Assembly: GCF_003614185.1 (NCBI RefSeq)
Contig: NZ_KZ987724.1
Coordinates: 2,023,360-2,087,359 of the forward strand
Reading direction: 5' to 3'
From: Paenibacillus aceti
Lineage (GTDB): Bacteria > Bacillota > Bacilli > Paenibacillales > Paenibacillaceae
Length of the DNA stretch: 64,000 nt
The notes under the pieces were generated by a model. That model saw only the letters and a program-made list of their open reading frames with translations. It made no database searches and was not told the DNA's origin. Each line of letters opens with the position of its first letter. The stretch's first letter is position 1. The position numbers were made by a program, and so were the translations under genes. Below are positions 1-64,000 of this stretch, piece by piece.

Positions 1-290
1 CATTTGATGACGACCAGATTCCCCGTATGATCGATGCTTACAAAGCTGTCGACCAATGCACGCTGCAGCTTCTGAATCGGGTTATAGCGCTGTGCGGTCG
101 GCAATGAATATTTATAACGCCCGTCATCCGTCGGAACCTTAATCAGCATTAGTTCCTTGATATCCCGCGATACGGTAGCTTGCGTGACCTGGAATCCAGA
201 TTCCCTAAGCGCTTCCACTAATTCATCTTGGGTCTCCACTTCCCGATTTGATATAATCTCTCTTATCTTAATATGTCGTTGACCTTTCAT
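1..290 (-). CDS. argR: Arginine repressor ArgR/AhrC, C-terminus cut off by window edge
   Basis: Transcriptional regulator of arginine biosynthesis and catabolism, a hexameric DNA-binding protein with arginine as corepressor. Ninety-six N-terminal codons are visible, starting at the ATG at 290-288 behind a GGAGG six bases upstream. They hold the winged-helix domain, with [13 protein letters not shown] followed by the recognition helix region [13 protein letters not shown], the family hallmark, then a YKYSLP wing. The C-terminal oligomerisation and arginine-binding domain lies outside the window. Gene order after dxs and tlyA matches ahrC of Bacillus subtilis. The upstream unknown membrane protein ends 19 bases before the start codon, so the two are probably cotranscribed. 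Confidence 0.93.
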
Positions 291-309
291 AAACATCCTC
301 CATGTTCCT

Positions 310-792
310 TCATTGGCTTATTTCATCCTCTTCGGATTCTCCTGCTGTCAAGGCGATCTCCCGTATGGCCCCCTGCTCCAGATCAATATACAATACTCCG
401 GCGCAGTCCGGATACAACAGCAGAAAACTAAGAAAATCCTTACGCATGCCGCTGCCTGTCCATTCGATGGGTAATCGCTCGCGGGATGTTCTAACTATAT
501 AGAATTCCCCATTCTTGACGACAATATAGTCGATAAAAAGGCGGCTATGCAGAGCCTGATCATCAACTTTGAAGGTTAATGGAACCTTCAGCTTGTCGCT
601 GACCACCTCATATCCTGCCTGTTCCAGCAAGTCAACCGCCGGATGCTCCAGAATCTCTTCATTCATCTCAAAACCAATACCTGATCTGAGCGTAAAGGGC
701 TTGCGCACCCAAGAACGAAAAGTCCGGTAAATTAAATACAGAATAATTCCCGTAATCAGCAGCATTAACAGCCCGTCAGAGTAATCTCCCAT
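310..792 (-). CDS. Membrane-anchored protein of unknown function, possible degenerate nuclease-like fold
   Basis: About 160 residues. I do not recognise a named family. The start is taken at the ATG at 792-790, which has GAGGTG eight bases upstream; an in-frame GTG three codons earlier lies inside that Shine-Dalgarno. Residues about 7-25 form one hydrophobic helix ([15 protein letters not shown]), then a basic stretch, so the C-terminal 130 residues are probably cytoplasmic. That part has the pattern [10 protein letters not shown], then FIDYIVV, then [10 protein letters not shown], which resembles the core of PD-(D/E)XK-like folds, but the ExK position reads VRTSR. A catalytic role is therefore doubtful. 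It sits between the insertion sequence and argR and probably shares a transcript with argR. Confidence 0.75.
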
Positions 793-925
793 CGAAATCA
801 CCTCAAGAAGATTAATTCGACGAATGAAGGCCAGCTCCTGTTCATGAAGGCAACATTTTATTCACCTTCTATTATAGGGAACGTCTGTTCTATTTTCAAG
901 ACATGCTTATCAAAAAAAATCATGA

Positions 926-944
926 CCACCCGTCCAACGGGTGG
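926..944. repeat. IS200 right-end subterminal hairpin
   Basis: Perfect 8-bp stem with a 3-nt loop, CCACCCGT-CCA-ACGGGTGG. It lies 3' of tnpA, so it is the right end relative to the transposase. It matches the hairpin at 1612-1630 in stem sequence. Confidence 0.8.
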
Positions 945-1043
945 TTTGCACTTGGGGTATAACCCCCTGTTGCCAAACTGCGCCTAAAGACGCTAGCCTG
1001 ACCACAAATCTGTTCAGGCTCAGTGTAATTTGTCACTTTCACT

Positions 1044-1060
1044 AACCAGTTAAACTGGTT
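1044..1060. terminator. Hairpin at the end of tnpA
   Basis: AACCAGT-TAA-ACTGGTT, a perfect 7-bp stem touching the tnpA stop codon at 1060-1062. There is no long T run on the tnpA strand, so termination is only possible, not certain. Confidence 0.4.
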
Positions 1061-1533
1061 TATTTCTTTTTGCTCCTGTTACTGCTAAACGGATCTTCGT
1101 ACTCTTTTACACTCAACTTATCTATTGCTTGGTCATGTGCTTCTTGTTCACGAATGTATTTTGCTACGGTTGCTTCATTTAGGCCCACTGTACTTACATA
1201 ATAGCCTTCTGCCCAAAATTTTCGATTCCCATATTTATACTTTAGTTGCGCGTGCTTTTCAAAGATCATTAGCGAACTTTTCCCCTTCAGATATCCCATG
1301 AATGTGGACACGGCTATCTTTGGGGGGATCGCTACCAGCATGTGTACATGATCTGGCATCATATGACCTTCCAGGATGTCCACTCCCTTATACTTACATA
1401 AACGTTTGAAAATTTCGATTAAGTCTTTCCTCACTTGATTATAGATCTCTTTCCGTCTATACTTCGGGGTGAACACAATGTGGTATTTGCACATCCACTT
1501 CGTGTGAGCTAGACTATAGCTCTTGTTTGCCAT
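1060..1533 (-). CDS. tnpA: IS200/IS605-family transposase TnpA (Y1, HUH)
   Basis: 157 residues, the usual length for the single-stranded-DNA transposase of IS200-type elements. It cuts and joins at the element ends using a tyrosine and a metal bound by the HUH pair. Visible motifs are the early strand KYHIVFTPKYRRKEIY, the HUH residues in PDHVHMLV (H62 and H64) and the catalytic tyrosine in ATVAKYIREQ (Y126). The basic lysine-rich tail SNRSKKK is intact and there is no frameshift, so the protein looks functional. No accessory TnpB is present. The hairpins at 926-944 and 1612-1630 are its probable substrates. Confidence 0.95.
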   Translation of the reverse strand: MANKSYSLAHTKWMCKYHIVFTPKYRRKEIYNQVRKDLIEIFKRLCKYKGVDILEGHMMPDHVHMLVAIPPKIAVSTFMGYLKGKSSLMIFEKHAQLKYKYGNRKFWAEGYYVSTVGLNEATVAKYIREQEAHDQAIDKLSVKEYEDPFSSNRSKKK

Positions 1534-1611
1534 CTAAGACCATTCCTTTCAATTGAGCCTGAACATCTCAATTCTATCGGGATGGTCTTATTGGTCAAAC
1601 CCTCGATCCCT

Positions 1612-1630
1612 CCACCCGCATAGCGGGTGG
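1612..1630. repeat. IS200 left-end subterminal hairpin
   Basis: CCACCCGC-ATA-GCGGGTGG, followed by a T run on the plus strand. It lies upstream of tnpA. In this family such a hairpin marks the left end and can also stop transcription entering the element from outside. Confidence 0.8.
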
Positions 1631-1677
1631 TTTTTTGTTTCGCGCGTTTCACGCACTCAACTGGCTAAAGCCATAAT

Positions 1678-1702
1678 GAAAAACCCGTCATTTCGACGGG
1701 TT
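1678..1702 (-). terminator. tlyA terminator overlapping its stop codon
   Basis: On the minus strand the stem AACCCGTC/GACGGGTT with a 5-nt loop is followed by a short T run. The tlyA stop codon (1690-1688) lies inside the hairpin, so the last codons of the gene double as terminator. Confidence 0.8.
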
Positions 1703-2530
1703 CACACTGAATATGGCACCAGCTTCCTCTACAACCTGACGCACAAGCTTGGAAATCGCCGCTGAATCAACCTCAGCAGCCCGTTCCTCCTCCAGGCGAA
1801 AATGCGCCAAAAATTCCACATTTCCCTCTCCACCCGTGATCGGCGAGAACGTTAAGCCCTGAAGCTTGAACCCAAGACTTAGTGCTTCCTCCAGTACCTG
1901 CTCCAGCACCTCAATATGAACCTTCGGATCACGCACAACTCCGGATTTGCCAACCTTCTCGCGACCGGCTTCAAACTGAGGCTTAATCAATGCGGCAATG
2001 TCTGCCGGACGCTGAAGCAGCTGCAGCAGTGGCGGTAAAATAATTTTGAGGGAAATAAAGGAAACATCAATGCTAGCGAAGTCAGGGGCAGGTCCATCCA
2101 GATCTTCCGGGGTCATGTACCTGAAGTTGGTTCGTTCCTTGACATTCACCCTGGCATCATTACGCAGCGACCAATCGAGCTGATTGTAGCCTACATCAAT
2201 GGCATATACATAGCTGGCCCCGTTCTGCAGAGCGCAGTCGGTGAAACCGCCTGTTGAAGAACCGATATCGAGCATGACCCGGTCCTTCATATCGATCTGG
2301 AACCATTTCAGCGCCTTCTCGAGCTTCAAACCACCGCGCCCGACATAAGGATGAACAGCTCCCTTTACCGACAGTGCCGTATCCCTGGGAATCTTCGTGC
2401 CTGCTTTCTCAAGCCGCTCCGTTCCGCTATATACTAGGCCTGCCATGATGGCTGCCTTTGCTTTTTCCCTACTATCAAAATACCCCTGCTCCACCAGCAG
2501 GACATCTATTCTTTCCTTAGAAACAGACAT
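1688..2530 (-). CDS. tlyA: TlyA-family rRNA 2'-O-methyltransferase / hemolysin-like (YqxC)
   Basis: 280 residues. Residues 5-60 form an S4 RNA-binding domain (RIDVLLVEQGYFDSREKAK). The rest is an FtsJ-like Rossmann methyltransferase with the SAM loop LDIGSSTGGFTD at 87-98, then IDVSFISLK and the basic loop KPQFEAGREKVGKSGVVRD typical of TlyA. Characterised members methylate ribose in 16S and 23S rRNA, which affects capreomycin sensitivity in mycobacteria. The ATG start has AGGAGA just upstream. It is the last gene of the nusB-folD-xseAB-ispA-dxs run, as in B. subtilis, and ends in its own terminator just before the insertion sequence. Confidence 0.93.
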   Translation of the reverse strand: MSVSKERIDVLLVEQGYFDSREKAKAAIMAGLVYSGTERLEKAGTKIPRDTALSVKGAVHPYVGRGGLKLEKALKWFQIDMKDRVMLDIGSSTGGFTDCALQNGASYVYAIDVGYNQLDWSLRNDARVNVKERTNFRYMTPEDLDGPAPDFASIDVSFISLKIILPPLLQLLQRPADIAALIKPQFEAGREKVGKSGVVRDPKVHIEVLEQVLEEALSLGFKLQGLTFSPITGGEGNVEFLAHFRLEEERAAEVDSAAISKLVRQVVEEAGAIFSVNPSK

Positions 2531-2586
2531 GTAATTCTCCTGACTGAAACAATCTCATCAGCACAAAGTTGGATCATCTTCCATTG

Positions 2587-4488
2587 TTACTGATTTTTCT
2601 GCGTATATGCAAATTTCTGAGCGGCTCTGAAGCCTCTAATATTCTCCACCAGCTTATCGGCGGTCAAGCCGACCTCCCTTAGCTGATCCTTGACACTGCC
2701 ATGCTCGATGAACCGGTCAGGGATGCCCATTAAGCTGATGTCTAGTCCAGCGATCCCTTGCTCGGCATAAAACTCAAGTATAGCGCTGCCCAAACTACCA
2801 GCCACGCTGGCTTCTTCCATCACGATCATCTGTCTATTGTATTTGGCCAATTGCAGCAGCATCTTCTCATCCAGCGGCTTAATAAAGCGCGCATTGATAA
2901 TATTCAGATAGATGCCGTCCCGCTTCAAAGTAGTCGCCGCTTCTTCAGCCACTTGGACCATAGGACCGACTGCGATGACGATAGGTCCCTCTCCTTCGCG
3001 TACTGTCTCCCAAGTACCGATCGGAATCGGTGCCAGCACTTCATCAAGCTGCACACCTGGTACGCTGCTCCTTGGATAGCGGTAAGCAATAGGTCCGTCA
3101 TTATATTCTAACGCTGTCTTCATCATATGACGCAGCTCATTCTCATCCTTCGGCATCATCACCACAATATTCGGGATATGACGCAGGAACGCGATATCAA
3201 ATACCCCTTGATGCGTCTCGCCATCAGCACCGACAAAGCCTGCGCGGTCAATGGCGATCATGACATTCGCATTCTGACGGCAAATATCATGCACAATCTG
3301 ATCATAGGAGCGCTGCATAAATGTCGAATAAACTGCGAATACAGGCTTCAAGCCCTCCATAGCCAGCGCAGCACACATCGTCGCCGCATGCTGTTCAGCA
3401 ATTCCGACATCGATCATTCGATCAGGGAAATGCTTGGAGAATTTAATCAGACCTGAACCGCTCGGCATCGCCGGAGTAACAGCGACAATCCGCTTATCCT
3501 CTTCGCCCAGCTCGATCAGGGTCTGGCCGAAGACATCGGTATAAGTGGGATTCCCCACCGCCTTCAATACTTGACCGGACTCAATTTTGTATGGGCTAAT
3601 CCCATGCCATTTGATCGAATCCTTCTCCGCTGGCGTATAGCCCTTACCCTTTGTTGTTAAGACATGGACAAGTACAGGACCCTTCACATTATTGGCCTGG
3701 GTAAATGCTTCGATCAAGCCTTCTACATCATGTCCGTCTACCGGCCCCAAATATTTAAATCCGAGCTCCTCGAACAATATGCCGGGAACCATCATATATT
3801 TCAGACTATCTTTAACTCTCTCCGCCGTCTTGGCTAACTTTCCGCCGATGGCCGGGATTTTCTTAAGCAACTGCTCAACCTCGTCCTTGGCCCGCAAATA
3901 ATTGCGATCCGAACGAATTTTCGTCAGATAGTTATGCACCGCACCAACATTCGGAGCGATCGACATTTCATTGTCATTTAGAATAACCATCATATTCTTC
4001 TGCTCATGACCGATATGGTTCAACGCTTCGAACGCCATTCCTCCGGTCAGAGCGCCGTCGCCGATAATCGCGACGACCTGATTGTCCTCGCCCTTCAAAT
4101 CCCGGGCCAGGGCCATCCCCATGGCAGCGGACAGCGAAGTGCTGCTGTGTCCCGCCTCCCATACGTCATGCTCGCTCTCGCAGCGCTTTACAAAACCGCA
4201 CAAGCCGTTATGCTGACGCAGGCTGTCGAATCGATCCATCCGGCCTGTTAATATTTTGTGGACATATGCCTGATGGCCTACGTCAAAAATAAATTTATCT
4301 CGTGGACTGTTGTAGCAATAATGAAGAGCGATCGTCAACTCAACTACACCCAAATTGGATGCCAGATGCCCGCCGGTCACCGACAGCTTCTCAATCAGAA
4401 ATTGTCGAACCTCTTCAGCCAAAATCGGCAGCTCATCTACAGTTAACTTCTTCAGATCGCTCGGATCATTTATTTGCGAAAGCAGCAT
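2587..4488 (-). CDS. dxs: 1-deoxy-D-xylulose-5-phosphate synthase
   Basis: 633 residues, normal length. Condenses pyruvate with glyceraldehyde 3-phosphate using thiamine diphosphate, the first step of the non-mevalonate isoprenoid pathway; DXP also feeds thiamine and pyridoxal synthesis in some bacteria. Visible signatures are [16 protein letters not shown] near residue 70, the thiamine diphosphate and Mg loop [19 protein letters not shown] with NDNEMSI, and [18 protein letters not shown] in the transketolase pyrimidine domain. It lies 93 bases downstream of ispA, so precursor supply and prenyl chain elongation are encoded together. Confidence 0.98.
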
Positions 4489-4581
4489 TACTCTTCCCCG
4501 CTTCCTTCATGGATTTCTCACTATTGATAATAGTCTACATTATATCACACGATTGACGAATTAATGAAACAAACCTGCAAT

Positions 4582-5484
4582 TTAATGATCTCTGCGCAGC
4601 AAATAATCCGCAATCTCCAACAGCATTTCAGGCTTGGTAATCAAGCCTCCCGACACCGTCTGCTTGGCTTCCTCAGTAAGCCGCTGCATCTCTGCCCGTG
4701 AGGCCTCCAGCCCGATGAAGTAAGGATAAGTGACCTTCTGCTGCTTGACATCGCTCTGCGTCCGCTTGCCAAGCTTGCCTTCATCCCCGACAAGATCGAG
4801 GATGTCATCCTGGATTTGGAAGGCCAGACCGATGTTGCGCCCGTAGGTCTCCAGCGCTTCGAGCTGAGCTGCCGAAGCTCCAGCGATCCGTCCGCCTGCC
4901 TTGAGACAGAATACGATCAAATCTCCGGTTTTATGCTTATGAATATATTGCAACTGCTCCAGACTGGTGAGTCCCTGTTCGCCTTCCATATCGGCAGCTT
5001 GTCCGCCGACCATGCCGGCAGGCCCGGCAAACAGCGACAGTTCCTCCACGATCGAGAGCACGGCCTCGGCCGGAATCCCATGCTTGCGCTGGGCCTCAAC
5101 AACACTGTAAAAAGCATGAGTCAACAGCCCGTCCCCGCCCAAAATCGCCATCGCTTCACCAAACACCTTATGATTGGTAGGCTTGCCGCGCCGGAAATCA
5201 TCATCGTCCATCGCTGGCAGATCATCATGAACCAGGGAATAGGTATGTACCATTTCTACGGCACAGGCCACGGGCAGAGCCGCCTCGCGGCTTCCGCCCA
5301 GCGCCTCCGCCGCAGTGATGACAAGCAGCGGACGAAGCCGCTTGCCCCCAGCCATCAGGGAATACTGCATCGATTCCCGCAAATTCACGGGAATATCCCA
5401 ATCCGCCGGGAAGATCGTCTGCAAGCGGGAGGTGACCAGACCGGAAATTTCTTCGATATATTGTGTGATCAACGTGTTAGCCAA
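4582..5484 (-). CDS. ispA: Farnesyl diphosphate synthase (polyprenyl synthetase)
   Basis: 300 residues. Adds isopentenyl units to allylic diphosphates to make farnesyl diphosphate. Visible motifs are GGKRLRPLL (47-54), the first aspartate-rich motif DDLPAMDDDD (87-96) and the second, DDILD (226-230). It starts with TTG at 5484-5482, so the start overlaps the xseB stop by 8 bases and translation is probably coupled; GAGGAG lies about ten bases upstream. It is cotranscribed with xseAB and dxs. Product chain length cannot be read with certainty, but the context favours C15. Confidence 0.95.
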   Translation of the reverse strand: MANTLITQYIEEISGLVTSRLQTIFPADWDIPVNLRESMQYSLMAGGKRLRPLLVITAAEALGGSREAALPVACAVEMVHTYSLVHDDLPAMDDDDFRRGKPTNHKVFGEAMAILGGDGLLTHAFYSVVEAQRKHGIPAEAVLSIVEELSLFAGPAGMVGGQAADMEGEQGLTSLEQLQYIHKHKTGDLIVFCLKAGGRIAGASAAQLEALETYGRNIGLAFQIQDDILDLVGDEGKLGKRTQSDVKQQKVTYPYFIGLEASRAEMQRLTEEAKQTVSGGLITKPEMLLEIADYLLRRDH

Positions 5485-5731
5485 GCGTCTCGCTCTCCTC
5501 TGTCTGCGGAATGAACGGCTGCTTTCTCATCTCGCCGTCCTCCTCCACAATCATCTCGATTTTGCGTTCTACCTGGGCCAGCTTCTGGCCGCATAATTGC
5601 GACAACTGCATCCCTTGCTGGAACAGATCGATCGCTTTCTCCAACGGAACATCGCCATGCTCCAGCTGATTCACGATCGTCTCCAATTGATTCATCGCTT
5701 CCTCGAAGCTCATTTCCTGTTTATCTGCCAT
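5477..5731 (-). CDS. xseB: Exodeoxyribonuclease VII small subunit
   Basis: 84 residues from the ATG at 5731-5729 (MADKQEMSFEEAMNQLE). This start is preferred over an in-frame ATG at 5743, which directly abuts AAGGAG and leaves no spacing. The family signature is clear: a helical hairpin with FEEAMNQLETIVNQLE, GDVPLEKAIDLFQQG and an acidic tail. Several copies bind each XseA to form the nuclease that degrades single-stranded DNA to oligonucleotides. The start overlaps the xseA stop by 11 bases and the stop overlaps the ispA start by 8 bases, a compact, translationally coupled arrangement. Confidence 0.95.
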   Translation of the reverse strand: MADKQEMSFEEAMNQLETIVNQLEHGDVPLEKAIDLFQQGMQLSQLCGQKLAQVERKIEMIVEEDGEMRKQPFIPQTEESETLG

Positions 5732-7088
5732 GATCGTCCTCATCTCCTTCCCGTCTCATGCCCCAAACCTGGCAATCGAGCTCGCCATCGGTTACCTTCA
5801 CCTTCACCATATCTCCCGGTTCAACATCATTCAAAGACTTGATTATCGATTCATGCTGTTCATCATAGACCAAGCTATAGCCCCGAGCCATCACCTTCAA
5901 CGGACTGAGCGCATCCAATTGGCGTATGCCCGCCTGAAGCCGCTGCGTATTCTCCTTAAGCAGCCGGGTCATCGCCTGCCGGAGCTGCCGCTCCATCTCA
6001 CTCTGCCTGCGCGCAGCGAAGATCAGAGTCTCCTGTGGGTGATAACGAAGCAGGCGTCCGCTCAGGCGGTCATGCGCGCTGGCCGCCAGCTCCTTGCGAG
6101 CCGACGCGCGCGCCTTGAGGCGCGTCGTCAGCATGTCCAGCCGCTCTGCGTGCTGGAACAGACTGCGGCGCGGCTGCAGCAGCGCCGGCGAATTGGCCAG
6201 GCGGCGCAAGCGCTCGCCCGCCTGGGCCAGCTGGTGCTGCAGGCTGCGCTGCAGCACGCGCTCGCATTGGCCGAGCTGAGCCTTCAGCTCGGCGCGGTGC
6301 GGCACGGCGAGCTCTGCCGCCGCAGTGGGCGTTGCCGCGCGCAGGTCGCTGACGAAATCGGCGATCGTGAAATCCGTCTCGTGGCCTACGGCCGAGATGA
6401 CCGGGATTTCCGAGGCGTAGATCGCCCGCGCGACCTGCTCCTCATTGAACGCCCACAGCTCCTCGAGCGAGCCGCCACCCCGGCCGACGATCAAGACGTC
6501 GGCCTCACCCATCCTGTTCAGCGTGCGAATCGCTTTCACAATGGAAGGGGCCGCTGCCTTGCCCTGCACCAGCACCGGATATAAGACGACCGCTGCCTGC
6601 GGATAGCGGCGCCCGAGCGTCGTAAGAATATCACGCACGGCCGCTCCGGTAGGCGAAGTAATAACTCCGATCACCCGCGGATAGCGCGGAATCGGCCGCT
6701 TGCGTTCCGAAGCGAACAGCCCCTCCGTCTCCAGCTTGCCCTTCAGCTGCTCATAGGCGAGATATAGACTGCCGATCCCGTCCGGTTGCATATGTGTCGC
6801 GTAGAATTGGTACTGCCCGTCCCGCTCATAGACAGATACATTGCCGCGGGCAATGACCCGGGCACCTTCCTTCGGAATGAAGGGCAGCCGCTGGTTATGC
6901 GAAGCGAACATAATCGTCCGGATCCTACTGTCCTTATCCTTCAGGGTAAAATACATATGTCCGCTGGAGTGATGTGTGAAATTCGATATTTCCCCGCGAA
7001 TCCACACGTCCCGCAGCAAGGAGTCCGATTCCAGCTTCATACGAATATAACGATTCAGTTCCTTGATCGATAAAATACGCTGCTCCAT
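5721..7088 (-). CDS. xseA: Exodeoxyribonuclease VII large subunit
   Basis: 455 residues. Residues 1-100 are the OB-fold single-strand binding domain, followed by the catalytic domain with GVITSPTGAAVRDILTTL and GRGGGSLEELWAFNEE. The C-terminal half is a long charged coiled coil that holds XseB. The coiled-coil segment (about 6060-6360) is strikingly GC-rich and coded by Ala, Arg, Gln and Leu repeats, unlike the flanks. The ATG follows a GGAGG. A 241-bp gap separates it from folD upstream, almost wholly filled by the repeat element at 7124-7310. Confidence 0.97.
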   Translation of the reverse strand: MEQRILSIKELNRYIRMKLESDSLLRDVWIRGEISNFTHHSSGHMYFTLKDKDSRIRTIMFASHNQRLPFIPKEGARVIARGNVSVYERDGQYQFYATHMQPDGIGSLYLAYEQLKGKLETEGLFASERKRPIPRYPRVIGVITSPTGAAVRDILTTLGRRYPQAAVVLYPVLVQGKAAAPSIVKAIRTLNRMGEADVLIVGRGGGSLEELWAFNEEQVARAIYASEIPVISAVGHETDFTIADFVSDLRAATPTAAAELAVPHRAELKAQLGQCERVLQRSLQHQLAQAGERLRRLANSPALLQPRRSLFQHAERLDMLTTRLKARASARKELAASAHDRLSGRLLRYHPQETLIFAARRQSEMERQLRQAMTRLLKENTQRLQAGIRQLDALSPLKVMARGYSLVYDEQHESIIKSLNDVEPGDMVKVKVTDGELDCQVWGMRREGDEDDHGR

Positions 7089-7123
7089 AGGAAGGACCTC
7101 CCCCTTTCCAGCCTGAGATCACC

Positions 7124-7310
7124 TCTAACGATACGCAGTATCTCTATTTTACCCAAAAAAGGCTCCGCAAAATGGCAACGAAACAGAGTACCGCTATCTG
7201 GGCGATTCAGAAGCTTTAAGCTCGCTTTTCCTTGAATAGCGATATGGTGTTTTCGTTTGATTTCATTTACGGCTATTTTTGATAAAATAACAATCTGCTG
7301 TTTCGTTAGA
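7124..7310. repeat. 187-bp composite palindromic element, copy A (RRFF)
   Basis: Four degenerate 26-27-nt units: reverse at 7124-7149 and 7174-7199, forward at 7234-7260 and 7285-7310. Each forward unit reads AAATARCG, then a variable core, then GTTTCGTTAGA. Same-orientation units repeat every 50-51 nt and the inner pair is about 60 nt apart. Length and geometry are identical to the copies at 38461 and 56954. It fills the folD-xseA gap inside a housekeeping operon, 35 bases from the xseA start and 19 from the folD stop. Confidence 0.85.
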
Positions 7311-7329
7311 GATTGAAGCGAATGGTCTA

Positions 7330-8187
7330 TTAAGCCAACCCAGCTAACCGCTTGGCGGCAATCAGCGTATTATGCATCAGCATCGTAATGGTCATAGGTC
7401 CAACTCCGCCTGGAACCGGAGTGATCGGCCCGGAAATCTCCTTGACACTCTCGAAATCCACATCTCCAGCCAACTTGCCATTATCAAGTCGATTCATGCC
7501 TACGTCAATCACTACTGCCCCCGGTTTAACATAAGAAGCGTCCACGAAGTTAGCTCTGCCGATCGCTACGACGAGAATATCCGCCTGCTTCGTGATTTCC
7601 TTCATATTCGCCGTGCGGGAATGACACATTGTAACCGTCGCGTTCTCCCGCTGCAGCAGCAAGGATACCGGCTTCCCGACGATATTACTGCGACCGATAA
7701 CAACAGCATGCTTGCCAGACATTTCGATGCCTGTGCGCTTGATCAATTCGATCACGCCTGCCGGAGTGCAAGGAAGCAGACTATCATCGCCGATGACCAA
7801 ATTGCCGACATTGACCGGATGGAAGCCATCCACATCCTTCTCTACAGCAATCGCGTTGATAACAGACTTCTCATCAATATGCTTCGGCAGAGGCAATTGT
7901 ACAAGAATCCCGTGAATATCGGCTTGCTGATTCAGCTTTTCTACCAGCGCCAGTAGTTCCTCCTGAGATGTAGAGGCAGGCAGACGATGAACCTCAGAAT
8001 AGTAGCCTAGATCGTGGCAAGCTTTCTCTTTATTGCGGACATATACTTGCGAGGCAGGGTCCTCACCGACAAGAATAACCGCCAGACCCGGTGTCAAACC
8101 TTGCTTCACCAGAGACTCAACTTCCTGGCGCAAATTCCCGCGAATCTCTTCGGATACTTGTTTACCGCTAATAATTGGTGCTGTCAT
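7330..8187 (-). CDS. folD: Bifunctional methylene-THF dehydrogenase / methenyl-THF cyclohydrolase
   Basis: 285 residues, normal length. Interconverts 5,10-methylene-, methenyl- and 10-formyl-tetrahydrofolate with NADP, supplying one-carbon units for purines and formyl-Met-tRNA. Visible are the catalytic-lysine helix [14 protein letters not shown], the substrate loop [12 protein letters not shown], the NADP loop [16 protein letters not shown] and the terminal [17 protein letters not shown]. The ATG at 8187 has AAGGAG upstream. It sits between nusB and xseA, as in B. subtilis, but the gap to xseA carries the 187-bp element. Confidence 0.98.
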
Positions 8188-8213
8188 CTATCTATCTCCT
8201 TTTCCACGCAATA

Positions 8214-8663
8214 CTATAATTTCTGTTTAATCTGATCAATCTCGTGAACCATCTTGCCCAGTACGCCATTGACAAATTTACCGGACTCGCCAGTTCCGAA
8301 ATGCTTGGCCACCTCGATCGCCTCATTCACAGCTACCTTGCCAGGTACATCATCGCGATAGACCATCTCGAAGACAGCAAGCCGCAGCACTTGACGATCC
8401 ACCTTGGATAAGCGGCTAACTTGCCAGCCCTTCAGATACTCGGTTAGAACGCGGTCGATATCTTCCTTCCGGCTCCAGGTTCCCTTGACCAGCTCAAGCA
8501 CGAAGGTCTCCGCTTCATCCACATTAGTGATTTTCACTTCGCCTTCGTTCTCCCCAGTGGCTTCAGCGATCAGCATGCGCACCGCTTCTTCCGCTTCTAC
8601 CTCATTCATTTCCATATGATACAGACTTTGTACGGCAATTTCTCTTGCTAGTCGACGTTTCAT
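8214..8663 (-). CDS. nusB: Transcription antitermination factor NusB
   Basis: 149 residues, all-helical RNA-binding protein that with NusE (S10) binds boxA and promotes antitermination on rRNA operons. Visible are MKRRLAREIAVQSLYHME at the N-terminus and, at the C-terminus, the conserved VAVNEAIEVAKHFGTGESGKFVNGVLGK. The ATG at 8663 has AAGGAGG six bases upstream. First gene of the nusB-folD-xseAB-ispA-dxs-tlyA run; the terminator at 8817-8882 separates it from the genes upstream. Confidence 0.97.
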   Translation of the reverse strand: MKRRLAREIAVQSLYHMEMNEVEAEEAVRMLIAEATGENEGEVKITNVDEAETFVLELVKGTWSRKEDIDRVLTEYLKGWQVSRLSKVDRQVLRLAVFEMVYRDDVPGKVAVNEAIEVAKHFGTGESGKFVNGVLGKMVHEIDQIKQKL

Positions 8664-8810
8664 GTATTTCCTCCTTGATTAATGGCCTCCTTCTCCCCAG
8701 CTTTGCCAAGGAGAGCGATCAGCCTCATATCCTGCATATCCCTAGATTTATTATGAACTAAATTACAACCGATTCTCATTATATTTCTTATAATCTTCTC
8801 ATTCAAACAA

Positions 8811-8882
8811 AAAAAACCTGTGACGTGCTTTCTCCACAAAAAATAATACACAAACTCTTTTCCGGAGAAAACATATCACAGG
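8811..8882 (-). terminator. Long two-segment terminator after the amaP operon
   Basis: On the minus strand CCTGTGA, five unpaired bases, TTTCTCC, a loop of about 28 nt, GGAGAAA, five unpaired bases, TCACAGG, then eight T. Two 7-bp stems are separated by a symmetric 5-nt internal loop. It lies 3 bases after the DUF2273 gene and isolates it from nusB. Confidence 0.75.
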
Positions 8883-8884
8883 AA

Positions 8885-9124
8885 TCATTTAAAAGGGCGC
8901 CAGCGCGTATCCAGCCATTCTCTTACTTCTTTCCACGGAATAAGCGGACCTTCATCTAAATCTTTGTATTTGCCGAGCGTATAGCCTACAAATAACAGAA
9001 GCGCGCAGAATAACATATTCCAAAATCCGAAAAACAGATAGATCGGGCATAGAAACAAAGCCGACGCTACACCCAGTAGCCGTCCCTTATGACTCTCCCA
9101 TAATTGCTTCCAGAACACAGCCAC
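8885..9124 (-). CDS. DUF2273 small membrane protein
   Basis: 79 residues with two hydrophobic helices (about 17-32 and 34-50) and the C-terminal KDLDEGPLIPWKEVREWLDTRW. This matches the DUF2273 family, which recurs next to Asp23 and AmaP genes and is presumed to work with them at the membrane. It starts 5 bases after the amaP stop, so it is cotranscribed. The exact function is unknown; the call rests on size, membrane topology and neighbourhood. Confidence 0.85.
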   Translation of the reverse strand: MAVFWKQLWESHKGRLLGVASALFLCPIYLFFGFWNMLFCALLLFVGYTLGKYKDLDEGPLIPWKEVREWLDTRWRPFK

Positions 9125-9129
9125 TCCCC

Positions 9130-9669
9130 CTATTCGACCCGACTTTTAATAACAGGTGAATGGACAAGGTTAGCTATATACACTGAAACATAGGCTACCG
9201 GAATACCTGTAATCTCCTCCACGTGATCGTGGACTTGCTTCTGCACTTCCTCAGTCATAGCCGGTATCGACGATTCACCATCAACGACAGCTCGAATCAT
9301 AATCTCCAGACCCGACTCCGCGATCCGAATTCTCGTCTTGACCTCTCTAACCCCGCGCACCCGTGAAGCTGCCTTGTAGGACAGGTTCTCGATCGTATCG
9401 ACGGAGATTTGAATATCCCCATAGTCCGTACGCTGATCAATCGAGGATTGATGATTGCGCTCGCGGCGCACAGAGATGTAGAAGAAACGGATGCTGAGCA
9501 AGATCAGTACAGCAGCCACCACTATGGATGATATCAACAGGGTGTGCCCTTGCTCTTTATTAAGGGTTAATGTGTACGAGCCAGTCATTAGTAGAATAGA
9601 TAGTATAGATAATACTCCAACAACTAAGCTGTAAATGAGCAGCAAGATTCTGTCCAAAATTTTGGCCAC
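9130..9669 (-). CDS. amaP: Alkaline shock response membrane anchor protein AmaP
   Basis: About 179 residues from a GTG at 9669-9667 (MAKILDRILLLIYS); AAGGAGG lies 11 bases upstream. The open frame extends further, but that extension has no family character. Two transmembrane helices near residues 8-30 and 45-65 are followed by a soluble region with VDTIENLSYKAASRVRGVREVKTRI, related to Asp23. In staphylococci AmaP tethers Asp23 to the membrane; the adjacent asp23-like gene at 9785 supports the same partnership here. Part of an asp23-amaP-DUF2273 transcription unit. Confidence 0.88.
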   Translation of the reverse strand: MAKILDRILLLIYSLVVGVLSILSILLMTGSYTLTLNKEQGHTLLISSIVVAAVLILLSIRFFYISVRRERNHQSSIDQRTDYGDIQISVDTIENLSYKAASRVRGVREVKTRIRIAESGLEIMIRAVVDGESSIPAMTEEVQKQVHDHVEEITGIPVAYVSVYIANLVHSPVIKSRVE

Positions 9670-9784
9670 GACAGGAATAGCCTCCTTCTCAGTGCTGAAA
9701 ACCGACCTTTTCGAACACACTTTCATATACAAAAAAATTATAGTAAACCCCTGACACATACGGTCGGGGGTTCGTTACTTGATA

Positions 9785-10192
9785 TTATTTCACCCTGTGG
9801 TTAGGCTCTACTTCCTCAGGTTTCTCGGCTGCCTTGAAAATAACATCGTGAATCTGAACGTTCACCTCAATCACCGTCAGACCGGTCATCGTCTCGATCG
9901 AACGCTTCACATTACGTTGAATTTCAGTAGCAACCTCCGGAATACGGTTACCATATTCCACGATTACGGATACGTCAACAGCCGCTTCACGCTGGCCAAC
10001 TTCCACCTTAACGCCTTTGGATAAATTCTTCTTGCCAAGCAATTCGGCAATGCCTCCAGCAAATCCACCGCTCATGCCGGCGACGCCCTTCACTTCAACT
10101 GTAGCAAGTCCCGCAATGACCTCAAGGACTTCTGGTGCAATTTGAATCTCGCCAATCTCAGTCCGTTCGAACTCCGTAGGCAATGCACTCAT
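9785..10192 (-). CDS. Asp23/Gls24 family envelope stress response protein
   Basis: About 135 residues. The start at 10192-10190 (MSALPTEFERTEIG) is preferred because GAGAGGTGG lies nine bases upstream; the in-frame ATG at 10201 is too close to it. The Asp23 core is clear: GEIQIAPEVLEVIAGLA, GVAGMSGGFAGG, VSVIVEYGNRIPEVATEIQ and TGLTVIEVNVQI. Soluble, no signal peptide; members accumulate under alkaline or envelope stress and are held at the membrane by AmaP. In this order (accC, asp23, amaP) it corresponds to B. subtilis yqhY. Confidence 0.93.
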   Translation of the reverse strand: MSALPTEFERTEIGEIQIAPEVLEVIAGLATVEVKGVAGMSGGFAGGIAELLGKKNLSKGVKVEVGQREAAVDVSVIVEYGNRIPEVATEIQRNVKRSIETMTGLTVIEVNVQIHDVIFKAAEKPEEVEPNHRVK

Positions 10193-10305
10193 TCTATTCA
10201 TCCACCTCTCAATAAGTCTTGCGCTATTCTCTAAGTCTTAGAAACTGCGCACTTATTATACATACTATATCATTTCAAGAACATTATGACAAACTCGGTT
10301 CCGAA

Positions 10306-11649
10306 CTAAATCTCGTGTTCTTCCAGAAATTTAATATCAAAGTCACCGCGGCTAAATAGCGGATGCTCCAGCAGCTTCTGGTGAAAAGGAATGGTCGTAT
10401 GAATCCCTTCGATCACGAATTCAGACAGAGCCCGTCTCATCTTGGCAATCGCTTCTTCACGGGTCGGAGCCCATACAATCAGCTTGGCGATCATCGAATC
10501 ATAATGCGGCGAGATCAAATAACCCGGGTAAGCGGCGCTATCGATCCGCACTCCTGGGCCACCCGGCGCCAGGTAAAAGCCGATTTTGCCGGGAGATGGC
10601 ATGAAGTTGCGCGACGGGTCCTCGGCATTAATCCGGCATTCGATCGCCCAGCCATTCAATATGACATCTTCCTGTGTGAAAGAGAGCGGATTCCCCTCAG
10701 CCACGGAGATCATTTCCTGGATCAGATCGATCCCGGTAATCATTTCGGTCACGGGATGCTCGACTTGAATCCGCGTGTTCATCTCCATGAAGTAGAATTG
10801 TCCGTCAGGACCGAGCAGGAATTCCAGCGTGCCCGCCCCGGAGTAATCCACGGCAAGCGCAGCTCTCACTGCTGCCTCTCCCATTTCTACGCGCTTCTCG
10901 GCAGACAATACCGGGCAAGGCGCTTCCTCTACGAGCTTCTGACGGCGGCGCTGTATGGAACAGTCACGCTCGCCCAAATAGACGGCATTACCATGCTTAT
11001 CGGCCATAATCTGGATCTCCACATGCTTCATGCCTGTCAAATATTTCTCCAAATAGACGCCAGCATTGCCGAAGGCCTTCTCCGCCTCCTGCTGTGCGGT
11101 CGTAATCTGCTGGATCAAGGATGCCTCATCTTCAGCGATGCGGATACCCTTGCCGCCTCCGCCGGCGGTTGCCTTGATAATGACCGGATAACCGATATCG
11201 CGGGCGATCATCACAGCTTCCTCTACATCCTCGATGAGACCGTCCGAGCCGGGAATCACCGGAACCTTCGCATTCTTCATCGTCTGCTTGGCCACCGATT
11301 TATCTCCCATTCGAGTGATGGCATCCGGGGATGGTCCGATAAAGGCCATATTACAGGAGCTGCAGATCTCCGCGAAATCCGCATTCTCTGCCAGGAAGCC
11401 ATAGCCTGGGTGGATCGCATCACACTCGGTCAGGGTAGCTACGCTCATCAGATTGGTCAGATTTAAATAGCTGTCCTTCGAGGCCGTAGGTCCGATGCAA
11501 TAAGCTTCATCCGCCATGCGGACATGCAGGGACTCCTTGTCTGCCTCAGAATATACAGCTACTGTTGATATACCTAGCTCGCGGCATGCGCGAATGATTC
11601 GAACCGCAATCTCTCCGCGATTCGCGATTAATACTTTATTAAATTTCAC
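10306..11649 (-). CDS. accC: Acetyl-CoA carboxylase, biotin carboxylase subunit
   Basis: 447 residues. Carboxylates the biotin on AccB using ATP and bicarbonate, the first half reaction of fatty acid synthesis. Visible are [19 protein letters not shown] at the N-terminus, the ATP-grasp glycine loop [14 protein letters not shown] and the active-site segment [18 protein letters not shown]. The start is a GTG at 11649-11647 with AAGGAGG upstream. It follows accB by 68 bases. The carboxyltransferase subunits are not in the window. Confidence 0.98.
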
Positions 11650-11717
11650 AGTCTTCCATCCTCCTTGGAAAAGCTAGCTGACACACCTATAGACTACAAG
11701 GTGCAAGTGGGCCGCAT

Positions 11718-12218
11718 TTACTCAGGCTTCACCAAAAAGAGAGGCTGTCCATATTCCACTAGCTGTCCGTTCTCAACTAAAACATCGGTGATTTGACCCT
11801 TAACTTCGGCCTCCAGCTCATTCATCAGCTTCATCGCTTCGATGATGCAGACGACGGTCTTTTCCCCAACCCGGTCTCCAATGTTGACATAAGGATTGGC
11901 GTCCGGGGATGAAGCGCGATAGAAAGTTCCTACCATCGGCGACACAATGGTATGTAGATTAGGATCCTGCTCAGCCGGTTGGGCTGGAGCCTGCTCACCG
12001 GAGGCCGGAATGCCCGCAGCAGGGCTGATGGACATTGCTCCCACCGATTGAACTACAGCGGATTCGGCAACGGGCTGAACATGCACCACTTCACTCTTGC
12101 CTGGTTTACGGATGCAAAGTCTGGAGCCTTCATTCTCAAGCTCTAATTCATGTACGGACGTCTTGTCCACCAATTCAATCAATTCTTTGATCTCATCCAA
12201 ATTAAACATCATCTTCAT
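11718..12218 (-). CDS. accB: Biotin carboxyl carrier protein of acetyl-CoA carboxylase
   Basis: 166 residues from the ATG at 12218-12216 ([13 protein letters not shown]), which has AAGGAG five bases upstream; an in-frame GTG two codons earlier lies inside that site. After an N-terminal helix and an Ala/Pro/Gln-rich flexible linker (about 55-95) comes the biotinyl domain with [16 protein letters not shown] and the biotinylation site [13 protein letters not shown]. It shuttles the carboxyl group between AccC and AccAD. First gene of an accB-accC pair that probably continues into the asp23 cluster. Confidence 0.97.
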
Positions 12219-12292
12219 TATCACTCCTTCAGCTTCGCAAAGCCTTGGCCTTATTCAGCATTTAACTTTATGTATTATATCACAATCAATCA

Positions 12293-12324
12293 AAATGGAA
12301 AGAGTCCAGGCTCCCCTGGACTCT
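12293..12324 (-). terminator. Terminator after spoIIIAH
   Basis: A perfect 10-bp stem, AGAGTCCAGG/CCTGGACTCT, with a 4-nt loop, followed on the minus strand by a T-rich stretch. It separates the spoIIIA operon from accB. Confidence 0.8.
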
Positions 12325-12370
12325 CCCGGCATCATCTGTAGAAATTTGCGGGATTTTGCCGTTTTTTCGC

Positions 12371-13168
12371 TTATTTCGTCACGTATTGAACGCTTACTTT
12401 ATCCTGGGAAATGCCCAGTTCCTTGATGACCAGATCCATGATGCTGACAGCATCCTTGGCTTCCAGCTTCTCACTGGCGACGAGCACTTGATAGTTATCG
12501 CCATTTTCAGCTACCACCGCATTGGAATATTTCTGTTGCAGCTTCTCCTCGATGTCGTAAATTTTATCTGCTTTCTCCTCAAGCGCACTGAGCTCCTGCT
12601 GAGCCATCGCTGCTTCTTCCAGCGGTTTGGATTCATCATTGATGATCTTCATCAGCTGATCGTACTTTTTATTGTTGCTGTCATTACGCTGAAATTGATA
12701 AGCCGTCAAGTTGTCGAGTCCGGTAGTCCCTTGCGACTCCAATTGCTTCAATACGTCTTCATCGCTTGAATTTTCCTTGGCCGAGCTGTCTTTCGTCGAT
12801 TTATCGTCTTTATGATCCGGCTGCTGGCCTTTGTCATTCTCCTTGCCCTGCGGAGCAGGCTCCTGTCCATCATCGGCGGCGTCGCCCTTAGTAGCATCGT
12901 CAGCGATGGTTCCGGCGGCCTTCTCGTCTGCGGCAAGCTTGTCATCCTCCGTCTGTCCCGGCTCCACTTCAGTAACGAGCATATCATCCATATCTTCTGT
13001 AGTATCCAGCCCACCTGCTGCATCTGTTTTGCTATCCAGCGTCGCTACTTGGCCATCCGGATTCTTTCCTTTCGTCGAGCTGTCCTCGGTGAATAAATAA
13101 TAGGCGGACAAGATCACCATCAAGCTAAGCATAGATACGAGCCATATCGTCTGTCTTTTCGATTTCAT
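12371..13168 (-). CDS. spoIIIAH: Stage III sporulation protein AH
   Basis: 265 residues. One N-terminal membrane helix (about 7-26), then a long acidic low-complexity linker rich in Asp, Lys and Gly (about 30-135), then a YscJ/FliF-like ring-building domain with QLMKIINDESKPLEEAAMAQ and VVKELGISQDKVSVQYV. In B. subtilis it sits in the mother-cell membrane around the forespore and binds SpoIIQ to form the channel. The linker is longer than in B. subtilis (218 residues). AGGAGG lies upstream of the ATG. Unlike the rest of the operon, a 266-bp gap with a structured repeat separates it from spoIIIAG. Confidence 0.93.
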   Translation of the reverse strand: MKSKRQTIWLVSMLSLMVILSAYYLFTEDSSTKGKNPDGQVATLDSKTDAAGGLDTTEDMDDMLVTEVEPGQTEDDKLAADEKAAGTIADDATKGDAADDGQEPAPQGKENDKGQQPDHKDDKSTKDSSAKENSSDEDVLKQLESQGTTGLDNLTAYQFQRNDSNNKKYDQLMKIINDESKPLEEAAMAQQELSALEEKADKIYDIEEKLQQKYSNAVVAENGDNYQVLVASEKLEAKDAVSIMDLVIKELGISQDKVSVQYVTK

Positions 13169-13221
13169 ACTTTAATTCCTCCTAAACATTTTTTATAGAA
13201 AATAGGACAAATCTACTTTGC

Positions 13222-13434
13222 AATCAAAAGCAACTACTTGAACTTCCTCTATTCAAATCGTTGTTCAAAAAAGTTGGTTTTCAGTACCGAGAAGCTTGGA
13301 TGAAGCTAGGCATGAGGAGCGCAGCGTACGTTGTTTGTACGTGAGCACCGGAAGGCCTAGCTGAATTCAAGATTCGACGCCGAGTTCACTCCCAGAGATG
13401 CTTCGTAATCAAAAGCGACTTTTTTTGACTTCCC
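13222..13434. repeat. Structured intergenic repeat between spoIIIAG and spoIIIAH
   Basis: An imperfect direct repeat of about 30 nt (AATCAAAAGC..ACT..CTTCC.CTA) begins at 13222 and again at 13407. Between them, 13295-13311 and 13355-13371 pair over 17 positions (two mismatches, one G-U); the inner part holds CGTAC/GTACG around a 7-nt loop. No open reading frame fits. It resembles mobile or RNA-type repeats more than a regulatory leader. Confidence 0.6.
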
Positions 13435-14085
13435 CTACTGGGATTGTTTGCGAGGGACGACGGATATACGATAGGCCGGCACATTCAACCCCTTCTCCAC
13501 CGCATCGACAATCAACCCCTTCACGGTCTTATTCTCGGCACCTTTCGCGACGATTAATACCCCGCGCACCTTGGGCTTGATTTTCTTCGTAACGATCGGC
13601 TGCTCATTGCCCCCAGCTTCATAGGTCATAATCTGTCCATCTCGCGTGTATTGCGTGACGTGGCGCTTGCCGCCATCCTTATCCGTCTCCTCGGTCAGCT
13701 CCTGTGTATCCTTGACATTGCGCTGCACGACGACCTCCTCGGTGGAGTCTACAGTAACCAGCACATCGACTGCGCCAACTCCCACGATTTTCTCCAGGAT
13801 CTCCTTCGTCTTGTTTTCCAGCGAAAATTCAATCTCGGCAAAAGGTCCTTCACCAGCACCCCCGGGTATTACCGGAGCGGATACATTCTGCGATGCTGGT
13901 GGTTCTCTCCCCTCACCTCCAGTATCAATCTGCTTCACATTGACAAAGGAATATAGCAGCATCAGCGCCAGTCCGACCAGCCCAAGAATCAGTACGAGAC
14001 GGAAGGTCTGAGTTCTCTTCTTGCCATCTGCTCCCTTGCCGAGCCATTGCTCCAATTTCTTAAACCATCCGGGCACCCGCTTCAC
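13435..14085 (-). CDS. spoIIIAG: Stage III sporulation protein AG
   Basis: 216 residues. One membrane helix (about 27-47, RLVLILGLVGLALMLLYSF) followed by a spacer and a ring-building-motif domain with ILEKIVGVGAVDVLVTVDSTEE and VRGVLIVAKGAENKTVKGLI. In B. subtilis SpoIIIAG forms a large oligomeric ring in the mother-cell-to-forespore channel. It begins with GTG at 14085, behind a G-rich but weak ribosome site, 21 bases after spoIIIAF. Expressed in the mother cell under SigE in the model species. Confidence 0.95.
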   Translation of the reverse strand: MKRVPGWFKKLEQWLGKGADGKKRTQTFRLVLILGLVGLALMLLYSFVNVKQIDTGGEGREPPASQNVSAPVIPGGAGEGPFAEIEFSLENKTKEILEKIVGVGAVDVLVTVDSTEEVVVQRNVKDTQELTEETDKDGGKRHVTQYTRDGQIMTYEAGGNEQPIVTKKIKPKVRGVLIVAKGAENKTVKGLIVDAVEKGLNVPAYRISVVPRKQSQ

Positions 14086-14106
14086 CCCCCACGATATAAT
14101 GTTCTA

Positions 14107-14904
14107 TCATTGATCTAGCACAGTTACAGCTTCGCGTGGAACGCCCCACTGTCTGCTCAGCAGTTCCTCGATCTGTCGCTTGATTCCGGCTTCAGCCTGC
14201 TTCGGTTGCTCAGGCTCTCCAATGGCAAGCTCAGCTCCTGGAGCATCTTTATTAGCGATCACCGCTTGAGTCTGCTCCTCCTGCTGTCCCATGCTCTCAG
14301 GGCTAGTAGCGGTTTGTCCGGTCTTCAACTTGACATCGATGTTCACCTTATCTACCGGCTGCACCGATATTCCATTCTTCGGCTGCTGTTCTCCGCTGCC
14401 CGCTTCCTCTGTTCCCGCAGCGGCCATCACAACCTCGACCATGGAATAGGCTAGCTGGTTCGTCTGTGCAGCCGGTACAGAAGGAGTTCGGGAATCCTGC
14501 GCTTCACTGATCAGCTTAACGGTCACGCGCCTCACAGCCTGGCCGGTCTCCTGCTCAATCGACTGCTTCATCTGTCGGGCCGCTTCCTCCGCCGCATACT
14601 GCAACGCTTCAGCCTCTTGCTTTTGTCTTAACTTCTCACCCTGCTTCAGAATGGACTGCGTGCTCTGGCCCGTATCCTGGCTGCCAGGAGCGATGAACTC
14701 ATCCATAATAGCTGTCTCAAGCTTCTGTTTGGCCTCAGGGGCAAATATGCGGACAACCGGAGCGATTAACGTTAACAGGATCAGCAGGCTGACGACAAAA
14801 CGCACATATCGTTCCATCGCCCGATTCGGCAGCAGCAGGTCGACAAAAACCGCGAATAGCACGATAATTATAATTTGCTTAAGCCACTCTCCCAGAAAAC
14901 TCAC
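14107..14904 (-). CDS. spoIIIAF: Stage III sporulation protein AF
   Basis: 265 residues, somewhat longer than the B. subtilis protein. Two N-terminal membrane helices (about 8-25 and 33-53) are followed by a mother-cell-facing ring-building-like domain with EQETGQAVRRVTVKLISE and a Gln/Glu-rich insertion. The C-terminus IEELLSRQWGVPREAVTVLDQ is typical. The start is a GTG at 14904. Component of the SpoIIIA-SpoIIQ channel needed for SigG activity after engulfment. Confidence 0.93.
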   Translation of the reverse strand: MSFLGEWLKQIIIIVLFAVFVDLLLPNRAMERYVRFVVSLLILLTLIAPVVRIFAPEAKQKLETAIMDEFIAPGSQDTGQSTQSILKQGEKLRQKQEAEALQYAAEEAARQMKQSIEQETGQAVRRVTVKLISEAQDSRTPSVPAAQTNQLAYSMVEVVMAAAGTEEAGSGEQQPKNGISVQPVDKVNIDVKLKTGQTATSPESMGQQEEQTQAVIANKDAPGAELAIGEPEQPKQAEAGIKRQIEELLSRQWGVPREAVTVLDQ

Positions 14905-14967
14905 ACTTGCCTCACCGCCTTACCTCAATTAACGTCTAACGTCGCTGGTAAACCGCTACTGCCACGG

Positions 14968-16158
14968 TTAGCGCATCATCACTGTAACGTTGCCTGCTGT
15001 CAGCATGATCGTAATTGCCAGGAAGAACATTAGTCCCACGGCGGCCAGAGCCGCGAATACGTAGATCATGCTCTTGCCGATGGTGTCCAGACAGATGACG
15101 ATCGGTGTATCCCCTAATGGCTGCATTACAGCAGCGGATAGATTAAAGATCAAGGCCAGAACTAATATTTTGATCGCTGGAAAAGCACATAAGAACAACA
15201 GAATAATAACTCCGACCAGACCGATTGAATTCTTGACTAGCAGGGAAGCCGATATCACGGTGTCGGTCGCATCCGCGAACACCTTACCGACGACCGGAAC
15301 GAAATTTCCGGTTAAATACTTCGCAGTCCTGAGCGTAACTCCATCCACTACAGAGCCGGCGATCCCTTTTATCGATATGACTCCGAGGAAGACGGTCAGC
15401 AGAACACCCAATAGACTCATGCTGAGCGTCCGCAGCAGATTCCCGAGCTGGGTCAATTTATATTTGTCGGACAAGGTGCTGACGATATGCAGGATACCCG
15501 AGAAGAATAACAATGGGAAAATGATCGTATGAACCAACGTGCCTACGGTATGAACCATGAATACGACGAGCGGATGGGTAACCGACACGGTCGCCACATT
15601 TCCCATGGAAGCAAGCAAGGTGAACAACAGCGGAACCATCGCCATCATAAAGTCGATCATTCCGGTAATAGCCCCCGTGGCATAACTGATCGCTACATGG
15701 AAGCTGTTGATCGCCAGCACCAGAATCACCATGAAGCAGATGGAATAGGCTACCTTACTTACCTGCTTACGCTCAAATGCCGATTGCAGCGTCTCCAGGA
15801 TCATACTGAAGATCGACAGCAGGACAATTGTGACGAGAATATGACCGTTGTACAGCACTTCATGCCACATATATCGCATCAGACCGAGAAAGCCTGTCTT
15901 CATGGAGAAGCCCTGACCTTCCTGAACCAGCATGTCCATAAAGGAAGGAACGTCCCGATCCGGAAAAAAGCCTCCATACTCCTTCATCAGATTATGCCAG
16001 TATGTCTCCACTTCATCGGTTGGCAACTGTTCAGTCTGCCGCTCGATCCACCTACTATCAGGCCCTTCGGCCATGACCCGGACCGGCCACAGAATTAGAA
16101 AACCAAGGACGAGCAGGATCAACGTCCTATGTTGATAGCTCAATTGGATTGATCTCAT
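14968..16158 (-). CDS. spoIIIAE: Stage III sporulation protein AE
   Basis: 396 residues. An N-terminal signal-like helix (about 10-30) is followed by an extracytoplasmic segment (RQTEQLPTDEVETYWHNLMKE) and about seven to eight further hydrophobic helices, including TGAITGMIDFMMAMVPLLFTLL and the loop KYLTGNFVPVVGKVFADATD. This is the largest membrane subunit of the SpoIIIA complex and is thought to form part of the channel. The ATG has AAGGTGGG upstream, and it lies 16 bases after spoIIIAD. Confidence 0.96.
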   Translation of the reverse strand: MRSIQLSYQHRTLILLVLGFLILWPVRVMAEGPDSRWIERQTEQLPTDEVETYWHNLMKEYGGFFPDRDVPSFMDMLVQEGQGFSMKTGFLGLMRYMWHEVLYNGHILVTIVLLSIFSMILETLQSAFERKQVSKVAYSICFMVILVLAINSFHVAISYATGAITGMIDFMMAMVPLLFTLLASMGNVATVSVTHPLVVFMVHTVGTLVHTIIFPLLFFSGILHIVSTLSDKYKLTQLGNLLRTLSMSLLGVLLTVFLGVISIKGIAGSVVDGVTLRTAKYLTGNFVPVVGKVFADATDTVISASLLVKNSIGLVGVIILLFLCAFPAIKILVLALIFNLSAAVMQPLGDTPIVICLDTIGKSMIYVFAALAAVGLMFFLAITIMLTAGNVTVMMR

Positions 16159-16174
16159 CTCGCACCCACCTTAG

Positions 16175-16564
16175 CTATGTCGGCAGCAGCTTGATGACTG
16201 TCTCGATAATAATGCTGATGATCGGAATCGCCAGGACCATTATCATCACCTTGCCCGCCAGCTCAATCTTTGAAGCGATGCCCTCTTGCCCGGCATCCTT
16301 GACGATCTGTGCTCCAAATTCAGCGATGTAGGCGATTCCGATGATCTTGAGGATCGTCTTCAGGTAGATCATCTGCACGCCGGAGGAGGTTGCCAGTTCC
16401 TCCAACACATCAATAATTCCGCCAATTTTACCGATCAGGTACAAGAAGATATATATTCCCGTGCTTGCCCCTATCAGAAAGGCAAACATCGGTTTCTGTT
16501 CTTTAATAACGAGGATCAGCACCGTCGCCAGCAATCCGATGCCTACAATCTGAATCATTTCCAC
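16175..16564 (-). CDS. spoIIIAD: Stage III sporulation protein AD
   Basis: 129 residues with three to four hydrophobic helices (MIQIVGIGLLATVLILVI, MFAFLIGASTGIYIFLYLIG, GKVMIMVLAIPIISIIIE) and the conserved YLKTILKIIGIAYIAEFGAQI. Begins with GTG at 16564, ten bases after spoIIIAC. Membrane component of the SpoIIIA complex; homologous to SpoIIIAC in its C-terminal half. Confidence 0.96.
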   Translation of the reverse strand: MEMIQIVGIGLLATVLILVIKEQKPMFAFLIGASTGIYIFLYLIGKIGGIIDVLEELATSSGVQMIYLKTILKIIGIAYIAEFGAQIVKDAGQEGIASKIELAGKVMIMVLAIPIISIIIETVIKLLPT

Positions 16565-16574
16565 GGCTCTTCAC

Positions 16575-16778
16575 CTACTGGAATAGAAAGATCGATTTGA
16601 TTTCCTGGAACAAATTGTCCAGCAAGCGGATGACCATGAACAGCACAACGACAAATCCGATCAACGTCACCCAATGGGCCATGTCTTCTTTTCCCATCTG
16701 CTTCAGTACCGTATGGATCATGGCGATAATGATTCCGATGCCTGCAATTTGAAAGATCGCGTTCACTTCTATGTTCAT
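16575..16778 (-). CDS. spoIIIAC: Stage III sporulation protein AC
   Basis: 67 residues, two hydrophobic helices (AIFQIAGIGIIIAMIHTVL and THWVTLIGFVVVLFMVI-like) separated by KQMGKEDMAHW. Length and sequence are typical. Small membrane subunit of the SpoIIIA channel; lies between spoIIIAB and spoIIIAD in the usual order. Confidence 0.96.
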   Translation of the reverse strand: MNIEVNAIFQIAGIGIIIAMIHTVLKQMGKEDMAHWVTLIGFVVVLFMVIRLLDNLFQEIKSIFLFQ

Positions 16779-16835
16779 TGAAATGGCACCTCACAATTAG
16801 TTTCACCGGTGACAATTGGATAAGAGGGATGCTCT

Positions 16836-17354
16836 TCAATAGAGGATGATTACGATAAAAGCGCCGAACAGCAGCCCCAAACTTCTGAACATTTTCTCGT
16901 ACCGATTCTGTTCTTCACGCGCTTCATGCTCCTCACTCTCCAACTGACGGACCGCTGTGGCAATATGTCCAAGCTGGTCCTTACGATCGCTTGTCCCGAG
17001 CGTATAGCTGAACTGCCTCATAATATCCTGCTCTACCGCTTTCATCGCCGTGGTCTTCCAGCCAGCCTCCAAGGCTAGCTGCAGCGCCTCCTGTGCGGTT
17101 CGATTATCCGGCGGCTTCATATTCTGCGCTGCCCTATGAAAGATCGAGCCTACCGCCCCTCCGCTCTGTTCCCCGATTCTATCCAGTGCGTCCGGCAGCG
17201 GGGTGAAACCATACATGATCTCGGTTTCCAGCCGTTTCAGCGCGAGAATCAGACGACGGATCTGTTGCGGCCGGTTCGCATACTGCCTGGCTTGAAGCCA
17301 TCCGGCCAGCGTCGTAGCTGCGATGACGAGTACAGCTCCCAGCATCTTAAGCAT
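16836..17354 (-). CDS. spoIIIAB: Stage III sporulation protein AB
   Basis: 172 residues. N-terminal membrane helix (about 3-20), a helical domain with QIRRLILALKRLETEIMYGFTPLPDAL and a C-terminal membrane helix (LGLLFGAFIVIILY). This resembles GspF-type proteins of secretion systems, consistent with the idea that the SpoIIIA complex is related to them. Its start overlaps the spoIIIAA stop by 8 bases, indicating translational coupling. Confidence 0.95.
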   Translation of the reverse strand: MLKMLGAVLVIAATTLAGWLQARQYANRPQQIRRLILALKRLETEIMYGFTPLPDALDRIGEQSGGAVGSIFHRAAQNMKPPDNRTAQEALQLALEAGWKTTAMKAVEQDIMRQFSYTLGTSDRKDQLGHIATAVRQLESEEHEAREEQNRYEKMFRSLGLLFGAFIVIILY

Positions 17355-18345
17355 CCGCTTCCCTCCCCTTCATGCCTGGGGGAATCAGTGGAATCCCTCT
17401 CCGCTTCGCATCCCAGAGCCGGAAGGTCAAGCCTTGATCGCTGCGCCGCAGAGTGACATACATTTGAAAGAATCCGGAGTCTACCAGCTTCGAGAGTACC
17501 GGACGGGAGCCGATATCATCGATATCCGCACCATGGGCGGTAGCGATCACGCGAACTCCCGCATGCAGCGCTTCGACGAGCGCCTCGGCATCCTCCGGCC
17601 TGCCGATTTCATCCACCACCATGACCTCCGGCGACATCGAGCGAATCATCATCATCATGCCTTCCGCCTTCGGGCAGCCGTCCATCACATCGGTTCGCGG
17701 CCCGACATCATAGCTCGGGACTCCGTCCCGACAGCCAGCGATCTCGGAGCGCTCATCGACGATGGCCACCTTCAATCCCGGCCACCTCGCTTCGGGATGC
17801 CGCCAGGTTCCGCTGCTGATCTGCCGGGCCAGATCACGGATCAGGGTAGTCTTCCCTTGCTGCGGCGGAGACAGGATCAAGGTGTGCAGCACGCTTTTCT
17901 GCTTGAAATCGAGTAGAAGTGGCAATACCTGATCGGCAGCCCCGCATACCTCGCGTGCAATGCGGATATTGAATCCGCTGATGTCACGGATATGCTCTAC
18001 CTTACCGCCACCGAGCACCGTCCTGCCAGCTAGTCCAATCCGGTGGCCGCCGGGGATTGTAATAAATCCCTTACGAAGCTCTTCCTCCATCGTATATAAG
18101 GAATGATTCGTAATCAGATCGAGCAGGCGGCTGCTGTCCTGCTTGTCTGGCTTGAACGCCGCTTCGGCATCGCGCGTAATCCCGCCGTCAGCCGTCAGGA
18201 AATAGAATCTTCCGCCTGTATTGACCTCTAGCGGACGGCTTTCCCGAATGCGGACCTCCTCCAATCTCGTAAAGACAGAGGGCGGTAGTTTCTGCAGCAA
18301 ATGTCGAAGTCTGTCCGGAAATACACTTAACCAGTTCGGGTCCAT
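17347..18345 (-). CDS. spoIIIAA: Stage III sporulation protein AA (secretion-type ATPase)
   Basis: 332 residues, cytoplasmic AAA-type ATPase of the SpoIIIA complex. Walker A reads SPPQQGKTTLIRDLAR and Walker B VMVVDEIGRPEDAEAL, with TAHGADIDDIGSRP after it as in the family. The N-terminal part has VRIRESRPLEVNTGGRFYFL. In B. subtilis the ATPase motif is needed for SigG activity. First gene of spoIIIAA-AH; a possible SigE promoter lies upstream at 18406. Confidence 0.97.
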   Translation of the reverse strand: MDPNWLSVFPDRLRHLLQKLPPSVFTRLEEVRIRESRPLEVNTGGRFYFLTADGGITRDAEAAFKPDKQDSSRLLDLITNHSLYTMEEELRKGFITIPGGHRIGLAGRTVLGGGKVEHIRDISGFNIRIAREVCGAADQVLPLLLDFKQKSVLHTLILSPPQQGKTTLIRDLARQISSGTWRHPEARWPGLKVAIVDERSEIAGCRDGVPSYDVGPRTDVMDGCPKAEGMMMMIRSMSPEVMVVDEIGRPEDAEALVEALHAGVRVIATAHGADIDDIGSRPVLSKLVDSGFFQMYVTLRRSDQGLTFRLWDAKRRGIPLIPPGMKGREADA

Positions 18346-18405
18346 TCTCGTACCCCCAACGCCTTTTCTCTTTCATTTCTTATATGTTGTGAATTGTCAT
18401 ATCTC

Positions 18406-18435
18406 ATGTGTATGCCTGTACTTGATGTTTATGAC
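18406..18435 (-). promoter_or_regulatory. Possible SigE promoter for spoIIIA
   Basis: On the minus strand CATACACAT (18414-18406) resembles the SigE -10 consensus CATACANT, with an AT-rich TCATAAAC about 12 bases upstream as a weak -35. It lies about 60 bases before spoIIIAA, which is SigE-controlled in B. subtilis. Confidence 0.35.
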
Positions 18436-18445
18436 GGGAAATCTA

Positions 18446-18712
18446 TCATTTTTTCAAAATACCGATTAAGAGACAAACAACTCCGATAGCAATCCAAAGT
18501 ATCTTCCCCCACGACAGCTTGTAAGCCATCCCGGCTAGTCCAATTGAAGTCGTCAGGATCAATACGGTTGGCCCGACCAGAGCCAGCGCCGAATTGACGG
18601 CTAATGCCCGGTCGACCCGTCCTAACCTTAGCATCAGCAGGGCCGCCATAATTTCAATCGATCCTGACATCAATCGGATGAACGACATACTGCTTACGTA
18701 TTTATCAAGCAT
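18446..18712 (-). CDS. yqhV: YqhV family protein (DUF2619)
   Basis: 88 residues, small membrane protein with about three hydrophobic helices (SIEIMAALLMLRLG, ALALVGPTVLILTTSIGLAGM, KILWIAIGVVCLLIGILKK). Size, sequence and position directly upstream of spoIIIAA match B. subtilis yqhV. The function is unknown; the conserved neighbourhood suggests a link to sporulation. Confidence 0.9.
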   Translation of the reverse strand: MLDKYVSSMSFIRLMSGSIEIMAALLMLRLGRVDRALAVNSALALVGPTVLILTTSIGLAGMAYKLSWGKILWIAIGVVCLLIGILKK

Positions 18713-18769
18713 ATGAACCTCCTTCTTGTCCCATTTACACTCTCTTATCTATATGCCCGAATATCTTTT

Positions 18770-18822
18770 TTTATTAAAAAAAGAAAGAAGCCGCACAACC
18801 GTCTACCGGTCATACGACTTCT
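18770..18822 (-). terminator. Terminator after aspartokinase
   Basis: On the minus strand AGAAGTCG ... CGGCTTCT (one G-U pair) followed by a T-rich run. Lies 46 bases after the lysC stop. Confidence 0.7.
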
Positions 18823-18867
18823 CCCTCTATTTCACTCTCGATTTATAAAAATAGCTACTATGGATGC

Positions 18868-19386
18868 CTATCGGCGATCCTGTGGACCGCCTACGAATAC
18901 TTGGCTCTCCGTATCCAAGCCATAAGCGGTATGCAGAGCTCGAACTACCTCGTTCAGCCTGGAGCCTTCGATCACACAGGATACCTTAATCTCGGAGGTG
19001 CTGACCATCTTGATGTTCACGCCTTGCTCCGAGATCACCTTGAACATTTCCGCCGCCACCCCCGGGTGACTGACCATACCAGCGCCTACAATCGATATTT
19101 TGACCAATCCATCCTCTGAGGTAACATCATCATAAGGAATCTCGTCGCGAATGCCGCCCAGCACTTCCAGAGCTCTCTCCCGATCATCCAGTCCAACCGT
19201 GAAGGAGAAGTCTGCTTTGCCAGCCTGTACACCGCTCTGTACAATAATATCTACGTTAATCTTCGCTTCTGCCAGAGAGCTGAACACTTTCGCCAGCACA
19301 CCCGGTACATGGGATACTCCCAAAATACTAATCCTTGCTACATTCTTATCATAAGCGATCCCGCTTACAACTACGCCTTGTTCCAT
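18868..19386 (-). CDS. Internal start: aspartokinase beta subunit
   Basis: The ATG at 19386-19384 (MEQGVVVSGIAYDKNVARIS) is in frame with lysC and has AAGGAGGAGG at 19401-19392, five bases upstream, a better ribosome site than that of the full-length gene. The 172-residue product would be the two ACT domains alone. B. subtilis aspartokinase II is known to have such a beta subunit made from an internal start in the same frame. Confidence 0.7.
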   Translation of the reverse strand: MEQGVVVSGIAYDKNVARISILGVSHVPGVLAKVFSSLAEAKINVDIIVQSGVQAGKADFSFTVGLDDRERALEVLGGIRDEIPYDDVTSEDGLVKISIVGAGMVSHPGVAAEMFKVISEQGVNIKMVSTSEIKVSCVIEGSRLNEVVRALHTAYGLDTESQVFVGGPQDRR

Positions 19387-20121
19387 TGTAGCCTCCTCCT
19401 TCACAACAGTACCTTCATTATGATTAAAGCTCGAACGAACAACGAGACAGACCTGGAATTGCTTCGCATATTCTACAGCGCGCGGATGAAGCACGGCGGC
19501 GCCTAAATTGGCCAGCTCCAGCATCTCATCATAGGAAATCTCATTTAATTTACGGGCATTCTTCACTATTCTTGGATCTGTTGAGTAAATGCCATCGACA
19601 TCGGTATATATTTCGCAAAAATCCGCAGACGTTGCAGCCGCTAATGCCACTGCCGTCGTATCGGAACCGCCACGTCCAAAGGTCGTAATCTCGCCCTCAT
19701 CTGTCATCCCCTGGAAACCGGCGACGATGACGATATTGCCTTCGCTCAGCGCAGCTAGTACGCGCTCCGGTTTGATATCTGTAATCCTCGCCTTACCATG
19801 CTCCGCTTCCGTACGAAATCCGGCTTGCCAGCCTGTAAAGGAGACTGCTTTGCGACCGAGCGCATGGATCGCGATCGATAATAGCGAAATTGAGATTTGT
19901 TCTCCCGTAGTGAGCAGCATATCCATCTCACGCAGCGGTGGGTTACTGTTGAGCAAATTCGCCTGATCGATCAAATCATCAGTGGTGTCGCCCATCGCCG
20001 ACACGACCACCATCACCTGATGGCCTTCATCCTGTTTCTCTACTACCCGGCGAGCGACACGCTTCATGCGCTCAGTATCCCCAACTGAGCTGCCCCCGAA
20101 TTTCATAACATATACAGCCAA
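18868..20121 (-). CDS. lysC: Aspartokinase (LysC type, with ACT domains)
   Basis: 417 residues from TTG at 20121-20119 (MAVYVMKFGGSSVGDTERMK), with GGAGGG eight bases upstream. Phosphorylates aspartate, the entry to lysine, threonine, methionine and diaminopimelate. The kinase domain shows KFGGSSVGD, FTGWQAGF, TTFGRGGSDTTAVALAAA and TDVDGIYSTDPRIV; two ACT repeats follow (RISILGVSHVPGVLAKVF and ISIVGAGMVSHPGVAAEMF). An in-frame ATG with a very strong Shine-Dalgarno inside the gene suggests a separate beta subunit, as in B. subtilis aspartokinase II. No lysine riboswitch is seen upstream. Confidence 0.96.
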   Translation of the reverse strand: MAVYVMKFGGSSVGDTERMKRVARRVVEKQDEGHQVMVVVSAMGDTTDDLIDQANLLNSNPPLREMDMLLTTGEQISISLLSIAIHALGRKAVSFTGWQAGFRTEAEHGKARITDIKPERVLAALSEGNIVIVAGFQGMTDEGEITTFGRGGSDTTAVALAAATSADFCEIYTDVDGIYSTDPRIVKNARKLNEISYDEMLELANLGAAVLHPRAVEYAKQFQVCLVVRSSFNHNEGTVVKEEATMEQGVVVSGIAYDKNVARISILGVSHVPGVLAKVFSSLAEAKINVDIIVQSGVQAGKADFSFTVGLDDRERALEVLGGIRDEIPYDDVTSEDGLVKISIVGAGMVSHPGVAAEMFKVISEQGVNIKMVSTSEIKVSCVIEGSRLNEVVRALHTAYGLDTESQVFVGGPQDRR

Positions 20122-20202
20122 ACTGATTCCCTCCCTGGTATCCAAGCCACTTAATCTGAACTGCTTCTCATTTCTCTTGCTTCACTAATGCTTTAAAACA
20201 GT

Positions 20203-20230
20203 ATAATACGGGAAACCCGAATGAAGTCAA
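20203..20230 (-). promoter_or_regulatory. Probable SigA promoter of lysC
   Basis: On the minus strand TTGACT (20230-20225), a 16-base spacer and TATTAT (20208-20203), about 82 bases before the lysC start. Confidence 0.6.
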
Positions 20231-20321
20231 TGCTTTTTACATACATATTTCAGAAATTTCCGTACAAAAGGACAAACATTGCCGTTAATATTCGATCCTG
20301 AGCCCGCCAATATCTGTATAT

Positions 20322-20359
20322 GTACAAAAAACTCTCCACCTATTAATTTAGATGGAGAG
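20322..20359 (-). terminator. Terminator after efp
   Basis: On the minus strand CTCTCCA ... TGGAGAG with a 14-nt loop, then TTTTTT. Lies 54 bases after the efp stop. Confidence 0.75.
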
Positions 20360-20413
20360 GCAAATAAGCGATACATATCCAAGCTATAGCCCTTGCAGAT
20401 TATTGCAATACGA

Positions 20414-20971
20414 CTACGCGCGGGAGATGTATTTACCTTCACGAGTATCGATGAGCAATACGTCGCCTTCGTTAATGAACAGCGGAACTTGAACATTCAG
20501 GCCCGTCTCCACCTTCGCATTCTTGGTAGCACCGGTCGCCGTATTCCCCTTGATCCCAGGCTCAGTCTCAACTACCGCCAGCTCTACGCTATTAGGCAGG
20601 TTAATCCCGAGAATTTCGCCTTGATAGCTAACGATCTTAACGCCCATATTCTCTTTCAAGAATTTAAGCTCCCATTCCAGTTGCTCTTCAGGCAAGCTGA
20701 ATTGATCGTAAGTCTCGTTATCCATGAATACATGCTCTTGACCACTGGAATACAAATATTGTACATCGCGGTTCTCGATCATGGCCCGTCCAATAGTTTC
20801 ACCGGCACGGAAGGTCTTCTCCACGGTATTCCCGTTGCGGAGGTTTTTCAATTTAGAGCGTACGAACGCTGCGCCCTTACCAGGTTTTACGTGCTGGAAA
20901 TCAAGCACCGTATAAATATCGCCGTCCACCTCGACGGTCAAGCCTGTTTTAAAATCATTTACTGAAATCAC
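20414..20971 (-). CDS. efp: Translation elongation factor P
   Basis: 185 residues, three-beta-barrel factor that rescues ribosomes stalled at polyproline. Visible are [20 protein letters not shown], the tip loop [18 protein letters not shown] with its conserved lysine and the C-terminal signature [25 protein letters not shown]. Begins with GTG at 20971 behind AGGAGG. It follows the M24 peptidase by 35 bases, the same pair as in B. subtilis. Confidence 0.98.
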
Positions 20972-21006
20972 TAAAAGAACCTCCTCAAATAGGGTTAAAG
21001 AATAAT

Positions 21007-22080
21007 CTACGAAATTATCGTAAAGTCTTTGCTCGATTCCGTCAAACGGCGGTTCCCGTTCTCCGTCATAATGACATCATCTTCAATCCGTACCCCGCCA
21101 AAACCCGGAATATAAATCCCCGGTTCAACGGTAACAACCATACCTGGCTGAAGTACGGTATCGCTTCTTAGAGACAGGTTAGGAGCTTCGTGAACCTCCA
21201 TGCCCAGTCCATGACCTGTACTATGGCCGAACTGTTCTCCGTAGCCGTAGCGCGTGATCACATCACGGGCGAGAGCGTCCGCTTCACGTCCGGTCATACC
21301 TGGTCGTAAATGCTCCAGAGTATGCAGCTGAGCTTCAAGCACAATGTCATATATTTCACGTTGTTTGGCATCAGGCGTGCCTACCATTACCGTGCGGGTA
21401 ATATCCGAGCAATATCCGCCCAGCAGCGCCCCGAAATCGAGGGTGACCAGATCCCCGCTCTCAATCACCTTGTCGCTAGCGACACCATGCGGCAGTGAAG
21501 AGCGAACCCCGGATGCTACGATCGTATCGAAGGAGCTTGAAGTCGCTCCATTCTTGCGCATGAACATCTCCATTTCTAGCGCCATGTCATGCTCCGTGAC
21601 TCCCGGCTTAATTACGTCCAGCATATGAACGAAGGTCCGGTCTGCCAGATCGGCAGCTTGCTTCATAATGGAAAGTTCATCGGCATCCTTGAATGTACGC
21701 AGACCTTCAACGAGTCCTTTGACAGGAACGAACTCACAAGGAGCAAATGCTCTCTCATAAATGCGATAAGCTGAATAGACCACATTATCCTCTTCAAATC
21801 CAAGCCGATTGATCTGTTCTGCCGCAAGCAATTCCTTGATTGTATCCGTAACAACCGGGGCATGCTTCACGATCTCAAATCCTTTGGCTTGCTCTGCTGC
21901 TTGCGCTGTATAACGGAAGTCTGTTAACAGATACGCCTTCTGCTGTGTAACCAAGACATAACCAGAGGTCCCGGTAAAGCCCGTCAAATAGCGGCGGTTC
22001 ACATCACCGGTAACTAAAACGGCTTCCACATGATGGGTTTCCATCGCTTCGCGGAGCCGAGTAACACGTGTGCTCACCAT
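21007..22080 (-). CDS. papA: Xaa-Pro aminopeptidase (M24 family, YqhT/PapA)
   Basis: 357 residues. N-terminal creatinase-like domain (about 1-130) and C-terminal pita-bread domain with the dinuclear metal ligands in [43 protein letters not shown] and GVRIEDDV. Removes N-terminal residues before proline from peptides. Its pairing with efp, which handles proline stretches, is conserved in Firmicutes. Cytoplasmic, with no signal peptide. Confidence 0.94.
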
Positions 22081-22134
22081 AATTAAACTCTCCCTTTAAT
22101 ATCAGCTTTCTTGTACTAATCCATTCGTCCTTCA

Positions 22135-22572
22135 TCACTTGCTTAGATGACGCTTCAGTGCCAGCAAGCCCATCTCATAGCCGAACGATCCGAATCCGGA
22201 AATCTGTCCAAGCGCAATCGGTGCGATCACCGAATGATGCCGGAACGCCTCCCGCGCGTGAATGTTGGATAGATGCACCTCGACTACCGGCAGCTTCACT
22301 GTCGTCAAGGCATCACGCAGAGCATAACTGTAATGGGTAAGTGCCCCGGGGTTAATCAAGATGCCCTCGCATGACCCATAAGCCGCATGAATCTTGTCGA
22401 TAAGTTCGCCCTCATGGTTCGATTGGAAGAACGTAAGGGACAAATCCTCTGCTTCAGCCAGCTTGCTCAGCTTGATCTCGATATCGCCTAAGCTTTCGGA
22501 ACCGTAAATGCCCGGCTCGCGAACACCAAGCATATTCAGGTTAGGCCCGTTCAGCACCAGGATGTTAAACAT
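22135..22572 (-). CDS. aroQ: 3-dehydroquinate dehydratase, type II
   Basis: 145 residues. Converts 3-dehydroquinate to 3-dehydroshikimate in the shikimate pathway. Visible are [18 protein letters not shown] (with the catalytic tyrosine and arginine loop), [32 protein letters not shown] and [19 protein letters not shown]. Full length, with 54 bases between it and the peptidase gene downstream. Confidence 0.97.
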
Positions 22573-22698
22573 CGCTGATCACCCTTCCTTTGATATAACC
22601 AGTACGATACCGTCCAAAAAGAGATTACCCGTACTTTTCGAACATGAACCAAAAGTAATTTTAACATAGGAGGGAGTCAGTTGAGAAGCTTTTTGTCC

Positions 22699-23241
22699 TT
22701 AATGCCGCGGATTCTCGGCCGGAATCTTCATAGAATTCTGCCCTTGCTTGTCTGATGATTTCTCGGGCTCTCGCTTTCTCTCATCAGTAAATTCATGGGC
22801 TGTAGAATAACCGATGAACAGGCCCCAGAGCAAGTAGAGGCAAAATTCACTGATGATCGTAGTCGTTGACAGCTTACGAAGCGGCTCGATCATATGAAAG
22901 GTCGGACCAACGAGCATGAATATAATTCCCCACCAGACGACACCGTAGAGCATGCCGGGATACGGTCCCCTAAGCTTGCGTAAGAGAAGCACGTACAGGA
23001 GGGTTGCCAGCAGCGAGAAGAGAACGAAAAACCCCCATCCGACATAATAACCAGGCTGGCTGTTCAGAAATTGATGCTTAAAGAAGGGCTCCACCAAATA
23101 CCCGGGCACGACCGTCGTTAAGTGCAAAAAATATAAAATAGCCTTTATCCCTCCCCAGATGAGTCCGGCAAATAAACCCACCTCCAACGTAAACAGCCAC
23201 ATATTCGTTCCGTTCTTTGGATTATGTCCCTGTGGATCCAT
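22699..23241 (-). CDS. yqhR: YqhR-like conserved membrane protein
   Basis: 180 residues with about four hydrophobic helices (FTLEVGLFAGLIWGGIKAILY, VGWGFFVLFSLLATLLYVLLL, MLYGVVWWGIIFMLVG, FCLYLLWGLFIGYS) and a charged C-terminal tail. Size, topology and place between aroQ and yqhQ match B. subtilis yqhR. No function is known. Divergent from yqhQ; a reduced repeat element begins 34 bases upstream of its start. Confidence 0.85.
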   Translation of the reverse strand: MDPQGHNPKNGTNMWLFTLEVGLFAGLIWGGIKAILYFLHLTTVVPGYLVEPFFKHQFLNSQPGYYVGWGFFVLFSLLATLLYVLLLRKLRGPYPGMLYGVVWWGIIFMLVGPTFHMIEPLRKLSTTTIISEFCLYLLWGLFIGYSTAHEFTDERKREPEKSSDKQGQNSMKIPAENPRH

Positions 23242-23274
23242 ATTACATTTTCCTTTCTATAGAGGTAATGAACC

Positions 23275-23328
23275 TCTAACGAACGTGGTAACGTCTTAGA
23301 AGAAATAACGATAACCCGTTTCGTTAGA
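23275..23328. repeat. Reduced copy (B) of the 187-bp element family: one R-F pair
   Basis: A reverse unit (from 23275) and a forward unit (23303-23328) of the same 26-nt type face each other with almost no spacer, giving an imperfect hairpin. Conserved ends TCTAACGA and TCGTTAGA are present; the 50-nt-spaced outer partners and the 35-nt centre are missing. It sits between the divergent yqhR and yqhQ genes. Confidence 0.7.
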
Positions 23329-23348
23329 AGAGAAACATGATCAGTTTG

Positions 23349-23384
23349 TAGATTAGTATGTACAATTTAGAAGGCGCTAATCTA
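23349..23384. promoter_or_regulatory. Inverted repeat in yqhQ upstream region
   Basis: TAGATTAG and CTAATCTA, perfect 8-bp arms separated by 20 bases. Could be an operator or a hairpin; no known regulator is assigned. Confidence 0.35.
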
Positions 23385-23510
23385 AAGCAAACTAGAATTT
23401 GACCGCAAATTCCTATACAATGGAATCATTCCAGTTAGACCCTTTCGTCCTCCGGAACGCAGATCGATGATCTGCAGCAAATAATTATTACTTTAGGGAA
23501 GGTGAAGTAT

Positions 23511-24512
23511 TTGCCTGAAGAATCAAAACCCGCAATATATGGCGGTCAGGCCGTCATTGAAGGAGTAATGTTCGGCGGTAAACACGTCAATGTTACGGCG
23601 GTCCGCCGTAAGAGTGGAGAAATTACATTTCTAGAAGTGCCGAAGCAGGAGAAGAACTGGGTGAGGAAGCTCCGCAAGATCCCACTGATCCGCGGCCTCG
23701 TCAGCATAATTGATTCCAGTGCCAAGGGCTCGAAGCATCTGAATTATTCAGCTGAAGCGATGGCCGATGACGAGATGGAGCCGGAAGAACGCGCCAAACA
23801 GAAGGAAAAGGAAGAATCCGGCCTGTCCATGGCTATGATTTTTGGCGTCGCCGTCGCCGGAGTGCTGTCTTTTATTGTCGGTAAGATTATCTTTACGGTT
23901 GTCCCTGCGATCGTGGAGGAATTTCTGTTCCAGCACGCCTTTGACAATCAGACGCTGCACACGTTGGTAGAGGGGGCAATCAAGATCATTCTCTTGCTCG
24001 CCTATCTATGGATCATGTCACAGACACCCGTGATCAAGCGATTATTCCAATATCATGGGGCTGAGCATAAAGTCATTAGCGCTTATGAAGCCGGCGAGGA
24101 GTTGACTCCTCAGAACGTGCAGAAATACAGCCGCCTCCACTATCGTTGCGGCAGCAGCTTCATTATTTTGACTGTGATTATCGGAGTTATCATTTATTCC
24201 CTGCCGATCTTCAGCTGGGATACGCTATGGGAGCGGGTCTATATCCGTCTTCTGCTACTTCCTCTGGTAATCGGTGTTTCCTTTGAAATGCTGCGGATTA
24301 CGAATGCGATGAGAGACATTCCTGTCCTTCGTTTTCTCGGATATCCCGGACTTTGGCTACAGCTGTTAACTACCAAAGAGCCGAATTTGGAGCAACTTGA
24401 GGTATCGATCGCCTCCTTCAACCGGATGCGTGAACTGGATGCAGTGATAGAGCGCGAAGGAGCGATGGATACTTCCCTGGAGCATTCAGCACTGGATCCC
24501 GTGAAAGGATGA
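23511..24512 (+). CDS. yqhQ: DUF1385 membrane protein YqhQ
   Basis: About 333 residues from TTG at 23511 (MPEESKPAIYGGQAVIEG), with GGGAAGG eight bases upstream; an in-frame GTG at 23502 lies too close to that site. Family hallmarks are GGQAVIEGVMFGGKHVNV, QYHGAEHKVISAYEAGEEL and YSRLHYRCGSSFIILT. About four to five membrane helices. Function is not firmly established; the conserved Glu/His/Cys motifs suggest a membrane enzyme. The small gene after it starts 6 bases downstream. Confidence 0.92.
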   Translation: MPEESKPAIYGGQAVIEGVMFGGKHVNVTAVRRKSGEITFLEVPKQEKNWVRKLRKIPLIRGLVSIIDSSAKGSKHLNYSAEAMADDEMEPEERAKQKEKEESGLSMAMIFGVAVAGVLSFIVGKIIFTVVPAIVEEFLFQHAFDNQTLHTLVEGAIKIILLLAYLWIMSQTPVIKRLFQYHGAEHKVISAYEAGEELTPQNVQKYSRLHYRCGSSFIILTVIIGVIIYSLPIFSWDTLWERVYIRLLLLPLVIGVSFEMLRITNAMRDIPVLRFLGYPGLWLQLLTTKEPNLEQLEVSIASFNRMRELDAVIEREGAMDTSLEHSALDPVKG

Positions 24513-24518
24513 TGATCA

Positions 24519-24845
24519 ATGAAGAAGCAGGCCATCGTGTTTTGGCTTCTGATCGCTTTTGCAGCTTTTGGTATAATAGGTGGATTATTGGACGGAGGAG
24601 GGGCTCACTGGAGTACGATCCTGGTTCCCGTACTTGTCGTGGGGATTATATTTATACTCTATAAATATCCACCACGCAAATATAGAAAGCAGAATCCGAA
24701 GGTGAAGCCCTCTGCCCGGACGATGTCCAAATTAGCAGCAGAACGCCGCGCGGCCTCATCCGGACAGAAACGCAAATCTTATCCTTTTCAAGTGATCGAT
24801 GGTCAAAAGGGTAAAAATGAAGATGATATCCCTAAATATCATTAA
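24519..24845 (+). CDS. Small membrane protein of unknown function
   Basis: 108 residues. Two hydrophobic helices (IVFWLLIAFAAFGIIGGLL and STILVPVLVVGIIFILY) followed by a basic cytoplasmic tail with KYPPRKYRKQNPKVKPSAR and ending YPFQVIDGQKGKNEDDIPKYH. I know no named family. It starts 6 bases after yqhQ, so it is probably cotranscribed with it. The conserved-looking C-terminal tail after a variable basic linker suggests a binding motif. Confidence 0.8.
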   Translation: MKKQAIVFWLLIAFAAFGIIGGLLDGGGAHWSTILVPVLVVGIIFILYKYPPRKYRKQNPKVKPSARTMSKLAAERRAASSGQKRKSYPFQVIDGQKGKNEDDIPKYH

Positions 24846-24862
24846 ACTTCTAAAATTTCATA

Positions 24863-25831
24863 TTAAATGATGATAGCCTGTTGGTACTTTTTGAATTGCG
24901 CTTCATAATACTGGGTATTCCAGTCTTTGAAGAAGCGCTCCCCGGATCTGAGTCCGGATTCATAAAGCAGCAGGCTTTCTTCTTGTGTAATATTGAACTG
25001 GGTCGTGCCGATGCCAAGCGTAGGGATCTTGATCGTCCGGTAACGATTGGTCTGCTCAATATACCGCTCATCATGTGCGGATAGCATCGTCGCTACCATA
25101 GCCTCCAGCATAGAGAACGGGCCGCGGATCAGATGGGGTTGGTTGCTGTTCTTGCCGACCATTTGGAAGCCGACCGTCGGAATTTTTTTCTCCCCGGGCC
25201 GCGTCATCTCACGGTCAAACAGCCATAACGGAAAATTACTCAGCAAACCGCCATCGACGATATGGAGAAATTGATCTGCAAACGGCTTGCCCTTGGCTTC
25301 CCGAGGGGACAGCCTGAGCAGGACTGGATCGAAGAAATAAGGAATACTGCAGCTCATTCGCACAGCCCGCGCTACCTCAAATCCTCCCGGCTGAATACCG
25401 ATTTTCTCCAGATCATCCGGCAGCACCAGAATTCTCCCGCTTGTAATATCCGAAGCGATGATTCTGAGCCGCCCTTTCTCCAGATCACTGAAGGTCCTGA
25501 CCCCTTTTTTGAGCAAAATTTGTCTAATCCAATCTTCTAAGGCTTCGCCCGAATACAAGCCTTTCTTTAATAGCACTCGCAAAGCCGGCCCGATCAGAGC
25601 AATATTAAAAATAGGCGCTCTCTTCAGAAACTTGCTGAAGGAGGTCTCTAAAATAAGCTCTCTCATCTCTTCAGCATTATATCCGGCTGCAATGAGAGAA
25701 GCGACGATAGAGCCTGCCGACGTCCCTGCGACTTTATGAAATTTCCCGCCGTGGAGCTCAGCTGCCCGGACTGCTCCAGCCAGCGAAATGCCCCTGACGC
25801 CTCCACCTTCAAACACGCCGTTAATCAGCAT
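24863..25831 (-). CDS. Patatin-like phospholipase family protein
   Basis: About 322 residues, start taken at the ATG at 25831 (MLINGVFEGGGVRGIS); the frame is open a few codons further. Serine lipid acyl hydrolase fold: oxyanion loop FEGGGVRGISLAGAV, nucleophile elbow GTSAGS and catalytic Asp in VDGGLLSNFP. All catalytic elements are present. No signal peptide or membrane segment. Likely an intracellular lipase; the substrate is unknown. Transcribed toward the plus-strand yqhQ pair and ending 17 bases from it, with no clear terminator between. Confidence 0.92.
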   Translation of the reverse strand: MLINGVFEGGGVRGISLAGAVRAAELHGGKFHKVAGTSAGSIVASLIAAGYNAEEMRELILETSFSKFLKRAPIFNIALIGPALRVLLKKGLYSGEALEDWIRQILLKKGVRTFSDLEKGRLRIIASDITSGRILVLPDDLEKIGIQPGGFEVARAVRMSCSIPYFFDPVLLRLSPREAKGKPFADQFLHIVDGGLLSNFPLWLFDREMTRPGEKKIPTVGFQMVGKNSNQPHLIRGPFSMLEAMVATMLSAHDERYIEQTNRYRTIKIPTLGIGTTQFNITQEESLLLYESGLRSGERFFKDWNTQYYEAQFKKYQQAIII

Positions 25832-25910
25832 ATAAAAAGCCCCCATCCCATACACAAGTCTAATGCTTATGTATGATGATGAGGGCTGTTCGTATGACTA
25901 TGAATTATAT

Positions 25911-27539
25911 CTATAACCCATAATATGATTGCAAAAGAGGTATAAGACCTAATGGATTCTTGCGAAGCTCCTTGGCGCTGAAGAAGATGCTTCCGCTTAC
26001 TTCTGATACGCCGCGATTATAGTTCAACTGATTGATAATTTCCTGAGCACTGTTCCAGCCCGCTTCCGAGGTTCCCAGCTTATAAGGGGCATGGCCGATA
26101 TACAGCTTGACGCGGCTACCAGCGACCTCCTTCGCCCACCAGTCTACCAGAGTATCATATCGAGCGACATTGAAGCTCATACTCCAATAAATCTGCGGGG
26201 CTACGTAATCAACCCAGCCGTTCTGAATCCAGGCTCTTACATCGGCATACGTACTATCGTAAGCGGTGATGCCAGCCTTCGTATCCGAGCCGGTCGGGTC
26301 CGTGCTCTTGTTGCGCCAGACCCCAAAAGGACTGATCCCATAGGATACCTTAGGCTTCGCCTGATGAATGCTACTGCCCAGTTCCCTCACGAACTCATCG
26401 ATATTGTCACGACGCCAGTCCCCTTTATCATTCAGCTGCTTGGAGTTGAACTGCTTATAGGTGCTGTCATCGTTGAACTTGCTCGATTTCGTCTCTCCCG
26501 TCGGATAGAAATAATCATCCAGATGTACCCCGTCGATATCGTAGCGGTTGACTACTTCCATAATCGCATCGATCACATGCTCGCGTGCTTCCGGGATGCC
26601 CGGATTGATATACAGCTTATTGGCGAACTTCACGATCCATTCCGGGTGGCTGTTCGCCACATGATTGTCCGCCAGCTTGGCCGTATTGGTATCCGTGCTT
26701 GCCCGGAACGGGTTGAACCAGGCATGGAATTCCATACCGCGCCGATGCGTCTCTTCAATCATGAACTGCAGCGGATCATACCCCGGGTCCTTGCCTGAGG
26801 TTCCTGTCAGATAGGTGCTCCAGGGAACGAGCTCCGATGGATAGAACGCATCTGCCGAGGGGCGCACCTGCACGAAGACGGCATTGATCCCCATCCCTTG
26901 CAGGTCATCCAGCAGCTTCGTAAATTCTTGCTGCTGTGATTCCACTTTCCCATTGGCAGCACTGCTTGGCCAATCCAAATTATATACCGTGGAGATCCAA
27001 GCACCGCGAAGCTCACCGCTTGTCTGCGGCGGATTCACAGGGGGCTGCGGTTGCGGATTCTGTCCTGTCTCTCCCGGCTGCTGGGTTCCTCCGTCCTGCG
27101 AAGTCAGTGAGATCGTCTTCGATGCTTGATTCCAGACGACTTCCAGCCCCAGCTGCTCACTGACAAAACGAAGCGGCACCATCGTCCGCCCCTGACTATT
27201 CTCCACCGACACATCCAGGGTGACAGGATTTCCATTCACCTCAGCTACACTTTTGCCTGTAACTAGCACGAGCTTGTTGCCGTCCTTCTGGATTGTCGCC
27301 GTTCTCGAAGTCTGAGACCAGAGCACATTCGCCCCCAGGCCTTCGCTGACAACTCGAAGCGGCACCATCGTCACATTTTCCTTAGGCTTCAGATAAGGAG
27401 CAGTATCGCTCGGAAGCCTCTCTCCGTTCAGGAAGATCTGAATGCTGCCCGATGCTGCCGCCTCGGTCTGCAACGCTCCGGCGAATGGCCAGGCGATCAA
27501 TAGAACGAGTAGCGGAATAAACCATGTTCGTAATTTCAT
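25911..27539 (-). CDS. Exported GHL10 glycoside hydrolase with stalk domain
   Basis: 542 residues. Signal peptide (about 1-28), a copper-amine-oxidase-N-like stalk domain (about 32-150) with VTMVPLRVVSEGLGANVLWS and TMVPLRFVSEQLGLEVVWN, a Gln/Pro linker (about 150-175), then a GHL10 (DUF187) TIM barrel with RGAWISTVYNLDWPS, FHAWFNPFRASTDTN, DGVHLDDYFYP and YGISPFGVWRN. Probably cleaves a cell-wall-associated glycan; relatives such as YngK are secreted, but the substrate is not proven. The stalk domain likely holds it at the surface. Monocistronic by position. Confidence 0.9.
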   Translation of the reverse strand: MKLRTWFIPLLVLLIAWPFAGALQTEAAASGSIQIFLNGERLPSDTAPYLKPKENVTMVPLRVVSEGLGANVLWSQTSRTATIQKDGNKLVLVTGKSVAEVNGNPVTLDVSVENSQGRTMVPLRFVSEQLGLEVVWNQASKTISLTSQDGGTQQPGETGQNPQPQPPVNPPQTSGELRGAWISTVYNLDWPSSAANGKVESQQQEFTKLLDDLQGMGINAVFVQVRPSADAFYPSELVPWSTYLTGTSGKDPGYDPLQFMIEETHRRGMEFHAWFNPFRASTDTNTAKLADNHVANSHPEWIVKFANKLYINPGIPEAREHVIDAIMEVVNRYDIDGVHLDDYFYPTGETKSSKFNDDSTYKQFNSKQLNDKGDWRRDNIDEFVRELGSSIHQAKPKVSYGISPFGVWRNKSTDPTGSDTKAGITAYDSTYADVRAWIQNGWVDYVAPQIYWSMSFNVARYDTLVDWWAKEVAGSRVKLYIGHAPYKLGTSEAGWNSAQEIINQLNYNRGVSEVSGSIFFSAKELRKNPLGLIPLLQSYYGL

Positions 27540-27644
27540 CTGTTACCTCCGATTAATAGATTGTGACGCAAGAATCGCTCTACCATTCTAACGCACAACC
27601 TATGACCGGAGTTGCGGTCTGCTGCAAAATTGGTACTAAAGAAA

Positions 27645-27671
27645 CAAAAGACATCTGCCTAATGAGACAGA
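27645..27671 (-). terminator. Terminator after mntR
   Basis: On the minus strand CATCTG, a 10-nt loop, CAGATG, then TCTTTTGTTT. Lies just after the mntR stop. Confidence 0.6.
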
Positions 27672-27679
27672 TGCTAATG

Positions 27680-28105
27680 TTATGATTCGCCTAACAGCTC
27701 CTGATGAAGTTCACGCAATTCCCGGAGCCTAGACTCATCCCGTTTGAAAAATTCTACCAATGAAGCTATACAGGTGATCGAATCCCAGCTAAGATGATGT
27801 TCGATTCCTTCTACATCTGTATAGATATTGCTGTCGTCAACGCCGATTAGCTCCAGGAACTCTTCCAGCAGTTGATGGCGATCAACTAGACGTTTCCCTA
27901 CTCGTTTGCCCTTATTCGTCAATACCAGACCGCGGTATTTCTCGTAAATTAAATATTCGTCCTTGTCCAGCTTCTGAATCATCTTCGTAACGGAAGAAGG
28001 ATGTACCTCCAGACCTTCCGCTATATCGGACACCCGTGCGTATCCTTTCTCATCTATGAGCTTATAGATACGCTCCAAATAATCCTCCATGCTCGGCGTT
28101 GGCAT
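27680..28105 (-). CDS. mntR: Manganese transport regulator MntR (DtxR family)
   Basis: 141 residues. N-terminal winged helix ([27 protein letters not shown]) and a dimerisation domain. All six metal ligands known from B. subtilis MntR fall at the same positions: D8 and E11 ([11 protein letters not shown]), H77 (VDRHQLL), and E99, E102 and H103 (DVEGIEHHL). With manganese bound it represses manganese importers and, in B. subtilis, activates efflux genes. No importer is adjacent; the riboswitch-controlled TerC gene at 61.4 kb is another manganese-linked gene in the window. Confidence 0.96.
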
Positions 28106-28216
28106 CTAACTACCTCTTTTCCCTGAGTTCACACGGGCTAATTCACCCGTTACTCTGTTAATGATACATGTTATGCTCGTCTATTGGCAAGTACATACCT
28201 CCTATTACTGAGATGC

Positions 28217-28930
28217 TTAAAATTTGAGCCATTCGGGTGTAATTTGCTGGAGCCAAATTGTAATCTTCGTCATTTGATCCGTAAATAGAAGAATACCCAT
28301 CAGCAACATCAAAACTCCGCCGACTTTCATAACGATTCCGGAATAACGGACAATCCAGCGCGTCTTCCCGATGAAGAAGGCCAGGATGAAGAAGGGCAGA
28401 GCAAATCCCAAGGTATACGCCGTAATTAGACCTAGCCAGGCACCCGGCTCGCTGACCGCCATCGCGATGATCGCCGCTAGTATAGGGCCGACGCAAGGTG
28501 ACCAGCCCGCCGAGAAGCCAATACCGAAGATAAAAGAGCCTATGTATCCCGCTTTATTTAATTTTAAGTCCATTTTGCGCTCTTTTAATAGAAACTGAGG
28601 TTGGAAAATGCCTAGCAAGAACAAGCCCATCGCGATGATCAATACGGCAGAGAGCTGCCGGATCAAATCACGATTCTGATTGAAGAACTCGCCGAACATC
28701 CCGGCACCGAAGCCAAGGGTATAGAACACAACTGAGAAACCAAGGATGAAAGCCAGTGTATGAGTCAAGGTCCGGAAACGGACATCCCTTCGCTTCTGCT
28801 CCGTCTTCAGCGTCTGCACTGACATGCCTGTAATATAAGACAAGTAAGACGGATACAATGGCAAGCAGCAGGGAGAAATAAACGAAGCCAAGCCCGCCGC
28901 GAAGGCGACCCCTAAATGGATCTCGGTCAT
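28217..28930 (-). CDS. ccdA: Cytochrome c biogenesis protein CcdA
   Basis: 237 residues, six membrane helices. Moves reducing equivalents from cytoplasmic thioredoxin across the membrane for cytochrome c maturation and spore cortex formation. The two redox cysteines are in helix 1 (LASFISPCCLPLYPSYLSYI) and helix 4 (GFSAGWSPCVGPILA). Starts 41 bases after the zinc permease gene on the same strand, so it may be read through from the zinc operon. ResA or CcdB-type partners are not in the window. Confidence 0.94.
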   Translation of the reverse strand: MTEIHLGVAFAAGLASFISPCCLPLYPSYLSYITGMSVQTLKTEQKRRDVRFRTLTHTLAFILGFSVVFYTLGFGAGMFGEFFNQNRDLIRQLSAVLIIAMGLFLLGIFQPQFLLKERKMDLKLNKAGYIGSFIFGIGFSAGWSPCVGPILAAIIAMAVSEPGAWLGLITAYTLGFALPFFILAFFIGKTRWIVRYSGIVMKVGGVLMLLMGILLFTDQMTKITIWLQQITPEWLKF

Positions 28931-28971
28931 AACATCCTCCCTATTTCATCTTTTCTATTAATAGGTTGCGC

Positions 28972-29775
28972 TCAAGCTGATAAACCGCGCTTGCCGATAA
29001 TCGTCAGAATCAGCATGGCGATCAGGAATAGCACAATCGTCGCGCCGGGAGCGAGATTCCAGATTCCGGCGATAACGAGACCAACCACGACAGCAATCTC
29101 GGAGATCACTACCGAGAATACGACCGATTGCTTGAAGCTTCTAGCTAGAAGTAAGCTAGTCGCCGCCGGTATAGTCAGCAATGCAGAGACTAGCAACGCA
29201 CCGACTATCTTGATCGCTGTACTGATTACAAGGGCGGTAAGCACCGTAATGAGCATATTCAGGAACTTGACAGGCAAGCCGCTGACAGAAGCCGCATCCT
29301 CTTCGAAGGTGAGTAGGAAGAACTCTTTAAATAGAAGAGATATAGCAACGATGACGATCACGGTAATCGCACCGACGACATATAAATCGACCTGATCAAG
29401 CGTATAGATACTCCCGAATAAATAACTGTTAACATCTGTATTGTAACCCATTCCGAGGGTAAAGAACAATGAGGCCAGCGCAACTCCTCCGGACATGATA
29501 ATCGCAATAGATAGCTCGGCATAGCCTTTATAGGCTTTGCGCAGCTTCTCGATGGCAAACGATGCCGCTACAGCGAAGGCCAGCCCCACCCCGATCGGAT
29601 AAATATTGATCAGGAGGCCAAGCGCTACGCCAGCAATCGTCACGTGAGCCAGAGTATCGCCGATCATAGACAATCGCCGCAAGACAAGAAAAATGCCGAT
29701 CAGGGGGGCGGTAAGACCGATGAGCAGCCCGCCTGTCAGCGCACTAAGAAAGAAATCCGCAGTTAATATTTCCAA
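28972..29775 (-). CDS. znuB: Zinc ABC transporter permease
   Basis: About 267 residues. The start is taken at TTG 29775-29773 (MEILTADFFLSALTGGLL), with GAGGAG eight bases upstream; the open frame reaches 29802 but the ATG there abuts the ribosome site. About eight membrane helices of the ABC-3 family (GLTAPLIGIFLVLRRLSMIGDTLAH is the conserved cytoplasmic coupling region). Partner of the ATPase and binding protein upstream. Confidence 0.93.
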   Translation of the reverse strand: MEILTADFFLSALTGGLLIGLTAPLIGIFLVLRRLSMIGDTLAHVTIAGVALGLLINIYPIGVGLAFAVAASFAIEKLRKAYKGYAELSIAIIMSGGVALASLFFTLGMGYNTDVNSYLFGSIYTLDQVDLYVVGAITVIVIVAISLLFKEFFLLTFEEDAASVSGLPVKFLNMLITVLTALVISTAIKIVGALLVSALLTIPAATSLLLARSFKQSVVFSVVISEIAVVVGLVIAGIWNLAPGATIVLFLIAMLILTIIGKRGLSA

Positions 29776-29821
29776 ATAGAACATCTCCTCTTTACATTTC
29801 AAACTGCATGGGCGGTTTTAT

Positions 29822-30580
29822 TCATAATATTGAATGACTCAAATCAGGGATAGCACATTCAGGATCATGAGAGTGGCGGACATAGAGATCAATCGCACCA
29901 CAGCAGCCTTTGGGCTCAAAGCCCATATACCCATGAATGAAATCGAGATCATGAGACACCATCAGGAACGTCATTTGGTGATGGGCATGCAGATGGCAGA
30001 TCAACTCGAAGAAGTCGGCCTGTGTCTGGGCATCGATCCCGACCGTCGGTTCATCAAGGACGAGCAGGTCAGGATGATTGATCATCGCTCTTGCCAGGAA
30101 GACACGCTGTTGTTGTCCGCCGGATAGCTGTCCGATCTTTTTGCCAGCCAGATCACTTATCTTCATGACTTCAAGTGCGTCATCACACTTCTGCTGCTCC
30201 GCTGCCCCAATTCGTCGGAACATCTTCTTGTTGCTGTACAGCCCCGATAGTACGACTTCGCGAACTGTAGCCGGGAACAGCGGGTTGAAGGAATTCTTCT
30301 GAGGCACATACCCGACCCGCTCCCAATCACGGAAGCGGCGGATCGGTTGGCCGAACAGTCTGATTTCCCCCGAGCTCGGAGGTAGAAGCCCGACCATCAT
30401 GCGCATTAACGTGGTCTTGCCTGCCCCATTAGAACCGATAACCCCTACGAAATCCCGTTCTTTGACTACAAAGCTGAAATCGGTTATTACCTTTTGATCC
30501 TGATAAGCAAATGAGACATGATCCATTTCTATTATATTGTCATGGCAGTATTCTTTGGATATAGATACTTGTGGTTTCAT
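29822..30580 (-). CDS. znuC: Zinc ABC transporter ATP-binding protein
   Basis: 252 residues. Walker A GSNGAGKTTLMRMM, signature LSGGQQQRVFLARA, Walker B LLVLDEPTVGID and the switch histidine in LMVSHDLDFI. The C-terminal tail holds Cys and His (GFEPKGCCGAI, VRHSHDPECAI), as often seen in ZnuC/AdcC. Lies 37 bases after the binding-protein gene and 46 before the permease; all three share the Zur box at 31630. Confidence 0.95.
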   Translation of the reverse strand: MKPQVSISKEYCHDNIIEMDHVSFAYQDQKVITDFSFVVKERDFVGVIGSNGAGKTTLMRMMVGLLPPSSGEIRLFGQPIRRFRDWERVGYVPQKNSFNPLFPATVREVVLSGLYSNKKMFRRIGAAEQQKCDDALEVMKISDLAGKKIGQLSGGQQQRVFLARAMINHPDLLVLDEPTVGIDAQTQADFFELICHLHAHHQMTFLMVSHDLDFIHGYMGFEPKGCCGAIDLYVRHSHDPECAIPDLSHSIL

Positions 30581-30617
30581 AGATAAATCCCTTTCTGCTG
30601 CAATCTTATGACTTCTT

Positions 30618-31607
30618 TTATTGTAGAGCGAGAAGCAGATTTTGCAGATTTTTCTCCATCAAAGTGAAGTAGTTCTCTCCAGCCTTGTCCTGCTCTTTGG
30701 TCAAGCCCTCCACCGGGTTAAGCACTAAAGTCTGTACTCCCGCTTCACTAGCCAGTGTCTTGGCCAATCTATCGGATACCAATTCTTCAAAGAAAATATA
30801 TTTAATGCCTTCTTCCTTCACCATGTTGGATAGAGCCACGATATCTTGCGCTCTCGGCTCCGCCTCTGGAGATAATCCCATGATCGCATGCTGCGTTAAT
30901 CCATAGTCACGGCACAGATAACCGAAGGCTTGGTGGGATACGACGATTTCCTTCTTGCTTGTATTCGCCAGCTCGGTAGTAAATTTACTGTCCAGTTCAT
31001 CCAGCTTTTTAGCCAGCTCTGCGTATCTGTTCTCGTATTCCGCTTGATGCTCCGGATCGACTTCAATGTAACTGTTCTTGATATTCTCGGCGATGATCTT
31101 GGCTGATTTCGGACTGACCCAGGTGTGGGGATCGATATGATGACTGCTGTCATCATGATGTTCTTCTTCACCATTCTCAGCAGCTTCCTCGCCGTGATGA
31201 TGCCCATCATCCCCCTCTGCGGTAATCAGCGAAACGCCATGGCTCACTTCAACCGGCTTCACCACCGCATCACTGCCCAGCCCTTTCAAGAAATTCGGAA
31301 CCCAGCCCTCAAGCCCGGCGCCATGGTACAGGAATAGCTGCGCTTTCGATGTATTCAGTATTTCCTTGCTGCGCGGCGTCCAATCATGCGGCTCGACCCC
31401 CGTCGGCAGCAAATTAGTTACATTCGCCTGATCCCCACCGATCGCCTTGGCAAATTCATAGATAGGATAGAAGCTCGTCACAACATTAACCTTGCCTGGA
31501 ACGATGTCAGAACTACTGTTCTTTCCACAGCCTGATATGACAACAATAAGCATTAGCATGATCAAGATAAATCCCTTGTTCACCCATCTTCGTTTGTTCA
31601 AAAACAT
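30618..31607 (-). CDS. znuA: Zinc-binding lipoprotein of ABC transporter (cluster 9)
   Basis: 329 residues. Lipoprotein signal with lipobox cysteine in VVISGCGKN, then the TroA-like fold with metal-binding His in PTGVEPHDWTPR, a His/Asp/Glu-rich loop (DDGHHHGEEAAENGEEEHHDD) and SHHIDPHTWVSPK, then VSHQAFGYLCRDYGL. The His-rich loop is characteristic of zinc rather than manganese binding proteins. First gene of the operon; a near-perfect Zur box lies just upstream. Confidence 0.95.
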   Translation of the reverse strand: MFLNKRRWVNKGFILIMLMLIVVISGCGKNSSSDIVPGKVNVVTSFYPIYEFAKAIGGDQANVTNLLPTGVEPHDWTPRSKEILNTSKAQLFLYHGAGLEGWVPNFLKGLGSDAVVKPVEVSHGVSLITAEGDDGHHHGEEAAENGEEEHHDDSSHHIDPHTWVSPKSAKIIAENIKNSYIEVDPEHQAEYENRYAELAKKLDELDSKFTTELANTSKKEIVVSHQAFGYLCRDYGLTQHAIMGLSPEAEPRAQDIVALSNMVKEEGIKYIFFEELVSDRLAKTLASEAGVQTLVLNPVEGLTKEQDKAGENYFTLMEKNLQNLLLALQ

Positions 31608-31629
31608 ATAATATACAACCCCTCGCCTT

Positions 31630-31652
31630 AATCGTAATAATTACTATTAGGA
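31630..31652. promoter_or_regulatory. Zur box upstream of znuA
   Basis: AATCGTAATAATTACTATT, matching the B. subtilis Zur/PerR/Fur-type 7-1-7 consensus TCGTAATNATTACGA with one arm changed at a single base. Lies 22 bases upstream of the znuA start, where binding would block transcription when zinc is sufficient. zur itself is at 34392. Confidence 0.8.
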
Positions 31653-31723
31653 TTATATGTTCTCTTTTAAACTTTTGTCAACTATATTCTTTAAAAATTT
31701 TGCTAATGACCCGAAGTGGGGTA

Positions 31724-31762
31724 CATGAAAAAACCGCCAGAGTATAAATCTCATGGCGGTTT
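31724..31762 (-). terminator. Terminator after metG
   Basis: On the minus strand AAACCGCCA, a 14-nt loop, TGGCGGTTT, then TTT. Thirteen bases after the metG stop. Confidence 0.8.
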
Positions 31763-31775
31763 AATCTCAAGTCTC

Positions 31776-33773
<1,998 letters not shown>

Positions 33774-33786
33774 TTAGATATAATAA

Positions 33787-34085
33787 AACAAAAAAACTCC
33801 CGCCCCATCATGGGACGAGAGATCTCTCACGTGTTACCACCCAAATTCCCCGTGCCTTCACAGGCAAACGGACTCAGTTGGTTGCTGCCGCAACCTTCCG
33901 TTAACGCCGGAACCCGCGCCGCTCCCTTATCGGCTAAGCTAATCCACAAGCTACCCGACTCGAAAGCAGTTCCTCCAGGACCATATTCCAAAGGTGTTCC
34001 AGACCGGTTCTCAGCTCCCCCGGCTCTCTGCAGCTGGACGCGACACTTCGTACTTATCCCTTCACTGGATATATTTGAGTACATG
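33787..34085 (-). promoter_or_regulatory. T-box leader of metG (tRNA-Met sensing)
   Basis: On the minus strand, 5' to 3': AGAGAG and stem I, a probable specifier AUG in GGAATATGGTCC (ATG at 33984-33982), the T-box core GGGTGGTAACACGTGAG near 33843-33826, and the terminator. The T-box sequence is a variant of the usual AGGGTGGNACCGCG. About 25 bases separate it from metG. Confidence 0.9.
33788..33820 (-). terminator. T-box terminator of metG leader
   Basis: On the minus strand CTCTCGTCCCA, TGA, TGGGGCGGGAG, then seven T. An 11-bp stem with two G-U pairs that competes with the antiterminator formed by the T-box sequence. Confidence 0.85.
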
Positions 34086-34126
34086 CATATAGAACTATAT
34101 TAAGAATAGATGTATCGGTTGTCAAG

Positions 34127-34390
34127 TTATACCCGCCCGGTCTTATCTTTAACCTCGCTGCGCACCTTCTTCGGAGGTACCATATCAATTCCCCCCGGAT
34201 GAAAAGGATGACATTTCACGATCCGCTTGGCTGCCAGCCAAGACCCTTTCAAGGCGCCATGTACTTCGATCGCTTCCAGGGCATACGCCGAGCAAGTCGG
34301 ATAGAAGCGGCAGGTTGGAGGTTTAAGTGGCGAAATAAACTTGCGGTATACATGAATCGGTGCTTGAAACACCTTGCGAACAACGCTCAT
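34127..34390 (-). CDS. yidD: Membrane protein insertion efficiency factor YidD
   Basis: 87 residues with the family block [34 protein letters not shown] read across residues 16-49 and [18 protein letters not shown]. Contains the three conserved cysteines. A small amphipathic peripheral membrane protein that aids YidC-dependent insertion. Starts 1 base after the zur stop, so it is cotranscribed with zur, an unusual partner since yidD is often next to rnpA and yidC. Confidence 0.95.
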
Positions 34391-34391
34391 A

Positions 34392-34862
34392 TTATGCGCC
34401 TCCGCCTTGATCCTTACCCGCCTGCGCGTCTTGACCCGAGCATTTGTCGGGGCGGCAATTTTTACAATAACCGAACACCTCGAATTTATGCTTCACAATC
34501 TGGAACTCCTCCGGAGCATCCGTCATCGGCATCGGGCAGAAATGGATCGGGTACGTCTTCTCACACTGCAGACAAATCATATGGTGGTGGTGATGGCCAT
34601 CCTTGTCGCAGCCAACCCGGAACTTAAGTCCATCTTCAAACACGACCTGCTCAAGCACTCCGAGCTCTTCCATCACTCTAAGATTCCTGTACACGGTATC
34701 AAAGCTGAGCCCACTGTATTGCTTGCCCATATATTCATAAACATCCTTAGGTGTCAAATAACCTTCCCGTTCTGCGAACAGTTTGGCCAAGCTTTTGCGC
34801 TGGTCGGTGATTCGCAAACCTTGGGCTGACATCACACCGATAATATCCTCTGTCGACAGCAT
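34392..34862 (-). CDS. zur: Fur-family zinc uptake regulator Zur
   Basis: 156 residues. N-terminal winged helix ([51 protein letters not shown]) and a metal-binding domain with the histidine cluster [12 protein letters not shown] and the structural zinc pair CLQC/CKNC. The C-terminal Cys and acidic tail are typical of YqfV/Zur. The assignment to Zur rather than Fur or PerR is supported by the zinc operon with a Zur box 2.8 kb away. Same transcript as yidD. Confidence 0.9.
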
Positions 34863-35042
34863 GTGACATTCCTCCCGTCTGAACTACCCTTCCATGCGTC
34901 TTCACACTCTATCTCTCTTAATAATGCCGCAAAAATTTAACAACGTCAATGTGAGTTGGTGTACCCGCGTGTTAAATGTACTTAAATATGATATTATTTT
35001 CCTTGTAGTCGACCTAATGGTCATTCTAAATCAGGAGGTTTT

Positions 35043-35732
35043 ATGATGAAAAGAAAGCTAATGATCACTGTCTTACTTATTTTTACACTTACCTCTTTGC
35101 TAATCGGCGGAGCACTCGCTAGCGGAAAAATCTCGATCGTTGTGAATGGGCAAACCATTAAGACTGACGTATCCCCCAGAAATGTGGATGGACGGGTCAT
35201 GGTGCCTATTAGTACAATCTCCAAAGCATTAGGTGCAAATGTAAGCTGGGATTCCAAGACTCAAACCGTAGTGATCAATCAGAAAAACGCTGCATCAGCT
35301 TCTGGCTCTGATTTATGGAAGGAAGAACTGGATTTGACTGGAGGAGATTGGGCAGAAATCGCCTCCCCCATCTATCAATATCTGGTTGCCTATAATATCC
35401 GAGACGAAGCGTCTGAAGAAGTTTGGAACAAAATTGTATCCCCAGATTACAAAGGGATCTCTTTTCCAGGAGGCGGAGTCTATCCTTCCATCTTAGACAT
35501 CAAATTCATAGATGCCAAAAAAGTGGAAGGTGCAGAGCAATACAAAGTTCGTGTAAATGTAGTCCATTATATGAACTTATCCACGCCATTTATAGCCGAA
35601 TGGGAATTCCTGATAACGTCCTATGTTGGAAAAGGAAACTTAATTGATGATGCGAACATCATTAAAGACACCCAATTAAAGAATTATACCGTTTTTCCTG
35701 GTTTAACGTTCGTTGATGTTTCGGAGGAATAA
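35043..35732 (+). CDS. Exported stalk-domain (Cu amine oxidase N-like) protein
   Basis: 229 residues. Signal peptide (about 1-27), then one stalk domain (about 30-85) with ISIVVNGQTIKTDVSPRNVDG, RVMVPISTISKALGANVSWD and KTQTVVINQK. The C-terminal 140 residues (LDLTGGDWAEIASPIYQYLVAYN onward) match no family I know. It has AGGAGG upstream and a strong hairpin terminator after it. Lower GC and a more AT-rich codon choice than most neighbours suggest more recent acquisition or relaxed selection. Extracellular; function unknown. Confidence 0.8.
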   Translation: MMKRKLMITVLLIFTLTSLLIGGALASGKISIVVNGQTIKTDVSPRNVDGRVMVPISTISKALGANVSWDSKTQTVVINQKNAASASGSDLWKEELDLTGGDWAEIASPIYQYLVAYNIRDEASEEVWNKIVSPDYKGISFPGGGVYPSILDIKFIDAKKVEGAEQYKVRVNVVHYMNLSTPFIAEWEFLITSYVGKGNLIDDANIIKDTQLKNYTVFPGLTFVDVSEE

Positions 35733-35755
35733 ATACACTCTTGTAGGAGGAAAAT

Positions 35756-35812
35756 AAAAAAAAGAAGAACGCAAGTGAGGATTAATAACTCATTTTGCAT
35801 TCTTCTTTTTTT
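35756..35812. terminator. Bidirectional terminator
   Basis: AAAAAGAAGAACGCAA pairs with TTGCATTCTTCTTTTT (one mismatch), flanked by A and T runs on the two sides. Serves the stalk gene at 35043 and could also stop transcripts from the minus strand. Confidence 0.75.
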
Positions 35813-35817
35813 AATAA

Positions 35818-35959
35818 TTATTCAGTAATAATATCAACAGTTTGATTTTTTATCGAATGAGACTTGAGCTCCTAATGCCTCGCTTACAAAGCGTAATCCG
35901 ACAAGCACAGTACCCTTTGCATGAATTGGCCCTTGAGCTAAAAGGGCCTCCCCTGTCAT
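35818..35959 (-). pseudogene. Remnant of a stalk-domain gene (C-terminal piece, frameshifted)
   Basis: The minus strand encodes IHAKGTVLVGLRFVSEALGA then QVSFDKKS, the second half of a copper-amine-oxidase-N-like stalk domain. A frame change follows, after which TVDIITE and a stop codon complete the usual end of the domain. No start region, signal peptide or first half remains. Its 5' side runs directly into the terminator of the large stalk protein upstream. Probably the eroded tail of a deleted or recombined stalk-domain gene. Confidence 0.7.
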
Positions 35960-35985
35960 CTTCGATGACTTACTGGGAGAGCCCG
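35940..35985 (-). terminator. Terminator after the 762-residue stalk protein
   Basis: On the minus strand GGGCTCTCCC, an internal loop, TCATC-GAA-GATGA, then GGGGAGGCCC and TTTT. Thirty-odd bases after the stop at 36018. Confidence 0.7.
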
Positions 35986-36017
35986 CTGGTTAATTTAATT
36001 TAAAAGAATAATTGCAA

Positions 36018-38306
36018 TTATTGCTTCACTTCTGGCAGTGGTTGGAGCAACAAGTTGACAGACAAGTTACTGCCCGGTGCAGCTGTGAATACAAATTCAA
36101 CTGTCTGCTCGCGATCCCCTGTGCGGAACAAAACATTATTGTCATTCGGCCCGCTGAGCGAGCTTAATTGCACAATATCGCCATTCACCATAATAGAGCC
36201 AGAGTATCTTCCCCCACGTGGGTTAAATGTGATTAGTGTATTTGGAGCGACACGATTCAATTTAATCTTGTACAATACCCCAAAGTTACCAGCATTCAGC
36301 TTATACTCATTATTCTTAAGTGGGTCATGTCCTATCAGGTACGGGTCACTTGAATTATCTCCAATAAGAAGTCTAGTACGAGTAGTCCCCACTAGATCAT
36401 TGTATTGGAAATAACGAGTTGAATCCTCATACGTCCCTCTGTTGTGAACATCCGTCTCTAAATTTACAAGCGTTGGCTGTGCAGTAAATGGATCCTTATT
36501 AGGATCTATCATAATTACATCAAATTCTAACGATTGATCGCTATACATATCAGCAAATAGAGATATTACATCACCTTGCTTCATCGTAATAGCGTTAAGC
36601 TCTGTCAAGATGATTTTACTTTCACCTGGAGCAATCCAGATATCTTTATATTTATCACCAGACTGTAAAGATTTATAGTAGCGTTCAACCGAGACCTTGC
36701 CTGCAGCCGTAGCGTACTGACTAGGTCCACCAAAGCCAAGACTGGTTTGGGTTAGGCGAGTTGTCGTCTCATTCTTATTCGTAGCAATAACATACATCTT
36801 CATGTTCTTACCAGTAGAGTTTACATGGTGAACCATGAAACGCATAGAACCGCTCGCTGTTTCCTTATAAACTCTCCCCTCCGAATACACCGTCTCCGGG
36901 CTATTGCTGCGGATCAAGGTTACGGGATCGGAAGAAATGGAGTAGTTCACTCTTTCCCAGGATGGAACTGAGGAGCCATCGAATGTGAATTTCTCTCCGA
37001 CTGGAACGAATAACTTATTGAAGTCATCACGTTCATACAGGGTCTCGTTCGTAATCATAATCGTCTTCTCTACAGTGGATGACAGGCCGAAGGGGTTCAC
37101 AACCTTCAAGCTAATTGTCTTAGGTCCTGGAGTAAAGAAGGCAAGCGCCTTGTTATCCCAAACCCGTTCCTCAATACTCACTTCATCCGTACTTAGGTCC
37201 GTATAAGTGATCAGTTCCCCCATCTTATACGTATCCTTGTCAGTCGAGAAGTTAGCTACCGGTGGGGTATGCGGCTTAGCAACTTTAATCGTCATGGAGA
37301 ACGGGTCGCTCCATTGTCCATTGGAATCCTGTACTCGGTAGGTTACCGTATAAGTTCCCGGCTCCATGAACATATCCTGACGACCAGTCCACTCTTCATT
37401 CACAATCGGAAGCCCTGAAGGTGAAGATGAGCTAGTCACATATTGAACCTCTGTCTCTCCAGCGACTACTTCCTTATTGCCAATTGAGAAAGAAGCTACA
37501 GGCTTCGTGGACAGGTTCAGAATGACGCGCTTCCCTACATTATCGACACTATATGGAATACCAAGCGCCTTCGTGATCGCCGTCAATGGCACCATGAAAT
37601 TGTTCTTGGCAGAATAAGACTTACCTTTCATCTGAGTCACAACGCCATTAACCCGATAGTTCGTGGTATCTAGCTTGAAGCGAAGCTCGTCCGTGCCTCG
37701 CGTAATAATCGTCTCTTTGGTCTTATTGTCAAAAGAAAGCTGTAAACCGGCACGCTCCACGATCGCACGGATCGATACGTAGGAGACACCCTCCTTCACT
37801 TCCATCGGATAGCCGGCTTTGTACTCCTTGCCATTCTGGTACATTTTATTGCTATTCATCATCAGGACGAGTTGGCCACCTGTGCTGGTCGCATTCACGC
37901 TGTTGTCTGGGGATGTAACAGGCTCGGTAGAGCCATTGTCTGAACCATCGGCAGCATTACCATCCTGGCTCTCCTCCGTTCCAGCTGGCTGTTCCGCCTG
38001 GTTATCATCGACTGTTCCTTCCTTGTCTGTCCCCTCTGTCTTGCCGTTCTCTTCCGTAACAGATGTATCTTTATCGGACGACTCACCCTTATTCAGACCA
38101 TCCTCTTGCGTGGGATCAACCGAATTGTTGGCCTGAGCCTGAGTATCCGCTGCATTCGCTCCTGCATTATTCGATGTAACAGCAGCCCGCTGTTCAATTG
38201 CACTAACCGGATCCTGCTTAACCACTTCTTCAGCACTTACAGGAATAACCATTGCTAATTGTGAAGCAATAAAAATCGTCGTTATAATTAGTCTCTTGAA
38301 ATTCAT
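36018..38306 (-). CDS. Large exported stalk-domain protein with PKD-like repeats
   Basis: 762 residues. Signal peptide (about 1-25), an acidic Asp/Glu/Asn/Gly low-complexity region (about 30-140), a stalk domain (about 145-270; VSYVSIRAIVERAGLQLSF, FMVPLTAITKALGIPYSV), then two PKD-like beta domains (KPVASFSIGNKEVVAGETEVQY with PGTYTVTYRVQDSNGQWSDPF; PPVANFSTDKDTYKMGELITYT with TPGPKTISLKVVNPFG). The C-terminal 340 residues are beta-rich and unassigned. No catalytic motif or cell-wall sorting signal is visible. Probably a surface structural or adhesive protein. AAGGAG precedes the ATG. Confidence 0.85.
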   Translation of the reverse strand: MNFKRLIITTIFIASQLAMVIPVSAEEVVKQDPVSAIEQRAAVTSNNAGANAADTQAQANNSVDPTQEDGLNKGESSDKDTSVTEENGKTEGTDKEGTVDDNQAEQPAGTEESQDGNAADGSDNGSTEPVTSPDNSVNATSTGGQLVLMMNSNKMYQNGKEYKAGYPMEVKEGVSYVSIRAIVERAGLQLSFDNKTKETIITRGTDELRFKLDTTNYRVNGVVTQMKGKSYSAKNNFMVPLTAITKALGIPYSVDNVGKRVILNLSTKPVASFSIGNKEVVAGETEVQYVTSSSSPSGLPIVNEEWTGRQDMFMEPGTYTVTYRVQDSNGQWSDPFSMTIKVAKPHTPPVANFSTDKDTYKMGELITYTDLSTDEVSIEERVWDNKALAFFTPGPKTISLKVVNPFGLSSTVEKTIMITNETLYERDDFNKLFVPVGEKFTFDGSSVPSWERVNYSISSDPVTLIRSNSPETVYSEGRVYKETASGSMRFMVHHVNSTGKNMKMYVIATNKNETTTRLTQTSLGFGGPSQYATAAGKVSVERYYKSLQSGDKYKDIWIAPGESKIILTELNAITMKQGDVISLFADMYSDQSLEFDVIMIDPNKDPFTAQPTLVNLETDVHNRGTYEDSTRYFQYNDLVGTTRTRLLIGDNSSDPYLIGHDPLKNNEYKLNAGNFGVLYKIKLNRVAPNTLITFNPRGGRYSGSIMVNGDIVQLSSLSGPNDNNVLFRTGDREQTVEFVFTAAPGSNLSVNLLLQPLPEVKQ

Positions 38307-38460
38307 GTTAAGCTCCTTCTACTCCCATTTTGTCTCTTTCGACAATCACATAAGGTTAAACGCATATAAACAGAAAAAGTTGCTTTTTGTCTGAAATTTT
38401 AAAAAGGCAGCAACGAAATCATTGTATCTGACATTCCAGCACTTTTCCAGCCTTAAGATC

Positions 38461-38647
38461 TCTAACGAAACACCATATCGTTATTCTAGCAAAAATGAAG
38501 GAGATGGGATTCTAACGAAACTCCGTATCATTATTCTGATGAAATACGGGGATAAAGGCTTAGATTGGTCTCAATAGCGATATCCAGTTTCGTTAGATTT
38601 CTAAATTGGCCTTTTTGGCGCAAATAGCGCTACCCAGTTTCGTTACA
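38461..38647. repeat. 187-bp composite palindromic element, copy C (RRFF)
   Basis: Best-preserved copy. Reverse 26-nt units at 38461-38486 and 38511-38536, forward units at 38572-38597 and 38622-38647; spacers of 24, 35 and 24 nt. Ends read TCTAACGAAA and GTTTCGTTA. Lies in the 419-bp gap between nagZ and the large stalk gene; a degenerate fifth unit may begin near 38410. Confidence 0.9.
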
Positions 38648-38672
38648 ACTTACAACCAACCATTTCTCGCAA

Positions 38673-38709
38673 ATAAAAAGGCTGGCAAAGAGAATTCTCT
38701 GCCAAGCCC
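38673..38709 (-). terminator. Terminator after nagZ
   Basis: On the minus strand GGCTTGGCAGAGAATTCTCT followed by TTGCCAGCC and TTTTTATT; near-perfect long stem. Confidence 0.8.
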
Positions 38710-38725
38710 AGATTAGATTATGAAA

Positions 38726-40354
38726 TTATTTGGTGACTTCATCCAAATTCAAGCTGACTGGAAGTTTTCCCTTGGCTGTGAGCTTGCCCATCAATACTTT
38801 GGCAACAGCATCCAGAGAGAACTGGCGATTCTCATACAAGCAAATATAAGTGCCTACATCCTTGAAGGACTTCAAGTCATATGGATTCCGAGTAGAGACC
38901 ACAACTACCTTGGAGCCATGCATACGGATCAGCGCATTCACCAGATGGCTCTGTCCCTCTGGAATTTCGCCTTCCGCTGTATAGGTGACCACCACGATTT
39001 GTTCAAAATCAGTGCTCCGCTTAAGCACCTCCAGCACTTCCTCTTCTTCTGGACGTGTTCCAATCACGGATAGGCTGATATTATTGCTATAAGGCTGCAA
39101 GGCGTTATACAAAGTATATTGATGTACCGAAGGCTCATCCACTTCGGTGCGATGCCGCAGCTCCGGCCAGATCACGAGCGTGGATTCATCCTTGCTAAGC
39201 GGCAGATTACCGGAATCATGCACAAGCGTCACACTGCGCTCTGCAGCTTCCCGCAACAGCGCCTCGCTCTCAGCTTGCGGTGTAAGTGGAACGGATACGC
39301 TCAAACGGTTCGTCTCTACCTCTGCATCCGCAGCAGCTGCAATCCGCTTAGCCTTCAGCTCCAATACCCGCTCTAGCGATTCATTGATTCTGTCCTCGCT
39401 GATTCGACCGCTAAGCACCGCTTCGCGCACGGCTTCTAAAGCCGCAACCTGATCAGTTAGGGTATGACTGACCAGAATAAGGTCAGCACCTGCTTCAATC
39501 GCCCGTACCGCTCCTTCGGCAACGCCGCAGCTCTTAGAGATGGCATGCATCTCAAGGCAATCTGTTACGATGACGCCTTCGAAGTTCATCTCCTCACGCA
39601 GCAGTTCAGTTAACACACGGTGCGATAAGGTAGCCGGAATTTCCTCCGGTTCAAAGGCCGGAAATATCACATGCGCTGTCATGATCGCATCGGCTCCCGC
39701 TTCGATTGCTCTGCGGAACGGCAGCAGCTCGATATTACGTAGCCGCTCCTTGTCATGAGGAACTACAGCTAGGCCAAGATGCGTATCTACCGCTGTATCT
39801 CCATGACCCGGGAAATGCTTAACCGTCGCGCTTACGCCCTGATCCTGGTACCCTCGGGTCGCCGCCACCCCATGCTCAGCTACCTTCTGCGGGTTCTCGC
39901 CGAAGGATCTCACCCCAATTACCGGATTCGACGGATTATTGTTCACATCCACACAAGGAGCAAAGTTCATATTGATGCCTAATGCCAGCATTTCTTCGGC
40001 AGCTAGCTTGGCTACGTTATACGTCAAACGAAGATCATCCACGGCTCCAAGCGTCATATTTCCCGGAATACGGCTGATTCCATCATGATCGAGCCGGGCG
40101 ACCATCCCGCCCTCCTGATCGATCGAGATGAACAGCGGAATATCGGAATGGCTGCGTGGAAGCTTCTGCAGATCGCGGGACAGCGCTGCAAGCTGCTGAA
40201 CCGATTCAATATTGCGGCGGAAATAGACGACTCCGCCAACATGATATTTCCCTGTCAATGTAGTTATTTGCTCATCAGGAGCCAAGCTCTGAAATCCACA
40301 AATAAATAATTGGCCAATCTTCTGCTCGAGGGTCCACTGGGTCAAATCCAACAT
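38726..40354 (-). CDS. nagZ: Beta-N-acetylhexosaminidase (GH3, NagZ)
   Basis: 542 residues. GH3 TIM barrel (about 1-330) with FISIDQEGGMVARL, the NagZ loop VKHFPGHGDTAVDTHLGL carrying the catalytic Asp-His dyad and the nucleophile in GVIVTDCLEMHAI, then a second alpha/beta domain (about 370-540). Removes N-acetylglucosamine from muropeptides during cell-wall recycling. No signal peptide, so it is cytoplasmic or non-classically exported. In Firmicutes it often sits beside a MurQ/transport cluster; here the neighbour is a two-component regulated sugar importer. Confidence 0.93.
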   Translation of the reverse strand: MLDLTQWTLEQKIGQLFICGFQSLAPDEQITTLTGKYHVGGVVYFRRNIESVQQLAALSRDLQKLPRSHSDIPLFISIDQEGGMVARLDHDGISRIPGNMTLGAVDDLRLTYNVAKLAAEEMLALGINMNFAPCVDVNNNPSNPVIGVRSFGENPQKVAEHGVAATRGYQDQGVSATVKHFPGHGDTAVDTHLGLAVVPHDKERLRNIELLPFRRAIEAGADAIMTAHVIFPAFEPEEIPATLSHRVLTELLREEMNFEGVIVTDCLEMHAISKSCGVAEGAVRAIEAGADLILVSHTLTDQVAALEAVREAVLSGRISEDRINESLERVLELKAKRIAAAADAEVETNRLSVSVPLTPQAESEALLREAAERSVTLVHDSGNLPLSKDESTLVIWPELRHRTEVDEPSVHQYTLYNALQPYSNNISLSVIGTRPEEEEVLEVLKRSTDFEQIVVVTYTAEGEIPEGQSHLVNALIRMHGSKVVVVSTRNPYDLKSFKDVGTYICLYENRQFSLDAVAKVLMGKLTAKGKLPVSLNLDEVTK

Positions 40355-40379
40355 TATTCACCTTCCCATTTTGATGTAA

Positions 40380-40418
40380 TTCAAAAAGCATCCGGCACTA
40401 TAAACCGGTCTTTTTGAA
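40380..40418 (-). terminator. Hairpin after the YesN-like regulator gene
   Basis: TTCAAAAAG and CTTTTTGAA pair, with inner CCGG/CCGG. Ten bases after the regulator stop codon; probable terminator separating it from nagZ. Confidence 0.6.
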
Positions 40419-40427
40419 CCCATAATT

Positions 40428-42044
40428 TTAAGATGCGGGTGAATCCTTCAGGCGATATTCCGAAGGAGTCATTCCGGTATATTTTTGGAACACTTTCGTA
40501 AAATAACGGCGTTCCTGATACCCTACCTCAGCGCCGATCTGTGTGATCGACTTCTCACTGCCGCTTAACATAAACTTGGCTGTCTCGATTCGCTGTCTGG
40601 TCAGATACTCCACAAAAGTCTCCCCGAAATGATTCTTAAAGAGCAAACAGAAATAGCTGCAGCTGATCCCCAGAAAATCGGAAATCTCCTCAATGCCAAA
40701 GTCGGCCCCCAAATTCTGTTGAATAAAGTTCTGCGCCGACATCATCAGTACCTCCGATGATTTCTTGGTGGAGAGTGAATCCTTAAAGCGCTCGATCATC
40801 GAGACGATCAGTGATATTAATTCCTTCACACTCAGCGATTCCTGCAGTCTTAACCAGACGGCTTCCTCTTGTTCCCCAGGGAGCATCTGCATCTCACGCA
40901 TCTCACGCAGTAGATGGATGAGCAAATAATATAGCAGCTTCTCAGATCTGCCGACTGAGGTCTCATTCAGACGACCGACATAAGCCTTCAACTCGCCAAT
41001 CATTTGCGTCATCGCCTCATAATTACCGTTGCGAAGCCCGCTTCCGAATTGTTCAATCCAGTGCCACTGCGCGTCGACAGCTCCAAGATCCTCGCCAGGA
41101 ATCGGCTTAAGCAGATCCGATGTAACGGACTGCACATCCGTAAACCAGCCTTGCGGTGGATCGAGGATCAAAATTTGCTGCATACGCTGGTATACAGCAG
41201 ACATTTCAGCCAAAGTAAGCGGTTCTTGTTCCAGACACATACGTATATGCATATGCAGCTTATCTGCAACTAATGTCTGCAGACTCTCATAGACCAGACT
41301 CAGTTCATCCTGCGTCAACTGTGGATTAATTACCGTATCGTAGACGACACACCATTCCCCTTCACGTACCTGCAGCACCGTAAAATCGCGGAGAAGCGGG
41401 AGGAACAGCTCCTTCAATTTCTGCTTAATGTCCAGGTTCCAGGCTTTCCGCTCAGGAAACGGCCAAGAGATAGACTCGTGGGCGTAACCGTCCATATCGA
41501 GCAGCAGCACAGCATAGCTATGCGGATGGTCTGATTCCTCTTCATCCTGCCATAATATATCCTCTTTCGCGGTCTCTTGACCGAGCAGAGAGTGCAGCAA
41601 ATTGTTCTCATTGGCCAGATTGGCCATCCGGTTCAAGAGCTGCTCCTTATTCTTCTGCTTCTTCTTCTCGACAATTTGCTTCGCCAGCTTCCGCACCGTA
41701 TCTTCCAGCTCATAATAATTGATCGGCTTGCAGATATAATCGCGAACTCCGTAGCGAATCGCCGTACGGGCATATTCGAACTCCTGATAGCCTGTCAGAA
41801 GGAGAATCTCCCCGGTTAGTCCTTCCTCTCTGACTTTCTGGATTAAGGTGAGCCCATCCATAACCGGCATGCGGATATCGCTTAAAATCAAATCGGGTTG
41901 ATGCGTAATGGCCGCCTCCAGAGCATCCACACCATTCTTCGCCAAGCCGACGATCTCAAAGCCCAAATCCTCCCAAGGCAGCACTTTGGATAGATTGTTC
42001 AGGATATGGACCTCATCATCAACCAATAACGCCTTCAGTCTCAT
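40428..42044 (-). CDS. Response regulator with AraC-type HTH (YesN-like)
   Basis: 538 residues. N-terminal receiver (about 1-120) with DDEVHILNNL, phosphoacceptor Asp in PDLILSDIRMPVMDGL and KPINYYELEDT; a long middle segment with little conservation; C-terminal AraC DNA-binding domain (about 435-535) with GIEEISDFLGISCSYFCLLFKN and EVGYQERRYFTKVFQKYTGMTPSEYR. Its start overlaps the kinase stop by 26 bases, so the two are translated together. Probably activates the ABC importer just upstream in response to an extracellular saccharide. Confidence 0.94.
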   Translation of the reverse strand: MRLKALLVDDEVHILNNLSKVLPWEDLGFEIVGLAKNGVDALEAAITHQPDLILSDIRMPVMDGLTLIQKVREEGLTGEILLLTGYQEFEYARTAIRYGVRDYICKPINYYELEDTVRKLAKQIVEKKKQKNKEQLLNRMANLANENNLLHSLLGQETAKEDILWQDEEESDHPHSYAVLLLDMDGYAHESISWPFPERKAWNLDIKQKLKELFLPLLRDFTVLQVREGEWCVVYDTVINPQLTQDELSLVYESLQTLVADKLHMHIRMCLEQEPLTLAEMSAVYQRMQQILILDPPQGWFTDVQSVTSDLLKPIPGEDLGAVDAQWHWIEQFGSGLRNGNYEAMTQMIGELKAYVGRLNETSVGRSEKLLYYLLIHLLREMREMQMLPGEQEEAVWLRLQESLSVKELISLIVSMIERFKDSLSTKKSSEVLMMSAQNFIQQNLGADFGIEEISDFLGISCSYFCLLFKNHFGETFVEYLTRQRIETAKFMLSGSEKSITQIGAEVGYQERRYFTKVFQKYTGMTPSEYRLKDSPAS

Positions 42045-43869
42045 TTATATCACCCAATTCATATTTAGGAATCACACATTGGATTACCGTACCCTGTCCG
42101 GGATGCGAACAGATGAACAGCCCGTATCGATTCCCATATTTAAGCCGCAGACGATCATAGACACTTCGTAATCCTAAGCCCCTTCTCTCATGATTAGGAT
42201 AAGAACCGGACTCTTGATGGACGGGATCATCCAAATCTACATATTGGATCTTGGACAGCGCTTCATTCGTCATCCCAATTCCATTATCTTCAACCCGAAG
42301 CGTGATCCGATCCGCCTCCATCCGTCCTGTCACCTTGATCATGCCATGATACTCAATTCCTTCAAAGCCATGCTGGATGCTGTTCTCTACAAGCGGCTGC
42401 AGCGTGAGCTTCAGAAGCTGACAGCTCATCATTTCATCCGGTATGTCGATCTCATAATCGAATAACTCGTCAAATCTGAATTTTTGAATCTCCAAATAAT
42501 TCCTTAAGTGCTCTATCTCCAGGCTGAGGCTAATCTCTTCCTTATCCTGAATACTAATCCGCAAAATATTAGCCAGCCTAACTACCATTTCGCTAACCTT
42601 GCGGCCTTCGTTCTGAACAGCCAGTACATTGATAGATTCCAGTGTATTGAACAGAAAATGCGGCTTGATCTGGGCCTGTAGCACCCGCAGCTCGGCATTC
42701 GCCTTCTGGAACTGCTCTTTCTTGACCTGCTCGAACAATTCATTGATCTTAGCCATCTGATTGTTGAAGCCCTGCTGCAGAAGCAACAGCTCGTCATCGC
42801 CTTTCTCCTCCACGCGCGCGCTCAAGTCTCCATCCTCAACCTTACGCATAAATCGGACGATAACGCCGATGGTGCCGGTAATCCGGTTCATGAACACCAG
42901 ATTGAACAGAAGAGCCGTCAGCACACAGACGAAGAAGATCACCACGAACCAGTTCGCGAACGTAACCACCTCGCGTGATAAATAACGCCATGAGGTTACC
43001 GATACAAGCTTCCAAGGATACTCCTTCAAATCATACGCGGAAATTACGCTCTCTTCCCCGTTGAACTTGGCTTTAAAGCTCTGATAGCCCGCATCCTGCT
43101 CCAGCTTCTGCAGAATGCCCGGCTCCAGAGATTGGCCGACCATCTCGGACTGGAAATCATATAATACCTGACCTTTGTTATTAATCAGCATAAAGCGTGT
43201 ATCCTTCATGCTGCTGCCGAGCCTAAGATTCTGGAATATTTTCTCAAATTCCCAATTTTTGATCTGAACAACCAAAATCCCGACGCTGCGCAAATTGTTC
43301 AAATCCTTGATTAAGCGAATTTGTGTGAACACATTGTCCGAGCCGGTAAACTCCGGATATTCATGCGGGGCAATCCACAGCGGCACTCCCCTGAGAGAAA
43401 CGACCTCATTATACAGTGGATGCTCCTTGAATTGCTCGTAGGGCAAGGTCTGGAAATTCTCCTTATTAAAAATCGTGATCACATCCGAGCCCGCCCGCCC
43501 ATGTACATTGTACAAGAACGCATAGTCGATCGCCGGATGATTGTATAACAAAGATCGGAAATTCTTCTGGTTGGCATTAAGCTCAAGCTGGGTCGTTGCC
43601 GTCAAATCCTGCGAATCCGGGTCCTTGGCGATCAGCGCCTGCTGGAATACCCCTTTGGCAATCCCGTTATCCGTCACATTATCCATCTCATGGAACACAT
43701 TCTTGATGCTGTATGCAATCGCCTTCAGTGAATATTCCGACTGTTGGCTGTATTTCGATTCGATTGAGTTGAAGCTGACGAAGAACGTAATAAGACCAAG
43801 GATAAACAGAGGGATAATCACCAGCCCCAGAAAAGCCGTAAACAATTTAATTCGCAGATTCATATGCAT
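42019..43869 (-). CDS. Sensor histidine kinase (YesM-like)
   Basis: 616 residues. Membrane helix (about 10-30), extracellular sensor of about 260 residues, second helix (about 303-325), HAMP linker with RFMRKVEDGDLSARVEEKGDDEL, His-kinase domain with the phosphorylated His in QAQIKPHFLFNTLESI, and an ATPase domain with N-box VENSIQHG, VEDNGIGM and RRGLGLRSVYDRL. Such YesM kinases pair with AraC-type regulators and control carbohydrate ABC importers; the operon layout here fits. Ligand unknown. Confidence 0.94.
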   Translation of the reverse strand: MHMNLRIKLFTAFLGLVIIPLFILGLITFFVSFNSIESKYSQQSEYSLKAIAYSIKNVFHEMDNVTDNGIAKGVFQQALIAKDPDSQDLTATTQLELNANQKNFRSLLYNHPAIDYAFLYNVHGRAGSDVITIFNKENFQTLPYEQFKEHPLYNEVVSLRGVPLWIAPHEYPEFTGSDNVFTQIRLIKDLNNLRSVGILVVQIKNWEFEKIFQNLRLGSSMKDTRFMLINNKGQVLYDFQSEMVGQSLEPGILQKLEQDAGYQSFKAKFNGEESVISAYDLKEYPWKLVSVTSWRYLSREVVTFANWFVVIFFVCVLTALLFNLVFMNRITGTIGVIVRFMRKVEDGDLSARVEEKGDDELLLLQQGFNNQMAKINELFEQVKKEQFQKANAELRVLQAQIKPHFLFNTLESINVLAVQNEGRKVSEMVVRLANILRISIQDKEEISLSLEIEHLRNYLEIQKFRFDELFDYEIDIPDEMMSCQLLKLTLQPLVENSIQHGFEGIEYHGMIKVTGRMEADRITLRVEDNGIGMTNEALSKIQYVDLDDPVHQESGSYPNHERRGLGLRSVYDRLRLKYGNRYGLFICSHPGQGTVIQCVIPKYELGDINETEGVIG

Positions 43870-43891
43870 GAGCTCCCGATAAATCTAGTAA

Positions 43892-44719
43892 TTAGCCCTT
43901 AACGCTGCCCGCCGTAACCCCTTCAATAATTTGCTCTTGCAAAATAGCGTAGATAATCATGACTGGCAGAACGCTAAAAACAATCCCAGCGGACATTTGT
44001 GCGTAGTTCGTGTTGTAGGCGTCTCTAAAGCCTACCATACCTACCGGAAGCGTTCTCAGGGCATCATTGGACAGGAAGTAGTTCGCAAGCAGGAACTCGT
44101 TCCAGTTGCCCAGGAAGTTGATGATAAAGACGGTTACGATTGCCGGTATAGTAAGCGGTACTATTATTCTAACAAACAGTCCGGCAGAGCTCAATCCATC
44201 CATGACCGCCGCTTCTTCAATTTCTCCCGGAAGCGAACGCATAAAGGCTGCTAGAATAATAACCGAGAATGGAATGGCGTTAGCTATATAAGGGAGCAGC
44301 AAAGCCATATGTGTGTCGAGAATGCCCAGCTTACTCATAATCCCGTAGATCGGAAGAAGCAAGGAGTTGTTCGGGATCAGCATCCCCAGCAGGATTAATT
44401 GAAACACGATGGCACTAATTTTATTATAACGCATTCTTGTTACCGCGAATGATAGCATGGCCGCAAACAGGATCGATACACAGGCAGCTAGAATCCCGAT
44501 ATACAAGCTGTTAAAGAAATAAACGCTGATCTTTGCATTGACCCAAGCATTTACATAGTTATCGAATGTGATCGAGCTTGGAAGTCCAAATGGATTAGAA
44601 GCAATGTCCTGATTGTTCGTCTTAAGCGAAGAGAAAATAACGAACAGAAATGGATACAGGATGACCAGCAAGTAGCCCATTAGAAATATATGTGGAATGA
44701 CCTTCTTTGTTGCTCTCAT
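43892..44719 (-). CDS. Carbohydrate ABC transporter permease (MalG-like)
   Basis: 275 residues, six membrane helices, with the cytoplasmic EAA loop IEEAAVMDGLSSAGLFVRI. Typical CUT1-family second permease, with the N-terminal helix at ILYPFLFVIFSSLKT. Its start shares one base with the stop of the other permease gene. The ATPase subunit (MsmX type) is not in the window, as is usual for these importers, which share a common ATPase. Substrate probably an oligosaccharide; not determinable. Confidence 0.94.
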   Translation of the reverse strand: MRATKKVIPHIFLMGYLLVILYPFLFVIFSSLKTNNQDIASNPFGLPSSITFDNYVNAWVNAKISVYFFNSLYIGILAACVSILFAAMLSFAVTRMRYNKISAIVFQLILLGMLIPNNSLLLPIYGIMSKLGILDTHMALLLPYIANAIPFSVIILAAFMRSLPGEIEEAAVMDGLSSAGLFVRIIVPLTIPAIVTVFIINFLGNWNEFLLANYFLSNDALRTLPVGMVGFRDAYNTNYAQMSAGIVFSVLPVMIIYAILQEQIIEGVTAGSVKG

Positions 44720-45603
44720 CAGTATTCAATCCTTTCTGTCCGTTTTGCAATCAAGACTTGATATAATACCGTGATGATAATCGTAAATACAAAGATCAAT
44801 ACAGCGATGGCATTACCGAAGCCGTGTCTAAAGCTTGTAATCGCATAACGGATCATATATGTCGCCATAACATCCGTCGAGCCTGCAGGACCGCCCTTGG
44901 TCATAACAAGCACAATATCTGCAGCCTTCATCGCACCAGCGATGGACAACATAATAACGACCGATACAATTGGCATAATGAGCGGAAGAGTAATTTTCAT
45001 CGCTCTTTGGACTCCGGTTGCACCGTCGATCGCCGCCGCCTCATCCAGTTCTTTAGGAATGGAGAGAATAGCTGCAAGCACCATGACGATGTAGAAGCCA
45101 GTCCATTGCCAAGCATTCGTAATCAGAATCGAGATCATGGCCCAGTTCTTGTCAGACAACCAGTATATCGGCGACACGCCGAACAGTCCCAACACTTCAT
45201 TGGCTAAACCGAAGTCCGGGTTGTAGATGAAGCCCCACAGAATCCCGATGACTGCGGTAGACATAATCGATGGCATGAACACTGCCGTCTTATATAGCCC
45301 TTTGAATTTCTTCACATTCGCGATTAACAGCGAGAATATAATGATCAGTGGAACCTGAATCAAACAGGAGAAAAGAATAAAATAAACATTATTCCTCACC
45401 GATTTCCAAAATGCGTCATCATTGAACGCCTGCACATAGTTATCGAATCCGATATAATTAACGGTTTTGGATATACCGTTCCAGCTGGTGAAGCTATTAT
45501 TGATCGCTGTAAATACCGGATAGATAAAAAAGGCCAGAAACAGTATGAAGGCAGGCAATATGAACAGAACATAAACCACTGGATTTCTTAGCGCTTTATT
45601 CAT
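44719..45603 (-). CDS. Carbohydrate ABC transporter permease (MalF-like)
   Basis: 294 residues, six membrane helices, EAA loop ELDEAAAIDGATGVQRAMKITLPLIMP. First permease of a CUT1 importer, opening with VVYVLFILPAFILFLAFFIYP. Preceded by GGAGGT. A strong hairpin 70-120 bases upstream lies between the binding-protein gene and this one and probably lowers permease expression relative to the binding protein. Confidence 0.94.
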   Translation of the reverse strand: MNKALRNPVVYVLFILPAFILFLAFFIYPVFTAINNSFTSWNGISKTVNYIGFDNYVQAFNDDAFWKSVRNNVYFILFSCLIQVPLIIIFSLLIANVKKFKGLYKTAVFMPSIMSTAVIGILWGFIYNPDFGLANEVLGLFGVSPIYWLSDKNWAMISILITNAWQWTGFYIVMVLAAILSIPKELDEAAAIDGATGVQRAMKITLPLIMPIVSVVIMLSIAGAMKAADIVLVMTKGGPAGSTDVMATYMIRYAITSFRHGFGNAIAVLIFVFTIIITVLYQVLIAKRTERIEY

Positions 45604-45675
45604 GGTAACCTCCGTTGTAATCTTTTATCATCGTTTCTTCTGCTCCTAAATTTCTATCTATCATTCATTTAACAG

Positions 45676-45715
45676 AAAGGGCGCCCCCACAAAGTCGAGG
45701 CGGGTGGCGCCCTTT
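45676..45715 (-). terminator. Hairpin between binding-protein and permease genes
   Basis: AAAGGGCGCC/GGCGCCCTTT, a perfect 10-bp stem, with only a weak T stretch. Such intercistronic hairpins stabilise or attenuate the message so the binding protein is made in excess. Confidence 0.65.
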
Positions 45716-45745
45716 CTTAACTACAAGAGGATGTTCAACAATTCA

Positions 45746-47125
45746 TTACTCGCTTGCCGCGTTAGCTGCATCTTGAGCGGCCTGCACATTTTCCAGCATC
45801 TTCTGAGGTTCAATTTCTCCTCCGATGATTTGCTGGATACCCATGCCGAGCGCCGTGTTAACTTCTGCTTGAACAAGGGCGTCAAAGGCAGGGAACGCAT
45901 TTCCGATTTCACTTACAGCTTTGAAAATATCCTGCATCAAAGGATCGTCAGACGCTGTCTTCATTTGCTCCAGATCCATCTTCATTGCAGGAAGCACGCC
46001 GTCTTCCTTCAAACCGCGAAGCTGCATTTCGTCCGTCCACATGTTCTTGATAAATTCCTTAACCGCTTCCAATTTACGAGGATCTTCGCCAACAGCACTG
46101 GAGAAGCCATAACCGTTATTCGAGTCCTGCATGACTACAAATGGGTCTCCTTCTTTCAGAGGAGGCATATTGAAGTAGCCGATTTTACCTACCATCTCAC
46201 CAGCTTGTGCCGGGTCTCTAAATACGGAGTTCGCCCATGATCCGTCCATCATCATGATCGCTTCGCCGGTAATCACTTGGTTTCTCATATCTGCATATTC
46301 AAAACCGAGCTCGCCCTTCTTGAAGTAACCTTTTTGCACCCATTCCTGATGCTTGGCAATCGCCTTAACCATGTTCTCGTCCGTCCACTTCGTCTCACCA
46401 CTCTTGAATCCGTAAGTGATATCTGCACCAGCGTAGTAGGACCACAGGTTGTTCGTCGTCATCAATGGAATCCATGCATCCTTAGATGCTTGAGCGAATG
46501 GAATCTTGCCGTCAGCTTTGACCTTCTCAGCAATCGCTTCCAATTCATCGAGCGTCTTAGGAACTGTCAGACCTTTTTGCTCAAAATATTCTTTATTATA
46601 GAAAATACCTTCGATCGAGCCGCCGATTGGCAGACCATAAATTTTGCCGTCATGTGTAAATGGACCTAAGTCACTGAACTTATCTTTAATACCTAATTCA
46701 TCCAGAATTGGTGTAAGGTCAAGCATCAAGCCTTCCTTCGCATACAATTCTGCGTCCGGGCTACCGAATACGTCGAACACTTCTGGCGGCTTGCCCGCAG
46801 CCATTTCGCCTCTCAGCTTCTCCTTGCGGTTAACCTCGGAATCAACGCCGTCCAGCTTGATCGTCAGACCAGGAACAGCCTCCTGTGTCTTTTTAACCAC
46901 ATCATCCAGAATGGCCAAACGGAACTTCTTCGCTTCCCCGATCTGTGTGTGACGAATCGTAATTTCAAACGGTTCATCACTGACCTTTGCTTCGTTGGCA
47001 GGTTTGTTGTTCGCCGCGGTGTTTCCTTCATTTGCCGTGTTTTTGTCATTGGAACTTCCACAGCCTGCGAGCAATGTCGAAGCTACAAAAAACAGGGAAA
47101 GTAGCATTGTCACACTCTTTTTCAT
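45746..47125 (-). CDS. Carbohydrate ABC transporter solute-binding lipoprotein
   Basis: 459 residues. Lipoprotein signal with lipobox STLLAGCGSSNDK, then a Thr/Asn-rich linker and the bacterial extracellular solute-binding fold (family 1), with GEMAAGKPPEVFDVFGSP and GEAIMMMDGSWANSVF. It delivers a sugar to the two permeases encoded downstream. Strongly expressed by design: good promoter with TATAAT and a possible CcpA site, and a stabilising hairpin after the gene. Substrate cannot be read from sequence. Confidence 0.94.
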   Translation of the reverse strand: MKKSVTMLLSLFFVASTLLAGCGSSNDKNTANEGNTAANNKPANEAKVSDEPFEITIRHTQIGEAKKFRLAILDDVVKKTQEAVPGLTIKLDGVDSEVNRKEKLRGEMAAGKPPEVFDVFGSPDAELYAKEGLMLDLTPILDELGIKDKFSDLGPFTHDGKIYGLPIGGSIEGIFYNKEYFEQKGLTVPKTLDELEAIAEKVKADGKIPFAQASKDAWIPLMTTNNLWSYYAGADITYGFKSGETKWTDENMVKAIAKHQEWVQKGYFKKGELGFEYADMRNQVITGEAIMMMDGSWANSVFRDPAQAGEMVGKIGYFNMPPLKEGDPFVVMQDSNNGYGFSSAVGEDPRKLEAVKEFIKNMWTDEMQLRGLKEDGVLPAMKMDLEQMKTASDDPLMQDIFKAVSEIGNAFPAFDALVQAEVNTALGMGIQQIIGGEIEPQKMLENVQAAQDAANAASE

Positions 47126-47168
47126 ATTTCTTTGGACCCTCCTTAAGATCGGTTTGTCTTACATCTTC

Positions 47169-47197
47169 ATTATAGAAAGCGATTCCATTTTTGATAA
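47169..47197 (-). promoter_or_regulatory. Promoter of the sugar importer with overlapping cre-like site
   Basis: On the minus strand TTATCA (47197-47192), 17 bases, TATAAT (47174-47169). TGGAATCGCTTTCT (47187-47174) lies in the spacer and fits the catabolite-responsive element with two mismatches, suggesting CcpA repression. Confidence 0.55.
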
Positions 47198-47241
47198 GGA
47201 GGACATTTTTCTATAATGGGGATAATATCATCTAGTCGTAA

Positions 47242-47294
47242 ATTGAAAAAACGGTTAAATCTGACAAACTGCGTCAAATTTAACCGTTTTGTTT
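47242..47294. terminator. Terminator after pflA, bidirectional
   Basis: AAAACGGTTAAAT and ATTTAACCGTTTT, a perfect 13-bp stem with a 17-nt loop, T runs on both sides. Ends the pflB-pflA transcript. Confidence 0.85.
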
Positions 47295-47335
47295 TGGGTT
47301 AGTAATATGTTAAGTCATGTTTACTGACATCATTA

Positions 47336-48088
47336 TTACTTCGCTGAAACTACCTGCTGCCGACCCTCTTCAATCAGACGATTCGCCCGTTCAATCTCCT
47401 CTTCTGTCGGAGAAGGAACGCCTTCCAGAGGGTAATCCCAACCAAGCTCCTGCCATTTAAAAATACCCATGGTATGATAAGGGAGAATTTCGAACTTCTC
47501 TACACCATGCAGCCCGCCGATGAACTTGCCGAGATTGATCAGATCCTGTTCATCGTCATGAATCCCCGGAACAAATACGTGTCGAATCCACATTTTACGG
47601 TCATGCTCAGATAGCCAACGGGCCATATTCAGCATCCGCACATTCGGCTTGCCAGTTAATTTGATATGCTTCTCATTATCGATATGCTTCAAATCAAGCA
47701 TGACCAGGTCGGTCACATCCAGCAAATCGCGGATTTTGTCACCTTCATTGTATCCATTCGTATCCAGACAGGTATGCAGGTTCCAGCGCTTCTTCACCTC
47801 ACGGAATAATTCGGTGACGAATGGAGCTTGTAAAGTCGCTTCTCCACCAGATACCGTCAACCCTCCGCCTGACGAGCGGTAGTAGTTGATGTAAGGCTCA
47901 ATCTCAGCCAATACCTCTTCCAAAGTTACTTCTCGGCCTTCCGTCAGGCTCCAGGTATCAGGGTTATGGCAATATTGGCATTGCAGCAGGCAGCCTTGCA
48001 TGAAGAGTACGAAGCGTATACCCGGTCCATCTACTGTGCCGAATGTTTCTAATGAATGAATACGACCTTTAAGCATATTGTTCGTCAC
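47336..48088 (-). CDS. pflA: Pyruvate formate-lyase activating enzyme
   Basis: 250 residues. Radical SAM enzyme that installs the glycyl radical on PflB under anaerobic conditions. The 4Fe-4S motif CX3CX2C is in MQGCLLQCQYCHNPDTWSL, followed by GGLTVSGGEATLQ and the product-binding segments LDTNGYNEGD and KHIDNEKHIKLTGK. It follows pflB by 59 bases on the same strand and shares its FNR-type control. Cytoplasmic. Confidence 0.97.
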   Translation of the reverse strand: MTNNMLKGRIHSLETFGTVDGPGIRFVLFMQGCLLQCQYCHNPDTWSLTEGREVTLEEVLAEIEPYINYYRSSGGGLTVSGGEATLQAPFVTELFREVKKRWNLHTCLDTNGYNEGDKIRDLLDVTDLVMLDLKHIDNEKHIKLTGKPNVRMLNMARWLSEHDRKMWIRHVFVPGIHDDEQDLINLGKFIGGLHGVEKFEILPYHTMGIFKWQELGWDYPLEGVPSPTEEEIERANRLIEEGRQQVVSAK

Positions 48089-48147
48089 CCTTTCTCATTG
48101 GGCTGCCTGATGTATAGCCACAATCTTAAGCTAATTAGATTACGCTA

Positions 48148-50418
48148 TTACATCGAACCGTGGAAAGTACGGTGAATAACGTCAAGTTGTTGTTCGCGAG
48201 TCAGCTTGATGAAGTTAACGGCATATCCAGATACACGAACTGTCAATTGAGGATAGTTCTCTGGATGATCCATCGCATCGATCAATTGTTCACGGTCGAA
48301 TACGTTAACGTTCAAGTGGTGAGCGTCGCTGCCGAAATATCCATCCATCATCGATACGAGGTTGGATTCACGAGAATCGATGTCTTTACCAAGAGCCTTA
48401 GGAACGATCGAGAACGTATTGGAAATACCGTCCAAGCTATGTTCGTAAGGAAGCTTAGCAACCGAGCTCAAGGAAGCAAGAGCACCCTTCTTATCGCGGC
48501 CATGCATTGGGTTAGCACCTGGTGCGAATGGTTCTCCGCCTTTACGTCCGTCTGGAGTGCTACCTGTTTTCTTACCATACACAACATTGGAAGTGATCGT
48601 CAGGATCGATTGTGTTGGCAAGGAGTTACGATAAGTTTTATGCTTGCGAATCATGCCCATGAAGCTTTCAACGAGCTTGACAGCGATTTGGTCAACCTTG
48701 TCATCATTGTTACCATAGCAAGGGAACTCGCCTTCGATTTCAAAATCAACTGCGATGCCTTGTTCGTTACGGATCGGTTTAACCTTAGCGTATTTAATAG
48801 CGCTCAAGGAGTCGGCAGCTACCGACAGACCAGCGATACCGCAAGCCATCGTACGCAGAATGTCACGGTCATGCAATGCCATTTCAATGCGTTCGTAGCA
48901 ATATTTATCATGCATATAGTGAATTACATTCAAGGAGTTAACATAAGTCTTGGCCAGCCATTCCATCATCGGAATATAACGTTTCATCACTTCATCATAA
49001 TCCAGATATTCGGAAGTAATCGCTGGGTATTCAGGACCCACTTGTACGCCGGATTTCTCGTCCTTACCACCATTGATAGCGTACAGCAATACCTTCGCCA
49101 AGTTAGCGCGAGCACCGAAGAATTGCATTTGTTTACCGATTCTCATCGCGGATACACAGCAAGCAATACCGTAGTCATCGCCGTAGATCGGACGCATCAG
49201 ATCGTCATTCTCATATTGAATCGAACTGGTCTCGATCGATACTTTTGCCGCAAATTTCTTGAACGCTTCAGGCAATTTCTCGGACCACAGTACAGTCAGG
49301 TTCGGTTCTGGTCCTGGTCCCAAGTTGTACAGTGTGTGCAGGAAACGGAAGCTGTTCTTCGTGACGAGTGTTCTGCCATCTTCGGCCATACCGCCGATCG
49401 ATTCAGTCACCCAAGTTGGGTCACCGCTGAACAAGTCATTATATTCAGGAGTACGCAAGAATTTCACGATACGCAACTTCATTACGAAGTGGTCAACCAA
49501 TTCTTGAGCACTTTCTTCATTCAATACGCCTTCAGCCAAGTCGCGTTCCACATAGGTATCGAGGAAAGAAGATACACGGCCAAGAGACATCGCTGCACCG
49601 TCTTGCTCTTTGATTGCAGCCAGGTAACCGAAGTATACCCATTGGAAAGCTTCTTTAGCATTTTCAGCTGGTCTGGAAATGTCGAAGCCGTACATTTGGC
49701 CCAATTCTTTCAATTCTTCCAAAGCGCGGATTTGCTCAGACAGCTCTTCACGAAGACGGATTACATCTTCATCGATAACATCGACTTCAAGGCTAAGCTT
49801 TTCTTGTTTCTTTTGCTTGATCAGGAAATCAACGCCATAGAGTGCTACACGACGATAGTCGCCGATGATCCGGCCACGGCCGTAAGCATCTGGAAGACCT
49901 GTGATGATCCCTGCTTTACGGCAAGCTCTCATCTCAGTGGTATATGCATCGAAAACACCTTGGTTATGCGTTTTGCGAATTTTTGTAAACAGATCTACGA
50001 TTTCGCCCGGCAGTTCAAATCCATAAGCTTTACAGGAATTGAGAACCATGTTAATTCCGCCGAATGGGTGAATCGTACGTTTGAACGGCTCATCTGCTTG
50101 CAAGCCAACGACTTGTTCCTTGTCTTTGTCCAAATAACCTGCAGCATGAGAAGTGATTGTAGAAGGTGTGTTCACATCTACATCAAGTACACCGCCAGCT
50201 TCGCGTTCTTTCTTGGACAGATCGGAAATGATATCCCAGAGTGCTTTAGTATTGGCTGTAGCGCCTTTAAGGAATTTGTCATCTCCTTCATAGGATGCAA
50301 CGTTCTTTTGAATAAAGTTACGAACATTAACCTCTTTCATCCACTTGCCAGCTTTGAAGCCTCTCCATGCGGATGGAACTGCTTGACTACCTTGTACTTC
50401 TCTTTCAATCACCGACAT
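48148..50418 (-). CDS. pflB: Formate acetyltransferase (pyruvate formate-lyase)
   Basis: 756 residues from ATG 50418-50416 ([16 protein letters not shown]), with GGAGGG eight bases upstream; the open frame continues 11 codons further without a ribosome site. Splits pyruvate with CoA into acetyl-CoA and formate in mixed-acid fermentation. Visible are the catalytic Cys pair in [13 protein letters not shown] and the glycyl-radical loop [16 protein letters not shown] near the C-terminus. Codon use is strongly biased: no TTA, CTA or TCA codons, leaving a full-length open frame on the opposite strand. Upstream are four FNR-type palindromes. Confidence 0.98.
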
Positions 50419-50492
50419 CTTTATTCCCTCCATATATATAGTTTGGAGCACGCGGTTGAAGGATATACTCGCGCCTCGTGATCCCTAAAATT

Positions 50493-50508
50493 TGTGATAA
50501 TTTTCACA
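50493..50508. promoter_or_regulatory. FNR-type box upstream of pflB (P1)
   Basis: TGTGATAATTTTCACA, perfect TGTGA-N6-TCACA. Centre is 83 bases from the pflB start; a TATATC lies about 30 bases downstream. Confidence 0.75.
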
Positions 50509-50536
50509 TTTCATACACTAATAAATCTGTGAGTGT

Positions 50537-50553
50537 TGTGAAAACATATCACC
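50537..50553. promoter_or_regulatory. FNR-like box with 7-nt spacer (P2)
   Basis: TGTGAAAACATATCACC: both half sites present but spaced by seven rather than six bases, so binding would be weaker. Confidence 0.4.
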
Positions 50554-50616
50554 TATTTCAAAAATTTATGCGGGATCATTTATGTCATAATCATACCTCA
50601 ATCCCCCATAAATGAT

Positions 50617-50653
50617 TGTGACAAATATCACAATCGAGGTGATATTTGTCACG
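50617..50653. promoter_or_regulatory. Double FNR-type operator between adhE and pflB (P3 and P4)
   Basis: TGTGACAAATATCACA (50617-50632) and GGTGATATTTGTCACG (50638-50653). The 14-bp cores GTGACAAATATCAC and GTGATATTTGTCAC are exact reverse complements, so the two boxes form a perfect inverted repeat 21 bases centre to centre, two helical turns. Confidence 0.7.
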
Positions 50654-50674
50654 AATTTCCTTGCGTTTGTTCAA

Positions 50675-53293
50675 TTATTTGTCAAATCTTCCGTAGAAGG
50701 CATCGCGGTAAATTTCAGCCAATTCCGTAACGAGCGGCAGCTTAGGATTCGCCGTTGTACATTGGTCTTCAAAGGCACGGTCTGCCAGATAATCTACCTT
50801 CGATTCGAAATCCTTCGGATCAAATCCAAGCTCTTGGAAGGTCTCTGGAATTTCGAGTTTTCTGTTCAGTTCGCGAATCGCATTGATCAGGCTCTTCACG
50901 CCTTCTTCCGTAGTGCGAGCCGGCAATCCAAGAATACGAGCGATCTCCGCATAGCGTTCGTCAGCGATGAAATGTCTGTATTTAGGCCATGCTGCGAATT
51001 TGGTCGGCTTCTTGGCATTGTAGCGAATGACGTGCGGCAGCAGGATCGCATTCGTACGACCATGCGCTGTATGGTATTGTCCGCCCCATTTATGCGCCAA
51101 GCTGTGGTTAATTCCCAGGAAGGCGTTAGCAAAGGCCATACCAGCCAATGTCGAAGCATTATGCATTTTCTCACGAGCCAGCTTGTCGCCGGTAAGCGCC
51201 GATTTCTCAAGGTTCTGGAATACGAGTTGGATTGCCTTGATGGCAAGACCATCTGTATAGTCATTAGCCATTACTGAGACATAGGCCTCGATCGCATGGG
51301 TCAAGACGTCCATACCCGTGTCGGCAACTGCGCTCTTAGGCAAGGTATATACGAATTCAGGGTCGATAATGGCTACGTCTGGAGTCAGCTCATAGTCAGC
51401 CAAAGGATACTTCGTATTGCCTTTTAGCTTATCGGTAATTACTGCGAAAGAAGTTACTTCAGAACCTGTACCCGAAGTGGTCGGAATCGCTACGAATTGA
51501 GCTTTTTGACCGAGATGCGGGTATTTGTAAATCCGTTTGCGGATATCCATGAATTTCTGCTTCAGGTTATTGAAGCTGGTCTCTGGATATTCATAGAACA
51601 ACCACATGCCCTTCGCAGCATCCATTGGCGAACCGCCGCCAAGTGCGATGATACAGTCTGGCTGGAATTTGTTCATCAGATCCGTACCGCGTTCTACCGT
51701 AGTTGTCGATGGATCGGGCTCAACATCCGAGAATACCTTGATGGCTACTGGATTTTGACGCTGATTGAGGTAATGCACTACACGATCCACATATCCCAGT
51801 TTAACCATCATCGGGTCAGTAACGATCAGTACACGGCTGATGTCAGGCATTTTAGCCAGATATTGAGTCGCACCCTTTTCAAAATAAATTTTGCTAGGAA
51901 CCTTGAACCATTGCATATTCACAGTACGGTGGTTCACCCTTTTCACGTTGATCAGATTAATAGCTGTTACGTTCGACGATGTGGAGTTACGTCCATATGA
52001 TCCACAGCCTAGTGTCAACGATGGCAGGTTCGTGTTATAGATGTCACCGATACCGCCTTGCGAGGATGGCTGGTTGACCAGAATCCGGCAAGTAGGCATA
52101 CGATCCGAATATTTTTTAATAATATCTTCATTATTGGAATGGATTACCGAAGAGTGACCCATACCGCCGAAGGTTACTACTTCATGAGCCAGCTCGATAC
52201 CTTGCTCTGCAGTCTTCACTTTATAGCAGGCCAGGATCGGGCTCAATTTCTCAGCAGACAGAGGGAACTTAGGACCGACACCCTCGATTTCTGCAATGAG
52301 AATCTTAGTACCCTCCGGTACATCAATACCGCACATTTCAGCGATTTTCACAGCAGGTTGACCTACGATCGCCGGGTTCACTGCACATTTATCTGCAATG
52401 ATCGCACCCTTAGTCAGCTTAGCTGCCTCCTCTTTATTTACGAAATAGCATCCGTTAGCTATCATTTTTTTCTTCACTTGGTCGAAGATCGGTTCTTCGA
52501 TAATTACCGCTTGTTCGGAAGCACAGATCATACCGTTATCAAACGTTTTGGACAGGATCAGGTCATTCACCGCTTGGTCAATGTCAGCGCTCTTCTCAAT
52601 GAAGCAAGGAACGTTACCAGGGCCTACACCCAGAGCTGGCTTACCGCAGCTATATGCTGCTTTTACCATGGCGGAGCCGCCGGTTGCCAGGATACAAGCG
52701 ATGTCTTTATGATTCATCAGCGCATTTGTACGATCCATGGACGGATTCTCAATCCATTGAATACAGTTGGCAGGAGCACCATGCTCGATCGCTGCGTCCA
52801 GCAAAATCTTCGCTGCTTCAGAGCTACAACGTTGAGCGGATGGATGAAATCCGAAAATAATCGGGTTACGAGTTTTAATCGCGATAAGAGCTTTAAAGAT
52901 CGTCGTAGATGTCGGGTTCGTTACCGGAGTAATCCCCATGATGGTGCCGACTGGCTCAGCGATTTTCTGGAAGCTGTCATATTCATTGTCTTCAATCACA
53001 CCGACGGTCTTATCATACTTGATGCTGTGAAAAATGTACTCGGTAGCGAACATGTTCTTGATGATCTTATCTTCGTACACACCGCGGCCTGTTTCTTCTA
53101 CAGCCATCTTCGCCAGATACATATGTTTGTCCAGACCGGCTAATGCCATGGCTTGCACAATAGAATCAATTTGTTCCTGATCCAAACTCATGAAGGCTTC
53201 TTGTGCTTTTTTCGCTTTGTCGATCAATGTTTGTACATACTCTTGCGCAGTAGGTTCTTGTACCTTGGTCGCAACTTCGTTTTTAACGGCCAT
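50675..53293 (-). CDS. adhE: Bifunctional acetaldehyde-CoA / alcohol dehydrogenase
   Basis: 872 residues from ATG 53293-53291 ([19 protein letters not shown]), with AGGAGG nine bases upstream. N-terminal aldehyde dehydrogenase domain (about 1-440) with the catalytic Cys in [12 protein letters not shown], and C-terminal iron-dependent alcohol dehydrogenase (about 450-870) with metal His in [14 protein letters not shown] and [18 protein letters not shown]. Reduces acetyl-CoA to ethanol, recycling NADH. Lies upstream of pflB in the same direction; the two carry separate FNR-type sites. Confidence 0.97.
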
Positions 53294-53334
53294 GTCTCTC
53301 ATCCTCCTAAAGATTATGGATTCGCCTGTCTTTT

Positions 53335-53367
53335 AGATCGTGAAATAAGATCGTGAAATATTTCACT
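53335..53367. repeat. 13-bp tandem duplication and FNR-like palindrome in adhE leader
   Basis: AGATCGTGAAATA occurs twice head to tail (53335-53347, 53348-53360). The second copy runs into CGTGAAATATTTCACT (53352-53367), whose core GTGAAATATTTCAC is a perfect palindrome of FNR type. It lies downstream of the predicted promoter, where binding could repress. Confidence 0.6.
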
Positions 53368-53413
53368 TGAAGGTTCATCCCTTGGAAGCTCTGTGCTTCT
53401 CTTTTATGATTTG

Positions 53414-53457
53414 ATCATAGCATATCGATTTTATTTTGTATAGTGAATTTTTTCACA
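53414..53457 (-). promoter_or_regulatory. adhE promoter with FNR-type box in class II position
   Basis: Box AGTGAATTTTTTCACA at 53442-53457 and TATGAT (minus strand, 53419-53414). The box centre would be about 41-43 bases before the predicted start of transcription, the usual position for FNR activation. Confidence 0.65.
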
Positions 53458-53624
53458 AACTATAAAGTGGTTGAAAACTTTCATGTTTCGGTGTATATTT
53501 TCATCATGTTCTTACATATAAGTGTTTATTTTTAAAGCTACTTTCGACCTTGAATGATAAAATAGACGAAGTTTGTTCTCCTAAAATTCCCGGTTGACAA
53601 GTGGCAGCTGGGTAACGCTTCCAA

Positions 53625-53640
53625 AGTGAAATTAGTCACA
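53625..53640. promoter_or_regulatory. FNR-type box upstream of fnr
   Basis: AGTGAAATTAGTCACA, one mismatch to TGTGA-N6-TCACA, about 130 bases before the fnr start. Suggests autoregulation. A TATAAT lies at 53701-53706, too far for class II activation from this box. Confidence 0.55.
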
Positions 53641-53770
53641 ATGTTAAAAATTAGACACTTTTAGACGTATTAGAGACGACCCAAAATCAAATAATCGTTA
53701 TATAATTAATTTAAAATAATTTAAAATTTTCAGAAAATTAAAGACAAATTCGGATACAAAGGGGAAATCG

Positions 53771-54490
53771 ATGATGAGTGAAAGTGTAAATACCACCATG
53801 CCCCGCGGCAATACAAGTTGTTTCTCCGAGCAAAACTTCAACCGACTTCTGGTTACTATGAAGGATAAGTCTTATCCCGAGGGGACGCATCTGTTCTGGG
53901 AAGGTGATCTTTCCGATAAATTGTTCTATATTAAGCGCGGGCGTGTTAAATTAACCAAATCAACGGATGAAGGAAAAGAACTCATTCTATATATGTATGG
54001 TCGTGGCGATCTGGTCGGACAGGCCGATCCGTTCTTTAGCATGAAGCATAGCTTCACCGCTGAAGTGATCGAGGATAGCGAGGTCGGCGTAATCGAGCAA
54101 AAAGATCTGGAAATTATGATTTGCCAGCATTGTGATTTTTCAATTGATTTCATGAAATGGATGGGGATTCACCATCGTCTTACCCAGACCAAATTCCGTG
54201 ACTTGATGATGTATGGTAAGCCCGGTGCGCTGACCTCTACTTTAATTCGCCTTAGTAATACTTATGGTGAGCCGTATGGCGACTCTATTCTCATTAATAA
54301 GAAAATTACACATACGGATCTTTCCAATATGATCGGCGCGACTCGTGAGAGCGTCAACCGCATGCTCAGTGACCTTCGCAAGAAGGATGCGCTCGAGTAC
54401 GTGAATGGCATGATCGTCATTAAGGATCTGGTCATGCTGCAGGATATGTGCCACTGTGAGCTATGTCCGAATGAAATCTGCCGGATCTGA
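53771..54490 (+). CDS. fnr: Anaerobic regulator Fnr (Crp/Fnr family, C-terminal Fe-S type)
   Basis: 239 residues. Cyclic-nucleotide-binding-like sensor (about 22-135) and winged helix with ITHTDLSNMIGATRESVNRMLSDL. Four cysteines cluster at the extreme C-terminus (C227, C229, C232, C237 in MCHCELCPNEICRI), and D144 lies in KFRDLMM. B. subtilis Fnr binds its 4Fe-4S cluster through three C-terminal cysteines and one Asp, unlike E. coli FNR with N-terminal ligands; this protein follows the Bacillus pattern. Flanked by adhE and pfl genes that carry its boxes. GGGGA precedes the ATG. Confidence 0.95.
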   Translation: MMSESVNTTMPRGNTSCFSEQNFNRLLVTMKDKSYPEGTHLFWEGDLSDKLFYIKRGRVKLTKSTDEGKELILYMYGRGDLVGQADPFFSMKHSFTAEVIEDSEVGVIEQKDLEIMICQHCDFSIDFMKWMGIHHRLTQTKFRDLMMYGKPGALTSTLIRLSNTYGEPYGDSILINKKITHTDLSNMIGATRESVNRMLSDLRKKDALEYVNGMIVIKDLVMLQDMCHCELCPNEICRI

Positions 54491-54514
54491 TGAGTCAGTC
54501 CGGCGACCATCCCC

Positions 54515-54558
54515 TACCCTTCGATTTCCTGAACCGGAATATCGAAGGGTATTTTTTT
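54515..54558. terminator. Terminator between fnr and hemH
   Basis: TACCCTTCGAT and ATCGAAGGGTA, an 11-bp stem with a loop containing CCGG, then seven T on the plus strand. Confidence 0.85.
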
Positions 54559-54572
54559 GCCTAGCTAAATGG

Positions 54573-55583
54573 TTAATCCCTCCAGCCCAGTGCATTCTTC
54601 TCCACCAGCCCAGCCAGAAATTCCAGCCAATCGGCTTGATCATTCAAGCAGGGGGCTGCAGTGAATTGCTGCTCCTCTCCGCCTCCGGCGGCAAATTGCT
54701 CTCTGCCCTCGATAGCTAGCTCATGCAACGTTTCCAGGCAATCTGTGACCAGCCCTGGTGAGAAAATCAGGGGCCTCTTGATCCCCCGTTCCGCTAATTG
54801 TCCTAGCACCTCATCCGTAGCTGGCCCTACCCATTCCTCTGGCCCAAAGCGCGACTGGAAGGTGACTTGGTAACGGTCTGAGCTCCATCCCATCGCCTCC
54901 GCCAGCAGCCTGGCTGTCTCCATACATTGCAATGGATAAGGATCGCCAGAATCTACATATCGCTTCGGTATGCCGTGGAAGGTGAGAACATAAAAATCGG
55001 GGTCAAGCTTGTGATCTTCAATATAACGGTGCAGATGCTTATGCATAGCAGATATGTAATCAGGTTCCTTGTAATATGCGTCCACAAACCGCAGTGCGGG
55101 AACGAAGCGCTTTGACACCGGCCCGCCGACACTCCTTCTTCCGAGCGCAGCGAAGCAGGCTTGATCATATACGGACGCGCTCGTCGTCGACGAATATTGC
55201 GGGAACAAAGGAACAATAATAATGCGTGTGACCCCCGCTGCTTCCAGCTTAGCCATGGTCTGCTTCATGCTCGGCTCACTATAAGCCAGCGCCAGCTCCA
55301 CCTGATAATCGGTGCCAAGCAAGGCCTGAAGACCCGACTGCTGCGCCAATGAATGAATCAACAGTGGCGAGCCGTCCGCCTGCCAAATCTCACTGTACAG
55401 CTTAGCCGATTTACGCGGTCTCGTGCGCAGAATGATCCCCCGCAGCAGCGGCTGCCAGAACCATGGAGAATAATCGATAATCCGCCGATCCGACAGAAAT
55501 TTGCGAAGATATGGGCGTACCGCTTGGGCTGTTGGCTCCAAGGGCGTGCCGATTTGCGATAATATAACTCCGATCGGAGACAT
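54573..55583 (-). CDS. hemH: Ferrochelatase family protein
   Basis: 336 residues. Inserts iron into a porphyrin in heme synthesis; in Firmicutes the substrate is usually coproporphyrin III. Visible are the N-terminal GVILSQIGTPLEPT, ALAYSEPSMKQTMAKLEAAG, PLFPQYSSTTSASVYDQA and the active-site histidine region VLTFHGIPKRYVDSGDPYP, then VTFQSRFGPEEWVGPATDEVL. Converges on fnr. hemE and hemY are not adjacent. Confidence 0.92.
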   Translation of the reverse strand: MSPIGVILSQIGTPLEPTAQAVRPYLRKFLSDRRIIDYSPWFWQPLLRGIILRTRPRKSAKLYSEIWQADGSPLLIHSLAQQSGLQALLGTDYQVELALAYSEPSMKQTMAKLEAAGVTRIIIVPLFPQYSSTTSASVYDQACFAALGRRSVGGPVSKRFVPALRFVDAYYKEPDYISAMHKHLHRYIEDHKLDPDFYVLTFHGIPKRYVDSGDPYPLQCMETARLLAEAMGWSSDRYQVTFQSRFGPEEWVGPATDEVLGQLAERGIKRPLIFSPGLVTDCLETLHELAIEGREQFAAGGGEEQQFTAAPCLNDQADWLEFLAGLVEKNALGWRD

Positions 55584-55681
55584 TCCAGAAGACTCCTTCC
55601 TTGTAACATAAGCTCAACGTAGCATATAAGCCCCGAAATATACAGTATATGAGATCACAGGGACTTGTCGCCGCCAAAAAG

Positions 55682-55710
55682 AAAAGGCCTTCAAAAACTG
55701 AAAGGCCCCT
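55682..55710 (-). terminator. Terminator after the small flavoprotein
   Basis: On the minus strand GGCCTTTCAGTTTTTGAAGGCC followed by TTTTC; lies 25 bases after the stop codon. Confidence 0.7.
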
Positions 55711-55735
55711 CCCATAGTAATTTGCTTGTTATTGT

Positions 55736-56302
55736 TTATTTTAAAATATCATGGTCAACATAACGTTCACCGTTCAATTCGCTAATCAGCTCAATCGCGA
55801 CCTTGGCTCCGTCACCGGCAGTTATAATAGTATGAACGCTAACACCGGCTACCGTCCCTGCTGCCCAAATCCGTGGCTTGCTGGTCCGTCCATCGCCATC
55901 GGTCTCAATGACTGTCTTGATCCGCGGCTCTCTTCCATCCTTAAGTGTAATCCCGATCGACTTGGCCAAATCCGTAAGCGCGCCTGTTGCCAGGATAACA
56001 TGAGAAGCTTCATAGCTGCGTCCTGATTCGGTCTTGACGGTCACCTTGGTCTCGCCACTTGTATCCACAGCGATCACCTTCTCTTCGATGAACTTCGCGC
56101 CGAATTTCTCGGCCTGTTCACGGCCTGTCTGCAATAAATCAGGTCCGGTCGCTTCCTTCACGCCGTAATGATTCTCAATCCAGGCTCGTCTCGTCATACT
56201 CGCATTACTGTCCAGAACAAGCGTCTCTTTACCTGCCTTAGCTAGAAACAAAGCTGCACTTGCTCCCGCAGGTCCTGCTCCGATTACTATTACCTCAGCC
56301 AA
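55736..56302 (-). CDS. Minimal FAD-dependent oxidoreductase (TrxB-like, no NADPH domain or CxxC)
   Basis: About 188 residues from TTG 56302-56300 (MAEVIVIGAGPAGASAALFL); the open frame extends 30 codons further but that part is not protein-like. FAD-binding GAGPAGASAA at the N-terminus, YEASHVILATGA in the middle and a C-terminal RIWAAGTVAGVSVHTIITAGDGAKVAIEL that resembles the FAD clamp of thioredoxin reductase. The NADPH domain and redox CxxC are both absent. This size class occurs in Firmicutes with unclear function, perhaps needing a separate reductase. Divided from the HxlR gene by a palindrome. Confidence 0.8.
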   Translation of the reverse strand: MAEVIVIGAGPAGASAALFLAKAGKETLVLDSNASMTRRAWIENHYGVKEATGPDLLQTGREQAEKFGAKFIEEKVIAVDTSGETKVTVKTESGRSYEASHVILATGALTDLAKSIGITLKDGREPRIKTVIETDGDGRTSKPRIWAAGTVAGVSVHTIITAGDGAKVAIELISELNGERYVDHDILK

Positions 56303-56333
56303 AATTACACCTACTCTCTGAAATATTAGAGGT

Positions 56334-56353
56334 TGTTCAAAAAGTTTTGAACA
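56334..56353. promoter_or_regulatory. Palindrome upstream of the flavoprotein gene
   Basis: TGTTCAAAA-AG-TTTTGAACA, perfect 9-bp arms, 31 bases upstream of the flavoprotein start. A candidate operator for the adjacent HxlR-type regulator. It also resembles the left end of the structured repeat at 13260 (GTTGTTCAAAAA). Confidence 0.45.
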
Positions 56354-56363
56354 CACACTATTA

Positions 56364-56390
56364 GTGCCGCTCCCCCACAGGCAGCGGCAC
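56364..56390. terminator. Hairpin between HxlR gene and flavoprotein gene
   Basis: GTGCCGCT, an 11-nt loop, AGCGGCAC. Perfect 8-bp stem just after the HxlR stop; no T run, so a partial terminator or RNA-stabilising hairpin. Confidence 0.5.
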
Positions 56391-56397
56391 AACAGCT

Positions 56398-56724
56398 TTA
56401 CTCAATCCATTCTTCCGCCCAGCACTGAACCTGATCCATAACAGGACGTAGCGCACGTCCCTTATCCGTCAATTCGTATTCGATCCGAACCGGTGTTTCT
56501 GGGTACACATGTCGTACAAGAATGCCTTCGTTCTCAAGATCCTTCATCCGTTCGGATAGCATTTTATCACTCATCGACGGAATACCATTGGAGATATCCT
56601 TGAATCTTTTTGGCCCGTCCATTAAAGTTCGAATAATCAATCCATTCCAACGTTTACCTAGCAAGGAAAAAGCCGATTCAAAGCGCGGACAGAGCGGACA
56701 TATGGATGTACCGTTATCATCCAT
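56398..56724 (-). CDS. HxlR/DUF24-family winged-helix transcriptional regulator
   Basis: 108 residues. Winged helix with the family pattern CPLCPRFESAFSLLGKRWNGLI, RFKDISNGIPSMSDKMLSERMKDLENEGIL and the wing ETPVRIEYELTDKGRAL. Two cysteines in CPLC at the N-terminus occur where redox- or quinone-sensing members have their reactive Cys. Upstream of the small flavoprotein in the same direction, and probably its regulator. GAGGTG precedes the ATG. Confidence 0.92.
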   Translation of the reverse strand: MDDNGTSICPLCPRFESAFSLLGKRWNGLIIRTLMDGPKRFKDISNGIPSMSDKMLSERMKDLENEGILVRHVYPETPVRIEYELTDKGRALRPVMDQVQCWAEEWIE

Positions 56725-56953
56725 TACATTTCACCTCTTACATAATTAGAAACCATAACTCCATGACCAATAAAGTCAGTATGAAGCTTACGATAAGTTA
56801 GTTTGTTTCAGTTTATCATATTTTTAAATAAAATAACACTGAGATTATAATTAAGCGCAACATTCTTTACAAATCCTGTCCTCCCCTGGTATTAAAATAA
56901 CCTCGGCTTCGCAATCTATACCCCGAATGAACTCTTCGATCTCTCGGATGAAC

Positions 56954-57140
56954 CCTAAGGAAACTAGGTATCGCTATTCAAGCCAAAAAGAGCCTCGGAA
57001 AACTGTAACGAAACGGGGTAACGCTATCAAGTGCAAATAGTTGCTTAAAGTGTGGATTTAGCCCAAATAACGTTATGGTGTTTCGTTAGAATCAGAATGG
57101 GCCTGTTTTGGAGTAAATAGCGATCTGTAGTTTCGTTAGA
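56954..57140. repeat. 187-bp composite palindromic element, copy D (RRFF)
   Basis: Reverse units at 56954-56979 and 57004-57029, forward units at 57065-57090 and 57115-57140; spacers of 24, 35 and 24 nt, exactly as in copy C. Lies in the 508-bp gap between the HxlR gene and the sugar isomerase gene. The rest of that gap holds only AT-rich sequence and the isomerase terminator. Confidence 0.9.
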
Positions 57141-57182
57141 GCACACGGGTGGGCAAATGTCCTGCTGCGCCCCGCTAATCGC

Positions 57183-57222
57183 AAAAAAATAACGACCGTC
57201 TAAACAGACAGTCGTTATTTCC
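57183..57222 (-). terminator. Terminator after the sugar isomerase operon
   Basis: On the minus strand AAATAACGAC and GTCGTTATTT pair, with inner TGTCT/AGACG, followed by TTTT. Thirteen bases after the stop at 57233. Confidence 0.8.
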
Positions 57223-57232
57223 TAATCTATAA

Positions 57233-58201
57233 TTATACCCACCACATATCAGCGGCCGAGTCTTCGATAATGATCTGCTGCAGATTGCGAACCGCCTTGG
57301 TGAAGCCTTCGTCGATCGACATCAGTCCATCTTCATGCTCGATGCTCACGGCATAGTCATAGCCATACAAGCGAAGCGCGCTAATAATATCGGCCCAGGT
57401 CTTCATATCATGTCCATAGCCTACCGTGCGGAACTGCCATGCACGATCCTGCATCAAAGTGTAGGATTGCATGTCGGTAATCCCGTGCATATTGACATTG
57501 ATCGGATCGATCGTCGTATCCTTCGCATGGAAGTGATGGATCGCGCCCGCTTTACCCAAGATAGCTACGGCCTGAACAGGGTCGATGCCTTGCCACCACA
57601 TATGGCTAGGGTCCAGGTTCGCCCCGATGACTTCGCCAGCTGCTTCGCGAAGACGGAGCAATGTTCCCGGCGTATGCACGGAAAAGCCGCCATGCAGCTC
57701 AAGGCCGATCTTGACATGATGCTTCTCAGCGTAAGCACCCCATTCCTTCCAATAAGGAATGACCTTGTTCTCCCATTGCCATTTCAGCACTTCCTGATAA
57801 TCATTCGGCCAAGGAGCCACCGGCCAGTTCGGGTATTTCGCATTCTCATGGTCACCTGGGCAGCCAGAGAAAGTATTAACCACCGGTACTTCGAGCAGCT
57901 CAGCCAACCGAACTGTCTTAACGAAGTCATCGTGATCCTGCTTCGCCAGTGCCTTCTGCGGATGAAGCGGATTCCCATGACAGCTCAAGGCACTGATGAT
58001 CAGGCCGCGGGATTCCACCGCTTTCTTGAACTGCTCGCGAGCTGTTTTATTCTCCAACAGAAGATCCGGGTTGCAATGAGCTTTACCAGGATTACCGCCT
58101 GTTCCGATCTCTACAGCCTTCAACCCGCGGGATGCCGCCATATCCAACGCTTCTTCGAACGAACGATCTCCAAACAGAACCATAAAGACGCCTAATTTCA
58201 T
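57233..58201 (-). CDS. Sugar phosphate isomerase/epimerase family (TIM barrel)
   Basis: 322 residues of the xylose-isomerase-like TIM barrel (AP endonuclease 2 superfamily): MKLGVFMVLFGDRSFEEALD at the start, VEIGTGGNPGKAH, ISALSCHGNPLHP, VNTFSGCPG, IGLELHGGF, ANLDPSHMWWQGIDP with metal-binding Asp and His, IHHFHAKDT and VSIEHEDGL. Metal ligands are conserved. Third gene of a cluster with a Gfo/Idh/MocA oxidoreductase and a second barrel protein, typical of inositol or sugar-acid catabolism. GGAGG precedes the ATG. Confidence 0.9.
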   Translation of the reverse strand: MKLGVFMVLFGDRSFEEALDMAASRGLKAVEIGTGGNPGKAHCNPDLLLENKTAREQFKKAVESRGLIISALSCHGNPLHPQKALAKQDHDDFVKTVRLAELLEVPVVNTFSGCPGDHENAKYPNWPVAPWPNDYQEVLKWQWENKVIPYWKEWGAYAEKHHVKIGLELHGGFSVHTPGTLLRLREAAGEVIGANLDPSHMWWQGIDPVQAVAILGKAGAIHHFHAKDTTIDPINVNMHGITDMQSYTLMQDRAWQFRTVGYGHDMKTWADIISALRLYGYDYAVSIEHEDGLMSIDEGFTKAVRNLQQIIIEDSAADMWWV

Positions 58202-58278
58202 TTGTAACTCCTCCTACCTGTATTTCTTCAATTTATCGTAAATAGAGCGTAAATAGATGCTACCCGCCTACGCATGAA

Positions 58279-59361
58279 TTAATCAAAATAAACTGCTTTA
58301 CCCGTCTTCGCCGATTCATAAATCGCTTCAAGGATCTCCGTAACCACGAGAGCCTGCTCCGGTTTTACGACTGGCTCCTTATCTTCGATAATCGCTTCAA
58401 TCCAGCTCTTCGCTTCACGTACTGCTTCATTCTCTTCCTTACCATCATAGAAAGCTACACCGCCAGCACCGAGATCGATCTTCGTGTCGTACAAACGGCT
58501 GTTCTTCTCGCCGTTAATACGCAGGCCGTTCGTCATATCCGCTCCGCCTTCTGTGCCGCACAACATCGTTCTAGCTTCGCCGATATCGACCATATTGATC
58601 GCCCAGCTCGATTCAAGAATGATCGTTGCACCGTTCTTCATCGTAATGAATCCGAAGGCCGAATCTTCAACCTTGAATTCTTCCGGATTCCATGGACCGA
58701 AGGCATTCGCTGCATTTTCACGGTCGCCCAGCTTATGGAATACCGACCCAGTCACACTCTTCGGCTCATAGTTATCCATCATCCACAGCGTCAAGTCCAG
58801 AGCATGGGTACCGATATCGATCAACGGGCCTCCGCCTTGCTTCTCTTCATCGAGGAATACGCCCCAGGTAGGAACGGCACGGCGACGAAGAGCCAGCGCT
58901 TTACCAAGATAGATGTCCCCCAGCTCGCCTTCTTCGCATAATTGCTTCAAATACAAGCTGTCATTGCGGAAGCGGTTTTGATAAGCGATGCTCAGCTTCT
59001 TGCCTGTGCGCTTCGCAGCATCAAGCATTTGACGAGCTTGCTCGGTGGTCTTGGCCATCGGCTTCTCACACATCACATGGCGACCAGATTCTAATGAAGC
59101 GATCGTAATCTCCGCATGGGAATCATTCGGCGTACATACATGAATCACTTCTACGTCGGTTTCGGCAAGCAGCTTGCGGAAATCCGTATATACCTTGGCA
59201 TTCTCTACACCATATTCAGCGGCTGCTTTCACTGCGCGTTCCTCAATAATATCGCAGAAAGCGACCAATTCAACCTGCTCCACCTGCGACAAACTTGGCA
59301 AGTGTTTGCCGTTCGCGATCCCACCGCATCCGATAACTGCTACTTTTAATTTCTTAGACAT
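58279..59361 (-). CDS. Gfo/Idh/MocA-family oxidoreductase
   Basis: 360 residues. N-terminal Rossmann NAD(P) fold with VAVIGCGGIANGKHLPSL, the family loop HVMCEKPMAKTTEQARQM (catalytic Lys in EKP), and a C-terminal domain with GGGPLIDIGTHALDLTLWM carrying the conserved Asp and His. Oxidises or epimerises a sugar or cyclitol; the exact substrate cannot be read. Its start overlaps the stop of the upstream barrel gene by 8 bases, so the two are translated in a coupled way. Confidence 0.93.
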   Translation of the reverse strand: MSKKLKVAVIGCGGIANGKHLPSLSQVEQVELVAFCDIIEERAVKAAAEYGVENAKVYTDFRKLLAETDVEVIHVCTPNDSHAEITIASLESGRHVMCEKPMAKTTEQARQMLDAAKRTGKKLSIAYQNRFRNDSLYLKQLCEEGELGDIYLGKALALRRRAVPTWGVFLDEEKQGGGPLIDIGTHALDLTLWMMDNYEPKSVTGSVFHKLGDRENAANAFGPWNPEEFKVEDSAFGFITMKNGATIILESSWAINMVDIGEARTMLCGTEGGADMTNGLRINGEKNSRLYDTKIDLGAGGVAFYDGKEENEAVREAKSWIEAIIEDKEPVVKPEQALVVTEILEAIYESAKTGKAVYFD

Positions 59362-60124
59362 TCAATTTTCCTCCCTTTTGTGCATAAGCGCGTATAAATT
59401 CCATACTTGTCGCAATGCTCTCTAACGAGTCATTCGCGCAATAATCCTGTTCAACGACCAGCCATTCGACTCCGGCCTGAATAGCGGCATCGGCGATGGA
59501 GCTAACCTCTACCTCTCCTGTGCCAAGCTCCACCGTTTCCGGAGATCCATCCGCCTTCTTAATCAGGTCCTTCCAATGAAGCAGCGGCATACGTCCGCTA
59601 TATTTAGCAATATACTCAAGTGGATCAAAGCCGGCGAAATACACCCAGCATGAGTCCAGTTCTACCTTGAGCAGATCTTCAGATACCTCGGAGAATAATG
59701 TATCAAGTACAGGCTTGTCCCCTAATTTCTCGGTTAATTCAAAATCATGATTATGGTAGAACAATACCATTCCTTCGTCAGCGCAGCGCTGACCGATCAC
59801 TTTCAAATCCTCTATTACTTCACCCCAGCGTCCGCGATCCTCTTCGGCCAGATAAGGCATAGCCAGATAGCGATTACCGATCGCCTTATTAAATGCGATT
59901 TCCTCATCGAGTGCGTGAAGCAAGCGTTCATAAGGGGTATGCGCACCCAAAGCGACAAGTCCTGTCTCCTCCAGAATAGCCTTCACCTGCTCAGATGTAC
60001 GCCCGTAGAAGCCGGCGAATTCTACCCCTTGATAGCCAAGCTCGGCTATCTTCCGCAGCGTCCCTTCAAAATCCCGTTCCAAATAATCTCGAACCGTATA
60101 AAGCTGTAATCCTACTTTCGCCAT
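59354..60124 (-). CDS. Sugar phosphate isomerase/epimerase family (TIM barrel)
   Basis: 256 residues from ATG 60124-60122 (MAKVGLQLYTVRDYLERDF), with GAGGTG about eight bases upstream; an ATG four codons earlier is less well placed. Motifs are GYQGVEFAGFYGRTSEQV, LVALGAHTPYE, FYHNHDFEL, LKVELDSCWVYFAG with metal-binding residues and HWKDL. First gene of the three-gene operon with the Gfo/Idh/MocA oxidoreductase. A cre-like site and the divergent AraC regulator lie upstream, suggesting substrate induction and catabolite control. Confidence 0.9.
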   Translation of the reverse strand: MAKVGLQLYTVRDYLERDFEGTLRKIAELGYQGVEFAGFYGRTSEQVKAILEETGLVALGAHTPYERLLHALDEEIAFNKAIGNRYLAMPYLAEEDRGRWGEVIEDLKVIGQRCADEGMVLFYHNHDFELTEKLGDKPVLDTLFSEVSEDLLKVELDSCWVYFAGFDPLEYIAKYSGRMPLLHWKDLIKKADGSPETVELGTGEVEVSSIADAAIQAGVEWLVVEQDYCANDSLESIATSMEFIRAYAQKGGKLNV

Positions 60125-60316
60125 TATGATACTCACCTCGTATGAATGATTGTGGCGGTAATTTCAAGTTACTGCAAATTTGTACTTTATAACTTGTAAC
60201 ACTTCCGGACGCGCCGAGTTCAAGGGCATACTAACTTATCTCTTATCTCGACATTCGGCCAAAGACACCACTCCTGAAAAGGATTTTTTATATAATGACT
60301 ACAAATCCATAGTATT

Positions 60317-60330
60317 TCAAATCGCTTTCA
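60317..60330. promoter_or_regulatory. cre-like site between isomerase operon and araC-type gene
   Basis: TGAAAGCGATTTGA on the minus strand fits the TGWAARCGYTWNCW consensus with two mismatches. Located in the divergent promoter region. Confidence 0.4.
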
Positions 60331-60404
60331 TTTAAAATGAATAATATGATTCAAACATGAACAATCTGGTCATTATTTTAATTACTCACAAAGGAGAATC
60401 ATCA

Positions 60405-61292
60405 ATGGATTGCCGAAACTTGCATATGTTTACTGCCAACCCGTCTTCTCAGCCCAAGCAAGAAACAGCGGCAAAAAACACGAACCTGCAAATATTAACT
60501 GCCGATTATTCGTCTCATCGCAAACCATTTCATATGGTCAATCCCGAAGGATTGCAGAGCTATCTGATTCGTCTGCAGTCTTTTGGACGCTGTCGGGCAC
60601 GTCTGGATGGCAAGCTCGAGCTCCTTGAGCCAGGCGATCTGCTGCTGTTCAAGCCAGGGGAGCCCTATGAGCTCAGAATCGAAGCGGAGCAGAATCAGCT
60701 TGGCGAGAAGATCGTCTCCAGTGCTGACTATCATATTTTCCTATATGGAGGCTGGATTGAAGATTGGTGGAAAAAATACAACCGTCCGCAGAAAATCAAA
60801 GTGCCCCTGTCCGAGGGAATGATCGGTGCCTTCCGTCAAATCATGCTGGAGCAGCGGCGGATCTCCAACCCTACGCCTGAAATAGCAGAGTATTACTTGA
60901 AAATATTATGCCTGGATATCGACCGAAACTTTCTGCAGCAGCCGCTGCCCACCTATCCGTCCTATCTCGCCCATCGCATCAAGAACTACATTGAAGAGAA
61001 TGCCGCCTCCCCTTTCAAGCTGGAGGATGCTGCGGGCCATGTCGGTATCAGTGTGTCGCGCGCTGTCCATTTATTCAAGGAGACCTTCGATACGAGCATC
61101 ATTCAGTATGCCCTGGAGGTGCGGCTAAATATGGCGCGGGAGCGAATTACTTTCAGTCCGATGTCACTGGAGCATGTCGCTGAGAGCTCGGGATTCCCAA
61201 ACTACAATTATTTCCATAAAGTATTCCGCAAGAAATTTGGCATGTCCCCGAAGCAATACAGACAAGAATCGCGAAATCATGGCATGCATTAA
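60405..61292 (+). CDS. AraC-family transcriptional regulator
   Basis: 295 residues from ATG 60405 (MDCRNLHMFTANPSSQPKQ), with AAAGGAG seven bases upstream; the open frame extends 16 codons further without a ribosome site. N-terminal cupin-like ligand domain (PGDLLLFKPGEPYELRIEA) and C-terminal twin helix-turn-helix (FKLEDAAGHVGISVSRAVHLF and LEHVAESSGFPNYNYFHKVFRKKFGM). Divergent from the isomerase/oxidoreductase operon, so probably its activator. Confidence 0.92.
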   Translation: MDCRNLHMFTANPSSQPKQETAAKNTNLQILTADYSSHRKPFHMVNPEGLQSYLIRLQSFGRCRARLDGKLELLEPGDLLLFKPGEPYELRIEAEQNQLGEKIVSSADYHIFLYGGWIEDWWKKYNRPQKIKVPLSEGMIGAFRQIMLEQRRISNPTPEIAEYYLKILCLDIDRNFLQQPLPTYPSYLAHRIKNYIEENAASPFKLEDAAGHVGISVSRAVHLFKETFDTSIIQYALEVRLNMARERITFSPMSLEHVAESSGFPNYNYFHKVFRKKFGMSPKQYRQESRNHGMH

Positions 61293-61335
61293 AAAAACGC
61301 TGCTCTAGGCCCATTTAACGGCTTATAGCAGCGTT
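61290..61335 (-). terminator. Terminator after the TerC-family gene
   Basis: AACGCTGCT and AGCAGCGTT, perfect 9-bp stem; seven T follow on the minus strand. Also within reach of the AraC gene end on the plus strand. Confidence 0.8.
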
Positions 61336-61389
61336 CTATTATGGTCGAAAATTCAGGGCAATGCATCCGCCTGAACCATGATCCAGAAG

Positions 61390-62193
61390 TTATCCGTTCG
61401 CCTGGCCGCTCTGCTCCTCTCCGGACTTCTTGCCTGACAGGAACCAGGCACAGACCGCGATCAGCACCAAGACGATATAGAATGTCATCTTCCACCCCGT
61501 ACTCTCCGCGAAGGCTTCAGGAATAATGTGGAGCGACGGATGCGCCAAAGTATGGACAGCCAGCTTGATACCTACCCAGCCCACGATCAGGAAAGCAGCG
61601 ATCTCCAAGCCCGGACGGGAATGCAGCAATTTCACGAAGAAGTTAGCGGCAAAGCGCATAATAATTAACCCGATGAAGCCTCCGAGCAGAATCACGATGA
61701 ATTTACCGCCATCCAGGCCGCCGATATTCGGCAGACTGGTAGATGGCAAGGCAACAGCCAGTGCGACCGCCGCCAGAATGGAGTCCACCGCGAATGCAAT
61801 ATCCGCTAGCTCCACCTTCAGCACCGTTCCCCAGAAGCCGGAAGTCTTCTTCTTTTTCCCTGCGTTATCTTCGTCCTTCTGCTCCGCTCCATCAGCGGTC
61901 TTGTGAACCACCAGTTTGCGGACAATATGATTAATTGCCATATATAAGAGATAAAGTGCTCCAATGGCCTGAAGCTGCCATACATCGACGAGGAATGAAA
62001 TTATAAACAGCGAGGCGAAGCGAAAAATAAATGCCCCTGCCAATCCGTAAAATAATGCCTTCTTCCGCACATCCTCATCCAGATGCTTCACCATAATCGC
62101 CAGGACCAGCGCATTATCTGCAGCAAGCAATCCTTCCAGCACCACCAGCACAATGAGCACCCAACCATACTCCATAAGCAAGCCGATATCCAT
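61390..62193 (-). CDS. TerC-family membrane protein, probable manganese exporter
   Basis: 267 residues from ATG 62193-62191 (MDIGLLMEYGWVLIVLVV), with GGGGGA upstream; a longer open frame runs into the riboswitch. Seven to eight membrane helices with the metal-site motifs LEGLLAADNALVLAIMVKHL and ELADIAFAVDSILAAVAL. Such proteins export manganese, and some metalate secreted enzymes. The yybP-ykoY riboswitch just upstream, a manganese sensor, strongly supports this. A charged cytoplasmic loop (KTADGAEQKDEDNAGKKKK) splits the two halves. Confidence 0.92.
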   Translation of the reverse strand: MDIGLLMEYGWVLIVLVVLEGLLAADNALVLAIMVKHLDEDVRKKALFYGLAGAFIFRFASLFIISFLVDVWQLQAIGALYLLYMAINHIVRKLVVHKTADGAEQKDEDNAGKKKKTSGFWGTVLKVELADIAFAVDSILAAVALAVALPSTSLPNIGGLDGGKFIVILLGGFIGLIIMRFAANFFVKLLHSRPGLEIAAFLIVGWVGIKLAVHTLAHPSLHIIPEAFAESTGWKMTFYIVLVLIAVCAWFLSGKKSGEEQSGQANG

Positions 62194-62245
62194 CTTTTTT
62201 CCCCCAATTAGTTTAGTGTTGTTGTTATTTTGGCTTATTGTTAAG

Positions 62246-62280
62246 AAAAAAAGACCTTTACCGATTGCGGTAAAGGTCTT
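62246..62280 (-). terminator. Riboswitch terminator before terC
   Basis: On the minus strand AGACCTTTACCG and CGGTAAAGGTCT, then TTTTTTT. A second hairpin with the same ACCTTTACC arm lies at 62290-62316 and can exchange with it, a likely switch. Confidence 0.8.
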
Positions 62281-62405
62281 CAATGGATAAACCTTTACCC
62301 TGCAATGGTAAAGGTCTCGCTAACAACCGTAAGTTGCCAATAAAGCCGGAGATGGTAATCTCGTAATGACGACTTTACTGAAAGCAGCTACTCCCCTTTA
62401 ATCAT
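62246..62405 (-). promoter_or_regulatory. yybP-ykoY manganese riboswitch
   Basis: On the minus strand the conserved AAAGGGGAGTAGC (62399-62387) starts the aptamer, followed by CAGTAAAGTCGTCATTACGA and, after the second arm, GCGAGACCTTTACC, the usual 3' signature. The expression platform is the terminator at 62246-62280. Ligand binding in this class relieves termination and turns on metal export. Confidence 0.92.
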
Positions 62406-62564
62406 TCAAACCAACATATGTTGTATTTCATAATATTATAGGATATAAATTTGCCTGTCAATATATAACTTCGGAAGCCATGTTTATTTCGAATTTTATC
62501 TAAAAAAGTTATAATAAATATCGGAACAACGGATACTTACTATTATTGAAACGGAGGGAACTAC

Positions 62565-63536
62565 ATGAACCAAGCATCTAATCTGGAATTGGCTACTTTT
62601 GCCGGCGGCTGCTTCTGGTGTATGGTATCCCCATTTGAAGAGCTTCCGGGTATTCACGGGATCATCTCGGGATATACCGGTGGCCATAAGGAAAATCCAA
62701 CCTACGAGGAGGTATGCGCCGGGAGAACAGGGCATTACGAGGCTGTGCAAATTACTTTTGATCCGGCCGTCTTTCCATACCGGAAGCTGCTTACTCTATT
62801 CTGGCAGCAGATCGATCCGACCGATGCTGGGGGACAATTCCATGACCGCGGGGAATCCTACCTTACGGCCATATTCTACCATAATGAACGCCAGCGCGAG
62901 GAAGCGGAACAATCCAAGCTGGAGCTGGAACAGAGCGGACGCTTCGATAAACCGATCGCCACACAAATTCTTCCGGCTAAGCCCTTCTATCCAGCTGAAG
63001 ATTACCATCAGGGCTACCACAAGAAGAATCCGCTCCATTACAAGCGTTACCGGCTTGGCTCTGGCCGCGAAGACTTCATTGAACGCCATTGGTCCGGGCC
63101 TGCTGACCGTGAGCAATTGAAGCTGGCTCTGACACCGATCCAATATGAGGTTACCCAGAACAGCGCTACTGAAAGACCGTTCACCGGGGAATACTGGGAT
63201 CATACGGCGGATGGCATCTACGTGGATGTCGTCTCCGGCGAGCCTCTGTTCAGCTCACTCGATAAATATGATGCTGGCTGTGGCTGGCCGAGCTTCACGC
63301 GTCCACTGCAGTCCTATAATATCAAAGAGAAGCTGGATAAGAGCCATTCCATGGTCCGTACGGAAGTCAGAAGTCGGCAGGGCGACTCTCACCTGGGACA
63401 TGTATTCGATGATGGCCCTGGCCCGACTGGACACCGCTATTGTATCAACTCCGCTGCGCTCCGCTTCATACCGAAGGAGGAGCTGGAGAAGGAAGGTTAT
63501 GGAGAATATCTGCCGCTGTTTGAGGAGCAGAGCTAA
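62565..63536 (+). CDS. msrAB: Peptide methionine sulfoxide reductase MsrA-MsrB fusion
   Basis: 323 residues. N-terminal MsrA (about 1-160) with the catalytic Cys in [16 protein letters not shown], then [23 protein letters not shown]-terminal MsrB (about 175-315) with [24 protein letters not shown] and catalytic Cys in [12 protein letters not shown]. The zinc CxxC pair of many MsrB proteins is absent ([13 protein letters not shown]). Reduces S- and R-methionine sulfoxide with thioredoxin. Good ribosome site (GGAGG) and a following terminator. Confidence 0.96.
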
Positions 63537-63561
63537 TTCAGAGTTAATCGCTTTTATATGG

Positions 63562-63608
63562 AAACGGCGGCGCCTTATTAGGATTAGGGCGGCGCCGTTT
63601 TTTATATT
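63562..63608 (+). terminator. Terminator after msrAB
   Basis: AAACGGCG and CGCCGTTT with GC-rich inner arms, then a T run. Twenty-five bases after the stop codon. Confidence 0.85.
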
Positions 63609-63666
63609 TTTATATGTGACAAATTTAATTGCATATCCCGCAAGTTCACGGTTTGTAAATAATTGA

Positions 63667-63710
63667 AGTGACGGCAATCACAATTAGCTCTATTTCGGTG
63701 CGCCTATACT
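63667..63710 (+). promoter_or_regulatory. hmp promoter with FNR-type box in class II position
   Basis: AGTGACGGCAATCACA (63667-63682) is one mismatch from TGTGA-N6-TCACA, and TATACT at 63705-63710 is a good -10. The box centre would lie about 42 bases before the predicted start site, as for FNR-activated promoters. Confidence 0.55.
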
Positions 63711-63751
63711 TATAACTGTAAGATTTATCACACAGAGAGAAGGTGCCCCCT

Positions 63752-64000
63752 ATGCTAGATCCCAAGACAATTGAAATCATTAAATCAACGGTTCCTGTAC
63801 TAGAGGTTCATGGGCAGGCAATTACCCGGAAATTTTACGAGACCATGTTTAAAAATCATCCCGAATTACTCAATGTGTTCAACCACGCAAACCAGCGTCA
63901 AGGCAAACAGCCTACAGCTCTGGCCAACGCAGTCTATGCTGCCGCCGCCCATATCGATCATCTCGAAGAAATCCTCCCTGTCGTCCGAGGAATTGCCCAA
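63752..64000 (+). CDS. hmp: Flavohemoprotein (nitric oxide dioxygenase), N-terminal part
   Basis: The visible 83 residues are the globin domain of Hmp: MLDPKTIEIIKSTVPVLEVH, FYETMFKNHPELLNVFNHANQ with the CD-corner Phe, and QPTALANAVYAAAAHID leading to the heme-ligand region. The FAD and NAD domains lie beyond the window. The protein converts NO to nitrate and is induced in low oxygen in B. subtilis. GAGAGAAGG precedes the ATG and an FNR-type box lies in its promoter. Confidence 0.92.
   Translation, partial: MLDPKTIEIIKSTVPVLEVHGQAITRKFYETMFKNHPELLNVFNHANQRQGKQPTALANAVYAAAAHIDHLEEILPVVRGIAQ

Follow-up and report, generated by a model that had tools for sequence, protein, structure and literature searches.

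A four-unit element in intergenic DNA

Within the window, the whole 64,000-nucleotide stretch of the Paenibacillus aceti genome analysed here, an element of two reverse (R) and two forward (F) units lies downstream of a beta-N-acetylhexosaminidase-like gene (38726-40354, minus strand) and upstream of an ORF at 36018-38306 (minus strand). This element and the related features of the window are as follows:

38461..38647, plus strand: four-unit RRFF element, left arm with G-type cores and right arm with C-type cores (unit scan and profile)
38461..38486, minus strand: unit R1 of this element (unit pattern scan)
38511..38536, minus strand: unit R2 (unit pattern scan)
38572..38597, plus strand: unit F2 (unit pattern scan)
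38622..38647, plus strand: unit F1 (unit pattern scan)
7124..7310, minus strand: RRFF element with a decayed F2, between xseA and folD
56954..57140, minus strand: RRFF element (unit pattern scan)
23303..23328, plus strand: solitary F unit in a gap between divergent genes

The three RRFF loci, which had been pointed out in an earlier sequence-only reading of the window, were all present; the solitary unit at 23303-23328 was missing from that reading. A degenerate R-like unit can be seen by eye directly upstream of it. The pattern scan, allowing at most three mismatches, gave 11 unit matches in the window and none in 100 shuffles. The same 187-nt grid had been claimed for all three loci, and this was correct for 38461-38647 and 56954-57140, where R1, R2, F2 and F1 start at 0, 50, 111 and 161, but not for 7124-7310, whose decayed third unit (around 7235) carries a 1-nt insertion and scores 7.5, compared to 17-35 for its other three units. 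The element between xseA and folD (7124..7310) was also found in the same gap of three sister genomes, and none was found in their gaps corresponding to 56954..57140.

Copy number, geometry and anatomy

The strict 22-nt form of the unit matched 435 times in the whole 5.6-Mb genome of P. aceti and the reversed pattern did not match at all, revealing that the dispersal seen in the window extends to further copies. A profile search of 57 stretches (1.18 Mb, partly picked around unit matches) detected 258 units in 77 clusters, whereas the shuffled sequence, equally long, gave a single match. RRFF clusters with spacings of exactly 50/61/50 accounted for 42 of the 77 and six more were within one base per interval, the remainder being three-unit, single, longer or mixed forms; multi-unit copies were commoner than singles. 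When unit distances were plotted without constraint, peaks appeared at 50, 61, 111 and 161, so that the order and the spacings of 50, 60-61 and 50-51 read from the window hold across these stretches as 50, 61 and 50. Among 114 near-canonical copies (49-51/59-62/49-51) drawn from four genomes and one MAG, tandem-array repeats included, 101 were exactly 50/61/50. The 28 stretches chosen blind to matches (L082-L109, 560 kb) held 14 RRFF clusters, from which about 140 RRFF copies per chromosome are estimated by extrapolation.

The intergenic position of the window loci was also general, as only 1 of the 36 own copies with usable neighbours overlapped an ORF called by a crude caller (coding fraction 0.69). 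With the same crude caller, copies were closer to the 3' ends of genes (median 78) than to their 5' starts (median 187), and the element had the orientation of codirectional genes in 13 cases and the opposite one in 10. Thus, the unit is short, near-palindromic, extragenic and present in high copy number, and it occurs in inverted pairs and regular clusters, as in the REP/BIME/REPIN families.

A full copy of 187 bases contains four 26-bp units, AAATARCGAT-N5-GTTTCGTTAGA, in two outward-facing pairs on the 50/61/50 grid. Each unit approximates a dyad: its strong half, GTTTCGTTA, points outwards and its weaker half, AATARCG, inwards. Over 45 copies, mean pairwise identity was 70% for the entire copy, 83% for the units, 53% for the spacers and 25% for the flanks, in agreement with the modest identity between copies described before and, though weakly, with the proposed homology of spacers and centres. 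The boundaries of the copy fall a few bases at most from the outer units, save for weak signals at +17 and +70 (113 copies), and no clear decayed third unit per arm was found. Being inverted copies of each other, the outermost units (R1 and F1) provide the terminal inverted repeats typical of a MITE.

The 5-nt core of the unit (bases 11-15) is either G-type (ATGGT) or C-type (ACCCA). The two arms were of opposite net type, one G and one C, in 96 of 114 copies, of which 57 had one orientation and 39 the other. With this arrangement, both arms carry the C-rich core on one and the same strand, and the copy is thereby oriented.

Range and dialects

The own dialect of the unit was detected in 4 of 41 genomes of the genus, with 335 matches in the own genome, 405 in G003, 202 in G008 and 137 in G031, and in 16 of 393 genomes of the order, a sample without G003, G008 and G031. 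In the latter, the counts outside the own genome were 185 in G393, 24 in G285, 22 in G284, 11 in G110, 9 in G222 and 1-3 in the rest, the reversed control giving one match each in two genomes. The grid was found in three sister species, and also in two other genera and in another family of the order, to which G110 belongs. Of 20 stretches taken at unit matches in G110, G393, G284, G285 and G222 (three of the G110 copies coming from one duplicated block), 17 were exactly 50/61/50, one was 50/62/50 and two were three-unit copies on the grid. Compared to 52 own copies, 16 of these 17 copies were 92-98% identical in the core and 35-55% in the spacers, versus 25-27% for shuffled sequences, ruling out that the cross-genus spacers are unrelated.

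A sister dialect, AATAAGG-N8-TTCCGTTA, in which GTTCCGTTA replaces GTTTCGTTA, was present in 66 of 393 genomes of the order, with at least 10 matches in 18 of them; because about 20 genomes had one or two matches to its reversed control, single matches carry little weight. Four of the six sister-dialect loci read (L244, L245, L248 and L249) were RRFF with spacings of 50-51/59-60/50-53, L246 showed one unit at that stringency and L247 had a wider centre. The own genome had six matches to this dialect; R-F pairs at 60, 109 and 110 are seen at G000:C1:1050423-1050505, 5316430-5316561 and 5316999-5317131.

The grid doubles as a search pattern, TAACGRAAC-N64-66-GTTYCGTTA, which covers both dialects. 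It matched in 6 of 398 genomes of the class, with none for the reversed control, and these six were exactly the own-genus genomes of the sample, 31 other genomes of the own family being negative. The element has so far been found only in Paenibacillales. No description of it was found in titles and abstract starts of the open-licence literature on Paenibacillus repeats and no Rfam covariance model matched, bearing out its presentation as a dispersed element without an Rfam counterpart.

Conservation in place

Conservation at corresponding positions was analysed in the own genome, G003, G008 and G031, which are 82-92% identical over about 117-178 kb aligned. Thirteen pairs of copies in the same gaps were compared, of which six were judged orthologous (A, B in G003/G008, C in own/G008, D in G008/G031, F and J), a choice made after counts and alignments had been seen and resting on flanks often poorly aligned within 50 bp. 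In these six pairs, the 16 core positions per unit differed at 6/368, the variable unit positions at 44/230 and the spacers at 116/474 (18-32% per pair), and four indels were counted, including a 50-bp unit fusion. Detection of copies via their units misses the decayed ones, which makes conservation look somewhat higher than it is. A pool of nine pairs fixed beforehand, doubtful ones included, gave 27/560 versus 249/720 (Fisher p about 1e-42).

Left out of the six-pair sum were E, G, H and I, the second comparisons at C and D, and own/G003 at B. In E, G, H and I the flanks did not align beside the element, and these may be independent insertions; in H, 27/40 variable positions differed. Counter-cases also exist, as the core differed at 7/63 in own/G003 at site B, where the own copy is the decaying 7124 element, and at 10/64 and 8/64 in E and I. 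As an indel control, 14 windows of 20-30% divergence averaged 2.57 gap openings, with none in 21% of them, a weak control since these were mostly coding.

These comparisons indicate that the unit sequence, and apparently also the spacing, are conserved in place and that the copies are not simply decaying remnants. The exact geometry had been attributed to selection on spacing or to a common ancestor. Selection on spacing appears to be at work, whereas common ancestry alone does not readily explain the geometry, because spacers diverge by 18-32% with four indels in six pairs, and because cross-genus copies keep 187 bases at 35-55% spacer identity. Gene conversion among copies could be an alternative way of keeping the units alike.

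Folding and the search for a transposase

Conserved units in inverted layout could reflect a REPIN-like element acting as a single-stranded hairpin, of DNA or RNA, recognised by a tyrosine transposase or by an RNA processing step. This explanation, which we consider unlikely, fits the inverted layout, the excess of multi-unit copies over singles, the tandem arrays described below, the intergenic position, the dialects and the likeness to REPINs as presented in PMC3116915. It also fits the strong folding energy, as copies folded as RNA better than shuffles (means of -60.7 and, for the other strand, -64.8, vs. -36.8 kcal/mol; z of -4.9 and -2.7 for the window copy), although such folding follows from the inverted layout itself.

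Covariation, in contrast, was absent between arms and within units. The nine dyad pairs were paired in 661 units about as often as independence predicts, and a hairpin within the unit, with positions 6 and 12 forming G-U wobbles, was rejected, as paired counts equalled independence. Tests of 12,354 column pairs, made on 88 of 101 sequences, brought out no helix (largest z 5.5, at 13-160; most negative -4.8); antidiagonal 180 alone held two pairs above 3 (85-95 and 88-92), a possible apical loop. Variants of the strong half were matched in the partner arm in 0/48 cells in 87 elements, where independence predicts 0.26. Spacers 1 and 3 paired at 40% in the true register compared to 38-39% in the neighbouring registers 187, 189 and 190, while the remaining tested registers gave 17-36%. 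Moreover, the cores of the two arms are of opposite type in most copies, and so not complementary. Compensation of the dyad between dialects was dropped, since G024 mixes the halves. With neither covarying arms nor a supported helix, it is improbable that a fold is conserved. The absent covariation, the register pairing and the uncompensated variants led us to reject a long RNA or ssDNA hairpin as the conserved feature, and the structured RNA proposed earlier is not supported. The palindrome kept by complementary changes, a feature of REP/BIME/REPIN families, was not observed.

The hairpin explanation is also weakened by the results on transposases. REP_Tyr_transpos (NF047646) was above cut-off in none of the 41 genus genomes, with weak matches in 15 of them, those of the own genome being its 14 Y1 places, and none was detected at E 0.001 in G003, G008 and G031. 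The own PF01797 matches were 14 equal-scoring copies, of which the one in the window (1060-1533, minus strand) is of the IS200 family by NCBIfam; this Y1 transposase gene, present there and in 13 other places, is probably a recently active insertion sequence. Mobilisation by a REP-associated tyrosine transposase (RAYT) was thus discarded for want of a qualifying gene, and no cognate RAYT of the kind expected for a REP was found.

Turnover, arrays and mobility

Ten own clusters within a 142-kb syntenic block were compared with the relatives. Three own copies, those at 38461 and 56954 and the one that follows downstream (L074:996), lacked a counterpart in any of the three relatives, in which the gaps were about 150-265 bases shorter; since identity places the own genome as the outgroup, a single gain or loss accounts for each case. 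At site A (own L073:11033), the copy of G003 and G008 was at a different base and in the opposite orientation compared to the own copy, and these are best read as separate insertions. As lineages differ in orientation and base within this one gap, the family probably spreads.

Within the compared block, G003 has four sites with an RRFF copy or an array, each matched by a counterpart in G008; two of the four are tandem arrays in G003. Five RRFF copies at a 220-bp period are seen at L182 (G003:C10, about 2604997-2606063) and an RRFFF-type array at L181 (2585430-2586334), G008 having one RRFF copy at each of these sites. A weak single F of G003 had no G008 counterpart and an R...F pair (259376/259532) faced one R unit. 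In G031, a 50-bp fusion joins R1 and R2 relative to G003; such a fusion would explain the origin of three-unit copies ending at a unit boundary. In Paenibacillus sp. GM2 (L038, from 6700), five degenerate R units follow one another in the same direction, spaced 47-50 nt, a layout that differs from RRFF.

Three copies of G110 (L227, L228 and L229) lie within a shared block of 340-390 bp that is 91-96% identical, apparently because a larger segment was duplicated recently. The idea of an IS- or MITE-like carrier was rejected there, as the copy tested showed no terminal inverted repeat. A second dispersed sequence (GGAGCGGAGCGTACG ... CCCGGCTGAATTCAAGATTCGATG) lies beside or replaces the element at L161, which is the G031 gap corresponding to own L073:11033, in L061 near 12861 and in the right flank of L076:3287; by eye, it looks like a second repeat family in the same gaps. 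With one copy as query, no match of phage or plasmid origin was obtained, and viral contigs gave 10 isolated single-unit matches.

A plain MITE, non-autonomous and with four transposase-binding repeats, two per end, but without any role after insertion, would account for the presence and absence of copies at corresponding gaps and for the independent insertion at site A. It would also account for the difference between left and right arms and for the sharp boundaries, save the weak +17 and +70 signals. We nevertheless find it doubtful, since cores are retained in place at loci judged orthologous. Furthermore, target duplications gave no consistent signal in the 114 copies (1,008 length/offset settings; largest excess 8 vs. 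0.8, in one 3-mer setting), although old copies may have lost theirs; no autonomous transposon form was seen in the stretches scanned; and the best paralogue found for the 38461 copy, with 40 of 217 candidates scored, was 82% identical. A non-mobile array of host sites for a chromosome-organising (nucleoid or segregation) protein would suit the in-place conservation, the geometry and the extrapolated copy number, but is very improbable given the patchy distribution and the several own copies missing or differently placed in sister species.

A proposed four-site platform for a DNA-binding protein

The above results lead us to propose, with a probability of about 0.5, that the element is a BIME/REPIN-like dispersed element that serves as a rigid four-site platform for a putative sequence-specific DNA-binding protein. 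Conserved sequence and spacing without a pairing constraint point to a ligand that recognises a specific sequence, in the simplest case a protein on duplex DNA; such a ligand, its oligomeric state and a benefit to the host or to the element are what we infer. The protein, probably a dimer as judged from the dyad, would occupy all four sites in one nucleoprotein complex, because of which sequence and spacing would be retained after insertion. Copies would reach new gaps and then be reshaped by recombination between units. The patchiness of the own dialect (4/41 genus genomes), odd for a housekeeping nucleoid site, and the distance of 50 bp, which at 10.5 bp per turn makes 4.76 turns and not nearly five as supposed in the sequence-only reading, argue against this platform. 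Two options of that reading, a REP/BIME-like mobile element and a multi-site protein array, both fit and are merged here. Its observation was thus confirmed as real, and was even understated, whereas its interpretation is partly supported.

More tentatively, and with less than even chances, the element may represent a new class, a four-site protein platform of near-invariant geometry that occurs throughout one bacterial order in several dialects. Every dialect would have its own co-evolving DNA-binding protein, which would both move the copies and be recruited by them after insertion. Were this true, copies would be conserved in place yet patchy between species.

Comparison with known systems

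The ends of Tn7-, Mu- or IS21-type elements carry two transposase-binding repeats each. The element resembles MITEs with such multi-site ends in having two binding-site-like repeats per end in an inverted array, and differs from them in its in-place conservation, in the lack of a cargo form among the stretches seen and in the lack of a consistent target duplication.

Bacterial dispersed repeats are usually explained by the folding of palindromes and a RAYT. Here, with neither covariation nor a recognised RAYT, a high-copy family retains its sequence and spacing despite large divergence, and the question of what binds REP-like elements and why they are kept becomes directly testable with one 187-bp probe. 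As the RAYT and the complementary changes are both missing, we do not file the element as a REP, though it behaves like one.

REPs tagged with GTAG or CGTC, some of which form dimers with spacers of similar length and different sequence according to PMC3733652, where the words 'Paenibacillus' and 'Firmicutes' do not appear, are likewise families of short palindromic units, but the unit consensus of the element ends in neither tag. REPINs are described in PMC3116915 as inverted, extragenic, hairpin-forming REP doublets, singlets being less conserved. The element shares with them the inverted doublet as the common unit and the extragenic position, and differs in consisting of two nested doublets, without a RAYT and without covariation between arms. 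For BIMEs, PMC2817692 reports regularly spaced units in opposite orientations, intergenic location, more than 100 copies, tandem arrays and protein-binding roles, and infers complementary mutations in REPs. All of the first four traits are found in the element, but whereas BIMEs alternate single units, the element is RRFF on one near-invariant four-unit grid, has no recognised RAYT, and conserves its sequence rather than its pairing.
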